64,000 nucleotides of DNA from Diacronema lutheri (taxonomy: Eukaryota > Haptophyta > Pavlovophyceae > Pavlovales > Pavlovaceae): NCBI GenBank assembly GCA_019448385.1, contig JAGTXO010000030.1, positions 186,001 to 250,000 on the forward strand, written 5' to 3'. A program made the translations under genes and the position numbers. Under the pieces are notes generated by a model, which was not told where the DNA came from, did not search any database, and worked only from the letters and a program-made list of their open reading frames with translations. Below, in pieces: positions 1-64,000 of the stretch; the stretch's first letter is position 1; each line of letters opens with the position of its first letter.

Positions 1-462
1 ATCGAGCTCGTCCGCCCACAGGCCGAATCGCCCGATCAGCCACTGGCGGTAGCCCCACGCGTGGTAGTTCTTGCCGTCGGCGTCGAGGCACTCGGCGACG
101 AACGCGAGCTCCGACGCGTCGCCCGCACCGACGGCCTCGACGCAGCGGCGGCGATGAAACCAGACCTGGTAGTTCTTTTGGTTGTCGCGCGTGACGTCCG
201 CCGACCACTCCAGCTCGCGCGCCCACGTCTCGCGCGAGCCGAGCGCCTCGAGGCACCGCCGGCGGTACGCCCACGCCGTGTAGTTGGCCGCGTTCAGGTC
301 GATCACCTCGCCCGTCACGGCGAGCGCGCGCTCACCGACCTCGCCGCGGAGTAGGATGGCACGAAATCGGCCCATCGCCTCCTCGAACTCGGGCGTGTAC
401 TTGATTCGGACGACGGGGGCCGGTCCGTCGTCCTGCGCTACCGGGGCGAGGTCGTCCGCCAT
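1..462 (-). CDS. FNTA: Protein farnesyltransferase / geranylgeranyltransferase-I alpha subunit, 3' part outside window
   Basis: Reading the minus strand from the ATG at 462 gives 154 codons open to the window edge. The product carries tandem PPTA repeats, seen as NYTAWAYRR, NYQVWFHRR and NYHAWGYRQW, the helical-hairpin signature of the alpha subunit shared by cytosolic farnesyltransferase and geranylgeranyltransferase I. In those enzymes alpha pairs with a beta subunit and attaches isoprenoids to CaaX-box cysteines. The N-terminal part (about residues 1-20) is acidic, as is common in this family. No intron is seen in the visible part. The Rab-transferase alpha subunit is a relative, but the short N-terminus leading straight into the repeats favours FNTA. 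Only about half of a typical alpha subunit is present. Confidence 0.85.
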   Translation of the reverse strand, partial: MADDLAPVAQDDGPAPVVRIKYTPEFEEAMGRFRAILLRGEVGERALAVTGEVIDLNAANYTAWAYRRRCLEALGSRETWARELEWSADVTRDNQKNYQVWFHRRRCVEAVGAGDASELAFVAECLDADGKNYHAWGYRQWLIGRFGLWADELD

Positions 463-797
463 GGGGAAGGGATTTTTTTTAAAAAAAAGAGAGGCGTCGC
501 TCGGGACGTCAGCACTCAGTACGCGGCGCTGGCAAGTTGCGCGCGGACTACGTCGACACGAATGTGCAGGGGTGCAAGCAGCTGTCCGCGCGGCGGGAGC
601 GCGCGCGAGGCCGCGGGCGAGGGGCCGAAAGGGTCTGGATCAGGAAGCCGACGAGGTGAGCGCGCGGTCTGCAAAGATCGGGCGCGACGATCGCGCCGCC
701 GCGCCGCGCGGCATCGCCCGGCACGGCCGCGGCGGCTCGGCGCGCGCACGCCGCGCCGAGCGGCGGCGACACGCCGTGCGGCTCGGCCGCGCGCCGC
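463..797. other. Intergenic, upstream of FNTA and downstream of isocitrate lyase
   Basis: There is no supportable gene here. Just upstream of the FNTA start lies a T-run followed by an A-run (about 473-488), a locally AT-rich patch in very GC-rich DNA that could be core promoter. The rest is low-complexity GC-rich sequence. Short open frames on both strands lack conserved features. Confidence 0.5.
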
Positions 798-2861
798 TTA
801 GGGCACATCGAGGCTAGAGCGGAGCGCAAAGCCGGCGGGCTGCGCGGGCAGCCGGTTGCTCATCTTGTCGCGCCGCGAGGCGGGCAGCGCCTTCTGCTCG
901 GCGGCAGGCGACGCGGTGGGCGGCGCGCGGCGCGAGGTCGTCAGCGTGTGCGGTTGGCGCGCGGAGCGCGCGCGGCGCCGTGGGGCGCGGCACGCACGCC
1001 AAACTGCTCTTCCGTGACGCCCGCGCCGAGCGCAGCGGTCGTCGACGAGCCGCCGGTCGCGACGGAGACCTGCGCGTCCATGAGGCCCGCGCCCGACCAC
1101 GCCTGGTGCTTGAGCAGCTCGACGCCAAGCGCGCGCTCCTGCCGCTGGATCATCTCAACGTACGCGCCCATGCCGCGCTGCGCGTAGCCCTCGACGAACT
1201 GGTGCGCGATCAGCCCGTTCGAGTGGAAGCCGGCGAGCGTGATGAACTGCCAGACGAAGCCGAGCTTTGCGAGATCGCCGGTGAAGCTCTCGATCTGCGC
1301 GTCGCTCATGCCCGCAGCGTCCCAGTTGAACGAGGGCGAGAGGTTGTACGCGAGCATCTTGCCCGGGAAGTAGGCATGCACGCCGCGCGCGAACTGCTCC
1401 GCCTGCGTGACGATCGGCTTTGCCGTCTCCATCCACAGCTGGTGTGCACGGCACAGTTGGCGCAGGGGCGGGGCAGATGGGCAGGCACGCGCCAACCCGC
1501 GCGCCGCGGCCGCGTGAGTGCGCGTCAAGCGCACGAGCGCGCGCACTCGTGCGCAGCGGCGCGCAGCCGGCGCCGGGGGCGCGAGCGCAAGAACGCGCGC
1601 GCACCAGGTCGCAGTAGGGCGCGTACGCCTTTGCGCGCTCGATCGAGTACTCGGTGCCGCCGCGCACGCGGTAGTAGCCCTCGCGCGCGCGCGGCGCGTC
1701 CCAGTCGAAGAAGGGCACCTTGTCCGCCGCGCCGAGCGCGTCGGCCGCCGCGGCGCGCATCTCGCGCAGCGGCGTGCCGACGAGGGAGTTTGCGGCGAGC
1801 GTCGCGTTGAACGCGGCGGTGCGCGAGCCGTCGGCGTCGCCCGCGGCGGCGAGCGCGGCGCGCACGGCCTCGGGGAACGTCTGCAGCTTGGCCGCCTCGT
1901 CCCAGCCCGTCTGGAACGCGTTCAAATCCGACTGCGCGAGGCCCTTCGCGCGCGCGGCGGCGATCGCCTCGTTGAGGCTCGCCGCGTGCGCGAAGGGCGT
2001 GCCGGCGAGCGGCGACTGGACGGTGGAGCCGATGATGTAGGCGTGGTCGCGCGGGTCGATGTTGGATGCGAGCAGCGTCGCCGCCTCCGCGTCCGTCCGC
2101 GCGACCACGAGGTTGGACGTGCCCATCACGTCGCACTGGAGGCGCGCGGCGACAAGCCGGTCGGCGTGCTCCTGCATGGGCACGAGCACCTTGCCGCCCA
2201 TGTGGCCGCACTTCTTGGTGCCGTGCGCCTGGTCCTCAAAGTGCACACCGGCGGCACCGCGCTCGACGAACATCTTCATCAGCTTCATCGTCGCCGTGAT
2301 CCCGCCGTGGCCCGTGTCGCCGTCGGCGACAATCGGCGTCATAAGGTCGGGCATCTTGTCGAGGTCGCCCGACTTGACGCACGCCTCCCACAGGCGGCGG
2401 TCGTGGAGCTGGAGCGCGCGGAAGAGCTGGTCGACCTTATTCGGCACCGTGTCCTTTGGGTAGTCCGCAAAGTCTGGCCCCGGCTCGTTCGACGTCGATG
2501 CGGTGGACGACGACTGCCAGCCCGACACGTAGATCGACGTGAGCTTGGGCGCCATGGTCACAGCCTGCACAGGGTCGAGCGCGCCAAAGGTGCGCGAGTG
2601 GCCGCCCGTCTTCTTGCACTCGGCGAGCGTTGTGAACAGCTTGGCCGCCATCGCGTCCGACGCGTACGTCTGCTTGCTCGAGCCGCGCAGCGCGACAACG
2701 TCCTTGGACGTGTATGGCCGGAGGATGCCCTCCCACCGCGGCTCGGCCCACCACGCGTCGACGGCGGCGCACTCGGCGGCAACGTCGGGGCGCGTCGGCT
2801 TGATGCGCGGCATGTGGCCCGCGGACGACGAGAGCGCGCGGATTGAGCGGCTTGCCTTCAT
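798..2861 (-). CDS. ICL: Isocitrate lyase (3 exons)
   Basis: Cleaves isocitrate to glyoxylate and succinate, the first committed step of the glyoxylate shunt. Exons by frame and conservation are 2861-1605, 1438-998 and 893-798, giving 597 residues. The catalytic loop [13 protein letters not shown] is intact, as are the family stretches around [10 protein letters not shown] and [15 protein letters not shown]. Intron 1 (donor GTGCGC, acceptor CACCAG) joins YCDL to LWMETAKP exactly where the family reads Y-x-D-L-x-W-x-E-T. Intron 2 (donor GTGCGT) falls after the usual family C-terminus (EEQFG), so the last exon, coding about 31 extra residues ending in LDVP, is the least certain part. No peroxisomal SKL tripeptide is seen; the basic, Ser/Ala-rich N-terminus ([17 protein letters not shown]) could be a mitochondrial presequence. 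It is head to head with malate synthase, its pathway partner. Confidence 0.93.
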
Positions 2862-3015
2862 CGTCGAGGCCGTTCGCGTGTGGTCGGGGATGCGGCCGGG
2901 GCGTTCGGACGAACCACAGGTGAAAGCGGCGTGGCGCGAAAAGAACGTCGCCGGTTTCGACCCACCCCGTTCCGATGACTAAACGCTAATCCGCGGTGGA
3001 CGCCGGGCGGCAAAC
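2862..3015. promoter_or_regulatory. Shared divergent promoter region, isocitrate lyase / malate synthase
   Basis: Only 154 bp separate the start codons of the two glyoxylate-shunt genes, so both promoters and both 5' leaders must lie here or overlap the genes. It contains GGCGCGAAAA (2933-2942), which matches the E2F-type core TTTTCGCGCC on the other strand. No clear TATA box is visible. Confidence 0.6.
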
Positions 3016-6000
3016 ATGCTGCGCCACGCCGTGCATCGGCCGACCGGCTCGTTGGCGAGCGGCGCGTTGCCATGGACGGCCGGGCGCGGCGGGATCGCGC
3101 GCGCGGCCGCGCGCGCGCCGCGTGCCTCGCCGCCGCCGCTGCAGCCCGGCGCGCGCGCGCTTGCCGCCGGCGCACCGGCCGGCCGCGCGTACGTTGCTGT
3201 CGCGGGCATTGAGGTGGACCGAGCGCTCAAGCGGCTGGTGGACGAGGTGATCATGCCCGGCACGGGCGTTGAGCCCGAGCCGTTCTGGCGCGGCTTCGCC
3301 GCCATCGCGCTCGAGCTCGCGCCGCGCAACCGCGCGCTCCTCGACGAGCGCGACTCGCTGCAGGCGCAGATTGACGCCTACCACGTCGCGCGGCGCGGGC
3401 AGCCGCACGACGCCGCGGAGTACCGCGCCTTCCTGACGCAGATTGGCTACCTGATCGCGCCGCCGTCCACCGCCGGCCCCGCCACCGTCCGCACCACCGG
3501 CGTCGACCCGGAGATTGCCGAGACGGCCGGGCCGCAGCTCGTCTGCCCGGTCGACAATGCGCGCTTCATTGTCAACGCGGCAAACGCGCGCTGGGGCTCG
3601 CTGCTCGACGCGCTTTACGGGACGGACGTCGTGCCCGGACCGCGCGGCGGCCCGTACTCCCCCGAGCGCGGCGCCGCCGTCTGGGATGAGGCGCATCGCT
3701 ACCTCGATCGCATCTTCCCGCTCGACGCCGGTGCGCGCACGCGCGCGCCACGCCCGCGCCCGTGCGTGCGCCGCGGCGGCGGCGCGCCTCCTGCCGCCGC
3801 GCGCGACTCTCCGACGGCGCGCGCGCGCTGCTCCGCCCACGCGCCGCGGCTGCCTCGCAGGCGTCAAGTGGGGCAGCGTGCATGGCCTGACCGTTTCGGA
3901 CGGTCCGGATGGCGACCTGCGAGCTTCCCTCTCGATCGGCTGCACCGCGCCTATCGGCCTGCTCGACCCGTCGCAGATTGTCGGCTACCGCGGCGAGCCG
4001 GCGTCGCCTTCATCCATCCTGCTGCGCAACCACGGCCTCCACGTCGAGCTCGTGATTGACAGGGCCAGCTCTGTGGGCAAGGCGCACAAGGCTGGCCTCG
4101 CCGACGTGCAGGCGCGCGCCGCGCGTGCGCCTGCGCGCCGAGCGCCCCAGCGCGGCGCCGCCCTCGCGCGCGCTGCCGTCGAGCGGACCGCGCGCACCCG
4201 GCCCTCGCGCGCCCGCGCGCGCGCAGGTCGAGGCCGCTCTGACGGCGATCTGCGACGCCGAGGACTCGGCGTGCTCCGTCGACGCCGACGACAAGATGCG
4301 CACCTACGCCAACTGGCACGGGCTCATGACCGGCGCGCTGCAGGTGCGCGCGGGATGGGCGCGGCAGCGCGGGCGGCGAGCGATGGCCGCCGCGGGCGGC
4401 GAGCGATGGCCGCCGCGGGCGGCGAGCGATGGCCGCCGCGGGCGGCGAGCGATGGCCGCCGCGGGCGGCGAGCGATGGCCGCCGCGGGCGGCGAGCGATG
4501 GCCGCCGCGGGCGGCGAGCGATGGCCGCCGCGGGCGGCGAGCGATGGCCGCCGCGGGCGGCGAGCGATGGCCGCCGCGCTCGCCACGCGCCGACCGCCGT
4601 CGCGCGGACGCCGCCGCATCGCCCGCTCGGCCTCTCGTGCCGCGGGGCGCGGCGTGCGCGCGCGTGCAGGTGCCGATGGAAAAGGGCGGGCAGCAGCTCG
4701 TGCGCAGCATGAACGAGGACCGGACGTGGACGTCGCTCGAGGCGGACAAGCAGGGCTCGAAGCTCACGCTCCCCGGCCGCGCGCTCCTTCTCTGCCGCAA
4801 CGTCGGCCTGCACATGTGCGCCACCCTGCGCCGCCCTGCGCCGCCATGCACCGCCCTGCGCCGCCCTGCGCCGCCATGCGCCGCCCTGCGCCGCCATGCG
4901 CCGCCCTGCGCCGCCATGCGCCGCCATGCGCCGCCATGCGCCACCATGCGCCGCCATGCGCCGCCCTGCGCCGCCCTGCGCCGCCATGCGCCGCCATGCG
5001 CCGCCCTGCGCCGCCCTGCGCCGAGCCGTGCGGCACGACGCGGCTCGGCGCGGCCTGGCGCGGTGCACCGCGGCGCGATGTCTACCCTGCCGCCAGCTCG
5101 CCGAGCCGTGCTGGCGCGGCCGCGCTTCGCACTTCGGCCGAGCTGCCGCGTCGCGCGCCGGCGCTCGGCTCACCGCACGCCGCCGTCCGCGCGCGCCGTA
5201 CGTCGGTCGGCCGCCCTGCGCGTGCCCCACGTCCCCCCACAGGTACACGGACATCGCGCGCACAGCTGACGGCGATGAGCTGCCCGAGCACTTTGTCGAT
5301 GCAGCCGTTACCATCCTCGCCGCGTGCCACGACCTGCGCGGCCCAAACCGCGCGCGCAACAGCCGCACAGGCTCCGTGTACGCGCGCACGCGCACGCGCC
5401 AGCCGCCGCGCGCGTCGCTGCCCTCGCCTCAATCGCCGCGCGCCCCTTTCCCGCGCCCCTTTCCCGCGCCCCTTTCCCGCGCGCCGCTGCCCTCGCCTCA
5501 ATCGCCGCGCGCCCCTTTCCCGCGCGCAGCTACATCGTCAAGCCGAAGATGCATGCACCTGCCGAGGTCGCGCTCGTCGACACGCTCTTTGGCCACCTCG
5601 AGGCGCTGCTCGCGCTGCCGCCCAACTGCGTCAAGGTGGGCGTCATGGACGAGGAGAGGCGCGCGTCCGCCAACCTGCCGGAGATGATGCGCGCGGCGCA
5701 CCACAGGCTGTGCTTCGTCAACACCGGATTGTGCGCCGCTACGGGCGCGGCACGCACGCGCCCGCCGCGCCCCGTGCGCCCGCCCCGTCTGACGCGCGCG
5801 CGGTCGTGCCGCACTCGCCCGCATTCGCCGCGAACGCCTGCCCTGCCCTGCCCTGCCCTGCCCTGCCCTGCCCTGCCCTCCTGCCCTGCCCTGCCCTGCC
5901 CTGCCCTGCCCTGCCCTGCCCTGCCCTGCCCTGCCCTGCCCTGCCCTGCCCTGCCCTGCCCTGCCCTGCCCTGCCCTGCCCTGCCCTGCCCTGCCCTGCC

Positions 6001-8701
6001 CTGCCCTGCCCTGCCCTGCCCTGCCCTGCCCTGCCCTGCCCTGCCCTGCCCTGCCCTGCCCTGCCCTGCCCTGCCCTGCCCTGCCCTGCCCTGCCCTGCC
6101 CTGCCCTGCCCTGCCCTGCCCTGCCCTGCCCTGCCCTGCCCTGCCCTGCCCTGCCCTGCCCTGCCCTGCCCTGCCCTGCCCTGCCCTGCCCTGCCCTGCC
6201 CTGCCCTGCCCTGCCCTGCCCTGCCCTGCCCTGCCCTGCCCTGCCCTGCCCTGCCCTGCCCTGCCCTGCCCTGCCCTGCCCTGCCCTGCCCTGCCCTGCC
6301 CTGCCCTGCCCTGCCCTGCCCTGCCCTGCCCTGCCCTGCCCTGCCCTGCCCTGCCCTGCCCTGCCCTGCCCTGCCCATGCCCTGCCCTGCCCTGACCCTG
6401 CCCTGCCCTGGCCCTGCCCTGCCCATGCCTGCCCTGCCCCTGCCCTGCCCTGCCCTGCACTGTCCTGCCCTGCCCTGCCCTGGCCCTGCCCTGCCCTCGC
6501 CCTGCCCTGCCCTGCCCTGCCCTGCCCTGCCCTGCCTGCCCTGCCCCTGCCCTGCCCTGCCCTGCCCTGCCCTGCCCTTCCCTGCCCTGCCCTGCCCTGC
6601 CCCTCCCCTCCCCGTCCCCCTGCCCTGCCCTGCCCTGCCCTGCCCTGCCCTGCCCTGCCCTGCCCTGCCCTGCCCTGCCCTGCCCTGCCCTGCCCTGCCC
6701 TCCCTGCCCTGCCCTGCCCTGCCCTGCCCTGCCCTGCCCTGCCCTGCCCTGCCTGCCCTGCCCTGCCCTGCCCTGCCCTGCCCTGCCCTGCCCTGCCCTG
6801 CCCTGCCCTGCCCTGCCCTGCCCTGCCCTGCCCTGCCCTGCCCTGCCCTGCCCTGCCCTGCCCTGCCTGCCCTGCCCTGCCCTGCCCTTCCCTGCCCTGC
6901 CCTGCCCTGCCCTGCCCTGCCCTGCCCTGCCCTGCCCTGCCCTGCCCTGCCCTGCCCTGCCCTGCCCTGCCCTGCCCTGCCCTGCCCTGCCCTGCCCTCC
7001 CCTCCCCTCCCCTCCCCTGCCCTGCCCTGCCCTGCCCTCCCCTGCCCTCCCCTGCCCTGCCCTGCCCTCCCTGCCCTCCCCTGCCCTCCCCTGCCCTCCC
7101 CTGCCCTCCCCTGCCCTCCCCTGCCCTCCCCTGCCCTCCCCTGCCCTCCCCTGCCCTCCCCTGCCCTCCCCTGCCCTCCCCTGCCCTCCCCTGCCCTCCC
7201 CTGCCCTCCCCTGCCCTCCCCTGCCCTCCCCTGCCGCTTGCAGCCTCGACCGCACGGGCGATGAGATCCACACGAGCATGGAGGCGGGGCCAGTGCTCGC
7301 CAAGGGCGCGCTCAAGGCGCAGGCCGCGTGGTATGCCGCGTACGAGGAGGCCAACGTTGCGAGCGCGCTGCAGGCCGGTCTGCTCGGACGCGGCCAGATT
7401 GGCAAGGGTGGGCGCACCCCCGCGCCCCCGCCCCCCCCCCCCCCCCGCGCCCCCGCGCCCCCGGCCCCCCCCCCCCCCCCCCCCGCGCCCCCGCCCCCCC
7501 GCCCCCCCCCCCCCCCCTCCCCCCCGCGCGCCGCGCACGGCGGTGCCAGGCCTGTCGCGCGTAGCAGGCAGCTGCGGCCGCCGCTGCAGCCGCGTGGACT
7601 GCGCTGCGCGGTGCTACACCGCCCGCCGCGCCATTTGCCATGGCCGCCATCACGCCTCTCTCTCTCTCTCCTCGCCCTAGCCCTCAGCGCCGCCTCGCCG
7701 CTCACAGCGCCGCCGCCCTCGCCGCCGCCACGCCCTACTGCGCGCAGGCATGTGGGCGGCGCCCGACAACATGGCGCAGATGATGAGAGACAAGCTGGCG
7801 CACCTCAAAGCCGGAGCGTCGTGCGCGTGGGTGCCGTCGCCGACGGCGGCGACGCTGCACGCGTTGCACTACCACACGCTCTCGGTGCACGCGGTGCAGA
7901 CGTCGATGCTCGTCTCGTCGGCCAACCACTGCACGCACGCCGTGCTCGACCGGCTGCTTGAGCTGCCGATCCTCGCCGTGCGTGCCGCGCGGCCGTGCGA
8001 GACCGCGCGCGCGCCCCGCGCGCACCGCGCGCGCGCGCGTCCGCTCGTCGCGTTCGCCCGCCCTTTCGACGCGCGCGTCGCGTCTGCGCTCGCGCCCGCC
8101 TCCAATCCGCCGCCCTGCATTCTCGCGCCGCACTGCCACGTGGCCACCCCGTCCGCCGGCAGGAGCAACCGAGCGCCGAGTGCGTGCGCTCGGAGCTCGA
8201 GAACAACGCGCAGTCCATCCTCGGGTACGTGAGCCGTTGGGTCGGGCAGGGCGTCGGCTGCTCCAAGGTGAACGACATCAGCGGCACGGCGCTGATGGAG
8301 GACCGCGCGACGCTGCGCATCTCGTCGCAGCACATTGCAAACTGGCTGCACCACGGCCTCACCTCACAGGAGCAGGCGAGGCCGCCGCGCAGCGCCGCGA
8401 GGCGGCGCGCGCGCGCGCACGCGCCGTGGCGGCTGCGACGTGCGCGGCGCCACGCCGCTCAGCTGCGCGCACGCCGCCGCGCCGTGCGCAGGTGCTTGAG
8501 ACGATGCGACGCATGGCGCAGCTCGTCGACGAGCAGAACGGTTCGGACCCGCTCTACCAGCGCATGGCACCCGGCTTCGACGGCCCTGAGTGGAAGGCGG
8601 CGGTCGAGCTCGTGCTCGCGGGGCGCGCCGCGCCCAACGGGTATACCGAGTTCACCCTCACCAAGTGGCGCAAGGTGCGCAAGGCGCTCTCCGCGCAGTG
8701 A
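3016..8701 (+). CDS. Malate synthase G (10 exons)
   Basis: Condenses glyoxylate with acetyl-CoA to malate. Deduced exons: 3016-3730, 3861-4105, 4227-4343, 4670-4815, 5243-5377, 5530-5730, 7244-7407, 7748-7977, 8163-8375, 8492-8701; 791 residues in a single continuous frame. It follows the bacterial GlcB (G-type) order: [37 protein letters not shown] (active-site Arg), [11 protein letters not shown] (Mg-binding Glu), [20 protein letters not shown] (Mg-binding Asp), [24 protein letters not shown] and [19 protein letters not shown] (catalytic Asp). About 45 extra N-terminal residues, rich in Arg and Ala, probably form an organelle presequence. Seven GT donors split codons that are restored exactly by the next exon. 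The ninth intron appears to start with GC (CAG|GCGAGG). Several introns carry long private tandem repeats (separate entries). Confidence 0.93.
4381..4577 (+). repeat. 23-bp minisatellite in malate synthase intron 3
   Basis: CGATGGCCGCCGCGGGCGGC plus GAG is repeated about nine times with almost no divergence (unit starts at 4381, 4404, 4427 and so on to 4565). It lies wholly inside the intron 4344-4669. Confidence 0.95.
4820..5030 (+). repeat. 10-bp repeat in malate synthase intron 4
   Basis: About 20 decamers alternate between CCCTGCGCCG and CCATGCGCCG within the intron 4816-5242. The repeat adds open frames on both strands that are not genes. Confidence 0.9.
5837..7235 (+). repeat. (CCTGC)n array, about 1.4 kb, in malate synthase intron 6
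   Basis: The intron 5731-7243 is almost entirely CCTGC pentamers. Roughly 100 near-perfect copies run from about 5880 to 6374; then come arrays with single-base changes (CCTTC, CCTCC, ACCCTG, GGCCCTG); the end is a CCTGCCCTCC decamer array (about 7077-7235). The complementary strand is (GGCAG)n, a class of hypervariable minisatellite able to fold into G-rich structures in vitro. The pentamer has no stop codon in any frame, so it makes long false open frames on both strands. The array stops about 8 bp before the acceptor CTTGCAG. Confidence 0.98.
7420..7523 (+). repeat. Poly-C / CCCCGCG tract in malate synthase intron 7
   Basis: Runs of 8-17 C interrupted by GCG fill much of the first third of the intron 7408-7747. 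The intron then continues with CCG-rich sequence and a CTCTCTCT run (about 7656-7670) before the acceptor CGCGCAG. Confidence 0.85.
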
Positions 8702-8904
8702 GCCGGACGAGGCGCGCGCGCGCGCGCGCGCGAGTGGAGGGCGCGGACGGCGCTGTGGGTCCAGATGAGCTGGGCCAGCGCGCCAAAGACGCTGACGTCG
8801 AGAACGCCGCACAGAAATGCGATGGGCCATCGGGTGGACAAATACAGTAGCGGTCAGTCGGGCGCCATTGGCCCGCGGAAGGCGCGTTCAGTCTTCTCCG
8901 CAGT

Positions 8905-11900
8905 ATGAGGCTGCTCGGCGGGACGGCGTCACGCTTCCTCGCCGGCGCGCTCGAGCATGCGAGCATGGACGACGAGCAGAGCCGCGCGCTTGAAGAGCTC
9001 ACCATCGACGAGGACCTGCCGCTCCTCGCGCGCATCCTCCGATACGCGCGGCACGGCACGACGCTGCAACGGCAGGTGTTTGTGCGCGAGCTGCCGACGT
9101 GCGTCGCCGAGGTCGGCCTCGAGGTGGCGCTGGACGAGCTGCTCCCGCTCTTCGGCGAACTTGCGACCGACGCGGACGCGACCGTTCGCCAGACGTTCGC
9201 GCAGGCCATTCCGCGCGTCGTCGAGCTGCTCGCCGGCCCCATTTGGCCGGACTCGGCCGCGCGCTCTGACAATCTCACCGCGCCCGTCGCGCCGCCGTTG
9301 ACGGCGGAACAGACCGGGCCGCTCGAGGAGCGGGCGTACAGGGCGGTGGTTGACGAGGTCCTTCCCACCGTGCGCACGCTCATCGTGGGCGAAGGCCTCG
9401 CCGCCAGTGCGGGCGGGAATGGGGCCGGGCCCGGCCTCGCTCGCCCATTCCTCACGTCGCCGCAGGTGCAGCCGCGGCCGCGGCCGCACCAGCGGCACGC
9501 GCGGCGGGATTCGCGCGCACGCGCCGCGCGGCTCATGCGGTGCGCGGCTGCGCGTGTGGCTGTGGCTGCCTGCTCCCCGCGCGCCGCGCGCGCGTGAGCT
9601 CGGCTGACTGGGGCCCCCGCGCGCCGCACGGGCCGTCACCCGGCGCGTGCGCGTCAGGTGACGGACACGGCGTGCGCGGCGCTGCTCGACCTCGCCTCAT
9701 GGCTGCGCGAGCCCGACGTCGGCTCGCACGTGCTCACGCTAGTGCTCTGCCTCGCGCACGACGACGAGTCAGAGGAGCGGCGCGTCGTTGCCGCGTCCCT
9801 GCTCGGCGAACTCGCGCCGCACTTACCACCCGAGCTGACGGCGCAGGTGTGTGCGCGAGTGAGGGGCGTGGGTGGGTGGACGGCAGCCCGCGCGGATGCG
9901 CGCACGAGGCGGCGAGACGACGCACGGCCGCGCCGCCGTCCATCCGCTCCCGCCCCCGCCCCCGCCCCCGTCTCCATCCCCACGCGCACGCGGCTGGTGC
10001 CCTTCTTACGTCCGCCCCCGCCCCCGCCCCCGCCCCCGCCTCTGCACACACCTGCGCGCTGCAGTTCGTGCTGCCCGAGGTGATCTCGCTCTCCGACGAC
10101 TCAGTCTTCCGCGTGCGCAAGGCAGCTGCGCTCAAGCTGTCCGCCGTCTGCGTCGTCGTCGGCGCTGACGCGCTCGACCGCGCGATGCCCGCATTGAGCC
10201 GGCTGGCGTGTGATGAGATTTGGGGCGTGCGTAAGGCGGCGGCAGAGGCGTTACCCCTCATCGCAATGATGATCCCGCCCCTTCACCGAGCCGAGCGCCT
10301 CTTGCCCATGCTAAACACCTTCGAGGCCGACGCGAGCAGGTGGGTGCGCTCGGCGGCGCAGCTCGCACTGGGGCCCCTCATCGCGGCGCTGCCGCAGGAG
10401 CACATCTCGCACGAGCTTCTCGCGCGCTTCTGCGCGCTCGCGACGAGCGGCGGCGGCGGTGGTGGTGGCAGCGGCGGCGGCCTCAGCTCGACTGTCGACG
10501 CAGAGCTCTCGTACACGTGCGCGTTCAACCTGCCCGCCGTACTCAAGGCAGTTGGCGCGGCGCGCTGGTCGGAGCTGTCAGAGACGCTGTTTGCACTTGC
10601 GTCGGACGGGCAGCTCAAGGTGCGCCGCACGCTCGCCTTCTCGCTGCACGAGATCGCCGCGCTCATACGCGCGGACGCGGGCGAGCGCGCCGTCGACGCG
10701 GCATTGCTCATCATCGTCGACCTCTTTTTAAAGGACATCGGTGCGCGCGCCAGCGCCAGCGCCAGCGCCAGCGCGCGGTGCTGCTCCGCTCGTCCGTCGT
10801 TGCCGCGCGGTGGGTGGGGCTGCGCGGTGGGAGGGGCTGCGCGGTGGGAGGGGCTGCGCGGTGGGAGGGGCTGCGCGGTGGGAGGGGCTGCGCGGTGGGA
10901 GGGGCTGCGCGGTGGGTGGGGCTGCGCGGTGGGAGGGGCTGCGCGGTGGGAGGGGCTGCGCGGTGGGAGGGGCTGCGCGGTGGGAGGGGCTGCGCGGTGG
11001 GTGGGGCTGCGCGGTGGGAGGGGCTGCGCGGTGGGAGGGGCTGCGCGGTGGGAGGGGCTGCGCGGTGGGAGGGGCTGCGCGGTGGGTGGGGCTGCGCGGT
11101 GGGGCTGCGCGGTGGGAGGGGCTGCGCGGTGGGAGGGGCTGCGCGGTGGGAGGGGCTGCGCGGTGGGAGGGGCTGCGCGGTGGGAGGGGCTGCGCGGTGG
11201 GAGGGGCTGCGCGGTGGGTGGGGCTGCGCGGTGGGGCTGCGCGGTGGGGCTGCGCGGTAAGCCACGAGCGTTGGGGCTGCAGGGCTTCTCGGCAATGGCA
11301 ACTGCGATTGACCGGGCCACCCCGCTTTGTCCGGCTGCTCAGCTGTGGCTTGGTCCGGCTGCTCAGCTGTGGCTTGGTCCGGCTGCTCAGCTGTGGCTTG
11401 GTCCGGCTGCTCAGCTGTGGCTTGGTCCGGCTGCTCAGCTGTGGCTTGGTCCGGCTGCTTTGCCGTCCTGCGGCCACGCCCCTGTGCGCTCACTGCCGCC
11501 GTCGCCCTGCGCTACCCACCGCGCTCTGCTTCCCGCCACCGCCACCGCCACCGCCACCGCCCCCGCCCCCGCCCCCGCCCCCGCCCCTGCCCCCGCCCCC
11601 GCCCCCGCCCCCCCCCCGCGCGCGCGGCGCCTGCGCCCTCGCGCCTCTGCCCGTTGCCCGTTCGCTGCGCCGCGCCCGCCCGTTGCCTCATGCCGCCGCC
11701 GACGTGCGCGCAGACGAGGTGCGTACGGGCGTCTTGTCGTCGCTCGCCGCCTTCCTCGCGTCCGTCTCGCCGCCCTCCCGCCTCGGGTACGTGACGGTGC
11801 TCGTCGAGCTGCAGGCGGACGCGGACAATTGGCGATCTCGACTTCTGCTCGCCCGCCAGCTTAGTCAACTCGGGCCCCTCTACGAAACGGTGTGCCGAAG

Positions 11901-14532
11901 CGCACGCGCCGCCGCTGCTGCGCGCGTGACGGGCGCGCCGGCACGCGCGGCGCCACGCCGCGCCGTGGGGCGTTGGCGCCACGCGTTGCGCGCTCCGCCT
12001 CTGCGCGCCGTGCGCTGCGGCCGATTTGCATCCGCCATCCGCCTTGCGCCATGCGCGTTCTACTGCTCAGGAGGTCTTGCTTGAGACGCTCGTGCCCCTT
12101 TGCCTCGCGCTCTCCACCGACCCGGTCGCTGCCGTACGCACCGCAGCTGCCTCGCAGCTCAGCGCGCTCCTCCTTGCGCTGCACGAGCAGGCGCGCGCAC
12201 GCTGCGCGCGTCGCGCCGCGCGCCGTGCGCACGCGCTGCCGGACGGGCAGAGCGGGCAGAGCCGGACGGGCAGAGCCGGACGGGCAGAGCCGGACGGGCA
12301 GAGCCGGACGGGCAGAGCCGGACGGCAGAGCCGGACGGGCAGAGCCGGACGAGCAGAGCCGGACGGGCAGAGCTGGACGGGCAGAGCCGGACGGGCAGAG
12401 CGCTGTGTGGGCCTCTTGCCCGCATCCGGCCCCTGCGCCCGCCCCTCCCGTTCTCGCGCTGCGCTCACAGGGCGCCGCGCCCGCCCATCCGCCCGCCGCC
12501 GTGCGGCGGGCTGTCGCGGCTCGCGCACGGCGCGCAGGGTTTCGTCGACCGGATGCGCCGTTTCGTCAGCTCAGTAGCGCAGCTTGCCACGTCCGCCTCG
12601 TGCCACCGAAGGTGCGACGGCCGCACCGCCAACAGCCGCGCCACGCGCGCTGCCGCCCACACGCGCATCCGCCCGGCCCCCCCTTGCCATGCCGTCTCAC
12701 TCCTGCCATGGCGTCTCACTCCTTCCCCCCTCCCCGTGCCACTTTGCCCCATTTGCCAGGCTTCAGTTTGTGCAGCTCGCGTCGCAGCTTCTCCTCGCGC
12801 GCCAACTGCCATGGCGGCTGCTCGTGACGACGCTCCTCCGCCCGGCGCTCAGCCTCGCAACCGACGCCGTGCCCAACGTGCGCCTCTCGCTCGCGCGCCT
12901 GTTGATTGCCCTTCAAGTCGAAGGGGACGGCGACCATGACTTGGATGAGGCGGAGGCTGCGCAGGTTGCCGCCAATTTGCGCGTTGCTGTCTCCCGCCTC
13001 GAGGCGGACACTGACCGCGACGTGCTCAGGTGAGGAGCGCAGCTCTGCGTCGACAAGTCCCCCCCCCCCCTTCCCCCCCCCCCGAGGGGGGGGGGGGGAA
13101 GGTGGCCCCTGTCCCCCCGTGCCCCCCGCCCCTGCACTGCACAGACCGCCAGCCACGCAGTGCAACCCTTTCTGCATGCAGCGTGCCCTTTCGCGCGATT
13201 GGCTGATTTGCCGACATTGACTGGCTGCCCGCAATTTCCCCCTCCCCCTCCCCCCCCCCCCCCCCCCCCCCACCCCTTTTGCTGACATTGACTGGCTGCC
13301 CGCAACTCGCCAACAGGACAATCCACCAGCTGCGCCACCCCGGCTTCGAGCCGCACGCCTACGCGCCCGCCCAGCCGGGCCACAACGACAAGGGGGCGCG
13401 CTCGCCGCCGCTTCCGCCGCAGTCGCCCGCCGACGCGTCGCGCGCCGGTGCAAACGACGACGAGGGCGAGAGTCCGCGAACGGAGGGTGAGAGTCCGCGA
13501 ACGGACTCGACCGAGCCGCTCGACGCGGACAGCCGCGACTCTGAGCTCGCAGCCGAGGGCCGCCTCGAACTTGACGACACGCTCGACGAAACGCTCGACG
13601 AAACGCGCGATTTGGCGAGCCGTGATGTCGAGCCAGGCGAGGCCGTGCTCGCGCACGCGCCGGCGGCCGCGCGCGAGCACGGCGACAGGCGCGAGCTGGA
13701 GCGACGCCGCACGCCGCTTGCGGATGGCGCAGCGCTTGGCGCCGCTGCTACGCGCGCCCCGCCGGACTCTCCACCGGACTCTGCGCCGGACTCTGCGCCG
13801 GACTCTGCGCCGGACTCGCACGGACCGGCTGCGCTCGAGACGCGCCGCGAGCGCCACGCGCCCGTGGATGCGCGCCTGATCGGCGCGGGCGGCGCGCCCG
13901 CCGCGCGCGGAGGGGGCGACGGCGACGGCGACGGCGCGGCGCGTGGCGGCGCGCGTGACGGCGCGGGAGCGGTCAGCGTGGGCGCAGCGGACGTGTGCTC
14001 CAGAGAAGCGGACGCCATCGCTGCGACGGACGCCATCGCTGCGACGGACGCCATCGCTGCGACGGACGCCATCGCTGCGACGGACGCCATCGCTGCGACG
14101 CCTGCGACCGACGCGGTTGGCGCGTTCGTGGCGGCTGGCGGCGCGCCCGCGCTGCCGGCGGCGCGCAGCGCGCTGCCCGCGCTGCCACCGCTGCCGCCGC
14201 TGCCCGCGCTGCCCGCATTGCCCGACGGGAGCGCCGAGCGCCTGCCGCTGCCCCAGCTCCCCGGCGAGGCCAACGCCAGCAGCCAAGCGGCCGATCGGCT
14301 CGGCACGCAGCGATCGCCGGCGCTCGCCGGCGCGCGTGCGTATGGCGAGGGTGGGCGTGCGCGCAACGGCGTGCCGAGCCCGGACACGCCGCGAGCGCAC
14401 GCGCCATCCATCATGCCGTCCGCCGTGCGTGGGAGCGTGTGGCCCGCGTCATCGCTCGGCAAGCAGCTCGCGCCTCACGTCGCCGTGACGGCGAGCGCGG
14501 CGGGCGAGGCGGAGGATGAGATTGTCGAGTGA
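8905..14532 (+). CDS. PPP4R1-like HEAT-repeat regulatory subunit of protein phosphatase 4 (7 exons)
   Basis: Probably a scaffold that binds a PP2A-family catalytic subunit. Exons: 8905-9465, 9658-9846, 10065-10740, 11714-11889, 12071-12190, 12767-13029, 13317-14532; 1066 residues, all joins in phase. Residues 1 to about 660 are HEAT repeats with the usual D-x-V-R pattern, for example SVFRVRKAAALKLSAV, WGVRKAAAEALPLIA, LKVRRTLAFSLHEIAALI and AVRTAAASQLSALL. The segment FNLPAVLKAVGAARWSEL followed by the LHEIA helix matches PPP4R1 better than the PP2A A subunit. From about residue 670 the chain is low-complexity and probably disordered, with tandem DAIAAT and PPDSAPDS units. Intron 5 appears to start with GC (CAG|GCGCGC); nearby GT donors give the wrong phase. 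An alternative start is the ATG at 8965. PP2A A subunit is the main alternative. Confidence 0.78.
10805..11258 (+). repeat. 17-bp G-rich minisatellite in PPP4R1-like intron 3
   Basis: About 27 copies of GCGCGGTGGGAGGGGCT, with GGGTGGGG variants and a few shortened units, fill half of the intron 10741-11713. The transcribed RNA would carry many GGG/GGGG runs. Confidence 0.95.
11330..11460 (+). repeat. 24-bp tandem repeat in the same intron
   Basis: Five full copies plus a part of a unit beginning GGTCCGGCTGCTCAGCTGTG and ending GCTT. A CCACCG/CCCCCG pyrimidine-rich zone (about 11534-11615) follows and leads toward the acceptor at 11713. Confidence 0.93.
12240..12402 (+). repeat. 14-bp tandem repeat in PPP4R1-like intron 5
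   Basis: About 11-12 copies of GACGGGCAGAGCCG, with one 13-bp unit and GAGC/TGGA variants, in the intron 12191-12766. Confidence 0.92.
13206..13311 (+). repeat. Imperfect direct repeat flanking a poly-C tract in PPP4R1-like intron 6
   Basis: GACATTGACTGGCTGCCCGC occurs at about 13212 and again at about 13284, each preceded by TTTGC, with a C-tract of about 30 between. The copies sit 10-100 bp before the acceptor at 13316, where a branch site is expected; both contain TTGAC. A second C/G tract (about 13058-13099) lies earlier in the intron. Confidence 0.85.
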
Positions 14533-14619
14533 GCGCGCCGTACGTTGGCGTGCGCGGCCGACAGTGCGACTCTCTCAGTCAGTCTTCACAGTTTTCAGTC
14601 AGCGGAAAGGCTGAGAGCG

Positions 14620-15621
14620 ATGGGGTGGCAGCGCGTCGAGGTCGAGCTCTTTGACGGACGCACGTGGCTCGTGTCGAGCGTCGCCTCGGCGCTCTCCTTC
14701 ATCGCGGCGGGCATCGCGGCGATCGTCGCGCTGTCGATCAAGCTGCGCGCTTTCGCGGAGTACCGCTCGCACTCGACATGGAACGGCCCGCTGGACGCGG
14801 AACGGCTGCACGCGCGCTGGGAGGAACGGCACGACGAGGGGCGCGCCGACCTGGCGGCCGTGCTGCTCGCCGGCATTGCGTGGACGTCGACGCTACCGCC
14901 TGTTCTCACGCTCGCCACGGCGGGCGCGCGCTTTGGCTCGGCGCGGCTGATCGGCACGTTCTTCCAGCTGGCGTGCACGGTCATCGTCGTCGATCTCGTC
15001 TTCCGCGCGGGGATGGTGGCGGTGGTGTCGAGGCTCGCGACGTGGGACGCGCTCTTCCAGGACGATGGCGGTGCCGAGGCTGCCGCCGAGAGCAGCGGCC
15101 GGCTGCTCCCAATCCAAGCGCTCGAGATTGCCTACCGCCTCAGCTCGGCGCACGACACCTTCATCGTCGCCATCGACGACCTGCTGCTGAGCATCGGGCT
15201 CGCGCTCGCCGCGATCTTCTGCAAGCAGTCGGGCGCGATGCCGCGCGGCTGGGGCGCCGTTTCCGTCGCGTGCGCCGCGTGCACGCACGCGGTCTTCTGG
15301 TGCGGTATCGGCCGGCACGCGTCGTGGCACCGGAGCGGGCAGCGCGCCTTCTCGGGCTTTGCCGCGCTCTTCTCAGCGGCGCAGTACTTTGTGCTGATGC
15401 CCGTCTGGGTGCTGTGGCTTGGCGCGCACCTCCACCGCGTCGCGGGCAGCGCCAACTATGGCATCGCCGAGCCCGAGCCGGGCGGCGATGTGCCCTCTTT
15501 CCCGTGCTCAGCCGGCGCCGAGATGGGCGAGCAGCGTGCGATCGGCTCGCGAGGCCACGCGGCGATGGCGGGCGGGCCGGGCAGCATGGGTGCTCTCGCG
15601 CGGCCGAAGAATTACGTGTGA
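14620..15621 (+). CDS. Multi-pass membrane protein of unknown function
   Basis: A single-exon frame of 333 residues from the ATG at 14620; the frame runs further upstream but has no ATG there. At least five hydrophobic segments are visible, for example VASALSFIAAGIAAIVALSI (residues about 24-43), ADLAAVLLAGIAWTSTLPPV, FQLACTVIVVDLVFRAGMV, LLLSIGLALAAIFC, AVSVACAACTHAVFWCGI and FVLMPVWVLWLGAHL. The N-terminus MGWQRVEVELFDGRTWLVSS is short and soluble, and the C-terminal 50 residues are Gly/Ala-rich. I recognise no family. It starts 87 bp after the stop of the PPP4R1-like gene on the same strand. It could be a transporter-like or photoreceptor-like protein, but nothing in the sequence decides this. 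Confidence 0.7.
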   Translation: MGWQRVEVELFDGRTWLVSSVASALSFIAAGIAAIVALSIKLRAFAEYRSHSTWNGPLDAERLHARWEERHDEGRADLAAVLLAGIAWTSTLPPVLTLATAGARFGSARLIGTFFQLACTVIVVDLVFRAGMVAVVSRLATWDALFQDDGGAEAAAESSGRLLPIQALEIAYRLSSAHDTFIVAIDDLLLSIGLALAAIFCKQSGAMPRGWGAVSVACAACTHAVFWCGIGRHASWHRSGQRAFSGFAALFSAAQYFVLMPVWVLWLGAHLHRVAGSANYGIAEPEPGGDVPSFPCSAGAEMGEQRAIGSRGHAAMAGGPGSMGALARPKNYV

Positions 15622-15635
15622 GCGCGCGCGCGCGC

Positions 15636-15670
<35 letters not shown>

Positions 15671-15948
15671 CGAAGGTGGAGGGGAGGCAGTCGGTCGGCG
15701 TCGAGCGAGGTGTACGGGCGGCCGGCATCACTGAGCAGGTGACGCACCTTGGAACTCGCTTCCTCCCTCCATCTCGCTCACCTGCTTGCTGTTCACTCAC
15801 ACTCGATCAAATCCTGTCCCACCCACATGTGCGGCCCTCGCCAGACGCAGACGAGCAGAGCAGGACTGGGCGGACCGAACCGGACCGGCAGGGTCGAGCC
15901 TCGAGCCTCGAGCCTCGAGACGGTGCCGGCGGACGGGCAGCCGCGCGC
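15622..15948. other. Intergenic between two convergent genes, with a 33-bp G tract
   Basis: The region holds an uninterrupted run of G at 15638-15670 just after a GC dinucleotide run, then ordinary sequence with a small TCGAGCC repeat (about 15894-15918). It carries the 3' ends of both neighbours. No gene is seen. Confidence 0.75.
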
Positions 15949-17216
15949 TCAGTCGTGGTGGTTCTTGGCGAGCTCCTGCAGGTCGATCCTGGAGAGCACC
16001 TTGCGCGTGAAGAGCCCGGCGGAGACGTGCTCCTCCGACTCGTAGGGATTGTCCTCCATCTCTGAATCCTTCCGCGCGAGCAAAGGCCGGCCGTGCGTCG
16101 CGGCCGCAGCGGCGGCGGCCAGCTCTTTGGCACGCTTTCTCTCCTTGGCGGCGAGCCTCTCCTTGTACTCGCAGACGTGGTAGTTTCCAACCACCCGCTC
16201 CATAAAGAAGAGCGCGTTCCTGCTCCCACGCCGCGCGAGGCGGCGCGCGCGTCGCGATGCGTCGGCGTGCGCCCCCGCGGCGAGCGCGCCGGCCAGCGTG
16301 CGCCCGGCGCGCGGCCGCAGCGCGGCGCGGCGCGGCGCGGCGCGGCGCACCAGCACGCGAGGAGCATGAGGAAGTAGCGCGTGAATCGCACGTATGCCGG
16401 GATCCGGTCCGGCGTCTGCAAGAAGGTCTGCACGAAGACGAGCGTGCCGGTGCAGACGAGGAAGGGCGCGCGCATCCACACGTTGATGAGCAGATTGTAC
16501 TTCTTCTCGGCGAGGGGGCGCATCCAACCGCTCTTCACGCAGAAGAGCATGCAGTAGTCAATCCCGCCGGGCACGCCGCACATCCAAAAGTTGTTGAAGT
16601 TCTGCAGCGGACCGACCTCGCCCGTGATGAGCAGCGGCGCGCCGACCGCGACCATCAGGATGTGGTGAAGCCAGTCGATCCATTGCAGGTTTTTGAAGAA
16701 GAGCACTGCTCGCAACGAGCGACGCGCAGGGCACGCGCGCGCCTCCCTCAGCGCCGCGCGCGCGCGCGCGCCACCGCCGCTGCCAGCGGAGCGCCCGCGC
16801 GGCGCGGCGCGGCGCGGCTCGGCGGCCGCGCGCACACCGTGGTAAATGTGCACGGAGAAGACAATGCTCGTCGGCCAATGGATCGCCTGGTGGCTGGCGA
16901 GCGCGGCGAGCGGGTCGGTGAGGATCCACCAGACGTCGGGCAGGCAGAGCAACGAGATCCACAGGTTTGCGACGACGTGCAGGAAAAAGTAGCGCGCCTT
17001 GGTGTGGCGCGCAAAGAGGATGTCCAGCACGCCGAGCGCGGCGAGGCTGAGCAGGCCGGCCTCAAGGACGCGCGTCGCAACCTCGCTGATCGGCCGGTTG
17101 CACCCGAGCACGCCCTCCCACGCAAAGAGCGTCGACGGCCTCAGGCAGGCGTCAGGCGTTGCGTGGGAGGGCAGCAACCCCGCCGGCAGGCCAAACGCCT
17201 CTGCGAAGTCCGCCAT
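15949..17216 (-). CDS. TLC-domain-like multi-pass membrane protein (3 exons)
   Basis: Exons 17216-16838, 16705-16351 and 16219-15949 give 334 residues. Intron 1 rejoins IYH to VLFFKNLQW; intron 2 rejoins LLAC to WNALFFMERVVGNYH; both splits restore codons exactly. Hydrophobic stretches include VLEAGLLSLAALGVLDILFA, FFLHVVANLWISLLCL, LVCTGTLVFVQTFL and FTRYFLMLLACW. The pair of histidines in IDWLHHILMVAVGAPLLITG, inside a membrane segment, recalls the HH signature of TLC-domain proteins such as TMEM56/FAM57, which act in lipid or ceramide metabolism. The C-terminus is a charged tail (KERLAAKERKRAKEL), probably cytosolic. The TLC call rests on the HH motif and topology only. Confidence 0.62.
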
Positions 17217-17752
17217 CGGAATTCTCGAGGCTTTCGAACTCCGCGTCGCCGCCACGCGCTACTCGCATGGGTAAATATCGCGGAGAAGGGAAGAGCTGAC
17301 GGGCTCGATTCTCGCCGTGGCGAAACTACGCTCGGGGCGGCAGAGGCCCGCAGCGTTCGAAGGCCCGCAGCGTTCGAAGGCCGCGTCGAGGCTCTCCCGG
17401 CCTCATGCAGAGACTCGATCAAGGTCTGCACCGTGATGGCCGCCGCCGTCGCAGCCGGCGAGACTTACCTGGCAGCGGCGTCGGGCGCCTCTTGAGAAGT
17501 GCAGCTCTGCAGACATCACACTCCACATGCCTTTACTCCTGCTGGCCAACGCAGAGCGTCCGCGCCCTTTTCGTTGCCGCGGCCGCGAAACGCCGAAAAC
17601 GAGTCGATCAGTCGCATGGTCACGAGTCACGACTCACGAGTCGACGACTCCCGCCTCGCCCACAGTCAAAGTCGATCAGCCCTGACTTTGGCGCGCCCCC
17701 ACCGGCTTGCCTCCACGCTCTCGGTCGCCTGGTGCCAAAGCCTCGCGGCGCG
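17217..17752. promoter_or_regulatory. Divergent intergenic region with short repeats
   Basis: 536 bp separate the TLC-like gene (-) and the PHD-finger gene (+). It holds two tandem copies of GGCCCGCAGCGTTCGAA (about 17345-17378). It also has a cluster of GAGTC/GACTC half-sites at 17601-17650 (GAGTCGATC, CACGAGTCAC, GACTCACGAG, TCGACGACTC) arranged as overlapping inverted repeats, which looks like a transcription-factor array. An in-frame ATG at 17405 could extend the PHD protein, but that stretch reads as unconserved basic sequence. Confidence 0.45.
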
Positions 17753-19624
17753 ATGGAGGCGTGCGCGCGGATCGCGGCCAAGCTGCAGGACGACGAGGCG
17801 GAGCGCGAACTCTTGCGCAACGAGCTTGCCGCGGCTGACGGCCAGCTCTGCGCCGAGCGTGCGGCGTCGCTCGCCGCGCGCGCTGACGCGCGCGCGCAGC
17901 GCGAGCTGCATGACGTGGCGGCGCGCGAGCGGCTCGCAGCGCAGGCGGAGCGCGCCGACACTGGCGAGCGCCTCCGCGCCGCCGAGCGCGCACGCGACCA
18001 GCTCAAGCAGCGCGTCGACTGGCTCGAGCGCGCACGCGCGGCGGACGAGGTGCGCTCCGCGCGACTCGAGGCGCTCGAGGCGAGCTACGCACAGATGAGC
18101 AGGTTCGCGCGCGAGGCGCGTTTGGCGGCTCGCAAGGCGGACGGGACGACGCGGCAGATACGTGCACAGCAGCATGAGCTGCTCGCACACGTCGACCGCC
18201 TCGAGGCTGCCGCCGCGGGTACGGCCGCGGCGGCACAGCGCGCTAACGCGCGCGCGGCAAGCGCGCGCTCGGCCGCCGTCGGCGCGGCCGAGCGCGGCAA
18301 GGCGTCGCTGTGCAGCGCGCTTTTCTTTCGCACGCGGAGCGAGCAGGCGCAAGCGACCATAGAGATGCTGCGCGCGCAGCTCGCCGACACGCGCACCGCA
18401 CGCGAGCGCCTCGAGGCCGATCTTGAGCGTGCGCGCGCGCGCGAGGCGCAGCACGTGCGGCTGGCGGCGGCGGCGCACACGTCCAACGCGCGGCTGAATG
18501 AGACGGTCGAATCGATGCTCGCCGAGCGCGCGGCGCGCGAGGCGACGGAGGCGACCCTCGCCCTCGAGCTGCGCGCCCTCGAGGCCGAGCAAGTCGTCAG
18601 CACGCGCCGCGCCGCGAGCTGGCGCGCGACGCGCGCACAGCTGCAGGACGACCAGGCACAGGTGCGCATGCACGCCACAAGCGCCGTCGAGGAGGCGAAC
18701 GCGCTGCAGCTCTCGGTCGCGCTGCAGCGCGACGAGGCGCTCAAGGCGCTCGCCGCGCGCACGGAGGAGGTCGCCACCCTCGAGGTGCAGAACGAGGCGC
18801 TCCAGCACGGCGCCAAAAAGCAGTACGAGCTTGTCAAGGAGCTGGGTGCGATGCTGCATGCCGCACAGCAGCAGCTCGTCGTCGGAGGAGGCGCGCCGGC
18901 GCCGCACGAGGCTGCTGGCTACGATGGCGCCGGCGCAGGCGGCGCGAGCTCGCGCGCGCCGACGCACGTGCCGCTTCAGCGAGCCTCGCACGCGCGCGCC
19001 GCGTGCGCCGCCGCTGCGACGATGGCGCCGGGCGCGCGCGCCGCCGCGCCGCAGCAGTGGCCGCCGCACGCGCCGCACGCCGCGCCGGTGCTGCTCGGCG
19101 ACGTGTGCAGCGGCGGCGAGCTGGCGCCGGCGCGAGGCGCACAGCACTTCGCCGCAAGCCATGCGCCGCACTCTGCCGGCTGCGACGCAGGAGATCCGCC
19201 GCTCGGCTCGCCGAGCTGCTGCGCGCACGTTGCGAGCAGCGGGCGATGCGCGCCGCGCGGCGAGGCCGGCGCGCACGACACGCTCGCGGCCGCATCGAAG
19301 CAGCCGTCGGTGCGCGGCAGCTTGCTGCCGCAGCAGAGCGCCGAGCGCGAGCCGCCGCGCGCTGCGCCGCCCCAGCCGCCCGTCGCAGCCGCGCAGCTCA
19401 CCTGCCCGATGTGCGACGACGAGCTCTACGGCGTGAGCGCTCGCTGCTCAAAGTGCCTGCGCGAGTACCACGCGCACTGCGCGCGCCAGTCGCTCGAGGG
19501 CGGGCGCACGAGCCTGCCTGTGCGGTGGACGTGCAATGATTGCAGCAGGGCCAAGGGCACCACGTCCTCGTCGCACGAGCCCGCGCCAAAGCGCGCGCGT
19601 GCGAGCCACGGCAAGCGCGGCTGA
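17753..19624 (+). CDS. Coiled-coil protein with C-terminal PHD-type zinc finger
   Basis: A single exon of 623 residues from ATG 17753. Residues 1 to about 375 are a long charged helix rich in Glu, Arg, Ala and Gln with heptad-like Leu spacing, typical of coiled coil. Residues about 380-545 are low-complexity Ala/Pro/His/Gly. The C-terminus has a C4HC3 arrangement: CPMC, nine residues, CSKC, four residues, HAHC, a longer loop, then CNDC, followed by a basic tail (PKRARASHGKRG) that could be a nuclear localisation signal. PHD fingers usually read histone tails, and the coiled coil suggests dimerisation; the exact role is unknown. Upstream in-frame ATGs exist (17405), but the clean start of the coiled coil favours 17753. 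Confidence 0.75.
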   Translation: MEACARIAAKLQDDEAERELLRNELAAADGQLCAERAASLAARADARAQRELHDVAARERLAAQAERADTGERLRAAERARDQLKQRVDWLERARAADEVRSARLEALEASYAQMSRFAREARLAARKADGTTRQIRAQQHELLAHVDRLEAAAAGTAAAAQRANARAASARSAAVGAAERGKASLCSALFFRTRSEQAQATIEMLRAQLADTRTARERLEADLERARAREAQHVRLAAAAHTSNARLNETVESMLAERAAREATEATLALELRALEAEQVVSTRRAASWRATRAQLQDDQAQVRMHATSAVEEANALQLSVALQRDEALKALAARTEEVATLEVQNEALQHGAKKQYELVKELGAMLHAAQQQLVVGGGAPAPHEAAGYDGAGAGGASSRAPTHVPLQRASHARAACAAAATMAPGARAAAPQQWPPHAPHAAPVLLGDVCSGGELAPARGAQHFAASHAPHSAGCDAGDPPLGSPSCCAHVASSGRCAPRGEAGAHDTLAAASKQPSVRGSLLPQQSAEREPPRAAPPQPPVAAAQLTCPMCDDELYGVSARCSKCLREYHAHCARQSLEGGRTSLPVRWTCNDCSRAKGTTSSSHEPAPKRARASHGKRG

Positions 19625-19886
19625 CAACGTCTCGCGCCTGCCCGGACATGCGCGTTGAGCGCTGCGCATGACCTCCGCCAGTGCGCAAGCCAAGCGGAGA
19701 GAGGGGGCTACGCCTGCAAGAGGCAGGCCGGCGCGCACACACGTGCAGCAGAACGCGACATCCAGCCTTTGGGCGGGTGCTCGCGCTCGATATATAAGAT
19801 TCTGATACGTGAGCCTCGGCGCGCGCAGCCACGCCTGCACTGTCCGCACCCCGCTGCGCGCGCGACATGCGGCCTCGTGCCGCGCC

Positions 19887-22351
19887 TCAGAGATCGTCGA
19901 ACGCGTCGTCGCCAAACGCAGGCTCGTCGTCGCTGTCGTCGGCCGTGTCGGGGAAGCAGCCCTTCGACTTGAGGTAGGCGATGCCGGCGGCAAGCGCGGT
20001 ATCCTTCATCTTGATCGGGAAGTGGCCCTTGTCAAAGTCGCCATCCGCCTCGCCGACGGCGTACCCCTTGGTCGCGTCGCCGACGACGCGCCCGTTGACG
20101 GAGGTGCACACATCCTTCATCCACTCGGCGGCGCTCACCTTGGCCTGCTTGTCCTCGGGCACGTAGGCGACCATGATGAGCTGCTTGCTGCCCGCCGAGA
20201 AGATCATCTTGCCGATGTGGCCTGCGCCGCCCTTGCGCTCCTCCGCGCTCTCGTCGGGCTCGGCGTTCATCGCCTTGACCGACTGCGCCGCCCAGTGCCG
20301 GAAGGGGAGGGGAGGGAGGGAGGAGGCGGGGGGGGGGGGGGAGGGGCAAGACAGACGGGGAGCGGAGGCGTTGCGGTGGGCCGTGCGCAACGGCGAGAAC
20401 GGGCGGGCGCGTGCGGATGGCGAAGCCGTCAGTTGGAGACAACCGCCGTGGGCAGTGCGCGGCCGACTCAGGCAATCGGCTCCGCCGCCCTCCCCTTTTC
20501 CCTCCACCGGGTGCCGGCGGAAGGAAGGGGGGAGGGCGGCCTGTGTGGGCAGTCGTTGTTGGGAGCACCGCCCGGTGGGGGTGCTGGCCCGTGCGGGGGC
20601 GAGCCCCGCGCGGGCCAGGCTGCGGACCGCCCCCGTAGGTATTCGCTGCCGGACTCCCACCCTCCCCCCCCCCCCCCTTTCCCCTTTCTCCCCGAGCGCG
20701 GCGCAGCGCGCAGGCGCCGTGCTGGCCGCCCACTCCGCCCCTGCAGCGGGCCGCGCGCCCCCTCCCGCACCCCAGCCCTCCCGCACCCCACCCCTCCCGC
20801 ACCCCACCCCTCCCGCACCCCACTCCTCCCGCACCCCACCCCTCCCGCACCCCACTCCTCCCGCACCCTACCCCTCCCGCACCCCACCCCTCCCGCACCC
20901 CACCCCTCCCGCACCCCACCCCTCCCGCACCCCACCCCTCCCGCACCCCACCCCTCCCGCACCCCACCCCTCCCTCTCGCCACGCCACGCGGCGCGGCCC
21001 GGCTTGCGCGGAACCCATGGCCGCCCTTTTTGGCGCAGACCCATAAACACTGCCTCAGATCCATAACCGCCTGCGTGAGTATCGACAGCTCCGGCGCAGG
21101 CGCCTTCCGCTCAGGTGTCTCGCAGAGATCATCACGAGCAGCAGGGTGCGCACAGCACAGCGCAGGGACACCGCGCCGCGCCACCCGACCGCAGCTGCGT
21201 GCGCTCCGATCCCGCGACAGCGCACAGCAGCACAGCAGCACATCTCGCGGGGCGCGGTCTTTCTGCGCGTGCTCGCGGCCGTGCCGAGGGGGTGGCGGAA
21301 GAGGCGGCGCGGGGCGGCAGGCGGCAGACGCACGGCCCGGCGCGGTCCTCCAGCGCGCGCACGAGCGCGCAACCGCGCCGCCGCGCACCTCCGTGAGCAT
21401 CTCCATGTCGCCGTCGGGCGTGTCGACGCTCGTGCAAAAGAACTCGAGGCCGCCCATGTCGGACGCGCCCTCAAGCTCGACGCCCTTCTTGCCACCCTCC
21501 TTGATCGCCGCCTTCATCTGCTTATCCCGCGCCTTGGCCGCCTCCTTGGCCGCCTTCTCCGCGTCCTCGGGCGCGGCCGCAGCCGCCGCGGCCGGCTTCT
21601 TGTCGTCCTTGCCGCCAGCGCCCCCGCCCTTCTTGTCCTCCTTGCCGCCGCCCTTGCCCTTGGCGCCGCCGGCGGGCGCCGCCGCCGCGACGACGGGCGG
21701 CTTCTCGTACACCTGCGCCGCCGAGTGGTCCGCCCAGCTCACGAGCTCGTCCGGCGAGAACCACAGCGCGATCTCGCCCTTGGCCGCCTCGACGCCGTCC
21801 GAGCCGTGGCAGAGGTTGCGGCCGACGTCGAGGCAAAAGTCGCCGCGGATCGTGCCCGGCTCGGACTCGGCCGGCTTGGTCGCGCCGAGCATCTTACGCC
21901 CCATTGCGACCGCGTTGAGGCCCTCCCAGACCATGGGCACCACCGGCCCGCTCGACATGTACTCGACGAGCCCGGGGAAGAAGGGCTTGCTCTTCAGGTC
22001 GGCGTAGTGCTTCTCGAGCAGCTGCTTGGTCGGCTGCGTGAACTTGAGCGCCACGAGCTTGAAGCCGCGGTCCTCGAAGCGCTGGATGATCTTGCCGACC
22101 TGCGCGGCGTCACGGCGCAGCACGGCGGTGGGCGAGCGCGCACGCGGCGGGCGCAATGGCCGGCGCGGGAGGGACGCGCGCGAGCGTGCGCGGCGCGCGC
22201 GGCGCGTGTCAGCTCGGGCGCGGCGCGACGGCGTGGCACGGGCGCGGGAGCGGCGGCGCGCCGCACAACGCCGCGCGCGCTGTGGCGCGCGCACCAGCCC
22301 GCGCTGCACGCCGTCGGGCTTGATCATGATGAACGTCTGCTCCGTCGCCAT
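19887..22351 (-). CDS. Nucleoside diphosphate kinase with an extra C-terminal domain (3 exons)
   Basis: Exons 22351-22295, 22099-21389 and 20282-19887 give 387 residues. The first about 150 residues are a full [54 protein letters not shown] with the phospho-accepting His, then the EIALWF end. NDK regenerates NTPs from NDPs. A Lys/Gly/Ala-rich linker follows (about residues 165-225), then a conserved-looking 130-residue domain ([20 protein letters not shown] ... [20 protein letters not shown] ... [13 protein letters not shown]) ending in the acidic tail [18 protein letters not shown] do not recognise this domain. Intron 2 (20283-21388, 1106 bp) splits it and rejoins MLTE to SVKAMNAEP in phase. 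Both introns have GTGCGC donors. It is head to head with the Rab prenyltransferase beta subunit. Confidence 0.88.
20768..20972 (+). repeat. 16-bp minisatellite in NDK intron 2
   Basis: About 13 copies of a CCCCACCCCTCCCGCA unit, with ACTCC and ACCCT variants, lie inside the long second intron. On the transcribed strand of the gene the RNA is G-rich (TGCGGGAGGGGTGGGG). The intron also has short C and G tracts at about 20329-20342 and 20666-20690. Confidence 0.93.
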
Positions 22352-22439
22352 GGCGCTGGTGTCGGGCCTCGGCGAGACCACGTGTGCCGCCCAGATCACA
22401 CCAGATGCAACCAGAGTGCAAAAGGTGGGTGACTTTACG
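22352..22439. promoter_or_regulatory. Divergent promoter, NDK / RABGGTB
   Basis: 88 bp lie between two start codons. It contains CACGTG (about 22379-22384), an E/G-box palindrome, and a CAGATCACACCAGATGCAACCAGAG stretch with a repeated ACCAGA. No TATA box is seen. Confidence 0.5.
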
Positions 22440-23546
22440 ATGGCGGAGGTGGCGCTGCTGACCGCAAAGCACGCGGCCTACGTCAAGCGCGTGAGCGAGG
22501 ACTCTGTGCGCGCGGCGCGTGCGCCCCCACGCGCGCGCACGCTGCACGCCGTTGCGTCGCTGCGCCCCGCTTGCGCCGCCGCGCGGCCCAACCCGCCGTG
22601 CCGACTCTGCCCCCTTCGACAGGAGAGCTACGAGTACGCCGTGTCGGAGCACTTGCGGATGAGCGGCGTGTATTGGGGGCTGAGTGCCATGTACCTGCTT
22701 GGCGCGCTCGACGCGATGGACGCCGATATGATCGCGCGCTTCGTCGTCTCGTGCCAGCACGAGTGCGGCGGCTTTGGCGGCAATGTCGACCACGACCCGC
22801 ACCTGCTCTACACGCTCTCCGCCGTGCAGGTCATGCTGCTGCTCGGCCGGCTCGAGCAGATCGACGCGCAGCGCGCCGTGGCGTACATCGCCGCGCTTCA
22901 GCGCGACGACGGCTCTTTCGCCGGCGACGAGTGGGGCGAGGTCGACTCGCGCTTCTCGTACTGCGCGCTCAACGCCCTCTCCTTGCTCGGCAGGCTCGAC
23001 GCGGTCGACGTCGGGCGCGCGGCCAACTTCGTCGCGTCGTGCCAGAACTTTGACGGCGGGTACGGCGCGACGCCCGGAGGCGAGTCGCACGCCGGCCAAA
23101 TTTTCTGCTGCGTCGGCGCGCTCACGATCGCGAGCGCCGCGCACCGGATCGACCGCGATCTGCTCTGCTCGTGGCTGTGCGAGCGGCAGCTGCCGAGCGG
23201 CGGGCTCAACGGGCGGCCGGAGAAGCTCGCCGACGTGTGCTATTCGTGGTGGGTCCTCTCCAGCCTCTCTGCGCTCGACAGACTCAGCTGGATTGACGGG
23301 AGCGCGCTGATGGGCTTCATCTTCCGCTGCCAGGACGCGGAGGGCGGTGGGATCGCCGACAAGCCCGAGGACGTGCCGGACGTCTTCCACACTTTTTTTG
23401 GCGTCGCGGGATGCTCGCTCCTCGGCTACGACGGGCTCAAGCGCATCGACCCGGTGCACGCTATGCCCGTCGAGGTGATGGAGCGGCTGCCGCACGCGGC
23501 GCCATGGGGGCACGCGGCCGCCCTCCGGCCGAGTGGCTCGGCGTGA
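22440..23546 (+). CDS. RABGGTB: Rab geranylgeranyltransferase (type II) beta subunit (2 exons)
   Basis: Exons 22440-22505 and 22623-23546 give 329 residues, the usual length. With its alpha subunit and Rab escort protein it adds geranylgeranyl groups to the C-terminal cysteines of Rab GTPases, giving membrane targeting in vesicle traffic. The chain has the prenyltransferase alpha-alpha barrel repeats: [71 protein letters not shown] and [20 protein letters not shown]. Zinc ligands fit Asp and Cys in LADVCYSWW and His in VFHTFFG. The intron (donor GTGCGC, acceptor GACAG) joins EDS to ESYEY. The absence of a CaaX-type insertion and the GESHAGQ motif favour the Rab type over farnesyl or GGT-I beta. 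Confidence 0.93.
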
Positions 23547-23668
23547 CGACCGCCAGGGCTGCCGCCGGACTCGCGCGTGGCAGGGCGAGCGCTCTTGTTT
23601 GCGCTCGGCCGCTGGCCCGGCGAGGGCCTTGTTGTGATCATGATCATGAGTTGACTACGAACGCCAAA

Positions 23669-23705
23669 AAGATGGCGCGCATATTTCGAAAGATGGCGGA
23701 GTGAA
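23669..23705 (+). promoter_or_regulatory. Upstream mini-ORF and duplicated AAGATGGCG before the GT69 gene
   Basis: AAGATGGCG occurs at 23669 and 23690. Both contain ATGs in one frame (23672, 23693) that reads ten codons to a TGA at 23702-23704, one base before the main ATG at 23706. AAGATGGCGG also resembles a YY1-type site. A TGATCATGATCA palindrome lies at 23635-23646. Confidence 0.4.
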
Positions 23706-26700
23706 ATGTCGCCCGCGGCGCACGCCCGAGTCGCGCTCTCGACGGCGCGCGCCAACCCAGCGCGCGCGGCGCGCGTGTGCGCCAGCGGGTGCGCGCTCAA
23801 ATTTGCGTTCGCGCTGGTGCTCATGGGCGCATGGCGCGCGCCGCCCGCGCCCGTCGAGCTCGCGCCGGCCGCGCCCGCGCCCGTCGTCGCGACGCCGCCG
23901 CGCGACTACTCGCTCCCGCTCAATGGCACGGTCGAGCTCGACGTGCCACCGGGCGGGCCGTTTGCGCCGGTGTGGCACGCGCTCGTCGTTGACGACTCGC
24001 TGCTCGAGGTGCTCAACCTCCCGTCGTGCGACGACGCCGACGTCGGCTTTGGCGCGAGCGACACGCTGCGCGACGTGCTCCACGCGTTCACGCTCGGCCG
24101 CTCACCGCACGCGCCCGACGCGCCGTCGTACGCGTTCGGCGCAAACGAGTCGGCGACAGGCCCGCTGCGCGCCAACTCGTACTTCGTTGCCGCCGCGCTC
24201 GCGAACGCCTCCAAGCTGCTCCCGTGGTGGGCGCGCGAGCTCGTCAAGTCGGCGACGCTCCTGTGCGACGCGCGCTGCGCGAACGTCTTCATCTCGCTCT
24301 TTGAGGAGGGGTCGACGGACGCGACGCGGCTGCTGCTCGAGGGCCTGCTCTCGCTGCTGCGCGAGATGCGCGTCCCCGCCGAGCTCAACGCGCCCGCGTC
24401 CGACAGCGCGCGCAGCGCGCGCGCCGACGGGCCGGTCGCTGCAGCGGCCGCGCGGCGTAACGGCGCGCTCGCGCCGCTGCTGCGTATGGCGTTGGCGGAC
24501 GTGGACGCGGGGCGGTGGGTGCCGACGCACGTGCTCCTCCTCGACGCCACCTACTTCTGCGCGCGCGGCATGCTCGAGCTCCTCTGGCCGGTGCTCGCGC
24601 TGCCGCGCTCGCCGCCGGCGCGCGCGCTGCCGCGCGGCGCCGAGAGCGCGGCGCCGCCTGGGCCGCCAAAGCACGAGCCCGCGCTGCTCGACGGCGGCAC
24701 GCCGGGTGGCTGGGCGTACCCGAACGCGGACATGGCGTGCGCCGTCGACTACGCGAACGGCCCGCTCGATGTGCAAGACGTGTGGTCGGCGCATGACATC
24801 ACCGGCCGGCAGTGGGCGCGCGCCAAAGTGAGGATCGCCCACGCACCGTCGCTGGCGGCGCACAGCAACCTGCTGCCGTTCCGCGTGGGCACGTGCTTCA
24901 ATTCGATCGTCGTGCTGCGCGCCGACGCGATTGTCTCGCGCGGGCTGCGGCTGCGCGCGCCCGGCCCACTCGAATGTCCGGCGTCGGAGCGTCCGGTGCT
25001 CTCGCGCGACATGTGGGCGGTGGGGCTCGGAAGGATTGTGGCGGTGCGCGCCTGCGCGGCGGCCGCGCTGTAGCGCCGTCGTCCACACGGTACCCCCCCC
25101 CCCCCTCCTGCCCCCCCTACCCACACCACCGCCCACCCACCGCCCCCCCATCGCCCCAACTCCTGCCCCTCTACCCCCCCCCCCCCCCCCCTCCCCGCCC
25201 CCCCTCCTACCCCCTATCCACACCACCGCCCCTCCACAGGTGCCCAAGCAGCGCGTCTCCGACGTGTTCACCGACTTCAAGCGGCTGCGGCTGCAGGTCT
25301 CCACGCAGGCGAATTCCAAGTTCCGATGGGCCGACCCGTCGGACGTGCGCCGGTGGGTGCCGGCGTATTTTGCTCTGGGTGCGCCCGCACATGGCGGCGA
25401 CGGCGACGGCGGCGGCGATGGCGATGGCGGCGGCGGCGGCGGCGCGCGCGCGGACGGCGAGGGCAAGGGTGCGGCGGCGGCGCCCGCCACGCTGATTGTG
25501 AACGGCGGCATGTCCTCTCCGCCGCCATCGCTCGACTGCTGCCCGCTCGCGCCGCTTGCCAACCTCACCGAGCCCTTCGACCCCGAAAGCTGTTACGCCG
25601 AAACGGCCTGGTTGCACGCCTACGCGCTGTGGGGCGTGCCGAGCGCGCCCTCGCCCGCGCAGCTGCACGCGCCGCGCGCGCCGCTCGCTGAGCGGCTCGC
25701 CGACGCCGGCGCGACCATCACCGACCTCGTCGCCGAGGTTGCGCGCGCGCGCACGCGTGGCGGCACGGCGGGCGCGGCGGCGGGCGCGGTGCCCGTGCGC
25801 GCCGACCGCTCGGATGGCGTGGCGCTGCCGCCGGTCGCACTGCCGTCGGCGGCGGCGTGCGGCGCGGCGGTGGTCGACGCGACGACGGGCGTCTCGCACC
25901 GCGTGCCGCACCGCATCATCCAGCTTGTCCCCTCTGCCGCGCTCGCGCTGCTGAGCCACGCGCAACGCCTCTCAATCTTCGCGTGGGCGCTGCACCACCC
26001 GTGCGCCGAGCTCGCGCACCTCACCTACGCCGACGCGGAGGCGATGCTCGCGCGCGCGAACTACCCGCAGCCGGCGCGGTCGGACGGGGGCGACGCCGCC
26101 GCGCTGGGCGCGAACGCAAGCGCGCACCGCACGATGGCCGACGCAAGCGCGCACCGCACGATGGCCGTCGCGGCCGTCGCGCGGCTGCCGGCCGAGGCGC
26201 GCGGTGCGATCCTCGGCCTTGTCGCGCTGCACGCGCTCGGCGGCGTGCTCGCGGGCCTCGAGACGCAACCGCGCTCGTCACTCACGGCGCAGCTCGCGTT
26301 GGCCAGCGCGGGCGGCGCGGCGCTGCTCGTCGGCAGAATCGACGGGTGGGACACGCATGCGCTCGCGGCGGCCGCGGGGCTCGAGGCGCGCGCGTCGTTG
26401 CCCGGCGGCGGCGTCGTGTCGGCGCGCGTCGTCGGCGCGTCCGCGCGAAATCCGGCGATCGCCACGGTGCTCGCGCGCGCGCTCGAGCTCGCCGCGCGCG
26501 CCGACGGGCCGCTGCGCTCCGTGCCCGCGCGCGTCGCCGCCGAGCTGCTTGCGGGCAGCGGCCCGCTGACCGACGCAGCAGTCGCCCTGCCCGCCGACGC
26601 CGTCGCCATCCTGCCCGCCCTCGTCGGCGCGATCGATCGGCCGACGGATGAATGCGCGCACGATGGCGACGGGCGCAGCAGCGCCGTGGCCGGGCAGCGC

Positions 26701-29451
26701 GGCGACGGCGGCGGCAACGCGAGCGCCGTGCGCGCCGCCGGCTCGCGGCTGGCAGCGGCGGGTGGCGCAGCGCCCGCTGTGCGCGGAGGTGCGCCACTCG
26801 CCGTCTACCCGCCCGCTGCGGGCTCGCGCGGCCCGCACACGACGCGCGGCTTCGCGCATCTGCCCGCCTCGCTGAGCGGTCGACTGAGCGACGGGCTGCT
26901 CGCGGGCGGCTGGCTCCGCGCCTACGCGGGGCCCCTGCCGTCGGCGGCCGACCGCACGGCCGGCAGCGCGGCGGAGCACGGCGGCGGCGCGGTGTGGACT
27001 GTCGAGCCGCTCCTCTCGGCGGAGGAGCGCGCGGCGCTCGCGGCATGGGTACGCGGCGCGCGCGCGAGCGCGCGCAACACCGTTGGGGCCGACGAGGCGC
27101 GGCGGCGCGACGCCGACGACTCCGACGGTGCCGGCGGCGCGCTGGCCGCGCGCCTCTTCGCCCAGCTGCGGCCAGACGGCACGCTCGCGGTGAGCGCAGG
27201 CGCGCACCCATTCGATGCCTCCGCGCGTGAGCTGTACGTGCTCCGCCCACCGCCATCGTTTTCGCCCGTCCAGCCCGCGTCTGGCGAAACGGCTGTCCTC
27301 GCGCTGGCGCGCAACGGCACGCTCGTCGTGCGCGCGCTCGCGCCGTGTGTCTCCAGGGCGAACCGCCGTGAGCCCGCGTGCATCGGCGCGCCCAACCGCA
27401 CGTGGACGCTCGCGGCGTCCGCGCTGCACGATCGCAGCGGCGCGCGTGCATTGGCCGGCGCGGGCGTGCAGGCGTGCCTCACGCATACCCTCGTGCTGCG
27501 CGCGCACGACGGCCTTCTCGCCCTCCACTGCGCGGAGCTTGCCGCCGATGGCGGCGAGGTGGTGCCCGGCGAGCTCGCGTGGCTGCACGCCGATGCGCGC
27601 GCCGACGTCGACGGCGCGACCGCCGCCGCCCCCGCGCCCGCCGGCCGGCTGGTGTCGCGCTGGACGGGGATCGCAGACGAGTCAGCCCTGCTCGCGGACG
27701 GCGTGCTGCACTCGGCGGGCGCGGACGCGCGCACGCTGCGCTCGGCGGGCGGGCACGCCGTCCTCTCGCTCTCGCGCGACGGCCAGCTGTGCTCCTACCC
27801 CGCCGCCGAGTTTGCGCGCTCGTGCGCGGGCGACGGCGCGCACGCGACGACGTGCGCGCCGCCGCTTGTGTGCGTGCCGCGCGAGCCGTCGAAGCGCGGC
27901 GCCTACCACGCGCGGCTGGGCGACGGCCTCGCATGGCCGTCAGCAATGGCGGAGGGCGCGCGCTGGGCGCCGCGGCTGTGCGTGCGCGTCGGCGCGAGCT
28001 TCGCGCAGCCGCGCGAGCCCGTCTGGTGCGCGCCCGACGTGTGCATAGACGGCTCGCGCCCGCCGTGCGCGCGCGCGCACGGCGCGCTGCGTTTGAGCGC
28101 GTGCGGCCGCTTCTCGCGCGCCGAGCTGCGCGCGGGCTCGGCCGACCCACTCGACGCGGACGAGCGCGCCGCGTTCGCGAAGTACGCCGCGCGCGCGCGC
28201 GCGCTGCGCAGCGTGTGGCTCGCCGTGCGCGACGACGGGCACCTTGAGCTGCGGCGCGCGCGCGTGGGCGGCGCGCCCGGCGGCGGCGGCTCGGCGGCGG
28301 CGCGGCCGGGCGCGGACGCGGCGGTGCAGGTCGTGTGGGCGTCGGACAAGATCGGCGACGCGGGCGGCGAGCGCGGCTCGGCCGCGTCGATCTGGCAGCC
28401 GGCCGTCGGCGCGGCGGAGGCGCTCGCCGCCGCGCGCGCCGGCGCGGACGCCGCGCCCGGCGTCGGCCCATCCGGCGGCGTGCGCACGCGCGTGCTCGCG
28501 CTGCGCGGCGGCGAGCATCGGCGCGTCGGCGACGTGCTCATCTCGCCCGCCGGCCGGTGGGTCGCGCACCTCTCGCGCGCAGGCCTGTGCGTGCGGCGCG
28601 CGCGCGGCGGTGCGGACGACGCGGAGGCGCCTCCGCTCTGGTGCTCGCCGCACCCGGCCGAGATCCTCGCGCTCAGCAAGGACGAGCTGCTCGACGCGCG
28701 TCCGCACGAGGTGCGCTCGTGCGCGGCCTTCTCCTACGCGCCGGACGGTGCCGTCGGCCCGGCGCGCGCCAACTGCTCGATCGACGCCGATTCGCTCCGG
28801 CGAGGCGAGGCGGCGTGGCGCGAGTGGCACGACGGGCCGCGCGCGCCGCAGCCGGTCCTCACGCTCTTCCGAGAGTCGCTCGACACGTACACGGCGCGTC
28901 GGGGCCGGTCTGTCGGGTTTCGGCTGCGCTGGAATGATGATGTGCTCGTCACGCCCGACCTATGCGTGCTGCACGCGCCGCTGCAGCCCGTGAGCCTCTC
29001 GACCACCCCGCCCGCCGCGTTCCGCTGGTGTGCGCTCCTCGCCGTGCCCGGCGCCGAGCCGTGGTCCAGATTCTTGAAGAAGCCGCCGCGCGATCTCGTC
29101 GACGAGCAGCGCAAGCGCGGCGAGAAACCGTATGACGTTGCCACCGACCCCGAGTTTGAACCTGCGGACTTTCCGTCGCGCCAAGCGCCGCTCGATGCCT
29201 TCGAGGCGGCGCTGACCGACGGCGGCTGCGTCGAGCTCAGGCAGCGGCGCGCGCCCGACGCTCCCGAGCTCTTCGTCTGGTGGTCGAGCTGCCGCGAGCC
29301 GCAGCGCGCACCGCCGCGCATCGGGCCGGACGCGCCGCCGGCCGACGGCGCGCCGTGGGAGCCCGAGCGATACCGCGCGTGGGTGCGCACCCTCTCGCGC
29401 GTGCACGAGCCGTGGGTGCAGGCGCGCAAGGGGCCGTTCGGCTTGTGGTGA
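23706..29451 (+). CDS. CAP59/GT69-like glycosyltransferase with giant lectin-like C-terminal region (2 exons)
   Basis: Exons 23706-25043 and 25240-29451 give 1849 residues. A hydrophobic anchor near residues 25-45 (CALKFAFALVLMGAW) suggests a type II Golgi protein. Residues about 75-470 resemble fungal CAP59/CMT1 alpha-1,3-mannosyltransferases: VFISLFEEGSTDATRLLLEG, LLDATYFCARGMLELL, YPNADMACAVDYANGPLDVQ, DVWSAHDITGRQW, FRVGTCFNSIVVLRADA, then LECPASERPVLSRDMWAVGL and GRIVAVPKQRVSDV across the splice. The remaining roughly 1350 residues are one open frame with recurring beta-rich units around L-x-L-x-x-D-G-x-L (LALARNGTLVV, LSLSRDGQLCSY, LAVRDDGHLELRR) and W-S words (VVWASDK, FVWWSS), suggestive of bulb-type lectin repeats. 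Without splicing the frame would stop at 25073. The glycosyltransferase call is firmer than the lectin one; two adjacent genes is the main alternative. Confidence 0.75.
25090..25232 (+). repeat. Poly-C / CCACCGCCC tract in the GT69 intron
   Basis: The 196-bp intron 25044-25239 is nearly all C-runs with CACCACCG words, ending at the acceptor CTCCACAG. Confidence 0.85.
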
Positions 29452-29497
29452 ACACCGCCGCGCGCGGGTGGTCGCATTGTTGAGCAGGAGGGAAGGC

Positions 29498-29521
29498 GGG
29501 GGGGGGGGGGGGGGGGGGGGG
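29498..29521 (+). repeat. 24-bp G tract between convergent genes
   Basis: An uninterrupted G run lies between the stop codon of the GT69 gene and the 3' end of the light-harvesting gene. Confidence 0.9.
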
Positions 29522-29546
29522 AGGGAGGAGTTTACGTCTTCCACTT

Positions 29547-30548
29547 TCAGAGCCGGCATATAAGCGTGCCTAAGAGTACCGTCCGGTGTGCGCCGCTGGC
29601 GTCCGGCCAATTCATCTCCGTTCGCGGTGGCCGCAGGGCGAGCGTCTCCACGCTCACGACAGCGCTGCGCGAGGAAGGGCGAGGAAGGGCGTGCGGGCGC
29701 GGTTGGTGCGGCCAGTTTTGAGTGACGAAGAGCGCGCGAGGAGACATGCAAGGCACATGACCGGGCCTCTCGCCGCAGGCGCGATCGACGACGGCACGCC
29801 GCCGCGCGCGGCGAGTGGCACAGCGCGCGCGCACCGTCGAAGGTGGTCTTGAGGACGCCCTCGCCCGAGATGGAGCTCTGCACCCAGAATGCGATGGTCG
29901 CGAGCATCGCGAGGCGGCCGTTCTTCAGCTCGGCGACCGCGAGCTTCGGGTCGATGCCGTCCTCGGAGAGGCCGAGCGGGTCAAAGCCAATGTCGCCAGG
30001 CACACGGCCCTCCGTCTTGCCGGTCGCGACCTCGATGATGCTGGCGACGAGAATGATCTGGAAGAGGCCGAGCTTGGGCGTCGTCACGAGCGCGGACCAC
30101 GGGCCCGAGCCGTCGAAGAGGCCGTCGTCGTTCGCCCATCCACCCTTGATCTCCTGCACGAGCATGCCAAACGCGGCGAGCATTGCGAGACGGCCGTGCT
30201 TGAGCTCGGCGGTGCGGTACTGCACGAGCTTGTCCTCGTTCTTCGAGAAACCAGCCGGATCCCAGAAGCCGCCCGTCTCGACATCCGCGCCGTACAGGTC
30301 GTTGACGCCTGGGCGCGGCGCGCGCACGCGCGCGGCGCGGCGCCGGCGAGCAGACGGGAAGCTCGGGCGCGTCACCGGCGTGCGCCCGACGGGCGAGCTC
30401 GCGGCATCGCGGGCAACCCAGAGCGTGCACGCGCGCGCGGTGCGCACGCACCAAACATGCGCACGCCCGAGCGCGACGCCGCGCGCGGCGCGAGCGGCGC
30501 GAGCGGCGCCGTGAACGCGAACGCTGCGAGGGAGAGGTGCGCGAGCAT
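29547..30548 (-). CDS. Chlorophyll a/c-type light-harvesting protein (FCP/LHC family), 3 exons, last one tentative
   Basis: Binds chlorophyll and carotenoid in the thylakoid antenna. Exon 1 (30548-30452) encodes a hydrophobic presequence (MLAHLSLAAFAFTAPLAPLA) that looks like the signal-plus-transit leader of a complex plastid, with an AFTAP word near the expected cleavage. Exon 2 (30308-29835) follows after an in-phase GTGCGT intron and contains both family helices with Glu-His/Asn-Arg ligands: AELKHGRLAMLAAFG and AELKNGRLAMLATIAFW, plus PGDIGFDPLGL between them. Exon 2 ends TTCGACG before a GTGCGC donor. A possible last exon is 29569-29547 (acceptor CTCTTAG, giving GTLICRL and stop; total 197 residues), but no conservation supports it. 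The gene is certain; its C-terminus is not. Confidence 0.85.
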
Positions 30549-30663
30549 TTTTCGAGGTCCTCCCGGCACAAATAATTACCAAAATGAGGAGTCCGGGCTC
30601 ATGATGGCGTCGCGCACGATGGCCGACGTCCAGGGTGAGGACTCAGGAGGCGAGACGGTCCTC

Positions 30664-31368
30664 TCAGCCCGTGTCCATCGGCGCGCCGGCGGCGTGAGCC
30701 CTCGCGGCAAGCTGCGCGCGCCATTCTCGCGTGGCCTCGTCGACGTCGCTCGGCATCTCGTTCGACCCCGCAGCGAGGCGCACGAACGAGCCCACGAGCA
30801 GCGCCTCGCATTCCGCCAGCTCGGCGGCCAGCTCTACGACTGCGGTCGCGTCAGGCTCCGCGAGCCCGGCGGGCGCCGCCGTTGCGATGTCGGCAAAAAA
30901 AAGCACGTGTGCCGTCTCGAGCGCGCGCAGCGCGCGCGCCAGCTCGCCCATGTTGCGAAGCGCGCGCCCGAGCGTGTGGAAGCCGCCCGCAAACGCGCCA
31001 TCGCACGCGGCCGCGTCGCTCGCCGCGCGCGCGGCGGCCCAGTCGTCGCCGAGCGCGAGGAGCGCCTGCGCCTTGAGCTCGTGAACAACAGCCAGGTCGA
31101 CGAAGTTCTCACGCCCCGCATGCGCCGCCTCGGCCGCCGAGGCGAGCGCTGCGCTGAACGCTACGAGCGCCGCCTCCCACTCATGGCGCTCGGCGTGCGC
31201 CTCGCCGCGCGCGCAGAGGACGTGCGCGGCCTCGCGCGACTGCGGAGGCGCGCGCGCGATAGCTGCCACGTCCACAGCCAGGCTTGCGTCCTCCGCGCAC
31301 GCCCGCGCGAACATGGTCAGTTGCGGGTTGGCTCGACGCCTCCCCGCCACGTGGAAGGGCACGGCCAT
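30664..31368 (-). CDS. Small TPR-repeat protein
   Basis: A single exon of 234 residues from ATG 31368. Three helical-hairpin repeats of about 34-40 residues are visible: SREAAHVLCARGEAHAERHE with WEAALVAFSAAL; DLAVVHELKAQALLALGDDW with [31 protein letters not shown] with LRALETAHVLFF. The A-x-x-x-G and W/Y-x-x-A-L spacing is that of tetratricopeptide repeats, which bind partner proteins or act as co-chaperones. The layout resembles TTC33-type small TPR proteins, but no subfamily is clear. A downstream ATG (MFARACAED) is an alternative start. It is divergent from the Cys-rich gene, 74 bp away, and its stop lies 115 bp from the light-harvesting start. Confidence 0.72.
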   Translation of the reverse strand: MAVPFHVAGRRRANPQLTMFARACAEDASLAVDVAAIARAPPQSREAAHVLCARGEAHAERHEWEAALVAFSAALASAAEAAHAGRENFVDLAVVHELKAQALLALGDDWAAARAASDAAACDGAFAGGFHTLGRALRNMGELARALRALETAHVLFFADIATAAPAGLAEPDATAVVELAAELAECEALLVGSFVRLAAGSNEMPSDVDEATREWRAQLAARAHAAGAPMDTG

Positions 31369-31442
31369 TTCTCGGCTCTGGTGGAGAGGACTGGCGACGG
31401 AAGGAACCGGATTTGGAGATTATTTTGCCGTTGTGGAAAAGG
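31369..31442. promoter_or_regulatory. Divergent promoter, TPR / Cys-rich protein
   Basis: 74 bp contain an AT-rich core GGATTTGGAGATTATTTTGC within GC-rich surroundings. It must serve two start codons. Confidence 0.5.
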
Positions 31443-31910
31443 ATGGGCAATTGCGGCTCGAAGAAGGGGTTCCGCCTCGCTCCAGCGCAGAACTCCAACC
31501 CGCTCTCGTCGCTGCAGCCCAATCCGGTAGTCTTCGCGATCAATAAGGCGCAAAACTACGTGCCCGAGGAGAACCTCATCGTCTTCGACGGCTGCTGCTG
31601 CATCAACCACTACCTTTACACCGATCTTCCCGCGTGCCTCGGCTGCGGCGTCACGCTCGAAGCACTTTGCCTCGACGTGTCGTGCTGCCTGCGGCCCAAC
31701 ACCCGTCGCCTCGCGTGCTTGTGCTGCGAGGCGCGCTGCCACGGCGTCGACGCGCTCTGCCGTGGCCAGTCGCAAGCGTGTTGCTGCGTGCAGGGCTTCT
31801 CCCTCCCGCCCGGCCGCGGTGAGCCCGTGATGCTCGCCAAGTTTTTTGTCGTGTGCTACCCGACAGTGGGCATCTGCATGAACCAGAGCAACGCGATGCT
31901 GCGCTTTTAG
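31443..31910 (+). CDS. Small Cys-rich, probably N-acylated protein of unknown function
   Basis: A single exon of 155 residues from ATG 31443. It begins MGNCGSKK: Gly2 with a small residue at position 6 fits N-myristoylation, and Cys4 is a likely palmitoylation site, so membrane attachment is expected. The middle is very rich in cysteine, with CCC in FDGCCCINH, then LPACLGCG, LDVSCCLRP, LACLCCEARCHG and QACCCVQGF, about 18 Cys in 90 residues. The C-terminus contains the hydrophobic stretch VMLAKFFVVCYPTVGICM. I do not recognise the family; a metal-binding or lipid-anchored scaffold is possible. The ATG is chosen for the acylation signal; the frame continues upstream without an ATG. Confidence 0.72.
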   Translation: MGNCGSKKGFRLAPAQNSNPLSSLQPNPVVFAINKAQNYVPEENLIVFDGCCCINHYLYTDLPACLGCGVTLEALCLDVSCCLRPNTRRLACLCCEARCHGVDALCRGQSQACCCVQGFSLPPGRGEPVMLAKFFVVCYPTVGICMNQSNAMLRF

Positions 31911-32005
31911 GCCCGGCGTGGGCACTCTAGAAGCGCAGCGCTGCACCGGCCTGTGGGGAGTTGAGAGCTGTTGTGAGCCTTGGAACCCGCCCAGCCCCAG
32001 CCACG

Positions 32006-34042
32006 ATGTCGTCTCGCGCGAAAACGCGCTGCTTCGCCAGCCTCGCGGCGCTCGCGGGCGCGGCGGCGGTGCACGGCACGGCGCGCCCGTCGGCGTTCGC
32101 GCGCGTGCGTGCGCTCAGCGGTGGCGCTGGCGGCGGCATCTCCGCCTCCGCCGCCGCGCCGTCCGCCGCGCTCGACCCGGAGAAATGGCTCGCGCGCCAG
32201 CGCGACTTCCCGGTCCCCGTCACGATCATCTCGGGCTTCCTCGGCGCGGGAAAGACGACGCTCCTTAAGCACGTGCTCGAGAACGGCGACGGATGCCGCG
32301 TCGGCGTCCTCGTCAACGACGTTGCCGCGGTCAACATCGACGCCAAGCTCGTCGCGCAGCGCGGCGCGGCCGGCGGGCCGGCGACGGCGACGGCGGCGGG
32401 CGCGCTGCCCGCCACCGCCGCGCGCACGCCGCTTGAGATGGACATGGTGCAGCTGCAGAACGGGTGCATTTGCTGCTCGGCCGGCGACGAGATGTTCGGC
32501 GCGCTCGGCGAGCTCATCTCCCTCTCGTACATGAAGGGCGCGCGGTACGACCACGTCGTCGTCGAGGCGTCGGGCGTCGCCGAGCCGCGCCTCGTGCGCG
32601 ACGCCTTCCAGGAGGCGGACGCGGCGGGGTACCAGGTGATGCAGGCGGTGCGGCTCGCGCGGATGGTGACCGTTGTCGACGCCTCCACCTTCGCCGAGCA
32701 GCTCAACTCGATCCAGAAGCTGCGCGACCGCCCCGAGCTCCTCGACGACGGCGGCGGCGGCGCGGCCGGCGCGGGCGCGGGCGACGGCGCGGCGCCGCTC
32801 GCGCCGTTCGCGCCCGTCGCGTCGCCGGCCGACCCGGCAGCCAACCGCGCGATCGTCGACCTGCTCGTCGAGCAGGTCGAGACCGCCGACGTCGTCGTGC
32901 TCAACAAGCTCGACTGCGTGAGCGCTCAGCAGGCCGCGCTCGTCCGCAGCCTTGTCCTCGAGCTCAACGGGTACGCGCATGTCGTCGACGCGACGTACGG
33001 GCGCGTCGCGCTCGAGGAGGTGCTGCCGGCGGGCTACTCCATCGCCGAGGTGCAGGCGCGCGCACCGCAGCCCGAGACCGTCGCGCAGAGCAATGAGGTG
33101 ATGGACCACAAGGCAGCCATCGATCTTGCGCTGCAAAAGCACCGCTCGGCGACTGACGGCGGCTCGGCTGAGCCTGCCCACACGAGCGTCGGCCACGCGC
33201 ACGAGCACGACGTGGCGGGTACGGCCGCCGGCGCCGAGCCCGCACACGGCGAGCCAGGCCACGTGTGCGCGGGCAGCGACTGCGGCCACGAGCACGCCCA
33301 CGCGAGCCACGGCCATGCGCACGAGCACGACGCGGCGGGTACGGCCGCCGGCGCCAACCCCGCGCATGGCGAGCCAGGCCACGTGTGCGCGGGCAGCGAC
33401 TGCGGCCACGAGCATGCCCACGCGAGCCACGGCCATGCGCACGAGCACGACGCGGGCGGGGGCGAGACGACCGCGTCGGCCCGATTTGGCATCAAGTCGT
33501 TCGTCTACGCGCGCAGGCGGCCATTCGAGCGCGCGCGGCTGACGGCGCTCTTCGACGAGCTCACGCGCGTGCAGCGCGAGGAGGCGGCGGCTGGCCGGAT
33601 GCCCAACGCACGCGAGACGCCGTCGGCCAGTGCGGACGCCGACGCTGGCGGGCGCAGCGCTGTGTGGGCGGCGGTGCTTCGCTCCAAGGGCTTTGTGTGG
33701 CTCGCCGATGCGGAGCCCTCAGCGCACTACTGGTCGCACGCGCGTGTGCATGGCGAGCTCGGCGAGCTCGGGCAGTGGTGGGCGGCCGTGCCGCGCGACA
33801 CGTGGCCGCGCGAGTTCGTCGAGTCGATCCTCACCGATTTCGACGCGCCGTCCAAGGCGGCCGTCCTGCGCGAGCTCGACGGCGAAGGCGCGCGCAGCGG
33901 CGGAGCCGCGCTCGAGCGCGTGGGCGTGGGCGACCGGCGGCAGGAGCTCGTCTTCATCGGCGTCGGCCTCGACGAAGCGGCCATCAGCGCTGCTCTCGAC
34001 GAGTGCCTCGTCGATGTGCCTGCGGGCATCGGCCTCGCATGA
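32006..34042 (+). CDS. CobW/COG0523 family GTPase with His-rich insertion
   Basis: A single exon of 678 residues. COG0523 GTPases handle zinc or other metals, in some cases as metallochaperones. Visible motifs: Walker A GFLGAGKTTLLKH (about residue 75), the metal-site motif NGCICCSAGDEM (CxCC), VVVEASGVAEP, and NKLD for guanine specificity. A region with two perfect-phase 40-residue repeats rich in His, Cys and Glu (HAHEHD, GHVCAGSDCGHEHAHASHG) separates the G domain from the C-terminal CobW domain, which starts near RFGIKSFVYARRRPFERARL and ends with VFIGVGLDEAAISAALDECL. The N-terminus (hydrophobic, then Arg/Ala-rich with PSAFARV) may be a plastid or mitochondrial presequence. ATG 32006 is used because the 15 upstream codons contain none. 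Confidence 0.87.
   Translation: MSSRAKTRCFASLAALAGAAAVHGTARPSAFARVRALSGGAGGGISASAAAPSAALDPEKWLARQRDFPVPVTIISGFLGAGKTTLLKHVLENGDGCRVGVLVNDVAAVNIDAKLVAQRGAAGGPATATAAGALPATAARTPLEMDMVQLQNGCICCSAGDEMFGALGELISLSYMKGARYDHVVVEASGVAEPRLVRDAFQEADAAGYQVMQAVRLARMVTVVDASTFAEQLNSIQKLRDRPELLDDGGGGAAGAGAGDGAAPLAPFAPVASPADPAANRAIVDLLVEQVETADVVVLNKLDCVSAQQAALVRSLVLELNGYAHVVDATYGRVALEEVLPAGYSIAEVQARAPQPETVAQSNEVMDHKAAIDLALQKHRSATDGGSAEPAHTSVGHAHEHDVAGTAAGAEPAHGEPGHVCAGSDCGHEHAHASHGHAHEHDAAGTAAGANPAHGEPGHVCAGSDCGHEHAHASHGHAHEHDAGGGETTASARFGIKSFVYARRRPFERARLTALFDELTRVQREEAAAGRMPNARETPSASADADAGGRSAVWAAVLRSKGFVWLADAEPSAHYWSHARVHGELGELGQWWAAVPRDTWPREFVESILTDFDAPSKAAVLRELDGEGARSGGAALERVGVGDRRQELVFIGVGLDEAAISAALDECLVDVPAGIGLA
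33191..33450 (+). repeat. 120-bp exonic tandem repeat encoding the His-rich insert
   Basis: Units start at 33191 and 33311 with a partial third at 33431, each coding 40 residues. Near identity, including synonymous sites, shows a recent duplication inside the CobW coding region. Confidence 0.93.
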
Positions 34043-34233
34043 CCGATGATTTGGAAGAGGGCGGAATGGAATTATTGTGAGTTTGTTTGAAAGCGCACCG
34101 ACTGAGACCGACTTGACCCCGGACAGTTTTGCGCGCGCGAGCGGGCCGGCGGAGCGGCGGAGGAGCGGCGCCATGCGCGCGATTTGGCCATCTGCCAATC
34201 CGCTCTTGGGTCCCGTCGAGCCGCGCGGCGCGC

Positions 34234-35738
34234 TCATCGCCGTTGCCCTGTGCTCGCGCCGATCGGCTGCTGCGCGCCCGGCGCGCCCACGGCGGCGCGC
34301 GCGCCCTCCTCCGGCTGTGCGCGCTCAGCCCGCAGCTGCTCCGCCTTGTCGAGCTTGACGACGTTGGTGAAGGAGGCCATCTGGCCGAGCGACGCGGCCA
34401 TATTGCTCATCAGCCGGCCCAGCCCCTGTGCGCGCGTGGAGGATGGGGAGGGGAAATACGCGGCGCAGTGAGCGACGCGCCGCGGCTTGCCGCGCGCCGC
34501 CGTGCCGGCCGAGCGCCTGGCCGCTGCCGCGCACCTCGACGGTGCGCGTGCACTCGCCACGCTCACGCGCCTCGCGCTCGCACGCGAGCGACGACGGGTA
34601 GAGCCGCGGGAAGAGCGCGCCGCGTAGCGGGTCGCCATTGCGCAGCGAGTGCCTGCCCAGGTCGCCGAAGAGCGCCTTGCCCTCGCCTACGTAGGGCGCG
34701 TTACCAAGGATGGCCGTGCCGCCGAGCACGCGGCGCAGCCGCGCGCCCCAGTCCTGCGACTTTGGCCCGTCGATCTTGTGGATCGAGCGTGGGTGCCACA
34801 CGAGCATGTCGCCCGCCCTTGGCCGGAATTCGATCGTGTCGGCCGCGTACGTTGCGAGCTCACCGGTCGAAATGTCGACAAACACTGCGCTCTCGGACAC
34901 GCAGCGGTTGCGGTGGGAGCCGCGCAGGTAGACGGGCGCACCGTGGTCGACGGGAGTGTCGTCGAGCGTCACCCAGAACCGCATCGCGTGCTCGAATGCA
35001 ACAGGCCCGTTCTGGTTGTCCTGGTGCCACTTGAAGCCCTTGTTTGGGTTCACCATCAGCAGGTCGGTCGACAGCCGCACCTGCGAAAAGGGCGACACGA
35101 GGGCGGTGGCAGAGGCCGCGGGCTGGGCATCAACGTGCGCGCAACCGGCGCCGGGCGCCGTAGCGCCCGGCACGGTGACGCGATGCAGACCGTCGGTGCG
35201 CGTTCGCGCGCGCCTCGTCCGCGCCGCCGAGCTGCGCGAGGATGGAGGCGACGGGCGAATAGTACATGAAGCGCGCGTACGCGCCGTTTGTGCTCCACAC
35301 GTTGCGCTGGATGTAGTCGTACAGTCCCGACGCGACGCCCGGGCTCGCCCACATGTGCGGGTGCTCGATCTGCCACGTCGTGGCGTCGCGCATGTACCGC
35401 AGCCAGGCGGGCGACAGCGCGCCGGGGATGTGCACGACACCGTCGCGCGTGAGCGAGTCGATCTGCTCGCGCGTGATGGGGAAGTGCTCAGGCGGCGTGT
35501 CAGGATCGGGCGAGCCCGGCGGCTCGATGCGCGGCTCTTGCAGCCCAAACGAGTAGGCGAGCGGGTTGGTCGAGAGCTTGGCGCAGACAGCCGAGCGGGC
35601 GGGTGCAGTAGCGGGCGTAGCAGCCGCGCAGGGTAGACGCGCGCGCGTATGGCCGATCGTCGGCGCTGCCGCCGAGAGCAGCAGCAGCGCGAGACGCACG
35701 TTCCCGCACCCCGCACCTTTGGCGCGACCTGGCGCCAT
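34234..35738 (-). CDS. Phytanoyl-CoA dioxygenase (PhyH)-family Fe(II)/2-oxoglutarate oxygenase (3 exons)
   Basis: Exons 35738-35214, 35080-34535 and 34425-34234 give 420 residues. The core has the Fe ligands of the family: GFKWHQDNQ (His-x-Asp) and MLVWHPRSIHKIDGP (distal His), followed by ARLRRVLGGT with the 2-oxoglutarate Arg. Upstream, ITREQIDSLTRDGVVHIPGALS is the usual PhyH beginning. The N-terminus has a signal-like hydrophobic run (VRLALLLLSAAAPTIG) then a basic Ala/Thr-rich stretch, so plastid or secretory targeting is possible. Intron 1 seems to be GC-AG (GAG|GCGCGC) joining GGADE to VRLSTDLLM; intron 2 has a GTGCGC donor. The substrate cannot be read from sequence. The region starting at the second ATG of the frame is used because the track's earlier start is TTG. 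Confidence 0.82.
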
Positions 35739-35768
35739 TGGAGATACTCTCGGCAAATATGATGCAAA

Positions 35769-36011
35769 TTACTTTTGCTCAATTTGAGTGCCGCGCCCAT
35801 CGTCGGTGTCGTACAGCGCCGAGTCATCATTCTCAGGGTCCGCCACGCGCGCTCCATTGGCGGCTGCGAAGCGCAAGCGGGGCACGGCGCTCATGCTCGT
35901 GCGCGCCCTCCGGACAAGGCGCTGCTTGGGCAAGGTGTGCAGCGCCGCCGCCTCTGCTCCTGACAGCGAAACGGCCACGATGGCTGCCGGCGTGCGACTC
36001 TTCACGAACAT
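35769..36011 (-). CDS. Possible small protein between PhyH and light-harvesting genes
   Basis: An 80-codon frame starts with ATG at 36011 (MFVKSRTPAAIVAVSLSGAE) and ends in the acidic DPENDDSALYDTDDGRGTQ. Codon use resembles real genes here and it ends properly in TAA. It fills most of the 361-bp divergent gap, ending 30 bp before the PhyH start on the same strand. No family is recognised. It may equally be leader sequence of its neighbours. Confidence 0.35.
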   Translation of the reverse strand: MFVKSRTPAAIVAVSLSGAEAAALHTLPKQRLVRRARTSMSAVPRLRFAAANGARVADPENDDSALYDTDDGRGTQIEQK

Positions 36012-36099
36012 ACCCAGCCACTGATTTTGAAATCCACGGGAGGAATTTAACCAACCTTAATTTTGCGTGTTCGCACACGATCGACCAAAGCCGCCGACA
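36012..36099 (+). promoter_or_regulatory. AT-rich promoter/leader of second light-harvesting gene
   Basis: The stretch contains CTGATTTTGAAATCC, then CGGGAGGA (36037-36044) followed by AATTTAACCAACCTTAATTTT. The first light-harvesting gene has the same CGGGAGGA word (reverse strand, about 30558-30565) next to an AT-rich AATAATTACC patch, so this may be a shared element. Confidence 0.4.
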
Positions 36100-36720
36100 A
36101 TGTTCGCCCAGCTCGCCGTCGCCGCCCTCGCCTTCTCGGCCCCGGCGCTCCGCACGCGCTCGCCGGCGCGCTCGCAGGCGGTGATGACCTTCGAGGAGGA
36201 GATCGGCGTCCTCGCGCCGCTCGGCTTCTACGACCCGCTCGGCCTCCTCGACGACGCCGACGAGGAGCGCTTTGAGCGCCTCCGCTACGTCGAGCTCAAG
36301 CACGGCCGCATCTGCATGCTCGCGGTGCTCGGCCACATCGTGACGGCGGCGGGCATCCGCCTGCCCGGCGAGATCTCGTTCGGCCTCCCCTTCGCCGACG
36401 TGCCCGCCGGCCTCAAGGCGCTCGAGGTCGTGCCGGCCGCCGGCCTCGCTCAGATCGTCGCGTTCGTCGGCTTCCTCGAGCTCTTCGTGATGAAGGATGT
36501 GACGGGCGAGGGCGACTTCCCGGGCGACTTCCGCAACGGCTTCATTGACTTCGGCTGGGACAACTTCGACGACGAGACCAAGGAGCAGAAGCGCAACATC
36601 GAGCTCAACCAGGGCCGCGCCGCGCAGATGGGCATCCTCGCGCTCATGGTGCACGAGAAGCTCGACAACAACCCGTATATGATCAACTCGCTCCTCGGCT
36701 ACCCGGTGCCGTTCAACTAG
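36100..36720 (+). CDS. Chlorophyll a/c-type light-harvesting protein (FCP/LHC family)
   Basis: A single exon of 206 residues. The N-terminus MFAQLAVAALAFSAPALRTR is a signal-like segment with an AFSAP word, as expected for import into a complex red-lineage plastid; the mature part begins near VMTFEEEIGVLAPLGFYDPL. The first chlorophyll-binding helix reads YVELKHGRICMLAVLGHIV and the third reads IELNQGRAAQMGILALMVHE, both with the Glu-x-x-His/Gln-x-Arg type ligands. The middle helix lies around AGLAQIVAFVGFLELFVM. The chain ends NSLLGYPVPFN. Unlike the other antenna gene 5.5 kb away it has no intron, so they are not a recent tandem duplicate. Assignment to Lhcf or Lhcr type needs a tree. Confidence 0.93.
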   Translation: MFAQLAVAALAFSAPALRTRSPARSQAVMTFEEEIGVLAPLGFYDPLGLLDDADEERFERLRYVELKHGRICMLAVLGHIVTAAGIRLPGEISFGLPFADVPAGLKALEVVPAAGLAQIVAFVGFLELFVMKDVTGEGDFPGDFRNGFIDFGWDNFDDETKEQKRNIELNQGRAAQMGILALMVHEKLDNNPYMINSLLGYPVPFN

Positions 36721-36996
36721 AGCGCTCGCTCGCTCCGAACCCCGCCTTCGGTTCAGGATCGTGCGCGCGACGGCGCAGCGCCGGCGCGCACGCCCAACGC
36801 GCCAAGAGCGGCGGGCCGTGCGCGTTGCGCGTTTAGCGCGCGCGCGTCTCAGAACGAACGCATGACTGACATGGCCACGCCAGTGCGGGAGCACCTTGCC
36901 TCGCGTGCCTAGATCGCTCAAGTGAGCCGGTCGTCGGCCGTTGATGAGCTTGTTAGTCATGGCAACGTGCACGCCCGAGTCAACTGGCTCCTCGCC

Positions 36997-37824
36997 ATGT
37001 CGCTGACTCGAGCGCGCGTGCGCCTTTTCACGCGGCGACACGCGAGCGTGGCGGCAGTGCTGCGCGCGTCGGCCGACGGCGGCCTTGAGCTACTGCTCAT
37101 CCAGCGCATCGCGAGCGAGCGCGACCGGTGGAGCGCGCACGTCGCGCTGCCCGGCGGCGTCGTGCACGACGACGAGAGCGCGCTCGACGCGGCCATGCGA
37201 GAGTGCCGCGAGGAGGTCGGGCTCGACCTCGCCGAGCCTGGGCGGTACGAGCTCCTCGGCGAGCTGGACGAGCGCCTCGCCACGAGCGGCCTCGCCGTCT
37301 CCACCTTCGTCGTGCGCTGCACCGCGCCGGCCGCCGTCGCCGCGCCGCGCCTCGACCTGCAGCCGACAGAGGTTGCGTGCGCGTGGTGGGTGCCGCTCGA
37401 CGCGCTCCGCCCCGCGGCAGTCGTCGACTCGCGCGTGCCCGCGAGCGCCTACCTGCCGCGCGCGCTGCGCGCGCGCCCGTGGCTGTCGCGCGCGCTCGGC
37501 GTCGATTCGGTGCTCACGCGAAGCATACCGATCGCGTGGCCGCCAGCCGCAGGCGCACCCGTGCCGCCGCCGGCCGACGGCGGCCACCCGTTCCTCTGGG
37601 GCCTGACCTTTGGGATCGTGGGCGACCTGCGTCGCGCGCTCGGCATGCCCGGGCTCGTGCCGCCGCTCCACCCGCGCCCAAACGTGCGCTTCGCGCCGCT
37701 GCTCCACCCGGCCAACGCGCTGATCTGTCACCTCCGAATCGCGTTCGCGCTGCGCACGCTCGCGATGCGATCTCCAGCTCTGAGCGCGCTGCTGCAGCCC
37801 ACGCGCAGGTGGCGGCGCGCGTGA
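36997..37824 (+). CDS. Nudix hydrolase, CoA-diphosphatase-like (NUDT7/8 type)
   Basis: A single exon of 275 residues from ATG 36997; the frame is open upstream but without ATG. The complete Nudix box is visible at about residues 50-72: GGVVHDDESALDAAMRE followed by CREEVGL, fitting G-x5-E-x7-R-E-U-x-E-E-x-G-U. Before it, WSAHVALPGG resembles the LPGG entry of CoA-diphosphatase-type members (NUDT7/NUDT8, CoAse), which split CoA to phosphopantetheine and adenosine diphosphate. The CoAse-specific LLTxR element is only partly matched by LLLIQRIASERD. The C-terminal 100 residues are longer than usual, with a moderately hydrophobic stretch (FLWGLTFGIVGDLRRALG). Substrate not settled. Its stop lies 31 bp from that of the DUG gene (convergent). 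Confidence 0.82.
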   Translation: MSLTRARVRLFTRRHASVAAVLRASADGGLELLLIQRIASERDRWSAHVALPGGVVHDDESALDAAMRECREEVGLDLAEPGRYELLGELDERLATSGLAVSTFVVRCTAPAAVAAPRLDLQPTEVACAWWVPLDALRPAAVVDSRVPASAYLPRALRARPWLSRALGVDSVLTRSIPIAWPPAAGAPVPPPADGGHPFLWGLTFGIVGDLRRALGMPGLVPPLHPRPNVRFAPLLHPANALICHLRIAFALRTLAMRSPALSALLQPTRRWRRA

Positions 37825-37855
37825 GCCGCTTATCTCTGTACCGAGTGGCATATCA

Positions 37856-40800
37856 TCAGCAGATCCGCGCGCCAGCTGAGGCGCGCCCGGGCCGCCGCGC
37901 GCCGGCTGTGCTGCGCGGGTGGAGCTGCGCGAGCTCGTAGATGAAGGCCTTGAGCGTCTGCTTGCCTTTGTACAGCGCCTTGAGCGACATCCGCTCGTTG
38001 TCCAGGTGGGCGTTGTCCGACGCCTGCCCGAGCGAGAGGTGGACGGCGGGCGCACGCAAGATTCGCTCGAGGCACGACGTGACGGGAATCGTTCCGCCCT
38101 CGCGGATGAAGGAGGGCTTGAGCCCCCACACGCGCTCGAGCGCGCGTGCGGCCGCCTGGTACACCGGCGAGTGCGGGTCGCCGAGCCACCAGTCGCCGCC
38201 GCCAACCGCCGTGACTGAGAGCTCGTTGGGTGTGCCGAGCGCTCCAAACGCCGCACGCAGGTGCTCCGTCACGCGGCGTACCACCTCGTCCGAGCTCTGG
38301 TCGGGCACGAAGCGGATGGAGATGTGCGCCGAGGCGGCGGGCGGGATCACCGCGTAGTTGCTCGAGTTCGCGTTCGCAGACAGCTGGTTGATCGACAGGC
38401 AAGGCTGCCGCCATCGCGCCATGAGCAGCTCGCGCGATCCGACCGCGACGGCGTCCTCACGCGCGCCGCCGCCGCTCGCGCCGCCGGCGGCGCCGGCGGC
38501 GCCGCCGGCGGCGCCGGCGGTGCCCGCGTCGCCGCCGTCGCCACCACCGACAGCGCGCAGCCGCACCGCCGCTCCGATCCGCTGCGCGTACTTGCGCGCG
38601 TCAAAGTCGACGCTGTCGTAGAGCGCCGCCTCCGCGTCGACGAGCGGCCGCACCGCGTCCTCAAAGCCACGCACGAGCACGCGGCCGGTTGCCGTGTCGA
38701 CGAGCGTGGCGAGGAGCGCGGCAAGCTCGATCGTCGGCTCGTGCACCGCGCCGCCGTGCACGCCCGAGTGCAGAGAGCGGTGCGCGCCGCGCACGCGCAC
38801 GTCGAGGTGCGCCACTCCCCTCAGTCCGTACACGAGGCACGGCCGCTCGTCCGACAGCCAGTAGGTGTTGCTGATCAGCACGCACGCGACGCCCGCGTCG
38901 CCGCCGAGCCACGCGCGCTCGCCCGCCATCGCCGCGTCAAAGCCGACCGAGCCCACCTCCTCCTCGCCGTCGAAGACAAAGGCAAAATTGAAAGGTGGCG
39001 GCTCTCGCGCGCGCAGCAGCTCGCGCACCGTCGCGAGCATCGCGACGATTGGCCCCTTGTTATCGGTGACGCCGCGCCCGCGCGCGTAGCCGTCGGAGAC
39101 GGTGAGGCAGAACGGCGGGCTGAGCCAGCCCTCGCCGCCCGCGCCAACGACGTCGTAATGCCCGTAGAAGACGACCGTCGGTCTGCTCGCGTCGACGAGG
39201 ATCCGGCCGAGCACGATTGGGAAGCCGCGCCCGCCCGCGCCAACCTCGACGCCGCGCCGCGCGCTCGGCGCGGCGGCGGCGGCGCTCGCGCCGCTCGCGC
39301 CGCCCGTCGGCTGCCGCGGGCAGACAAGCTTGGTCTCGGCGCCCATGTCCTCGAGCTTGCGCCTCAGCCACGTGGCCGCGCCGACAACGTGCAGTGCCGC
39401 GGCCGGGTCGGCGCTCACGGACGCGAAGGCGACGATCTGGCGGAGCGACTCGAGCATGCTGCCCAGGCTGGACTGCGCCTGCGCGCGCGCGCTCGATGCC
39501 AACGCGCTCGACAGTGTCTGCGCCGACGCGCGCCGCGCGAGCGCCTGCCGCGCGCCGCCGTCCGCGCCGGGCGCGCCGCCGCCGCCCTCGCCCGCGCCAC
39601 CGAGCGCATCGCGGTCGAGACCGCTCTGCACGCTCAGGTCGATGAGTGAGCTGGCGGAGAGCGAGGCATCGATGCCGTCGGCCAGGCCGCCGCCGCCCGG
39701 CCTGCCGCCCGCGGCGAGCTGCTCGGCGTCGAGCAACGACACCTCGTGGGCGAGCACCGAGCCCGACGCGAGGGCGCAGAAGCAGAGGGGCGCACAGCGC
39801 GCGCCGGCAGGCGCGCGCGCGGGCGCGCCAGCCGACGCGCCGTCGTCGGCGGGCGCGCCGGCGCCGGCGCCGTCGCCGCCGATGCGCGCGGCGCCGTCGG
39901 CGGCGTCGCTCGCGCAGGCGGCCGGCAGCGCGCAGCAGAGCGCGTGAATGGCCGCGGGCCCCTGCGCGCGGCTCGCGTCGCGCGCGCCCGCGCGCGCGTC
40001 GGGCGTGCCGGCGCGCGCGCGCGCGTCGAGCACGTGCGTCTGCAGGCAGAGGAGCGAATCGGCATCCCACACCCGACAAATTCCGGCGCCGTCTCCCGAC
40101 AAAATGAGGCCGTTACACACGACGAGTGTGCTCACCGCGCCGCCATGGCCGGCGAGTGAGCGCAGCGGCAGCGGCGGGTGGCTCGCGCTCGCAGGGTCGC
40201 AGTCCCAGACGCGCACGCACGCATCGGCGCCGCCCGAGAGGAGCAGCGAGCGCGGCGCGTCGTACGCCACCGACAGCACCGAGCCGTTGTGCGCGGGCAG
40301 CGCGTGCTCGAGCAAGAAGCCGCACGTCGCCGCCGCGCCGTTGCGCGCGCCCGTGGCGCGGCCGGCGCGGCCGCTCGCGCCCACGTCGGCGGCGGCAGCC
40401 GCGCGCTCGTCGCACGGCGGCGTGACGATGCCCGCAGCGACGTCGACGCGCCCCCACAAGCAGACGGCGCCGTCGCCGCCTGCCGAGCAGAGCCAGCGCT
40501 CAGCGCACGAGCAGAGGGCGAGCACATACCCCGCGTGGCCGCGCAGCGTGCACGCGACGAGGGACTCCATCTTGTACGCCGTGCCGCCGGGCGGCAGCGC
40601 GGGCGCGGGCGGCGGGAGGGACGCGCGCTCGGCGAAGGCGTCGGCGAAGGCGTCGGCGAAGGCGTCGGCGTGCTCCTCGCGCTCGTCGCCGAGCGCGGCG
40701 GCGCCGTCCGCCGCGCTCGACGACGCGGACGTGCCGTCGCCGAGCGCGCGCGCGGCCTCCTCGACGCAGCTGGCGAGCGCGCGCCGCTGCGCCATGCACG

Positions 40801-41966
40801 CGCCATGCGCGCGAGGTGCGCCGCCGGTGCGCGCGCGCGTCAAAGGCTCGGGCGATGCGGAGGGTGTCGCGCGCAGCGCGGGCGATGCGGTGGGCGTGCG
40901 CAGCCCGTCGTCATCATCATCGTCGTCGTCTTCCTCCTCCTCCTCCTCCTCCTCCTCCTCTCCGGCCCCTGCCGGGTTGTCCGTTTGGGGGAAGAGGGGG
41001 TGGGCAACGCCAGCGGTGGGCAGACCGGGCAGCGCACGGCACACCCCGCGGACGGACGGCCGGTGCGCGCTCGCACGCGACGCCGCGCCGTCCGCGTCGA
41101 AGGAGGCAGACGGCGCGAGGCGCGGCACGGCGTCCTCAGGGCGTCGCGCGAGCCGCTCGGCCATTTGCGCAACGATGCGCGCGCGCGCGGCGGGCGCGCC
41201 GCCCTGCGCGCGCTCGAGCTCGTCGGCGCGCGCGTTCGCCAGCGCGCTCAGCCGCGCGGCGCCTGCGGCCGCGACCACATCGTCGAGCAGCAGGCATTTG
41301 ACCGTTGAGTCCTGGCAACCCGCGCACAGCATTGGTCGAGGCCGCACCGCGCGCGCGCCGCCGGCCGCGGCGGCGGCGGCGGCGCGCGCGCGCGACGCGC
41401 CGTGGAGCGTGCGGTGCGCGTCGCGCGCCGGCTGCTCGGCGCGGGCGCGCGCCGCGCGCGCGCACGGCGGGAGCGCGACGTGGACGATAGCGAGGGTGTG
41501 CACCATGCCGCACGTGGCGAGGACGAGGAGACAGACCGTCGCGTTCAGGTCCCACACGCGCACAGAGTTGTCGGCGGAGGCGGAGAGGGCGAGGTCGATG
41601 CCGCCCAGGCCGCGCCCGCACGCCGCCGCGCCGTTGCCGCCCTCGCCGCCGCCATCGCCCGGCCGAAATCCGACGAGCGCCGTAACGGCGCGAGAATGCC
41701 CGACGAGCCGCCCGACAAGCTCGTAAAAGTCGAGGCGCCAGACACGCACGATGGCGTCGGTCGAGCCAGCGAGGAGAAGTGCGCAACCACGCGCGGGCAC
41801 GTGCACCGCGAGCGCAAGCACCGCCGCGCGGCTTCTGTCGCTCAGCTCGCCGTGCAGTTGCAGCACGCGCGCGCCGCCCGCGCTCGCGACGCCCGGCGCG
41901 AGCGCGCCGCCGTCGCGCGGAGGCGACGAAGCGAGGCGACCACCGCCGTCGCCACCGCCACCGCCT

Positions 41967-41997
<31 letters not shown>

Positions 41998-43434
41998 TGC
42001 CTGCTTCGCCGAGGACGGCGCGCTGCTGCAGCGGCACGGCGCGTCGCTCGGCGTACCCCGCGAACGCGGCCGGGCCGGGCGGGCAGCCGCCGTCCGCGTT
42101 GCAGAAGAGGTGCAGCTGCGCGTGTCGCGGCGCGGCCGCGCCCTCGCCGCCGTCGGGCGCGCAGTCGAGCGCGAGCTCGCCGTGCGCGCGGAAGGACGGG
42201 ATGCGCTGCAGCGAGAGCGAGAGCGAGAGCGACATGGGCCGCACGCCCGCCTCCGCCTCCGGCCCCTCGCCCTCACCCGCGCCGGTGCTCGCGTGCGCGG
42301 CCGTGCGCGCCGTCGCCGTCGCCTCACCGCAGCGCGGCGCGCCGGGCTTGACAGCCATGGCGCAGCCGTCGAGCGCTTCGATGAGCACGCGCAACCCGGC
42401 CTGCTCGCTCCCGCCCACCGCCGCGCCCGCGCCGCCCGCGTCCGAGACGATGGTCACCATCGAGTTGCTCGGCACGGGCAGCCAGTCGTGGGCGGAGGCC
42501 GACAGCGGCTCGGACGTCACGATGACCGCACGCTGCTGGCGCGACGCGTGCCTCATCGTGTACTCCGAGTCGGTGCCGCCCTTGCTCGGCTGCGCTTCGA
42601 ACGCCGAGCCTGACGCGTAATAGAGCGTCGCCGGCTCAGCGCCCAGCGTGTCGACAAAGCGCGTCGCGAGGATCGCCTGCCCGTCGGAGAGCACAAAATT
42701 TAAAAGGGAGACGTCGTCGGCGGCGGGCGGCGGCTGGCCAGCGCGCGCGTCGCGCACGAGCTCGCAGAGCCTCGCAATCGTCGTCGCCATCGCGCGCTGC
42801 AGCTCGGCAGGCGGCAGCGCCGCGCGCAGGTCGGGCAGCTGCGCGAGGAAGAGCGCAAACGCCGCCTCTGAGTCGGACTTGCCCTGGATCATGGCGTACA
42901 GCTCGTCGCTCAGCGAGGCCTCAAGCTTGCGCCGCAGCCGCGCGAAGCACGCGATCGAGCCGTTGTGCATCCACATGTACCGCCCGTATACAAACGGATG
43001 GCAGTTCACCTCCGAGACGGGCATGCCCGGGTAGGCCGCGCGCACGTGCGCAAAGATGAGAGGCGAGCGCACCTTGCGCGCGAGCCGGCCGAGGTTGAGG
43101 TTGTTCCACGCGGGCTGGATCGACGTGAAGAGGCACGGCTCGTCGGCGGCGCCGGTGAATGCCTCGTCGTACCAGCCGACGCCAAACCCGTCGCCGTTCA
43201 CTGAGCCCTGCGTGCGCTCCTTGCCTGCGGAGCGCACGCGCGCGCGCGGACGCGCGCGTGCGAACGCAAAGGCGCGTGTGGGGCGGCACGTGCCCGCGCG
43301 AAGCGTCGCGCAGAGCGTGCGGACGCGCCGACGCGCGTACATTGGAGCGCCTGCGAGGTGATCGAGCGCGTCGGCTTGGTCACCAGCTCCTCCATCAGGA
43401 TTGGCGGCCCGCAGTACACCATCAGGCGGCACAT
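37856..43434 (-). CDS. Fused DUG3-DUG2 glutathione-degrading enzyme: class II glutamine amidotransferase + WD40 + M20 peptidase
   Basis: Exons 43434-43341 and 43224-37856 give about 1820 residues. The N-terminus MCRLMVYCGPPILMEEL supplies the class II amidotransferase Cys2; the intron (donor GTACGC) rejoins LQ-CKERTQGSVNGDGFGVGWYD, typical of yeast Dug3. FAHVRAAYPGMPVSEVNCHPF and WMHNGSIACF continue that domain to about residue 300. After a Gly-rich linker come WD40 units (GSTDAIVRVWRLD, SASADNSVRVWDL, LCSAGGDGAVCLWGR, LLSGGADACVRVWDCD, LILSGDGAGICRVWD), then an M20 metallopeptidase: YGHYDVVGAGGEGW, RGVTDNKGPIVAML, FVFDGEEEVGS and IREGGTIPVTS. WD40 plus M20 is the Dug2 layout. In yeast, separate Dug2 and Dug3 form the complex that cleaves glutathione's gamma-glutamyl bond; here both are in one chain. 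A repeated FADAF tract lies in a WD linker. Confidence 0.9.
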
Positions 43435-43527
43435 GGCCTCTTGCCTTGTCCCAACCCTTCTCCTTTGACCTTTCTAGTTTCTACTCAACCACAACCCGAA
43501 CGCTTTTAAGGAAATGGGATGAGTGGG

Positions 43528-46500
43528 TCATCGAGCCCGCGGCGCGGAGGCGGGGCGCGCGGCGCGTAGGGCCGGCACGGCCGTCGGCCGCACGCCCACG
43601 ACGAGTGCCGGGCTCGCGCGCCGCGCGGCGCGCTCTTTTAAGGCTCGCCGCACGCGCGACGCTCCCTTGCCGGCGCGCGCGCCGACCGCGTCCTCGCGAA
43701 GCGCGTGCGCGACGATGGTGAAGGGCGACCCGTCGATGGGGTGCCCGAGCACAACGATCTGCACCCGGTACACACCGCTCACGCTCACCATCATCCGGAC
43801 GGCGTATCCGCCCGGGGCCAACGCGCTCGCGCCGAGCGGCTCGACCTCCGCCGCAAGCGCGCCCGGCCCCGCGAGGCTCGTCAGCCGCACGTCGTCGCCG
43901 CGCGCGTCGCGCGGCAGCGCGTGCGTGAGCCGCAGCTCAGCCCACCTGCCCACCTCGACGTCCACTTCGCCGTCGCGCCATGCGAAGAAGCCTGCGCCGA
44001 ACACGACGGCGGGTGAGAGCACAAGCTCGCCGAGCACGCTCCCCGACTCGACCGGCGCGCCGCGCTCGCACATCACGACGCGATAGAAGCCGGCGCGGCC
44101 CGCGTCGTACTCGACGATGAGCACACCGCGCTCCGCTGCGACGGGCCGCAGTCGCAGCCGCAGCCGCGCGCGCTCGGCGCCGACCGCCTGGCGCGAAGGC
44201 GTGCGCAAGTGGTGCGAGGTGTTTCCACACGGCGCGTGAGCTCGCGCCGGTTCAACGCGCGCGCGGCACGAGTGGAGGCGCGCGCGCGCACGTGCACATC
44301 GACGGTCCGCTCGCTCTCCGACGGCCAGCCGTCGGGCGCGAGGTTGTGCGCCGCATCGCGCAGCTCGATTTCAAAGCTGCCCGCGCTCGCGGCCGAGCCA
44401 ACGGCCGCGCGGCGCGCCACCGCGGCGGCCGCGCGCGCGCCGGGCGCGGCGCACGAGGGCGAGCTCCCGGTGCTACCATCGAGCGCAACGGGCGGCAAGC
44501 TCTGCGCGAGCACGCGCGCCGTGCGCAGGACGCACGACGGCGGGTGCGTGCGGCCCGGAACGCAACGCAGCTTGAACGGCGACCCATCGATCTGCGCCAG
44601 CGATGGCGGCGTACCTCGCCGAGCGCCGTTCGCCTCGTCCGCGTGCACGCCGTGGGCGAAGCGCACGTGCACCTCGTACTCTCCCACCCGATCGAGCACG
44701 TAGCTGCACGTGTAGCCGCCGTCGCCGCGGTCGACCACGCGCACGGGCCACGGCACAGCGTCGGCGTTGGCGTCGGCGTTGGCGACGGCGTCGGTGGGCT
44801 GCCCTGCCAAGGGCGTGCGCGGCGCGGCGGCCGCAACGCCGCCGCCGCCGCCGTCCCCACCGCCACGCCGTGCGGGCAGCAGCATCACATCGACCAAGTC
44901 GCCGCCGCGCGCCACGCTGTTGCCAAACGCGTCGCGCGCGCGCACCTCGAAGGCGCACAGCTCGGCCGCACGCGCTGTGCGCAGCCCGGAGCCGAGCGCG
45001 ATGCATCGCTCGGGCGCCGGGCGCGAGGGAAGCACGTCGAGGCGAAACGGTCCGGCGAGCAGCACCGCGCGCGCGCTCGGCGCGCCAAGCTGCACGCCGA
45101 TCGCGCCGCCGCGCGCACGCTCTGATGTGCCATGCGGCGCGTGGAGCGCGAGGGAGCGCGCGCGCTCGGCTGGCGCGTGCAGTCGGTCGTCCGCCGCAGA
45201 CACAAGGCCTGCGTACGGCTCGCCGACGATGTCGAGCTCAAGCGGGCCCGCGCGGTAGCACGTCACCGAGCCCGCCCAGCCGCCCGAGCGCGCGCGCTCC
45301 AGCCGCGCGACCAGCGCGGCGCCGCTCAGCGCGGCGGCGCGCGCCCCAGCCGCGTCGAGTGCGTACGCGCGCACGTGCAGCCGGCAGCGGCCGAGCGCGC
45401 CTACGGCTGGCGACGCATCGGCAGGTGCCCCCTCCGCGCTGCCGGCCGCAGCGAGCATCACCGCGTCAAGCCGGTTGCCGAAGGAGTCGGTCGCGTCGAG
45501 CGCGAGCGCGGCAGGCTCGCCCGCGACGAGCGCGGCCGCACCGCCGTGCGCGCGCAACCAGTCGGCGGTGAAGAGGAGACGATCGGGCGCGGCGCGCGCA
45601 GGCAGCACGACCAGCTCGACCGCGTGCGCGCCCACCGGCTCGTCGTTGAGCAGCGCGCGCAGCGAAAATGTGCCCGCGCGCCAAAAGGTTGCGCGCAGCT
45701 CGTAACTGCCGTCGCCCAGGTCCGCCGGCGGCGCCGCGTCAAAGTCACGCGCGGCGGCCCCGAGCGGCGCGGCGCGCGCTACGCCGGGTGAGAGGATGCG
45801 CCCGCCCGCCGCGCCGCTGTACGGCGCGTCGCCACTCGGGAGCAGCGCGCTGTGCGCGCCGCGCGCAGCGTCTCCGCGGCGCATGGCGCGCAGCTCGACG
45901 CGGTCTCCGCCCTCGGAGCGCGCGTTGCCGCAGCCGTCGCGCGCCCAGACATGCATCGTGATTGCCTCGCCGGCGACCACCGTCTCGGGCGCGACGCAGC
46001 CGGAGCGCGCAGCGCACGTGCCGCCCGGCATGACGCGCAGCGTTGCGGACGGCCCCAACCCGCCGTCGACGTACGTGCTCAGCAGGTACTCGCCCGTGCC
46101 GCTCAGCGCGAGCATGAGCGCGTAGCTGCCGTCGTGCAGGTCCTCCACCGGCACGTCCACCTCAGCGTCCATATTCGCGCCCGAGTCCGAAATCTCGTCC
46201 GCCGCGCCCGAGTCCGAAAAGTCCTCCGCCTCGGCCGTGGCGCTGGCCGCGGCCGCGCCGCCGCCGACGGCGGCCATGATGTGTTCGCGCGACGCATCGG
46301 TCGGATCGGTCGGATCGGTCGGATCGGTCGGATCGGTCGTGCGCGCGCCGCCAAAGCCGCCGCATTGCCTGCGCTCGTCCTGCGCTGCGTGCGCCGCCTC
46401 CTCCGCGTCCGAGTCGAAGGCAACCAGCGGCTGCCGCGAACGAACGCGCCTGGTCGCACCCACCCGCTCGACGCGCGCCCCCTCGGCTGCCGCCTCGTCC

Positions 46501-48437
46501 GCTCGCGCACCGCACGTCGCCAGCGCGCAACGCGTGTCCACGGCGCGGGCTGGCAGCGCGCTCTTGCCCACTTGGAGCTCGAGCGCGTCGCCAAATTCCT
46601 CCAGCGCACGCGCGAGGCTCGGCTCGCAGCCTTGGCCGCCATGCTGGGTCGAGCCTGCAGCGCGCGCGCGCGACAGCACCGCGCGGAACTGCGCGAGCAG
46701 CGGCGACATCGGCTCGTCCGAAGTGCGCTCCTCGTCAAAGTCGCCCGCACGTTGGGCTTGGGGCGCGGGCGAGGCGCGGCTGGGCGGCAGCGCGCGCGCG
46801 CGCGCCGCCGTGTGCGCACGCCGCGCGCGCCGCGCGTTCGCGCGCGCCGCGGCGCCAACCGCGTCGTCGCCCGCGCCGTCCGCGCGCACGCCGCCAGCCC
46901 CTCGCCATGGCGGCAGCGCGCGCACGCGGCGCAGCTTCGCGCCAACCGCGTCGCCTCCGCGCGGCCGTCCATTCCCAGCGCTGTCCCGCACGGCGAGCAC
47001 GAGCATGAGGTGCGTGCCCGCAGGCACGGGCGCGGCGGGCACGCCGCGCAGCGCGCACGCGCGCGCGTCGGCGCTCGCCGCGCGCACGCCGAGCGAGTAG
47101 GGCGAGCGTCCGACCGCCGCGCCGTCGAGCAGCACGTGCAGCATGCTGGAGCCCGCAGCGGGCAGCACGAGGGACGCGAGCATCGAGCCGTCGGCGCGCG
47201 CACTCAGGCGCGCGCGCACGGGCGGTGGCGCGCGCTCGAGCGCAGGAGCGCGTGGCACGTCGGTGCGCACGGCGATCACCTCGAATCCGCACGACGCGCT
47301 CGGCGCGCCGTGGCCCGCGGCACGCGGCGCGGCCGTCGGCGCGCACGCGTTGCCGAGCGCGTCGCGCGCGCGCAGCACGAGCTGCAACGGAGCCTCGTTT
47401 GACGCGGCGTGCTCGATGTGATTGGGCAGCGGCTCGAGCGCCTCCTCCTCGCCACTCGCGCGCAGCCAATGCACCTCCGACGCGGCCGCGCTCGGCGCGC
47501 CCGGCGCGACGACAAACCGGGCGGGCGCGAGCGGCACGCCATTCACGCTCGCACGCAGCTCGTGCTCGCCCGCGAGGCGAGGGACGAAGGCGAGGTCGGT
47601 GCGGCCGCCGTCGCGAGGGCGCGCCTCGCACGCGAGCACGCGCCCGTCTGGCGCGCCCACCTCGGCGCGCACCATGTCGGGCGCCGATCGGCGCGGCGTC
47701 CCCGACGCGGCGCGCGTGTGGACGCACGCTGCCGCCTCTGCGCCTGCGGCCGCACCGGCGAGTGCGTCGACGACGAGGGTTGAGCGCGCGGCAAATGTCG
47801 GATCGGCGTGCACGACGAGTGGGAACGGCGCGCCATGCACCGCGTGGCCGCCCACGGAGACGGAGAGCGCGTAGGAGCCCGCAGCCTTTGGCGTGAAGCT
47901 CGCGCGAAAGTGCCCGTCTGCGAGCCTGCGCACGAGGACGGGCAGCGGGTGCCGCCCCTTCGCCTTGGCGGTGCACTTTGGTGGCGGGAGCGACAGCGGC
48001 CACTTGTACACGTGCACGTCGAACCGGCTCTCCCGTCCGGCGCGCGCTGAGCGCGCGCCCGCGCCCGACACGGTGCACAGCCGCGCGCACAACTCCTGCG
48101 CCGGCGCTGCGACGACGGCTTGCAGAGCGCGCGCCCACGCGCCGCCGTGCTGCGCGCCCAACGTATCGCCGATCCGCCCCACAAGGTCGCTCAGCTGCGG
48201 GTAGCTCAGCCGCTCGCTCCCGCTCGCATCCGCGCCGCGCGCGAGAGCGAGCGCGTCCGGAGGCGCGAGCGTGGCGTCACCGTCGCTGACGAGCCGCGCG
48301 ACGAGCGGCGCGTCGAGGACGGGCACGGAGGAGGCGCCGTCGTCCAGCAGCTCAAAGATGCGGAAGCACGCCGCCTCATGCAGCTGCGCCGCTGGCAGTG
48401 CACGCGCGCCGCTCGGCGCGCGTGCGCATGTTCCCAT
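43528..48437 (-). CDS. Large filamin-type Ig-repeat protein (2 exons)
   Basis: Exons 48437-44292 and 44187-43528 give about 1601 residues. Many filamin/ABP280 repeats of about 95 residues are visible, with the G-D/A-G-x-Y and P-x-x-V-x-x-S-x-G-x-x-I/V-x-G-S-P-F patterns: ADGHFRASFTPKAAGSYALS, GDGSYELRATFWRAGTFSLR, GDGGYTCSYVLDRVGEYEVH with IDGSPFKLRCVPG, and in exon 2 ASALAPGGYAVRMMVSVSGV with HPIDGSPFTIVAHAL. No calponin-homology actin-binding domain is seen; the first about 150 residues are helical and unrecognised. The chain starts MGTC, so N-acylation is possible. A DPT tract from GGATCGGTC repeats (about 46299-46340) and an acidic DSGAADEISDSGA stretch lie in the middle. The intron (donor GTGCGC) keeps phase. 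Likely a cytoskeletal or membrane-linked scaffold. Confidence 0.75.
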
Positions 48438-48493
48438 GGCCGGACGTTCAAACCTTTCCGCCGACCCACGGCGCGGCGCCAAAAGCGGTCGAG
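48438..48493. promoter_or_regulatory. Very short divergent promoter, filamin-repeat / ABHD hydrolase
   Basis: Only 56 bp lie between start codons. It contains GGCGCCAAAA (48475-48484), which reads TTTTGGCGCC on the other strand, the E2F-type consensus. Confidence 0.55.
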
Positions 48494-49834
48494 ATGAGGT
48501 GGTTCGTCTTGCTCTATGGGTTGCGGCCGTTGAGGGAGTTGTTCGCCCCAGCAGGCGCGCGCGACGGCAAGCGCGCGCCGTACGCCGCGCTGCCGCTTGC
48601 CGATGGCGCGCCGGGCGTGTATTGCGACCGTTCGGCGCCGCTCGCCAGGCGCGTGCTGGCCGGCTGCCCGACGCTCTCGCCCGAGGGCTTTTACCGCCCG
48701 CCGGCGCTGTGGGGCTCAAACGGGCACGCGCAGACGATCCTCGCCTCGCTCTTCCGGCGCACGCGCTGTGTCGAATACGCGCGCGAGCTGCTGCCCACGC
48801 CCGACGGCGGCACGCTCGCGCTCGACGTGCTGATGGCGGTACGCGACGAGCGCTCTGCAAAGGGCACGGGCTCAACGGTGACGCCGATCGGCGAGACGAT
48901 GGCAGCGTCGGTGCGCAACACCAAGCCCGTACTGCTCCTCACCTCGGGCCTGGGCGGCGGCTCGCAGGACGCCTATGTCCGCTCGATGGCCGCCCACGCG
49001 TCCGAGTGCGGCTGGCACGTGCTCGTCCTCAACATGCGCGGCTGCGGCGGGTCGGCGGTCACGTCGCCGCGCTTCTTCTCGGCGCGGCACGGCTCGACGG
49101 ACGACGTGCGCCTCGCCGTGCGCCACATCCGCGCCTCCGACCACCTCGGCCGCGTCGCGCCGTGCGTCGCCGCGGTCGCGTGGTCGAACGGCGCGACGAT
49201 CGTGAACAACGTGCTTGCCGAGCAGGCCACGTCCCACCCGCCGAACGCCGACGCGGACGGAGCGCACCACGGGCTTGACGCGGCAGCCACGCTCGCGAGT
49301 CCGCTCAACATGCCCGCCGCCGACGCCAACCTCGCGCGCCCCTTCCATCGGCACGTCTACGACCGCTCGATAGCACGCGGCCTCGTGGCCAACTTTCAGA
49401 CGTCGGGCGCGGCGCTCGTCTTCAACGCGGCGCAGGACAACGGCGGCTGCGTACGCGCGTGGACAGGCACGAAGATGCGTGTCGACATCGCCGAGCTCCT
49501 CGCGAGCACGACCATCCGCCGCATCGACGAGCTCCTCACCTCGCGCTGCTTCGGGTTCAACAGCGTTGACGAGTACTACGCGGACGCGTCGTCCGACCAG
49601 AGGCTCGCAGACGTGCGGGTGCCGCTGCTCGTGATGAACGCGTTTGATGACCCGCTCGCGCCGGGCAACTCACTACCGTACGAGCGCGTGCGCCGCTGCG
49701 AGCACGTGATGCTTGCCCTCACCGCACACGGTGGGCACCTCGGCTGGTGCGACGAGGGCGCCCCATTTGGCGCGCCACGCTGGGTCGAGCAGACGGTCTG
49801 CGACTTTCTGCGCGTTGCAACGAGCCCCGCCTGA
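48494..49834 (+). CDS. Alpha/beta hydrolase of the ABHD1/ABHD3 (EMB8) type
   Basis: A single exon of 446 residues. The family signature is present: LWGSNGHAQTILASLFRR near residue 80, then ARELLPTPDGGTLALDVL, LTSGLGGGSQDAYVRSM and VLNMRGCGGSAVTSPRFFSA. The nucleophile fits Ser in AVAWSNGATIVNNVL (G-x-S-x-G replaced by W-S-N-G as in part of the family), with Asp in NAFDDPLAPGNSLP and His in TAHGGHLGWCDEG completing the triad. Members are membrane-bound lipases or phospholipases that act on medium-chain or oxidised phospholipids. An N-terminal hydrophobic segment (WFVLLYGLRPLRELF) could anchor it. The in-frame ATG at 48398 would overlap the filamin gene, and the clear first motif favours 48494. 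Confidence 0.87.
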   Translation: MRWFVLLYGLRPLRELFAPAGARDGKRAPYAALPLADGAPGVYCDRSAPLARRVLAGCPTLSPEGFYRPPALWGSNGHAQTILASLFRRTRCVEYARELLPTPDGGTLALDVLMAVRDERSAKGTGSTVTPIGETMAASVRNTKPVLLLTSGLGGGSQDAYVRSMAAHASECGWHVLVLNMRGCGGSAVTSPRFFSARHGSTDDVRLAVRHIRASDHLGRVAPCVAAVAWSNGATIVNNVLAEQATSHPPNADADGAHHGLDAAATLASPLNMPAADANLARPFHRHVYDRSIARGLVANFQTSGAALVFNAAQDNGGCVRAWTGTKMRVDIAELLASTTIRRIDELLTSRCFGFNSVDEYYADASSDQRLADVRVPLLVMNAFDDPLAPGNSLPYERVRRCEHVMLALTAHGGHLGWCDEGAPFGAPRWVEQTVCDFLRVATSPA

Positions 49835-49959
49835 CGCCGTATGCTTCCCGTCGGAGCACCGCGGGCACCTCGGCTCGTGCGGCGAGCGCGCCCTGTTTGG
49901 CTCTGCGGCCGCAGCAGCCTCAGCGCCCATGCCCTCGAGGGCGCTGGACAAGAATCCAG

Positions 49960-50407
49960 CTACGCGCTGCTCATGTCGTCGATCTCGGCGTCGTTGTAGC
50001 CTCCGAGTTCCTTGGCCTTGGCCCTGATCCACGCGGCCAGAGGAGCCGGGCCCTGCAGGCGGAAACATGCCGCGATGGTATGCGCGCCAACGAAAAGCAC
50101 ACGGTGAGCTGCTCCGTTCTCGTCCCGCATGCGCGCGCCCGCGCTCGCGGGCTGCGTGCGCGTATACCGTGCCGTAGCCAAGCGGCAGTTGCTCGGAGTC
50201 TGCCGACTTTTGTTCGGTTGGAGGCTCACCCCATGCCGGCGGGAAGTTGCAGCAGCCATTCTGGCTGTCCTCGTCCATCTTGGTGACGATCCACTTGGCC
50301 AGCGTGCCCGAGCCGTGGCCGTAGCCGCCCGGGAGTGTCCGGTAGTCACGCGTCTGCATCTCGGGCGGGACGCCCCACGACGGCGGGAACAGGTGCGAGT
50401 TCACCAT
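49960..50407 (-). CDS. Small repeat protein of unknown function (2 exons, tentative)
   Basis: Exon 1 (50407-50168) encodes MVNSHLFPPSWGVPPEMQTR and onward, with the motif FPPxWGxPP ... LPxGYG occurring twice (FPPSWGVPP to LPGGYGHGSGTLAKWI; FPPAWGEPP to LPLGYGT). Exon 2 (50118-49960) encodes VLFVGAHTIAACF, then PLAAWIRAKAKELGGYNDAE and ends DMSSA. The LAKWI and LAAWI words mark equivalent repeat ends. The intron would be only 49 bp (donor GTATAC, acceptor GACGAG) and is the weakest part; it is chosen because it keeps frame, giving 132 residues. The family is not recognised. It is convergent with the ABHD gene and divergent from CFAP99 across 333 bp. Confidence 0.55.
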
Positions 50408-50740
50408 GGTTGATCGGCTGCGGACGGCGGAGACCTTCAACGATCACGATGGCGAAACCACGATGGCACCCGGGTGAGAATCCCCAGCGTCCAGCCCTCA
50501 CCTCGACGTCGAGCTGTACGGGCCTGTTGTTCCTCCCGTGCTGTTCCGAGCCCTCCCGTCCTGTTCCGAGCCACCTCGTTCTCGCCTGTGCGCCTCACGC
50601 GCGTCGCCCCGATCTCGGCGTTTTGCGTGGCCTCTCATTTTTTCTCATGGATCCGTCGGGCCTCCATCATTATTGATGGGGCCGCTCAATTTGCAAGCAG
50701 CGTGTAACCGCCACTCCTCCATCGTGAAGCAAGCTACTGT
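50408..50740. promoter_or_regulatory. Divergent intergenic region, small protein / CFAP99
   Basis: 333 bp with one short tandem duplication, CCTCCCGTGCTGTTCCGAG followed by CCTCCCGTCCTGTTCCGAG (about 50533-50571), and a run TTTTTTCTCATGG near 50638. No gene or RNA seen. Confidence 0.5.
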
Positions 50741-53700
50741 ATGGAGGCTGAGCGCGGCAGCTCGCGCGGCGCGGCGCTCAAGCCGTCCGAGCTGCTCCCC
50801 GCGTGCATCGACATCATAGGCACGTTCGAGCCCGGCAAGACCACAGTCGATTCGCACCACGCGGCCTACTGCGCGCGGCACAAGGTGGCGCGCCCGCGCG
50901 ACGCGTTGCTTGCCGTCGTCTGCGCGACCCGCGGCGGTGCTCGCTTCACCCGCGCGCGCCATGTCGCGGATCGTGGCCATCGTCTGAGTCCTCCCTTTCC
51001 GCGACCATCGCTTGCTCCGCGCTCCCGCTCCGCGTGAGCCAGATCGTCGACGCATCGGACGTGAAATTCCTGCACCAGGTCGTCTACGGCTGCCAGCGGT
51101 ACAAGCGGCTGCTCAAGGTGTTCATCTCTTCCTTTTACTACAACCACTCGGGCGAGGCTGCGCGCTCCGACCAATCGCTGTACACGGTGCTCGCGTACCT
51201 GGCGATCCTGCGCCTCGAGGAGCTCACGTTTGCGCAGTTCAAGCGTCTGATTGTCTCCATGGACTTTGTCAAGACGCGCGTCTTCCTCAGGTTCCTCTTC
51301 AGCGAGGAGGCGCTCAATAAGTGGCTCAAGGAGGGCTGGCTCACGCTCTATGAGCCGCACTACGTCCAGACGGAGCTCATCGACCAGGTGCTCAAGTTTG
51401 AGCCGCAGGTGCGCATGGCGGCCGCCAATTGCGCGCCGCGCGCCGCACGCAACCGCCGACCGCCCCGCGCCGCGCGCGCACGGCGGCGGCGCGCAGGTGC
51501 AGCGGCTGGTTGAGGAGCTGGAGACGCGGCAGGCGATGGGCGAGGCGAAGAAAGCCGCCGAGACCGAGGCTGCAATCGCGCTCGCCGAGGGGCGCGGCGG
51601 CGCGGGCAAGCACACCGTCCCGCAGCCGTTCAACTTGACGAGGCCGGCGCCGCGCGTCGTGCCGGAGCCGACGCAGGTGGTGGCCATCACCAACGAGGCG
51701 GCGCGCAGCGGCGAGCCGATCAAGGCGCGCACGTGGAAGCGGCCCGACGGCCCGCCCAAGGACCAGCTCGAGCTCGACGCCAAGAAGGAGCAGAACCGGC
51801 TGATGCTGCGCAACAAGTATGCCGACCCCGCCGCGGGCCGGTTCGCGCTCCGCGCCGAGCAGCGGCCGACCAACCTCGCGCAGGTGCGCAGCGAGCTCGA
51901 GGAGCGCGCAGCGCGAGAGCACACGTTCCGCCCCGAGCCGCCCAAGCCCGTGCCAAAGTGGGACGCGGACGAGGGCTACGTCAAGCTGAACGCGGCCGCC
52001 GTGCTGCGCGAGGACCACCTCTACCGCAGGAGGCAGGCGGACGAGGCGCGCGTGATCAAGGCCTTCGAGGAGGACTTGGCGGACACGAAGCAGTACGACG
52101 AGTGGCTCGCGAAGGGGCGCGCGCAGGAGGAGGCCGCCGCGCGCGATGCGCTCGAGGCGCGCCGCGCCGACGCGGCGATGGCCGACGAGATGGCCAAGGC
52201 GGCCATCGATGCTGCGCGCCTTGAGCGTCGCGCGCTCGCCGCGCGCATGCGCGCCGAGGCGGAGGCGATCGCGTTGGCGCAGGAGGCGCAGCGCGAGGTG
52301 GACGCGGAGGCGCGCAAGAAGCAGGTTGGCGCGCGCACAACGCGCCGCGCGCCGCGCGACGCGCGACGCGACTCGCGCGCGCTCACGCACCGCGCCTCAC
52401 CGCGCGCGCGCGCTGCGCAGGTTGCGGCGGTGGCCGAGACGCACAAGAACGGCGCGCTCGCGGTGGCAGAGGCAGAGCGGCGGCGTCGCGAGGCCGCCGA
52501 GGCCGTGCGCGAGGAGAGCCGCGCGCTCGAGGCCGAGCGCCGCCGCGCGATCGCCGAGGAGGAGGCGAGGCGCGAGGAGGTGATCCGGCAGATTCGGGCG
52601 ATCGAGCTCGTGCCGCGCAAGCGCGAGACGGTGCTCGACCCGACGTACGAGGCGGGGCACGGGCTGCTCGAGGAGATGAGCCTCGCAGAGCTGCGCGAGC
52701 GCCTTGCGCTCGCGCGCGCGCGCGAGGCACAGGACGTTGAGCGCCGGCGTGCGGAGATCGTGGCGGGCAAGCAGGAGAAGGCGGACGACATCGCCGCGCG
52801 GCTCGGTGCGATCGCGGGGTACCGCCGCCTCGGCGCAGCGCAGGCGGAGGAGGCGCGTGCGCGCGCGCGCGCGGAGAAGGCGGCGCGCGCCGAGGCGGAC
52901 AAGGGGCGACGCGAGGAGGCGACGCTCAAACTCGAGGCTGCGCGCGAGGAGCTGCGCGGCAAGGCGCGGCTGGCGCACGAGGCGCTCGCGCTCGAGCTGC
53001 GGCAGATCAAGGTGAAGAGCCAGTTCCTCGGCGCGAACAAGGAGGCCGTCGAGGGCGCAAAGTTTGCGTCGCTCGAGCACGGCGCGGCGCGCGAGGCCGC
53101 CGTGCTGCAGCGCGGCGCGCAGGGCGAGGCGGCGCGCGCCGCGAGCGTCCGCGCCAAGGAGGTGCGCGCGCGTCTGGCGCGCGCGCCCGGGCGCGGCCGC
53201 GGCGCACTGCACAGCGCTCGCTCGCGCGCGCGTGCGCGTTGCGCTGCGCCATCAGACGCCGAGCTGCCCGCCCCGCCCTGCCCGCCGCGCTGCGTGGCGC
53301 AGGTGGCGCAGCGTGGCCTCGTGCATGCCACTATGGCCAAGGCGAGCGCGGACGCCGCGCACAACCTCGCACTTCGACTGACCAACTCGGCCTTCGACGC
53401 GGGCATGGCCGAGCGGCAGCTCGCGGAGCAGAAGCGGCGCACGGCCGCCGCCGAGCGCGCGAGCAAGGCCAACGCGCGCGCCGCCTACGCCGAGGCGTAC
53501 CCGTACTCGCAGGGTGCGGCGCGACGGCGCACCGGGGCGCGCCGGCACCGCGCGCGCTCCGCGGCACGGCGAGCGGCGCGGGTCGAGGCGCTCGCTCACG
53601 CGCCCGCGCCGTGCGCCTCTGGCCTCGCGCTCGCTCGCCGGACGCCCGCGCAGCGATCACACAGGAGCGGCAGGAGGATACGCGAAAGCTGCGCGCAGCG

Positions 53701-53943
53701 CGAGGCTCGCACGTGGCCGGCGGCGCGTTGCATGCGCGCTCGTCGTCAGCGGGCGGCGGCGGATCAGCGGCGAGCAGCTTGCGGCTAGGAAACACGTTTG
53801 GCAGCCTCGCCGGGCTCACGCTTGGCGACGATGTCGCGCAGCACGGTGGCGACTCGCCCGCGTTGGCCCACACGGGCACTGTTGCGCACGCTCACACACA
53901 CGCGCTCCCCGAAGCGCCGGCGCTGACGCGAATCAGATCCTAG
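50741..53943 (+). CDS. CFAP99: CFAP99-like cilia and flagella associated protein (6 exons)
   Basis: Exons 50741-50884, 51043-51408, 51497-52324, 52421-53161, 53303-53513, 53654-53943; 859 residues, all joins in phase. The N-terminal 170 residues match the CFAP99 globular part: ACIDIIGTFEPGKTTVDSH, then DVKFLHQVVYGCQRYKRLLK, VFISSFYYNHSGEAARSDQS and LYTVLAYLAILRLEELTFAQ. The rest is a very long charged helix rich in Arg, Ala and Glu, predicted coiled coil, with short conserved words such as VLDPTYEAGHGLLEEMSLAEL. The last exon is Gly/Ser-rich and low in conservation. CFAP99 is an axonemal protein, so the organism builds a motile cilium. Donors include GTGGCG, GTTGGC and GTGCGC. Its stop lies only 22 bp from the stop of the convergent GT77-like gene. 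Confidence 0.88.
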
Positions 53944-53965
53944 TCCAAAAAAGCCCTCTTGGCTC

Positions 53966-56377
53966 TCAGTGTGCACTGCTCACTGACGCGGCTTGAGGGT
54001 GTGCTGCAGCCCATTCGGCAACAGACGATGCCGGATTGAGCGCGCCCGCGGCCGGTGCGCGCCCGGTGACGAGCGCCTGCGCGAGCGCGGGCGGCATCGC
54101 AGGCAGCAGCCGCGCGCCGTTGGGCGCGAGCTGCGCGCACCGCTCGCCCAAATCGGCGCAGAACGACTCGCGCGTGCCGCGTGAAAGCCGCGCGAGCAGC
54201 GGCCAGCCGAAATGCTCATCGACTCTCAGCACGAGGACATGGGCGCGTGCCGCGCGCGCATCCGCGGCGCCGAGGCGCTCGACGAGCGCCTCGGCGTCCA
54301 CCTCGCCGCGCACGGGCAGGCCGGTCGCCGCCCACTCCACGTCCGCGCGCGTCGCGCCCGGCCGAGCGAGCAGCGCGTCGACGAGTCGGTGGTGCGCGCC
54401 CGGCAGGCCGTGCACACCGTGTCGAGCGCGCGCTTTGGCGCGCACGTCGAAGAGCGCGAAACAGCACACGCCCTGCGGGTGCGGGTGCGGCGGCGAGAAG
54501 CCGCGCGCACACTCGCCGAGGGTCGCGCCGACGCGCGAGCGCTCGTCGACTTCCTGGAAGATTCCGAGCCGCGGCACGCGCTGGTTGCGACGCGAGTAAC
54601 CGAACGCCGAATTGTTCAGACGCACAATCCATGGCTGCGTGCAGTCGGTGACGGGCTCGACCGCGACGCGGCCGAGCGCGCTCGCGACCGCCGCGAGCCA
54701 CAGCCGACGCGCGCCCTGCGCTCGGACGGACACAGCCAAATCGGCGTGCCACGCGGCCGCGCCCGCGCCGCCGAGCGCGAGCGCGCGTGGCAGCCCGTCG
54801 CGAAAGTGGCGCTGTGTCGGGCCGTCCACGGCGCCAACGGCGACCGGCGAGCCGTCGGGCGCGCGGGGCAGGCCAGCGAGCAGCACCTCGACCTCGTGCC
54901 GCCACCAGCCGAGGGAAAGCATGGCGCCCACTTTGTCCATGCCGCCCACAAAGTGAGCGACCTGAGGGGGCGCCATCGCCCATAAACCCGTCCAACCCGG
55001 GATCTCACCCTCAGTCGTGCCGTGCCACGAGGCAATGAACGAGGTGTTCGGCGCGCCGAGCACCTCGCCCGCCGCCTCGCCCGCGCCGTCGGCCGCGGCA
55101 CGCGCAGGACTGCCGCGCAGGTCCAGTCCAACAATGCCCCCGCCCGGCGGCCGTGCGGGCAGCCGCAACGCCTTGCTCCAGTGCGAGAAGCGAGCGATCC
55201 GGTGCTTGGCCTCAAAAAAGTCCGGGTCGCCCCGCTCGAACGGCCGGAGCGGGTGCGGCGTGAGCGCGACGCAGCCGAGCATCTCGTCGACGGAGAGGCC
55301 GCCGGTGAAGTGCCGCACAAAGTCGGCCCACCGCCCCTTCGTCACTCTGACGCTGCTCGGCTCGTAGCGCAACGCAATGTGCCGCGCGCAGCACGCCGAC
55401 GCGAGCACGTCCTGGTAGATCTTCTGGTCCTTTGCAGACACAAAGCGCGGCATGTGCCGCCCCCCCTCCGCCATCGTGATGCCGCGCGCGTCCGTCTCGC
55501 GCCAATAGGCTGCCACCCGCCCGTCCGCGCTGAAGAAGGCGGAGGCGTTGGCGCACACGTCGCGCTCGCGCTGCAGAATCTCGAGCAGCGCGCGGTGCAC
55601 CTGACCGCCCGGCGCGCACCTGCGCAGGTAAAGGAAGCCATTGTTCACGTTGAGCGCGGAGGGCGCGTTGTCCAGCGAGACGACCGCGTGCACGTCGCCG
55701 AGTCGGCCGGGCTCGTGCAGCAGCGCGTACGGCATCGCGTTCACGGTCACGTCGCCATCGAGCGCCATCACGTTGACCGTGCCCAGCTCAATGATCCGCG
55801 CGAGGTAGTGGTGGCGGATGAACCACATACGCTCGGTCGCGCCGGTGCTCTCGGCCTCCGACTTGCACCCGCCCATGTCCCACGAGGACCAACCGCACGA
55901 GAGCGCGGCGGCCGAGGCAAAGAGGTTGGCGCACGCCCCGTCCGACATCATCAGCAGCAAGAAGTGCTCGATGCCCACGTCACGCAGCGAGAAGGCCAGG
56001 TTCGCGACCCACGCCGAACCGCCCGCGTTCGCGTAGCTCAACACGAGCTCGCCCTCCCACGAGCGCGCGCGCACCGCGCGCTCGAGCTCGCCCGGCCGCT
56101 CAAAATCACCCGCGCGGTACGGCGCGAGCTTGCCCACGCTGCAGAAGCGCCCTTCGCAGCGCCGCGCGGCCGCCGCGCCGCGCACGGCGGACGTGGCGAC
56201 GGCGGCGGCGGCAGGCGGTTCGTGCCGAGGGTCGAGCGGCGGCCGCGCCCGCTCGTCGCCGAGGCGCACGCGCGCGTCGCTCGTCGGCGAGATGTGCTGC
56301 GCGGTGAGGAAGAGGCTTAACGCCGCAAACCACAGCGTGAGCGGCACCGCGACTGCAGGGCGGACGTACGCGCCCAT
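53966..56377 (-). CDS. GT77-like glycosyltransferase, type II membrane protein
   Basis: A single exon of 803 residues from ATG 56377. A signal anchor lies near residues 8-27 (AVAVPLTLWFAALSLFLTA). Residues about 90-370 look like a nucleotide-diphospho-sugar transferase domain: LVLSYANAGGSAWVANLAFS, IEHFLLLMMSDGACANLF, MWFIRHHYLARIIELG, VNVMALDGDVTVNAMPYALL (Asp-Gly-Asp metal site) and APSALNVNNGFLYLRR. This is the order of GT77 proteins, whose plant members add arabinose to hydroxyproline (RRA, XEG113) or build side chains of rhamnogalacturonan. The C-terminal 430 residues are not recognised. It is 85 bp from, and divergent to, a prolyl 4-hydroxylase gene, consistent with a hydroxyproline-glycosylation role. 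Donor and acceptor sugars are not proven. Confidence 0.72.
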   Translation of the reverse strand: MGAYVRPAVAVPLTLWFAALSLFLTAQHISPTSDARVRLGDERARPPLDPRHEPPAAAAVATSAVRGAAAARRCEGRFCSVGKLAPYRAGDFERPGELERAVRARSWEGELVLSYANAGGSAWVANLAFSLRDVGIEHFLLLMMSDGACANLFASAAALSCGWSSWDMGGCKSEAESTGATERMWFIRHHYLARIIELGTVNVMALDGDVTVNAMPYALLHEPGRLGDVHAVVSLDNAPSALNVNNGFLYLRRCAPGGQVHRALLEILQRERDVCANASAFFSADGRVAAYWRETDARGITMAEGGRHMPRFVSAKDQKIYQDVLASACCARHIALRYEPSSVRVTKGRWADFVRHFTGGLSVDEMLGCVALTPHPLRPFERGDPDFFEAKHRIARFSHWSKALRLPARPPGGGIVGLDLRGSPARAAADGAGEAAGEVLGAPNTSFIASWHGTTEGEIPGWTGLWAMAPPQVAHFVGGMDKVGAMLSLGWWRHEVEVLLAGLPRAPDGSPVAVGAVDGPTQRHFRDGLPRALALGGAGAAAWHADLAVSVRAQGARRLWLAAVASALGRVAVEPVTDCTQPWIVRLNNSAFGYSRRNQRVPRLGIFQEVDERSRVGATLGECARGFSPPHPHPQGVCCFALFDVRAKARARHGVHGLPGAHHRLVDALLARPGATRADVEWAATGLPVRGEVDAEALVERLGAADARAARAHVLVLRVDEHFGWPLLARLSRGTRESFCADLGERCAQLAPNGARLLPAMPPALAQALVTGRAPAAGALNPASSVAEWAAAHPQAASVSSAH

Positions 56378-56462
56378 GTCGTGCTCGTCAGCGGCCTGCG
56401 CAAGTCCTGCGTTCGTGGGTGGGCGCCCGCATCGTGAATTTGGGAGGGAGAGGACGGGCACG
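56378..56462. promoter_or_regulatory. Divergent promoter, GT77-like / prolyl 4-hydroxylase
   Basis: 85 bp between two start codons. No TATA box is seen; the most AT-rich part is CATCGTGAATTTGGGAGGG beside the hydroxylase start. Confidence 0.5.
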
Positions 56463-58785
56463 ATGTCGGAGCGGCGAGGCTCGACGAGGAAGGCGCGTGG
56501 CGGCTACCGCCAAGCGTTGGGCTCGGAGGGTCGCGGCGTCGGCGACTGGGAGTTTTGGACGCTTTGTGGTCTCGCGACCGGCGCGATCGTCGTGCTCGCG
56601 AGCCGCGCGTTCCACACAGCGAGCAGCCCCGTCGATGCACGCGACGAGAACGCCAACTGCGTGTTCTGGGCGGCGCAGGGCGAGTGCGCGCGCAATCGGG
56701 CCTACATGCTCGCGCACTGCCGGCGCTCGTGCCGCGCCGGGGACGGCGTGTCCGCTGCTGACGCGCCGAAGGGCCGCTCGGCCATGGACCCCGCCACCGA
56801 ACCCTTTGGGCACGGTCCAGCAGCGGCGATCGGCGGCGGCTTTGCGCTGTCCAACGCGACGACGAGCATCACGCCGGCGCAGTGCGAGGCGTGGAGGGCG
56901 AACGGTGACTGCGAGACGTCTGCTCTCTTCATGCAGCTCCACTGCGCGCGCACGTGCGGCTACGGCCCGCCCGACCGCCAGCGGCACTGCCGTTTCTGGT
57001 CGCACAATGGCGAGTGTACACGCTCGACCGCCTTCATGCGCATCCAGTGCGCGGCGAGCTGCGAGCCCTTCTTCGAGGGGCTGCGCTACGTCAACGCGAG
57101 CTCGAGCGCCGACGATCTGCTCGACGCGAGCGCGCGCAAGCCGCCGGGCGCGACCGACGTGGCCGGCGCGGCGTCGGCAGCGCGCGCGGCCGACGGCGCA
57201 ACCCGCGACGCGCTGCTCGACGCCGCGGCCACGGCGCTCGCCGAAGGTGGTGGCGCGAGCACCGGCGGCGAGGGCGCGGCGCCGGCGAGCGCGGGCGGCG
57301 CACCGGCCGTCGCGGCCGCGCTCCCGACCGGCTCGCGCGCGCGCCATCCGAGCGCGGCTGTGCCGTTTCGCATCGGCATTGATCTGTTGCACACACCGAT
57401 CTGCATTCCGGTTGCGGACCACCGGCCGGACTGCGCGGCGATCGTCGAGATGGGGCACTGCCACGACGAGAGCGCGGTTGAGACGCTGCAGCGCTGCTTC
57501 CTCTCGTGCTCCGCCAAGGAGCCCGAGCATGTCCTGCGCCAGCTGCGTGCCTACCCGGACCCGCCGCCCCCCCGGATCATCGCGCCCATTGAGGCGCTCG
57601 GCGCTCTCACGACGCTGCAGAGCGCGTGCATGGGCGGGCAGAATCGGCCGATGCACGAGCCTCCCGCCGTGTGGCGCAGGCGCTTGCTCTTCGCTTTTGG
57701 GCCGCGCGCGCTCACCCACTGCACCGCGCGGTACGGCGCGGCACGCCGCCGGCCGCGAGCGCTCCGCGTCCGACCGGCGCCCGATGACCCGGGGGGGGGG
57801 GGGGGGGCGGGGGAGGGAGGGGTGGGGGAGGGAGCGCGATGCTACTCCGGCCGTGGGCGGGCGCACGCACCGCAAGCGGCGAGGCGCCGCTCACACGCGC
57901 CGCGCCTCGCCGCGCCGCTCCCGCCTCGCCTCGCGCCTCGCGCCGCGCGCAGCCACGAGCGCATGACCGCGCGCGTCAACTCGTGGATTGGCGAGGCTTC
58001 GCAAAGGGTTGTGGTCACTGTCCACGGCGGCGGCGATGCGGCCGCTGTGCTCGAGCGCGTCGTCACCGCCGTCCACCTGCGTGACGCGCCGCGTGTCCGA
58101 ATGCTCGTCGACTTCCTCACGGACGACGAGAACGCCGAGCTTCTCGTCGCCGCGCGCCCCCTCTTTAAGCAGATGCCGCCGCTTGGCGGCTACAGGCCGG
58201 CGGTGCGCAACGCGAGCGTGGCCGTGCTGCCGCGCGATTCGCCAATCTCGCGGCACGTCGCCGTCCTCGCGTCGCACTTTGCGCACGTGCCAACGTCGCA
58301 CGTCGAGAGCCTGCACGTGTTGCACTACGCGCCTTACCAGTTGTACGAGCAGCACGTTGACTACCTGGACAGTTGCGACCTCTCCAACCGCTTCTACGGC
58401 GCGCGCGCCACCCGCGCGCGCGTGCGCGTCGCACGGCGCGAAGCACGCGCGCGCGCGCGCCGCGACCGCCGCTCACGCGCGCGCCTGGCGGCCGCGCGGC
58501 GCAGGCGGCCGTCGAATGCTCACGTTCCACATCCACCTCAACGATCTCGAGCCGTCCGAGGCGGGCGGTCGCACGCGCTTCCCCGAGCTTGGGCTCGACG
58601 TGGCGCCGCGCAAGAACAGCGCGCTCGTCTTCGAGAACTGCGATGGTCACGGCAACGACGATCCACGCAGTGCGCACGTGGGCGACGCGCCGCTGGAGAG
58701 CGACAAGTACGTGCTCAACGTGTGGATACGCTCGGCGCCCTTCGCCGCCTTTGCAGGCGCGGCGGACTCGCAGGTGCTCAGATGA
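56463..58785 (+). CDS. ShKT-repeat prolyl 4-hydroxylase alpha-like protein (3 exons)
   Basis: Exons 56463-57730, 57953-58398 and 58505-58785 give 664 residues. A single membrane segment near residue 35 (TLCGLATGAIVVLAS) makes it a type II protein of the secretory pathway. Four Cys-rich ShKT-like units follow: NCVFWAAQGECARNRAYM, QCEAWRANGDCETSALFM, HCRFWSHNGECTRSTAFM and a looser CAAIVEMGHCHDESAVE. The oxygenase core has YEQHVDYLDSCDLSNRF (Fe ligands His-x-Asp), GGRRMLTFHIHLNDLEPSEA, then SAHVGDAPLESDKYVLNVWI (distal His and 2-oxoglutarate Lys). Plant and algal P4Hs carry one ShKT after the catalytic domain; here several precede it. Intron 2 looks GC-AG (TACG|GCGCGC), the only donor that keeps phase. 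It hydroxylates proline in secreted proteins, creating sites for O-glycosylation. Confidence 0.85.
57791..57823 (+). repeat. G tract in P4H intron 1
   Basis: A run of about 17 G, then GGGG-A-GGG words, within the intron 57731-57952. Confidence 0.8.
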
Positions 58786-59001
58786 CGCCCTGCAGGGCGC
58801 AGCCGCAAAGTGATCGCGAGTGCGTGCACCCGCCAAGCGACGTGTCTGTCGACCGACTCGCGACGTGGCATAAAGAGAATTCAGGGCACGAGTGAGACCG
58901 TCAAAAAACATTTTCACTGAAAATGTCGAACACTGGAAGAGATCCGTCGGCGCCAATCAAGAGAGTGGGCACCGCCATGTCGCTGCGCCTGTCACACAGA
59001 G
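58786..59001. other. Intergenic between convergent genes, with a perfect hairpin
   Basis: 216 bp carry the 3' ends of the P4H and NVL genes. At 58908-58926 ACATTTTC and GAAAATGT are perfect inverted repeats around ACT. A CATAAAG word lies at about 58869. No gene is seen. Confidence 0.6.
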
Positions 59002-62000
59002 TCACACTCCAGCGGGCACCCCCGATGTCGCTGCGCCCGTCGGCGCGGCCGGGTCACGCACTCGCGAGGACGCCATCCTGTGGCGAATGGCGAGGTAGCG
59101 CTGCTCGTCGAGCGTGCTCACCGACGGCGCCACCTTTGCAAGGGCGCGCTCAAAGTGCCGCAGGCAGACGACGGGCGGCGTATCGTCGTCCTGCGCACAT
59201 TCGCACAGCGCGCCGATCGCGGCCTCCTTGACGAGCGCGGCGAGATCGGCGCCAGAGTACCCGTCGCACCGCGTGCATGCACCGATCTCATCGAGGCTCA
59301 CGTCGGGCGCGAGCTGCAGCTTGCGGCACGCGGCGCGCAGGATCTCGGCGCGCGCGTGCCTCGGCGGCAGCGGCACGAATAGACACTTGTCGAGCCTGCC
59401 CGGGCGGAGCATCGCCGGATCGATCATGTCCGGTCGGTTCGTCGCGGCAATCACCGACAGCTGCCGGCGCGCGTCGAGTCCGTCCATCTCGGTGAGCAGC
59501 TGGTTGACGACGCGCTCGGATGAGCCGCCCGAGGCCGAGCCGTCGGCCGCGCGATTCGGGCAGAGGGCGTCGAGCTCGTCGAAGAAGACGATGCACGGCG
59601 GCGAGGCGGCGGCGCGTGCGAAGAGTTGGCGCACCGCTCGCTCCGACTCGCCCACAAATTTGGAAAGCAGCTCCGGGCCCTGCGGCGATGGGAAAGGGGC
59701 GGGGGGGGGGGGGATGGAGCACAGCAGACATTAGCTGCGGTGCTCGAGCGAGAGGCGCGGCGGGCTGCTCGGCGCGCTGTGCGCCGCGCCTCTCGCGCGT
59801 CGCGATGGGAAAAGGAAAGGGAAAAAAGAAGAAAAGGAAAGAAAAGGAAAAAAAGCAGTGCGCCGAGCTTGTACGCAGCGCGCGCCTTGACGGCGATGAA
59901 GCACGCGCCGCTCTCGTTGGCGACGGCCTTGGCGAGCAGCGTCTTGCCGCAGCCCGGCGGGCCGTACAGCAGCACGCCCGCGGAGGACGACAGGCCGAGG
60001 GCGGCGAAGCGCTTCGGGTGGCGGAGCGGCTCGAGCAGGCAGACTGCCAGCTCGGCACGCAGCTCGCTCAGCGCGCCCACATCTGACCACGTCACGTCGG
60101 GAACGGTCGAGAAACCTTCGCGCCGAGCGGAGGGCTGCACGTTGACAAGGCCCGCCCAGAAATCGCACGCGCTGATCGCGAGGTGCGCGAGCTCAGAGGC
60201 AGGGAGCGGGCGGGGCAGCATGGCGAGGCGCTCGCTCGCGACCATACGCGCGCGCAGCTCAGCGCTCAGCTCGGCGCTCGTGCCTCCGCACGCGGACGAG
60301 GCCGCGTCGCCGCCGCAGAGCGCGCGCGCGCTCGGCGCGGTGTACGATGGCGACGACAACGACGGCGACGGCGGCGCGAGGAGCGTGGTGAAGATGCGGT
60401 TGACCGCGATGACCGCGGCCTCCTTGGCGAGGGCCGCCAGGTCGGCGCCAACAAACCCGGCGCACGCCAGCCCGATCTTTTCAAAGTCGAGATCGGGCGG
60501 CACGCGCATGTGTCGGCAGAGGACGCGAAGGATGCGCGCGCGCGCGGCGGCGTCGGGCGTGCGGACTGCGATCTCGCGGTCAAAGCGGCCGGCGCGGCGC
60601 AGCGCCGGGTCGAGCGCGTCTGGCCGGTTTGTCGCGGCGATGACGAGCACCGGTGCGAGCTGCGCAGGCGGCGACGCGCCGTCGGCCGCCGTCGGCGCGC
60701 CGTCGGCGCCGTCGGCGCGCGTGCCGCTGAGCGCGTGCTGCACGCTCAGCTCGTCCATGCACGTGAGCAGCTGCGCGACGATTCGCCGCTCCATCTCGCG
60801 CTGCGCCGACTCGCGCTTCGGCGCGATCGCGTCAATCTCGTCGATGAAGACGAGGCACGGCGCGGCCGCGCGCGCGTCCGCAAAGAGCGCGCGCAGCTTC
60901 GCCTCGGACTCGCCCGACATGCCCGACACGACCTCCGGTGCGGAGATCTTTAAAAAAGTGACGCCGAGCTCGCCGGCGATGGCGTTGGCGAGCAGCGTCT
61001 TGCCGCAGCCCGGCGGGCCGTGCAGCAAGATGCCGCGCGGCGGCTCGACACCGAGGTGCGCGTAAATCTCCGGGTGGGTAAGTGGGTATTCGACGAGCTC
61101 GCGGATGTCCTGCAGCGTGCCCTCCATCCCGCCCAGGTCCGCATAATTGACGACCGAGACAGTCGGCGCGCGCTTGGGCGCGCGACGAGCGGAGCCGCCG
61201 CCGCCGCCGCCGCCGCGCGCGCCGCTCGCGGCCGCCGCGTCGGCCAAGCCGCTCGCGCGCGCGCGCGCGCGCGCCGTGGCGACGACCGGCGAATCGCCGT
61301 TGTTCAGCGCGGCGCCGGCGGCCCCGATCGGTGCGGCGGTGGCGGAGGCGGCAGCGAGCGCGGGAGCGGCGAGGCGGTTGACGCTCGGCTCGGCTGCCAG
61401 CTCGTCGGCCACTACGGCCGGTGCCGCCGCCGCCGCGGCCGGCAGTGGCGTGTGCCCGCGGTAGCGCGCGGCGAGGCTGGCATTGAGCAGGTTGTGCGCC
61501 GGCGACTCCATCAACCGCACGCCGGCAGGCGGCTCTTGAGCGTCGTCCGAGGAGGATGTCGACGCGCCATCGGCGCTGCCACCATCGCTACCATCGCCTC
61601 TGCCACGATGACCACCGCCGCCGCCCTCGCCGTCGTCGTCGGATGAATCGCGCAGGTCCTGCAGTCCGTCGTCGCGCGCCTCGTCGTCGCCGCCGCGCCG
61701 CCTGTGCGCCCCGGGCTTGGCGCGCTTGGGGCAGGGGTGCGTGTCGATCGCGTGGGACGCGCGTTCTGCGGCGACGCGGCGTCGCGCCTCGACGTGCTCG
61801 ATCGCGCGCTTGACGGCGGTGCGCAGCACGGCCTCCTGCTTGCGCGCGTAGCCCCACAGCGGCTTGGAGCGCAGCCACGCGCAGATCCGGTCGGGGTCGA
61901 GATGGGGCGGCTTGGCCTTGGCGCAGGCCACAGGGGAGGACGCCGCCGGCTTCTGCTCGTGCGACCATTCCTCCACGCGCTGCGCGAGCGAGTGATCGAG

Positions 62001-62018
62001 CGAGTGCTTGCGCTTCAT
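59002..62018 (-). CDS. NVL: NVL/RIX7-type tandem AAA-ATPase (2 exons)
   Basis: Exons 62018-59886 and 59679-59002 give 936 residues. RIX7/NVL is a nucleolar AAA-ATPase that strips assembly factors from pre-60S ribosomes. A helical N-terminal part (DRICAWLRSKPLWGYARKQ, basic stretch CPKRAKPGAHRRR, then an acidic Ser/Asp tract) precedes two ATPase domains. D1: VNYADLGGMEG, GPPGCGKTLLANAIAGEL, VFIDEIDAIAPKRES and VIAATNRPDALDPALRRAGR. D2: VTWSDVGALSELRAEL, GPPGCGKTLLAKAVANES, GPELLSKFVGESERAVR, VFFDELDALCPNRA and ATNRPDMIDPAMLRPGRLDK. The long charged N-terminus and the GPELLSKFVGESE wording fit NVL better than cytosolic CDC48. The single intron appears GC-AG (AAG|GCGCGC) and falls just after the D2 Walker A motif. 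It is head to head with a GPATCH4-like gene. Confidence 0.9.
59819..59869 (+). repeat. A/G-only tract in NVL intron
   Basis: About 50 bases of GGAAAAGGAAAGG type sequence; on the gene's strand it is a long C/T tract in the middle of the 206-bp intron, upstream of the acceptor CGCCGCAG. Confidence 0.85.
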
Positions 62019-62090
62019 GGCGTCTCACCGAACGCGCTCACCGCCCGACCGCCATCGTTCGAAAGCGCGGAGCACGTTCCGCACGCGAGG
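62019..62090. promoter_or_regulatory. Divergent promoter, NVL / GPATCH4-like
   Basis: 72 bp separate the start codons. It contains CGTTCGAAAGCGCG (about 62056-62069) centred on the palindrome TTCGAA. No TATA box. Confidence 0.5.
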
Positions 62091-62747
62091 ATGGCCTCGC
62101 TCGCCGGCCTCGTCAGTAAACGGACGTTCAGCGCGATCGCCTTCGCGCCAGACGAGAGCGCGGCATCGGCGCCGTCGGACTTTGCGCGGCGCCAGCTCGA
62201 GAAGTTCGGCTGGAAGGAGGGCAAAGGGCTCGGCAAGGCGGGGACGGGAGACGCCACGTTCATCGCAGTGCAGCGCAAGGACGACAACCTGGGTCTCGGC
62301 GCCAAGACGGCGGCAGAGGTGCTGCGCCAGACGGCCGCACGGCGCATGGCCAACTCGGACACGGACGAATCCTTGGAGTCCGACGAGGCGTCCGAAGATG
62401 CCGACATGAAGGTGTTCCGCGCGTGCGGCGGTATCCGGCTCGGCATGCGCGCGCAGGCGCCACAGACGGGCAAGCTCGCACGTCTTGCCGCGGCGGACGC
62501 GGCCTTCATGGCGAGCATCGCTAGCCCAGCGCTTGCCCCTCACGCCCCGCCCGCGCCGCCGGCCGCCGCCGACAAGCGCAAGCGGCAGCCGACGGCCGCT
62601 GCCGTCGGCGACGGCCTCGAGGATGCTCCCCGAGCGGCCGCCAAGGCTGCGCGCAAAGCCGCGCGCAAAGCCGCGCGAAGAGCGGAGCGCAAGGCAGCGG
62701 CGAAAGCGGCCAAGGCTCCCAAGTCGCCCCATTCATCTGAAATGTGA
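62091..62747 (+). CDS. G-patch protein, GPATCH4-like
   Basis: A single exon of 218 residues from ATG 62091. The G-patch domain is at about residues 27-75: ARRQLEKFGWKEGKGLGKAG then VQRKDDNLGLGAK, with the Gly-x2-hydrophobic-Gly-Lys-Gly-Leu-Gly spacing. G-patch motifs bind and switch on DEAH-box RNA helicases. An N-terminal G-patch followed by a basic Lys/Ala-rich tail (KAARKAARKAARRAERKAA) is the layout of GPATCH4, a nucleolar protein acting with DHX15 in ribosome production. The tail looks like a nucleolar localisation signal. It is head to head with NVL, another nucleolar ribosome factor, and its stop is 5 bp from that of the convergent SDR gene. Confidence 0.82.
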   Translation: MASLAGLVSKRTFSAIAFAPDESAASAPSDFARRQLEKFGWKEGKGLGKAGTGDATFIAVQRKDDNLGLGAKTAAEVLRQTAARRMANSDTDESLESDEASEDADMKVFRACGGIRLGMRAQAPQTGKLARLAAADAAFMASIASPALAPHAPPAPPAAADKRKRQPTAAAVGDGLEDAPRAAAKAARKAARKAARRAERKAAAKAAKAPKSPHSSEM

Positions 62748-62752
62748 TTGTT

Positions 62753-63856
62753 TCAGAGCTTGGCGGCGACCGTTGCCTCGCTCTGCTCCCACAGCAGGCG
62801 CTGAAGTGTCAGGTTGCGAGCCTGTGGATGCTTGGGCTCAGCGACGTTCGCAATCGGGATGTAATAACCGCCGTTGAACGGCAGCTCGGGCGATGTCGAG
62901 AGGTACAGCTGCGTGAGCGCACCGTCCGCCGCGCTGAGGAGCGCTGCCTCAAAGAGCCATGAGAAGAAGGCGGTGACCGCCGTGGCGACCGAGCCGGCGG
63001 CGGCGGCCTCCGCCTGCATCTGCTCGTTCATGTGCCGCCCGAGCTCAGTCTTAATGATGCCCGGGTGGCACGAATATGCCGTCACGCGCGTCCCTTCGAG
63101 CCGATGCGCCAGCTCGCGCGCGAAGAGCACGTTTGCGAGTTTGGACTGACCGTACGCACGGCCATCCTCGTACTCGGCGCCACGCTCACCCCACAGATCG
63201 AAGCGGATTCCCGCGGCATACGCTTGCGACTCAGCTGCGGACGAGACGCTGATCACGCGCGCCGGCGCCGACGCCTTGAGCTTTTGGAGGAGGAGCTGCG
63301 TGAGGTAAAAATGGCCGACGTGGTTGGTGCCAATGTGCGCCTCGAGGCCGTCGGAGGTTCGCTCAAAGCCGTAGGTGAACGCCCTGCCGACAAAATCCTT
63401 GCCCGGACTTTTCATCACCCCCGCGTTGAGGACAAGCATGTGAAGCGGGAGGTTCAGCCTGTGGAAATCGCGCGCAAACGCGCCTACCGACGCGAGCGAG
63501 CCGAGGTCGAGCGGGAGGAAGCGGAGTTTGGGTGGCTTGGCGCGAGCGCCGGAAAGCGACGCGCGGATCGCTTCGACCGCCGCGTTGCCCTTGCTGGCTG
63601 ACCGCGCCGCGACGATCACCTCGGCTCCGTTGCGCGCGAGCTCGCGCGCGGTCTCGAGGCCGATGCCCGTGTTCGCGCCAGTCACGATCGCTACCTTGCC
63701 GGAGAGGTCGGGGATGTCTGAGGCAAAGAAGGGCTTGGGACTCGTGTACTTTGCGATCCATCCGCCGGCCGCGTATGACAACCAGAGAGGAAGTGCAGCG
63801 ACGGCGAGCACGGCGACGCCGATGCTCGCCGCGGCCACGCGCGAGAATCCGGGCAT
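62753..63856 (-). CDS. Short-chain dehydrogenase/reductase, retinol-dehydrogenase-like, membrane-anchored
   Basis: A single exon of 367 residues. An N-terminal hydrophobic segment (ASIGVAVLAVAALPLWLSYA) is a likely membrane anchor. The Rossmann cofactor motif is TGANTGIG at about residue 60, followed by the Arg in VIVAARSASKG that suggests NADP(H). NAG appears in LVLNAGVMKSPG and the catalytic Tyr-Lys pair in RAYGQSKLANVLFA; the Ser is in RVISVSSAAESQ. After that comes CHPGIIKTELGRH. This is the RDH11-14/WWOX-like group, which reduces retinal or other lipid aldehydes and ketones; algal members include enzymes of pigment metabolism. The substrate is not determinable. Convergent with GPATCH4-like and head to head (59 bp) with the next gene. 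Confidence 0.88.
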   Translation of the reverse strand: MPGFSRVAAASIGVAVLAVAALPLWLSYAAGGWIAKYTSPKPFFASDIPDLSGKVAIVTGANTGIGLETARELARNGAEVIVAARSASKGNAAVEAIRASLSGARAKPPKLRFLPLDLGSLASVGAFARDFHRLNLPLHMLVLNAGVMKSPGKDFVGRAFTYGFERTSDGLEAHIGTNHVGHFYLTQLLLQKLKASAPARVISVSSAAESQAYAAGIRFDLWGERGAEYEDGRAYGQSKLANVLFARELAHRLEGTRVTAYSCHPGIIKTELGRHMNEQMQAEAAAAGSVATAVTAFFSWLFEAALLSAADGALTQLYLSTSPELPFNGGYYIPIANVAEPKHPQARNLTLQRLLWEQSEATVAAKL

Positions 63857-63915
63857 GCTGGGATGTTATGTGTACCCATACCATAAAATAATAAGGTACC
63901 CCCATCGTCACCACG
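63857..63915. promoter_or_regulatory. Divergent promoter, SDR / unknown gene
   Basis: 59 bp with an unusually AT-rich core, CATACCATAAAATAATAAGG (63878-63897), flanked by two GTACCC words (one reading CATACC at its edge). Confidence 0.5.
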
Positions 63916-64000
63916 ATGGCGGCGACGATGGACTTCGTCGAGATGGGGTCCAGCTTGCGCGGCCGATCGACGACGCAACGCGCGAAGCCTCCGGTGCAGC
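63916..64000 (+). CDS. Start of an unidentified gene, truncated by the window edge
   Basis: From ATG 63916 the frame stays open for 28 codons to the end of the window (MAATMDFVEMGSSLRGRSTT and onward). The spacing from the SDR start is the same as in the other head-to-head pairs here, which supports a real start. Too little is visible to name it. Confidence 0.5.
   Translation, partial: MAATMDFVEMGSSLRGRSTTQRAKPPVQ

What the first reader, a model, noticed from the sequence alone, without database searches (positions are those of the whole stretch)
37856..43434. DUG3 and DUG2 fused into a single glutathione-degrading protein
An N-terminal class II amidotransferase (MCR... Cys2) is followed in one open frame by WD40 repeats and an M20 peptidase. 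In yeast these are the separate proteins Dug3 and Dug2, which form an obligate complex. The fusion would fix 1:1 stoichiometry and independently confirms the partnership.
Basis: partly seen in the sequence, partly recalled or inferred. Interest (0 to 1): 0.8.

Follow-up and report, generated by a model that had tools for sequence, protein, structure and literature searches.

The report
Fused Dug3–Dug2 glutathione-degrading enzyme gene
An alga carries as one long protein the two halves of a glutathione-splitting enzyme that yeast makes as separate proteins; the same fused form occurs in many other eukaryotes, although the pathway has been described as special to fungi.

Summary
The fusion is real by sequence. 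One minus-strand gene (43434-37856) encodes 1820 residues: Dug3-type class II amidotransferase, WD40 propeller, Dug2-type M20 domain. One detail of the finding is wrong: MCR/Cys2 is not in the long open frame but in a 94-nt first exon before a 116-nt GT-AG intron. The fusion is not peculiar to this alga (most likely the haptophyte Diacronema lutheri). 79 of 308 database proteins listed by three capped searches carry the same parts in the same order: green, charophyte and red algae, apicomplexans, chromerids, a thraustochytrid, an amoebozoan, a choanoflagellate, probably Euglena; some are transcript ORFs. An Asp-to-Asn change in the M20 metal site is shared by 77 of 80 fused and 108 of 108 unfused, mostly fungal, relatives, so the M20 part is Dug2-like and probably not a working dipeptidase. 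Best reading: a single-chain, probably dimeric enzyme that cleaves the gamma-glutamyl bond of glutathione. Whether fungi split an ancestral fused gene is not settled; the trees are weak or disagree. Papers seen call the pathway fungus-specific; none found describes the fusion. No transcript or activity of this gene was tested.

The parts
43341..43434 (-). exon 1: ATG, Met-Cys-Arg, catalytic Cys2 (codon 43429-43431), first 31 residues and one base
43225..43340 (-). predicted GT-AG intron, 116 nt
   Evidence: splice restores homology with fused relatives. No transcript was seen
37856..43224 (-). exon 2, remainder of the coding sequence including the stop codon
42428..43434 (-). Dug3-type class II glutamine amidotransferase domain (residues 1-297; spans the intron)
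41879..42427 (-). linker between amidotransferase and WD40 (residues 298-480), no in-frame stop; in-frame ATG at 42235
41951..41995 (-). poly-glycine tract in the linker (15 Gly); the frame is not supported by codon usage in this block
39689..41878 (-). WD40 region with long low-complexity insertions (residues 481-1210, boundaries set by me)
   Evidence: a relative (P0029) is predicted to have one propeller, residues 345-642
37907..39505 (-). Dug2-type M20 peptidase domain with dimerisation domain (residues 1272-1804)
38867..38869 (-). codon of Asn1484, which replaces the metal-site Asp of active M20 dipeptidases

Best explanation
It is a single gene for a fused Dug3-Dug2 protein. Likely working: Met1 is removed, Cys2 becomes the N-terminal nucleophile and attacks the gamma-glutamyl amide of glutathione (or another gamma-glutamyl peptide), releases Cys-Gly, and the glutamyl-enzyme is hydrolysed to glutamate or passed to an amino-acid or peptide acceptor. 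The WD40 propeller holds the amidotransferase against the M20 part, and the M20 part makes the homodimer and no longer works as a dipeptidase. The product would be a homodimer of one chain instead of yeast's (Dug2-Dug3)2. Cys-Gly is then cut by another peptidase. Shown here: gene structure by sequence, domain order, conserved catalytic motifs, the Dug2-type Asp-to-Asn change, occurrence of the same chain elsewhere. Inferred: splicing, all chemistry, dimerisation, substrate.
Against: No transcript, protein or activity of this gene was seen. Exon 1 rests on homology and GT-AG ends. Codon usage does not support the frame in the poly-Gly block. The genome also has a gamma-glutamyl transpeptidase and a ChaC, so the enzyme is not needed a priori for glutathione breakdown, and no clear Dug1 was found. 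In this protein four of the five metal-site positions checked, and the catalytic Glu, keep the usual residue, so loss of peptidase activity is inferred.
Confidence: 0.82

Rival explanations
1. The chain does both steps: the amidotransferase frees Cys-Gly and the M20 part, still active despite the Asn, cuts Cys-Gly, so one protein replaces Dug1, Dug2 and Dug3.
For: The other metal-site residues and the catalytic Glu are present in this protein. No clear Dug1/carnosinase-type M20 gene was found in its genome.
Against: The Asn is shared with the unfused, mostly fungal, relatives (108 of 108); the catalytic Glu is replaced or gapped in 11 of 80 fused rows. Yeast Dug2p is reported to have no peptidase activity (Kaur et al. 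2012, recalled; paper not held). M17 leucine-aminopeptidase genes at two places could supply the Cys-Gly step (that role of M17 enzymes is recalled). The genome search goes exon by exon and can miss a split Dug1 gene.
Confidence: 0.08
2. It is an EgtC-like enzyme that trims gamma-glutamyl intermediates in ergothioneine synthesis.
For: EgtC is the only amidotransferase model among the 25 of 40 NCBIfam matches shown (142.5 bits); the genome has an EgtD-type methyltransferase.
Against: It stays far below the EgtC cut-off (218.65 bits); EgtC structures match at 38.8 bits or less while a fungal (P0189, 255 bits) and a named bacterial (P0209, 234 bits) Dug3-like protein match far better. EgtC is not known fused to WD40-M20 (recalled).
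Confidence: 0.05
3. Two neighbouring genes, Dug3 and Dug2, read as one because stop codons are rare at about 75% GC; Dug2 would start at the ATG at 42235.
For: The linker is 183 residues, low in complexity and not supported by codon usage in one block; an in-frame ATG exists at 42235.
Against: The Dug3 frame has no stop before 37858, so a separate Dug3 would need an unseen splice. 79 listed proteins from many lineages show the same joined order, some apparently from transcripts.
Confidence: 0.04

Closest known systems
Dug2p-Dug3p complex of Saccharomyces cerevisiae and other fungi
   Same: Dug3-type class II amidotransferase, WD40 then M20, Dug2-type Asn in the M20 metal site
   Different: one polypeptide instead of two; long low-complexity inserts; not a fungus
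fused GATase-WD40-M20 proteins in sequence databases (e.g. P0002 Chlorella ohadii, P0054 probably Euglena, P0072 Toxoplasma)
   Same: same three parts, same order
   Different: 32-55% identity in the Dug3 part (fused rows), 31-40% in the M20 part (fused rows); spacing from Dug3 to M20 380-2109 residues, median 572, here 975; several are labelled 'Cys-Gly metallodipeptidase DUG1' or 'hypothetical' by their sources
Euglena gracilis 'GSH degradosome' contig GDJR01091960.1 (PMC6351624, passages)
   Same: the paper assigns the degradosome proteins, in the plural, to one transcript contig, raised in hypoxia, which fits a fused chain such as P0054
   Different: the main text does not use the word 'fused' (0 hits); the contig's sequence was not compared here
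Dug1 / carnosinases (CN1, CN2; PDB 4g1p, 2zof, 4ruh, 3dlj)
   Different: no WD40 or amidotransferase part; keep the metal-site Asp
bacterial Dug3-like single-domain amidotransferases
   Same: 49% identity for the one bacterial row with a source name, P0209; same catalytic motifs
   Different: stand alone; in 0 of 80 loci held did a Dug2-like M20 or WD40 frame of 80 aa or more lie in the flanks, up to 6 kb where the contig allows

Membership tests
Dug3 amidotransferase | N-terminal Met-Cys-Arg with Cys2 as nucleophile | tested here: met
   (after splicing); that Cys2 acts is inferred
Dug3 amidotransferase | groups with eukaryotic Dug3 and apart from bacterial relatives | tested here: met
   the 63 eukaryotic rows are one side of a branch, 100/99
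Dug3 amidotransferase | hydrolyses the gamma-glutamyl bond of GSH together with Dug2 | not testable with these tools
   needs an assay
Dug2 | WD40 repeats N-terminal to an M20 domain | tested here: met
Dug2 | Asn in place of the metal-site Asp (feature found here, not a curated definition) | tested here: met
Dug2 | no peptidase activity; dimerises through M20 | not testable with these tools
   only the dimerisation-domain match
DUG pathway (Dug1-Dug2-Dug3) | Dug1 Cys-Gly dipeptidase in the same genome | tested here: inconclusive
   none clear by family or protein search; exon-by-exon search can miss it, and the other strong M20 locus (L008) was judged by eye only
Dug1 / carnosinase | intact metal-site Asp and no WD40 part | tested here: not met
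EgtC | reaches the TIGR03442 equivalog cut-off | tested here: not met
   142.5 against 218.65 bits, (on the open frame, without exon 1)

The most novel reading that the evidence does not exclude
The fused chain is the original eukaryotic form of the DUG enzyme, present in the last common ancestor or close to it, and the two-protein complex known from yeast is a fungal (fungi plus aphelids) product of gene fission. The pathway is then pan-eukaryotic, with an M20 domain turned long ago from peptidase into scaffold, and with the amidotransferase held at the N-terminus because its nucleophile must be the terminal cysteine.
Probability: 0.4. Interest if true: 0.65.

Novelty: new variant of a known kind. 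Interest (0 to 1): 0.5.

Why it matters
Papers I could see call the DUG route of glutathione breakdown fungus-specific (PMC9012958 abstract; PMC6508711 passage; PMC7214794 passage). The window gene and 79 listed database relatives show what looks like the same enzyme as one chain in algae, apicomplexans, chromerids, an amoebozoan and others, several under misleading or empty names. That widens the pathway to many eukaryotic lineages, gives a covalently paired enzyme that may be easier to study structurally than the two-protein complex (the PDB sequence searches show no chain named Dug2 or Dug3 among the rows shown: 60 of 168, 5 of 5, 4 of 4), and raises a testable question about whether fungi split an ancestral gene.

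Tried and rejected
Direction of change (fusion or fission). Each tree used part of what was held: 46 of 80 fused rows (45), 17 of 121 standalone Dug3 proteins and 19 of 80 bacterial loci, 26 of 108 unfused M20 proteins. Dug3-domain tree, 82 rows: fused needs 2 changes, 1 not excluded (42% of 200 bootstrap trees), deep forks unresolved. M20 tree, 76 rows: fungi lie among fused rows, the forks above them at 82-90 bootstrap, not starred; one unfused metagenome row (P0079, possibly an incomplete gene) also lies among fused rows. The same without the 13 unnamed metagenome rows, 63 rows: one change, and holding the fused rows together is not rejected (p-AU 0.53). Dug3+M20 joined, 54 rows with composite fungal and bacterial rows and one long-branched row (u60) left out: fused is one clade beside fungi, 89/66. 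Holding fungi with the amoebozoan pair: p-AU 0.054; with Monosiga added: rejected, p-AU 0.0025, so the choanoflagellate gene may be transferred or misplaced. The fission reading therefore rests on which lineages have the fused form, not on the trees, and I give it 0.4. Also against a simple story, the amoebozoan Balamuthia (P0236) and an unnamed transcript (P0250) have a separate Dug3.

Bacterial operon origin: not seen in the 80 loci held; more loci matched than were kept.

Chance open frame and two-gene readings: see rivals. Poly(A) signal AATAAA: none in the window, so no help. The structure list is filled by WD40 and M20 matches; the amidotransferase part was not tested by fold.

Is this genome's own protein annotated? 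No 100% match came up, but the window's own records may be left out, so nothing follows.

Literature: eight searches on DUG-related terms and one for the genome. No listed title or abstract start describes the fusion; passages were read in PMC7617739, PMC6351624, PMC9012958, PMC7214794, PMC6508711, PMC3731230 and PMC10853773, others of the lists were not opened. Most subscription papers are not held, so prior description is possible. Kaur et al. 2012 is recalled, not read.
Full report
Where the window lies. The assembly has 43,492,796 bases in 103 contigs, and the window's 2-kb blocks run from 67 to 79% GC. The published Diacronema lutheri assembly has 43,502,671 bp, 103 contigs and 73.25% GC (PMC8379373, passages). 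I take it to be that haptophyte; the small difference in length is unexplained.

The gene. On the minus strand a stop-free frame of 1874 codons runs from 43480 to 37856. A 116-nt stretch with GT...AG ends (43340-43225) joins the two and restores the expected sequence, giving 1820 residues. At the join this protein reads QALQCKERTQGSVNGDGFGVGW; the relative P0054 reads QSYHCQERLPGLGSSFNADGFGVGW. Pfam finds GATase_4, WD40, Peptidase_M20 and M20_dimer, each above its cut-off, the first three in that order (run on the open frame, without exon 1).

Is it one gene? Stops are rare at this GC, so an open linker proves little. Three things speak for one gene. The Dug3 frame has no stop before the end of M20. 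Codon usage favours the frame in 14 of the 16 blocks outside the training parts, with the poly-Gly block the clear exception. Above all, other organisms have the same chain.

Relatives. A search with the Dug3 domain among long proteins only gave 74 hits; 73 also carry M20. The other two searches listed 120 of 263 and 120 of 618 hits. Over the three lists, 80 of 309 proteins (308 database proteins plus this one) hold both, Dug3 first in all 80. My own WD40 comparison flagged only 29 of the 80; the precomputed Pfam lists show WD40 or related propeller models in the fused rows. Source names place them in chlorophytes, charophytes (Chara, Closterium), a red alga (Cyanidium), a thraustochytrid (Hondaea), chromerids, apicomplexans including a gregarine, an amoebozoan (Planoprotostelium) and a choanoflagellate (Monosiga); apart from the three organisms looked up the higher groups are recalled. 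P0054 bears an identifier that I recall as Euglena gracilis, and P0058 groups with it. P0058 and P0060 are transcript ORFs labelled complete by their source, and P0003 appears to be (label cut off). No animal or land plant name is in the 74 rows, but the search is limited to shared words and does not prove absence. Separate Dug3 proteins were seen in fungi, an entry that I recall as the aphelid Paraphelidium (P0264), Balamuthia, one unnamed transcript, and bacteria. 49 of the 80 fused entries begin with MCR as given; others start later or carry extra sequence, which may be gene-model error, and Monosiga P0062 lacks the start of the domain.

Which M20 is it? The M20 part resembles carnosinases and Dug1 in sequence and, for the relative P0029, in fold, but where these have IS-Asp-N, this protein has IS-Asn-T. 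The Asn is in 77 of 80 fused and 108 of 108 unfused relatives, while 4 of 4 bacterial dipeptidases keep Asp. The other three fused rows have Ser, Asp (P0012) and a gap. The 108 are mostly fungal by their source names, many of them close kin, some unnamed metagenome proteins; for one (P0163) only M20 is listed. That position is a metal ligand in active enzymes (recalled). So the M20 part is of the Dug2 kind and probably not a peptidase.

Amidotransferase part. Cys2 is present in all 53 fused rows that have a residue there; 27 rows are gapped. NGDG, AHVRA and MHNG motifs are kept in this protein and nearly all rows. Since the nucleophile must be the N-terminal Cys (recalled for Ntn hydrolases), the domain can only be joined ahead of Dug2, which is the order seen.

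Context in the genome. One gamma-glutamyl transpeptidase locus, a ChaC in two pieces, M17 aminopeptidases at two places, an EgtD-type methyltransferase, and no clear Dug1. Of the two other M20 loci, L010 is weak (25 bits) and L008 reads by eye like an aminoacylase-type hydrolase, not tested further. The fused enzyme is thus one of several possible routes of glutathione breakdown.

History. The trees do not settle the direction (see Tried and rejected). If genes passed down vertically, a fused form in Amoebozoa as well as in algae and Euglena-like protists implies a fused ancestor and later splitting in fungi and in Balamuthia. If the amoebozoan and choanoflagellate genes were transferred, a single later fusion is enough. 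I give the first 0.4.

Literature. Yeast Dug2p-Dug3p is described as a complex of two different proteins acting on GSH and gamma-Glu-Met (PMC7617739, passages) and able to transfer gamma-glutamyl groups (PMC6508711, passages). Papers call the pathway fungus-specific (PMC9012958 abstract; PMC6508711; PMC7214794). The Euglena paper reports one transcript contig for the degradosome proteins, raised in hypoxia (PMC6351624, passages), which fits a fused gene without saying so in the passages seen.

Verdict. The fusion is real by sequence and its reading as Dug3-Dug2 is supported. It is one member of a widespread fused form of a known enzyme that I found described nowhere in the papers searched.

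Noticed in passing
36913-37856: A NUDIX-domain frame on the plus strand converges on the fused gene; the two stop codons are about 30 bases apart, so the 3' ends must overlap or be very short.
   Followed up: partly
44073-48938, minus strand: A 1621-aa stop-to-stop frame with filamin-type repeats lies just upstream of the fused gene on the same strand.
   Followed up: no
36061-36720, plus strand: Chlorophyll a/b-binding (light-harvesting) protein frame.
   Followed up: no
own genome: No clear Dug1/carnosinase-type M20 gene was found, although the Dug3-Dug2 fusion is present; the Cys-Gly step may be done by M17 aminopeptidases.
   Followed up: partly
P0075 (metagenome protein): A WD40-M20 protein without the amidotransferase part that carries a SAM domain between WD40 and M20; lineage unknown.
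   Followed up: no
   Followed up: partly
P0004, P0010, P0056: Fused proteins are named 'Cys-Gly metallodipeptidase DUG1' by their sources, although they carry the Dug2-type part and a Dug3 domain.
   Followed up: partly
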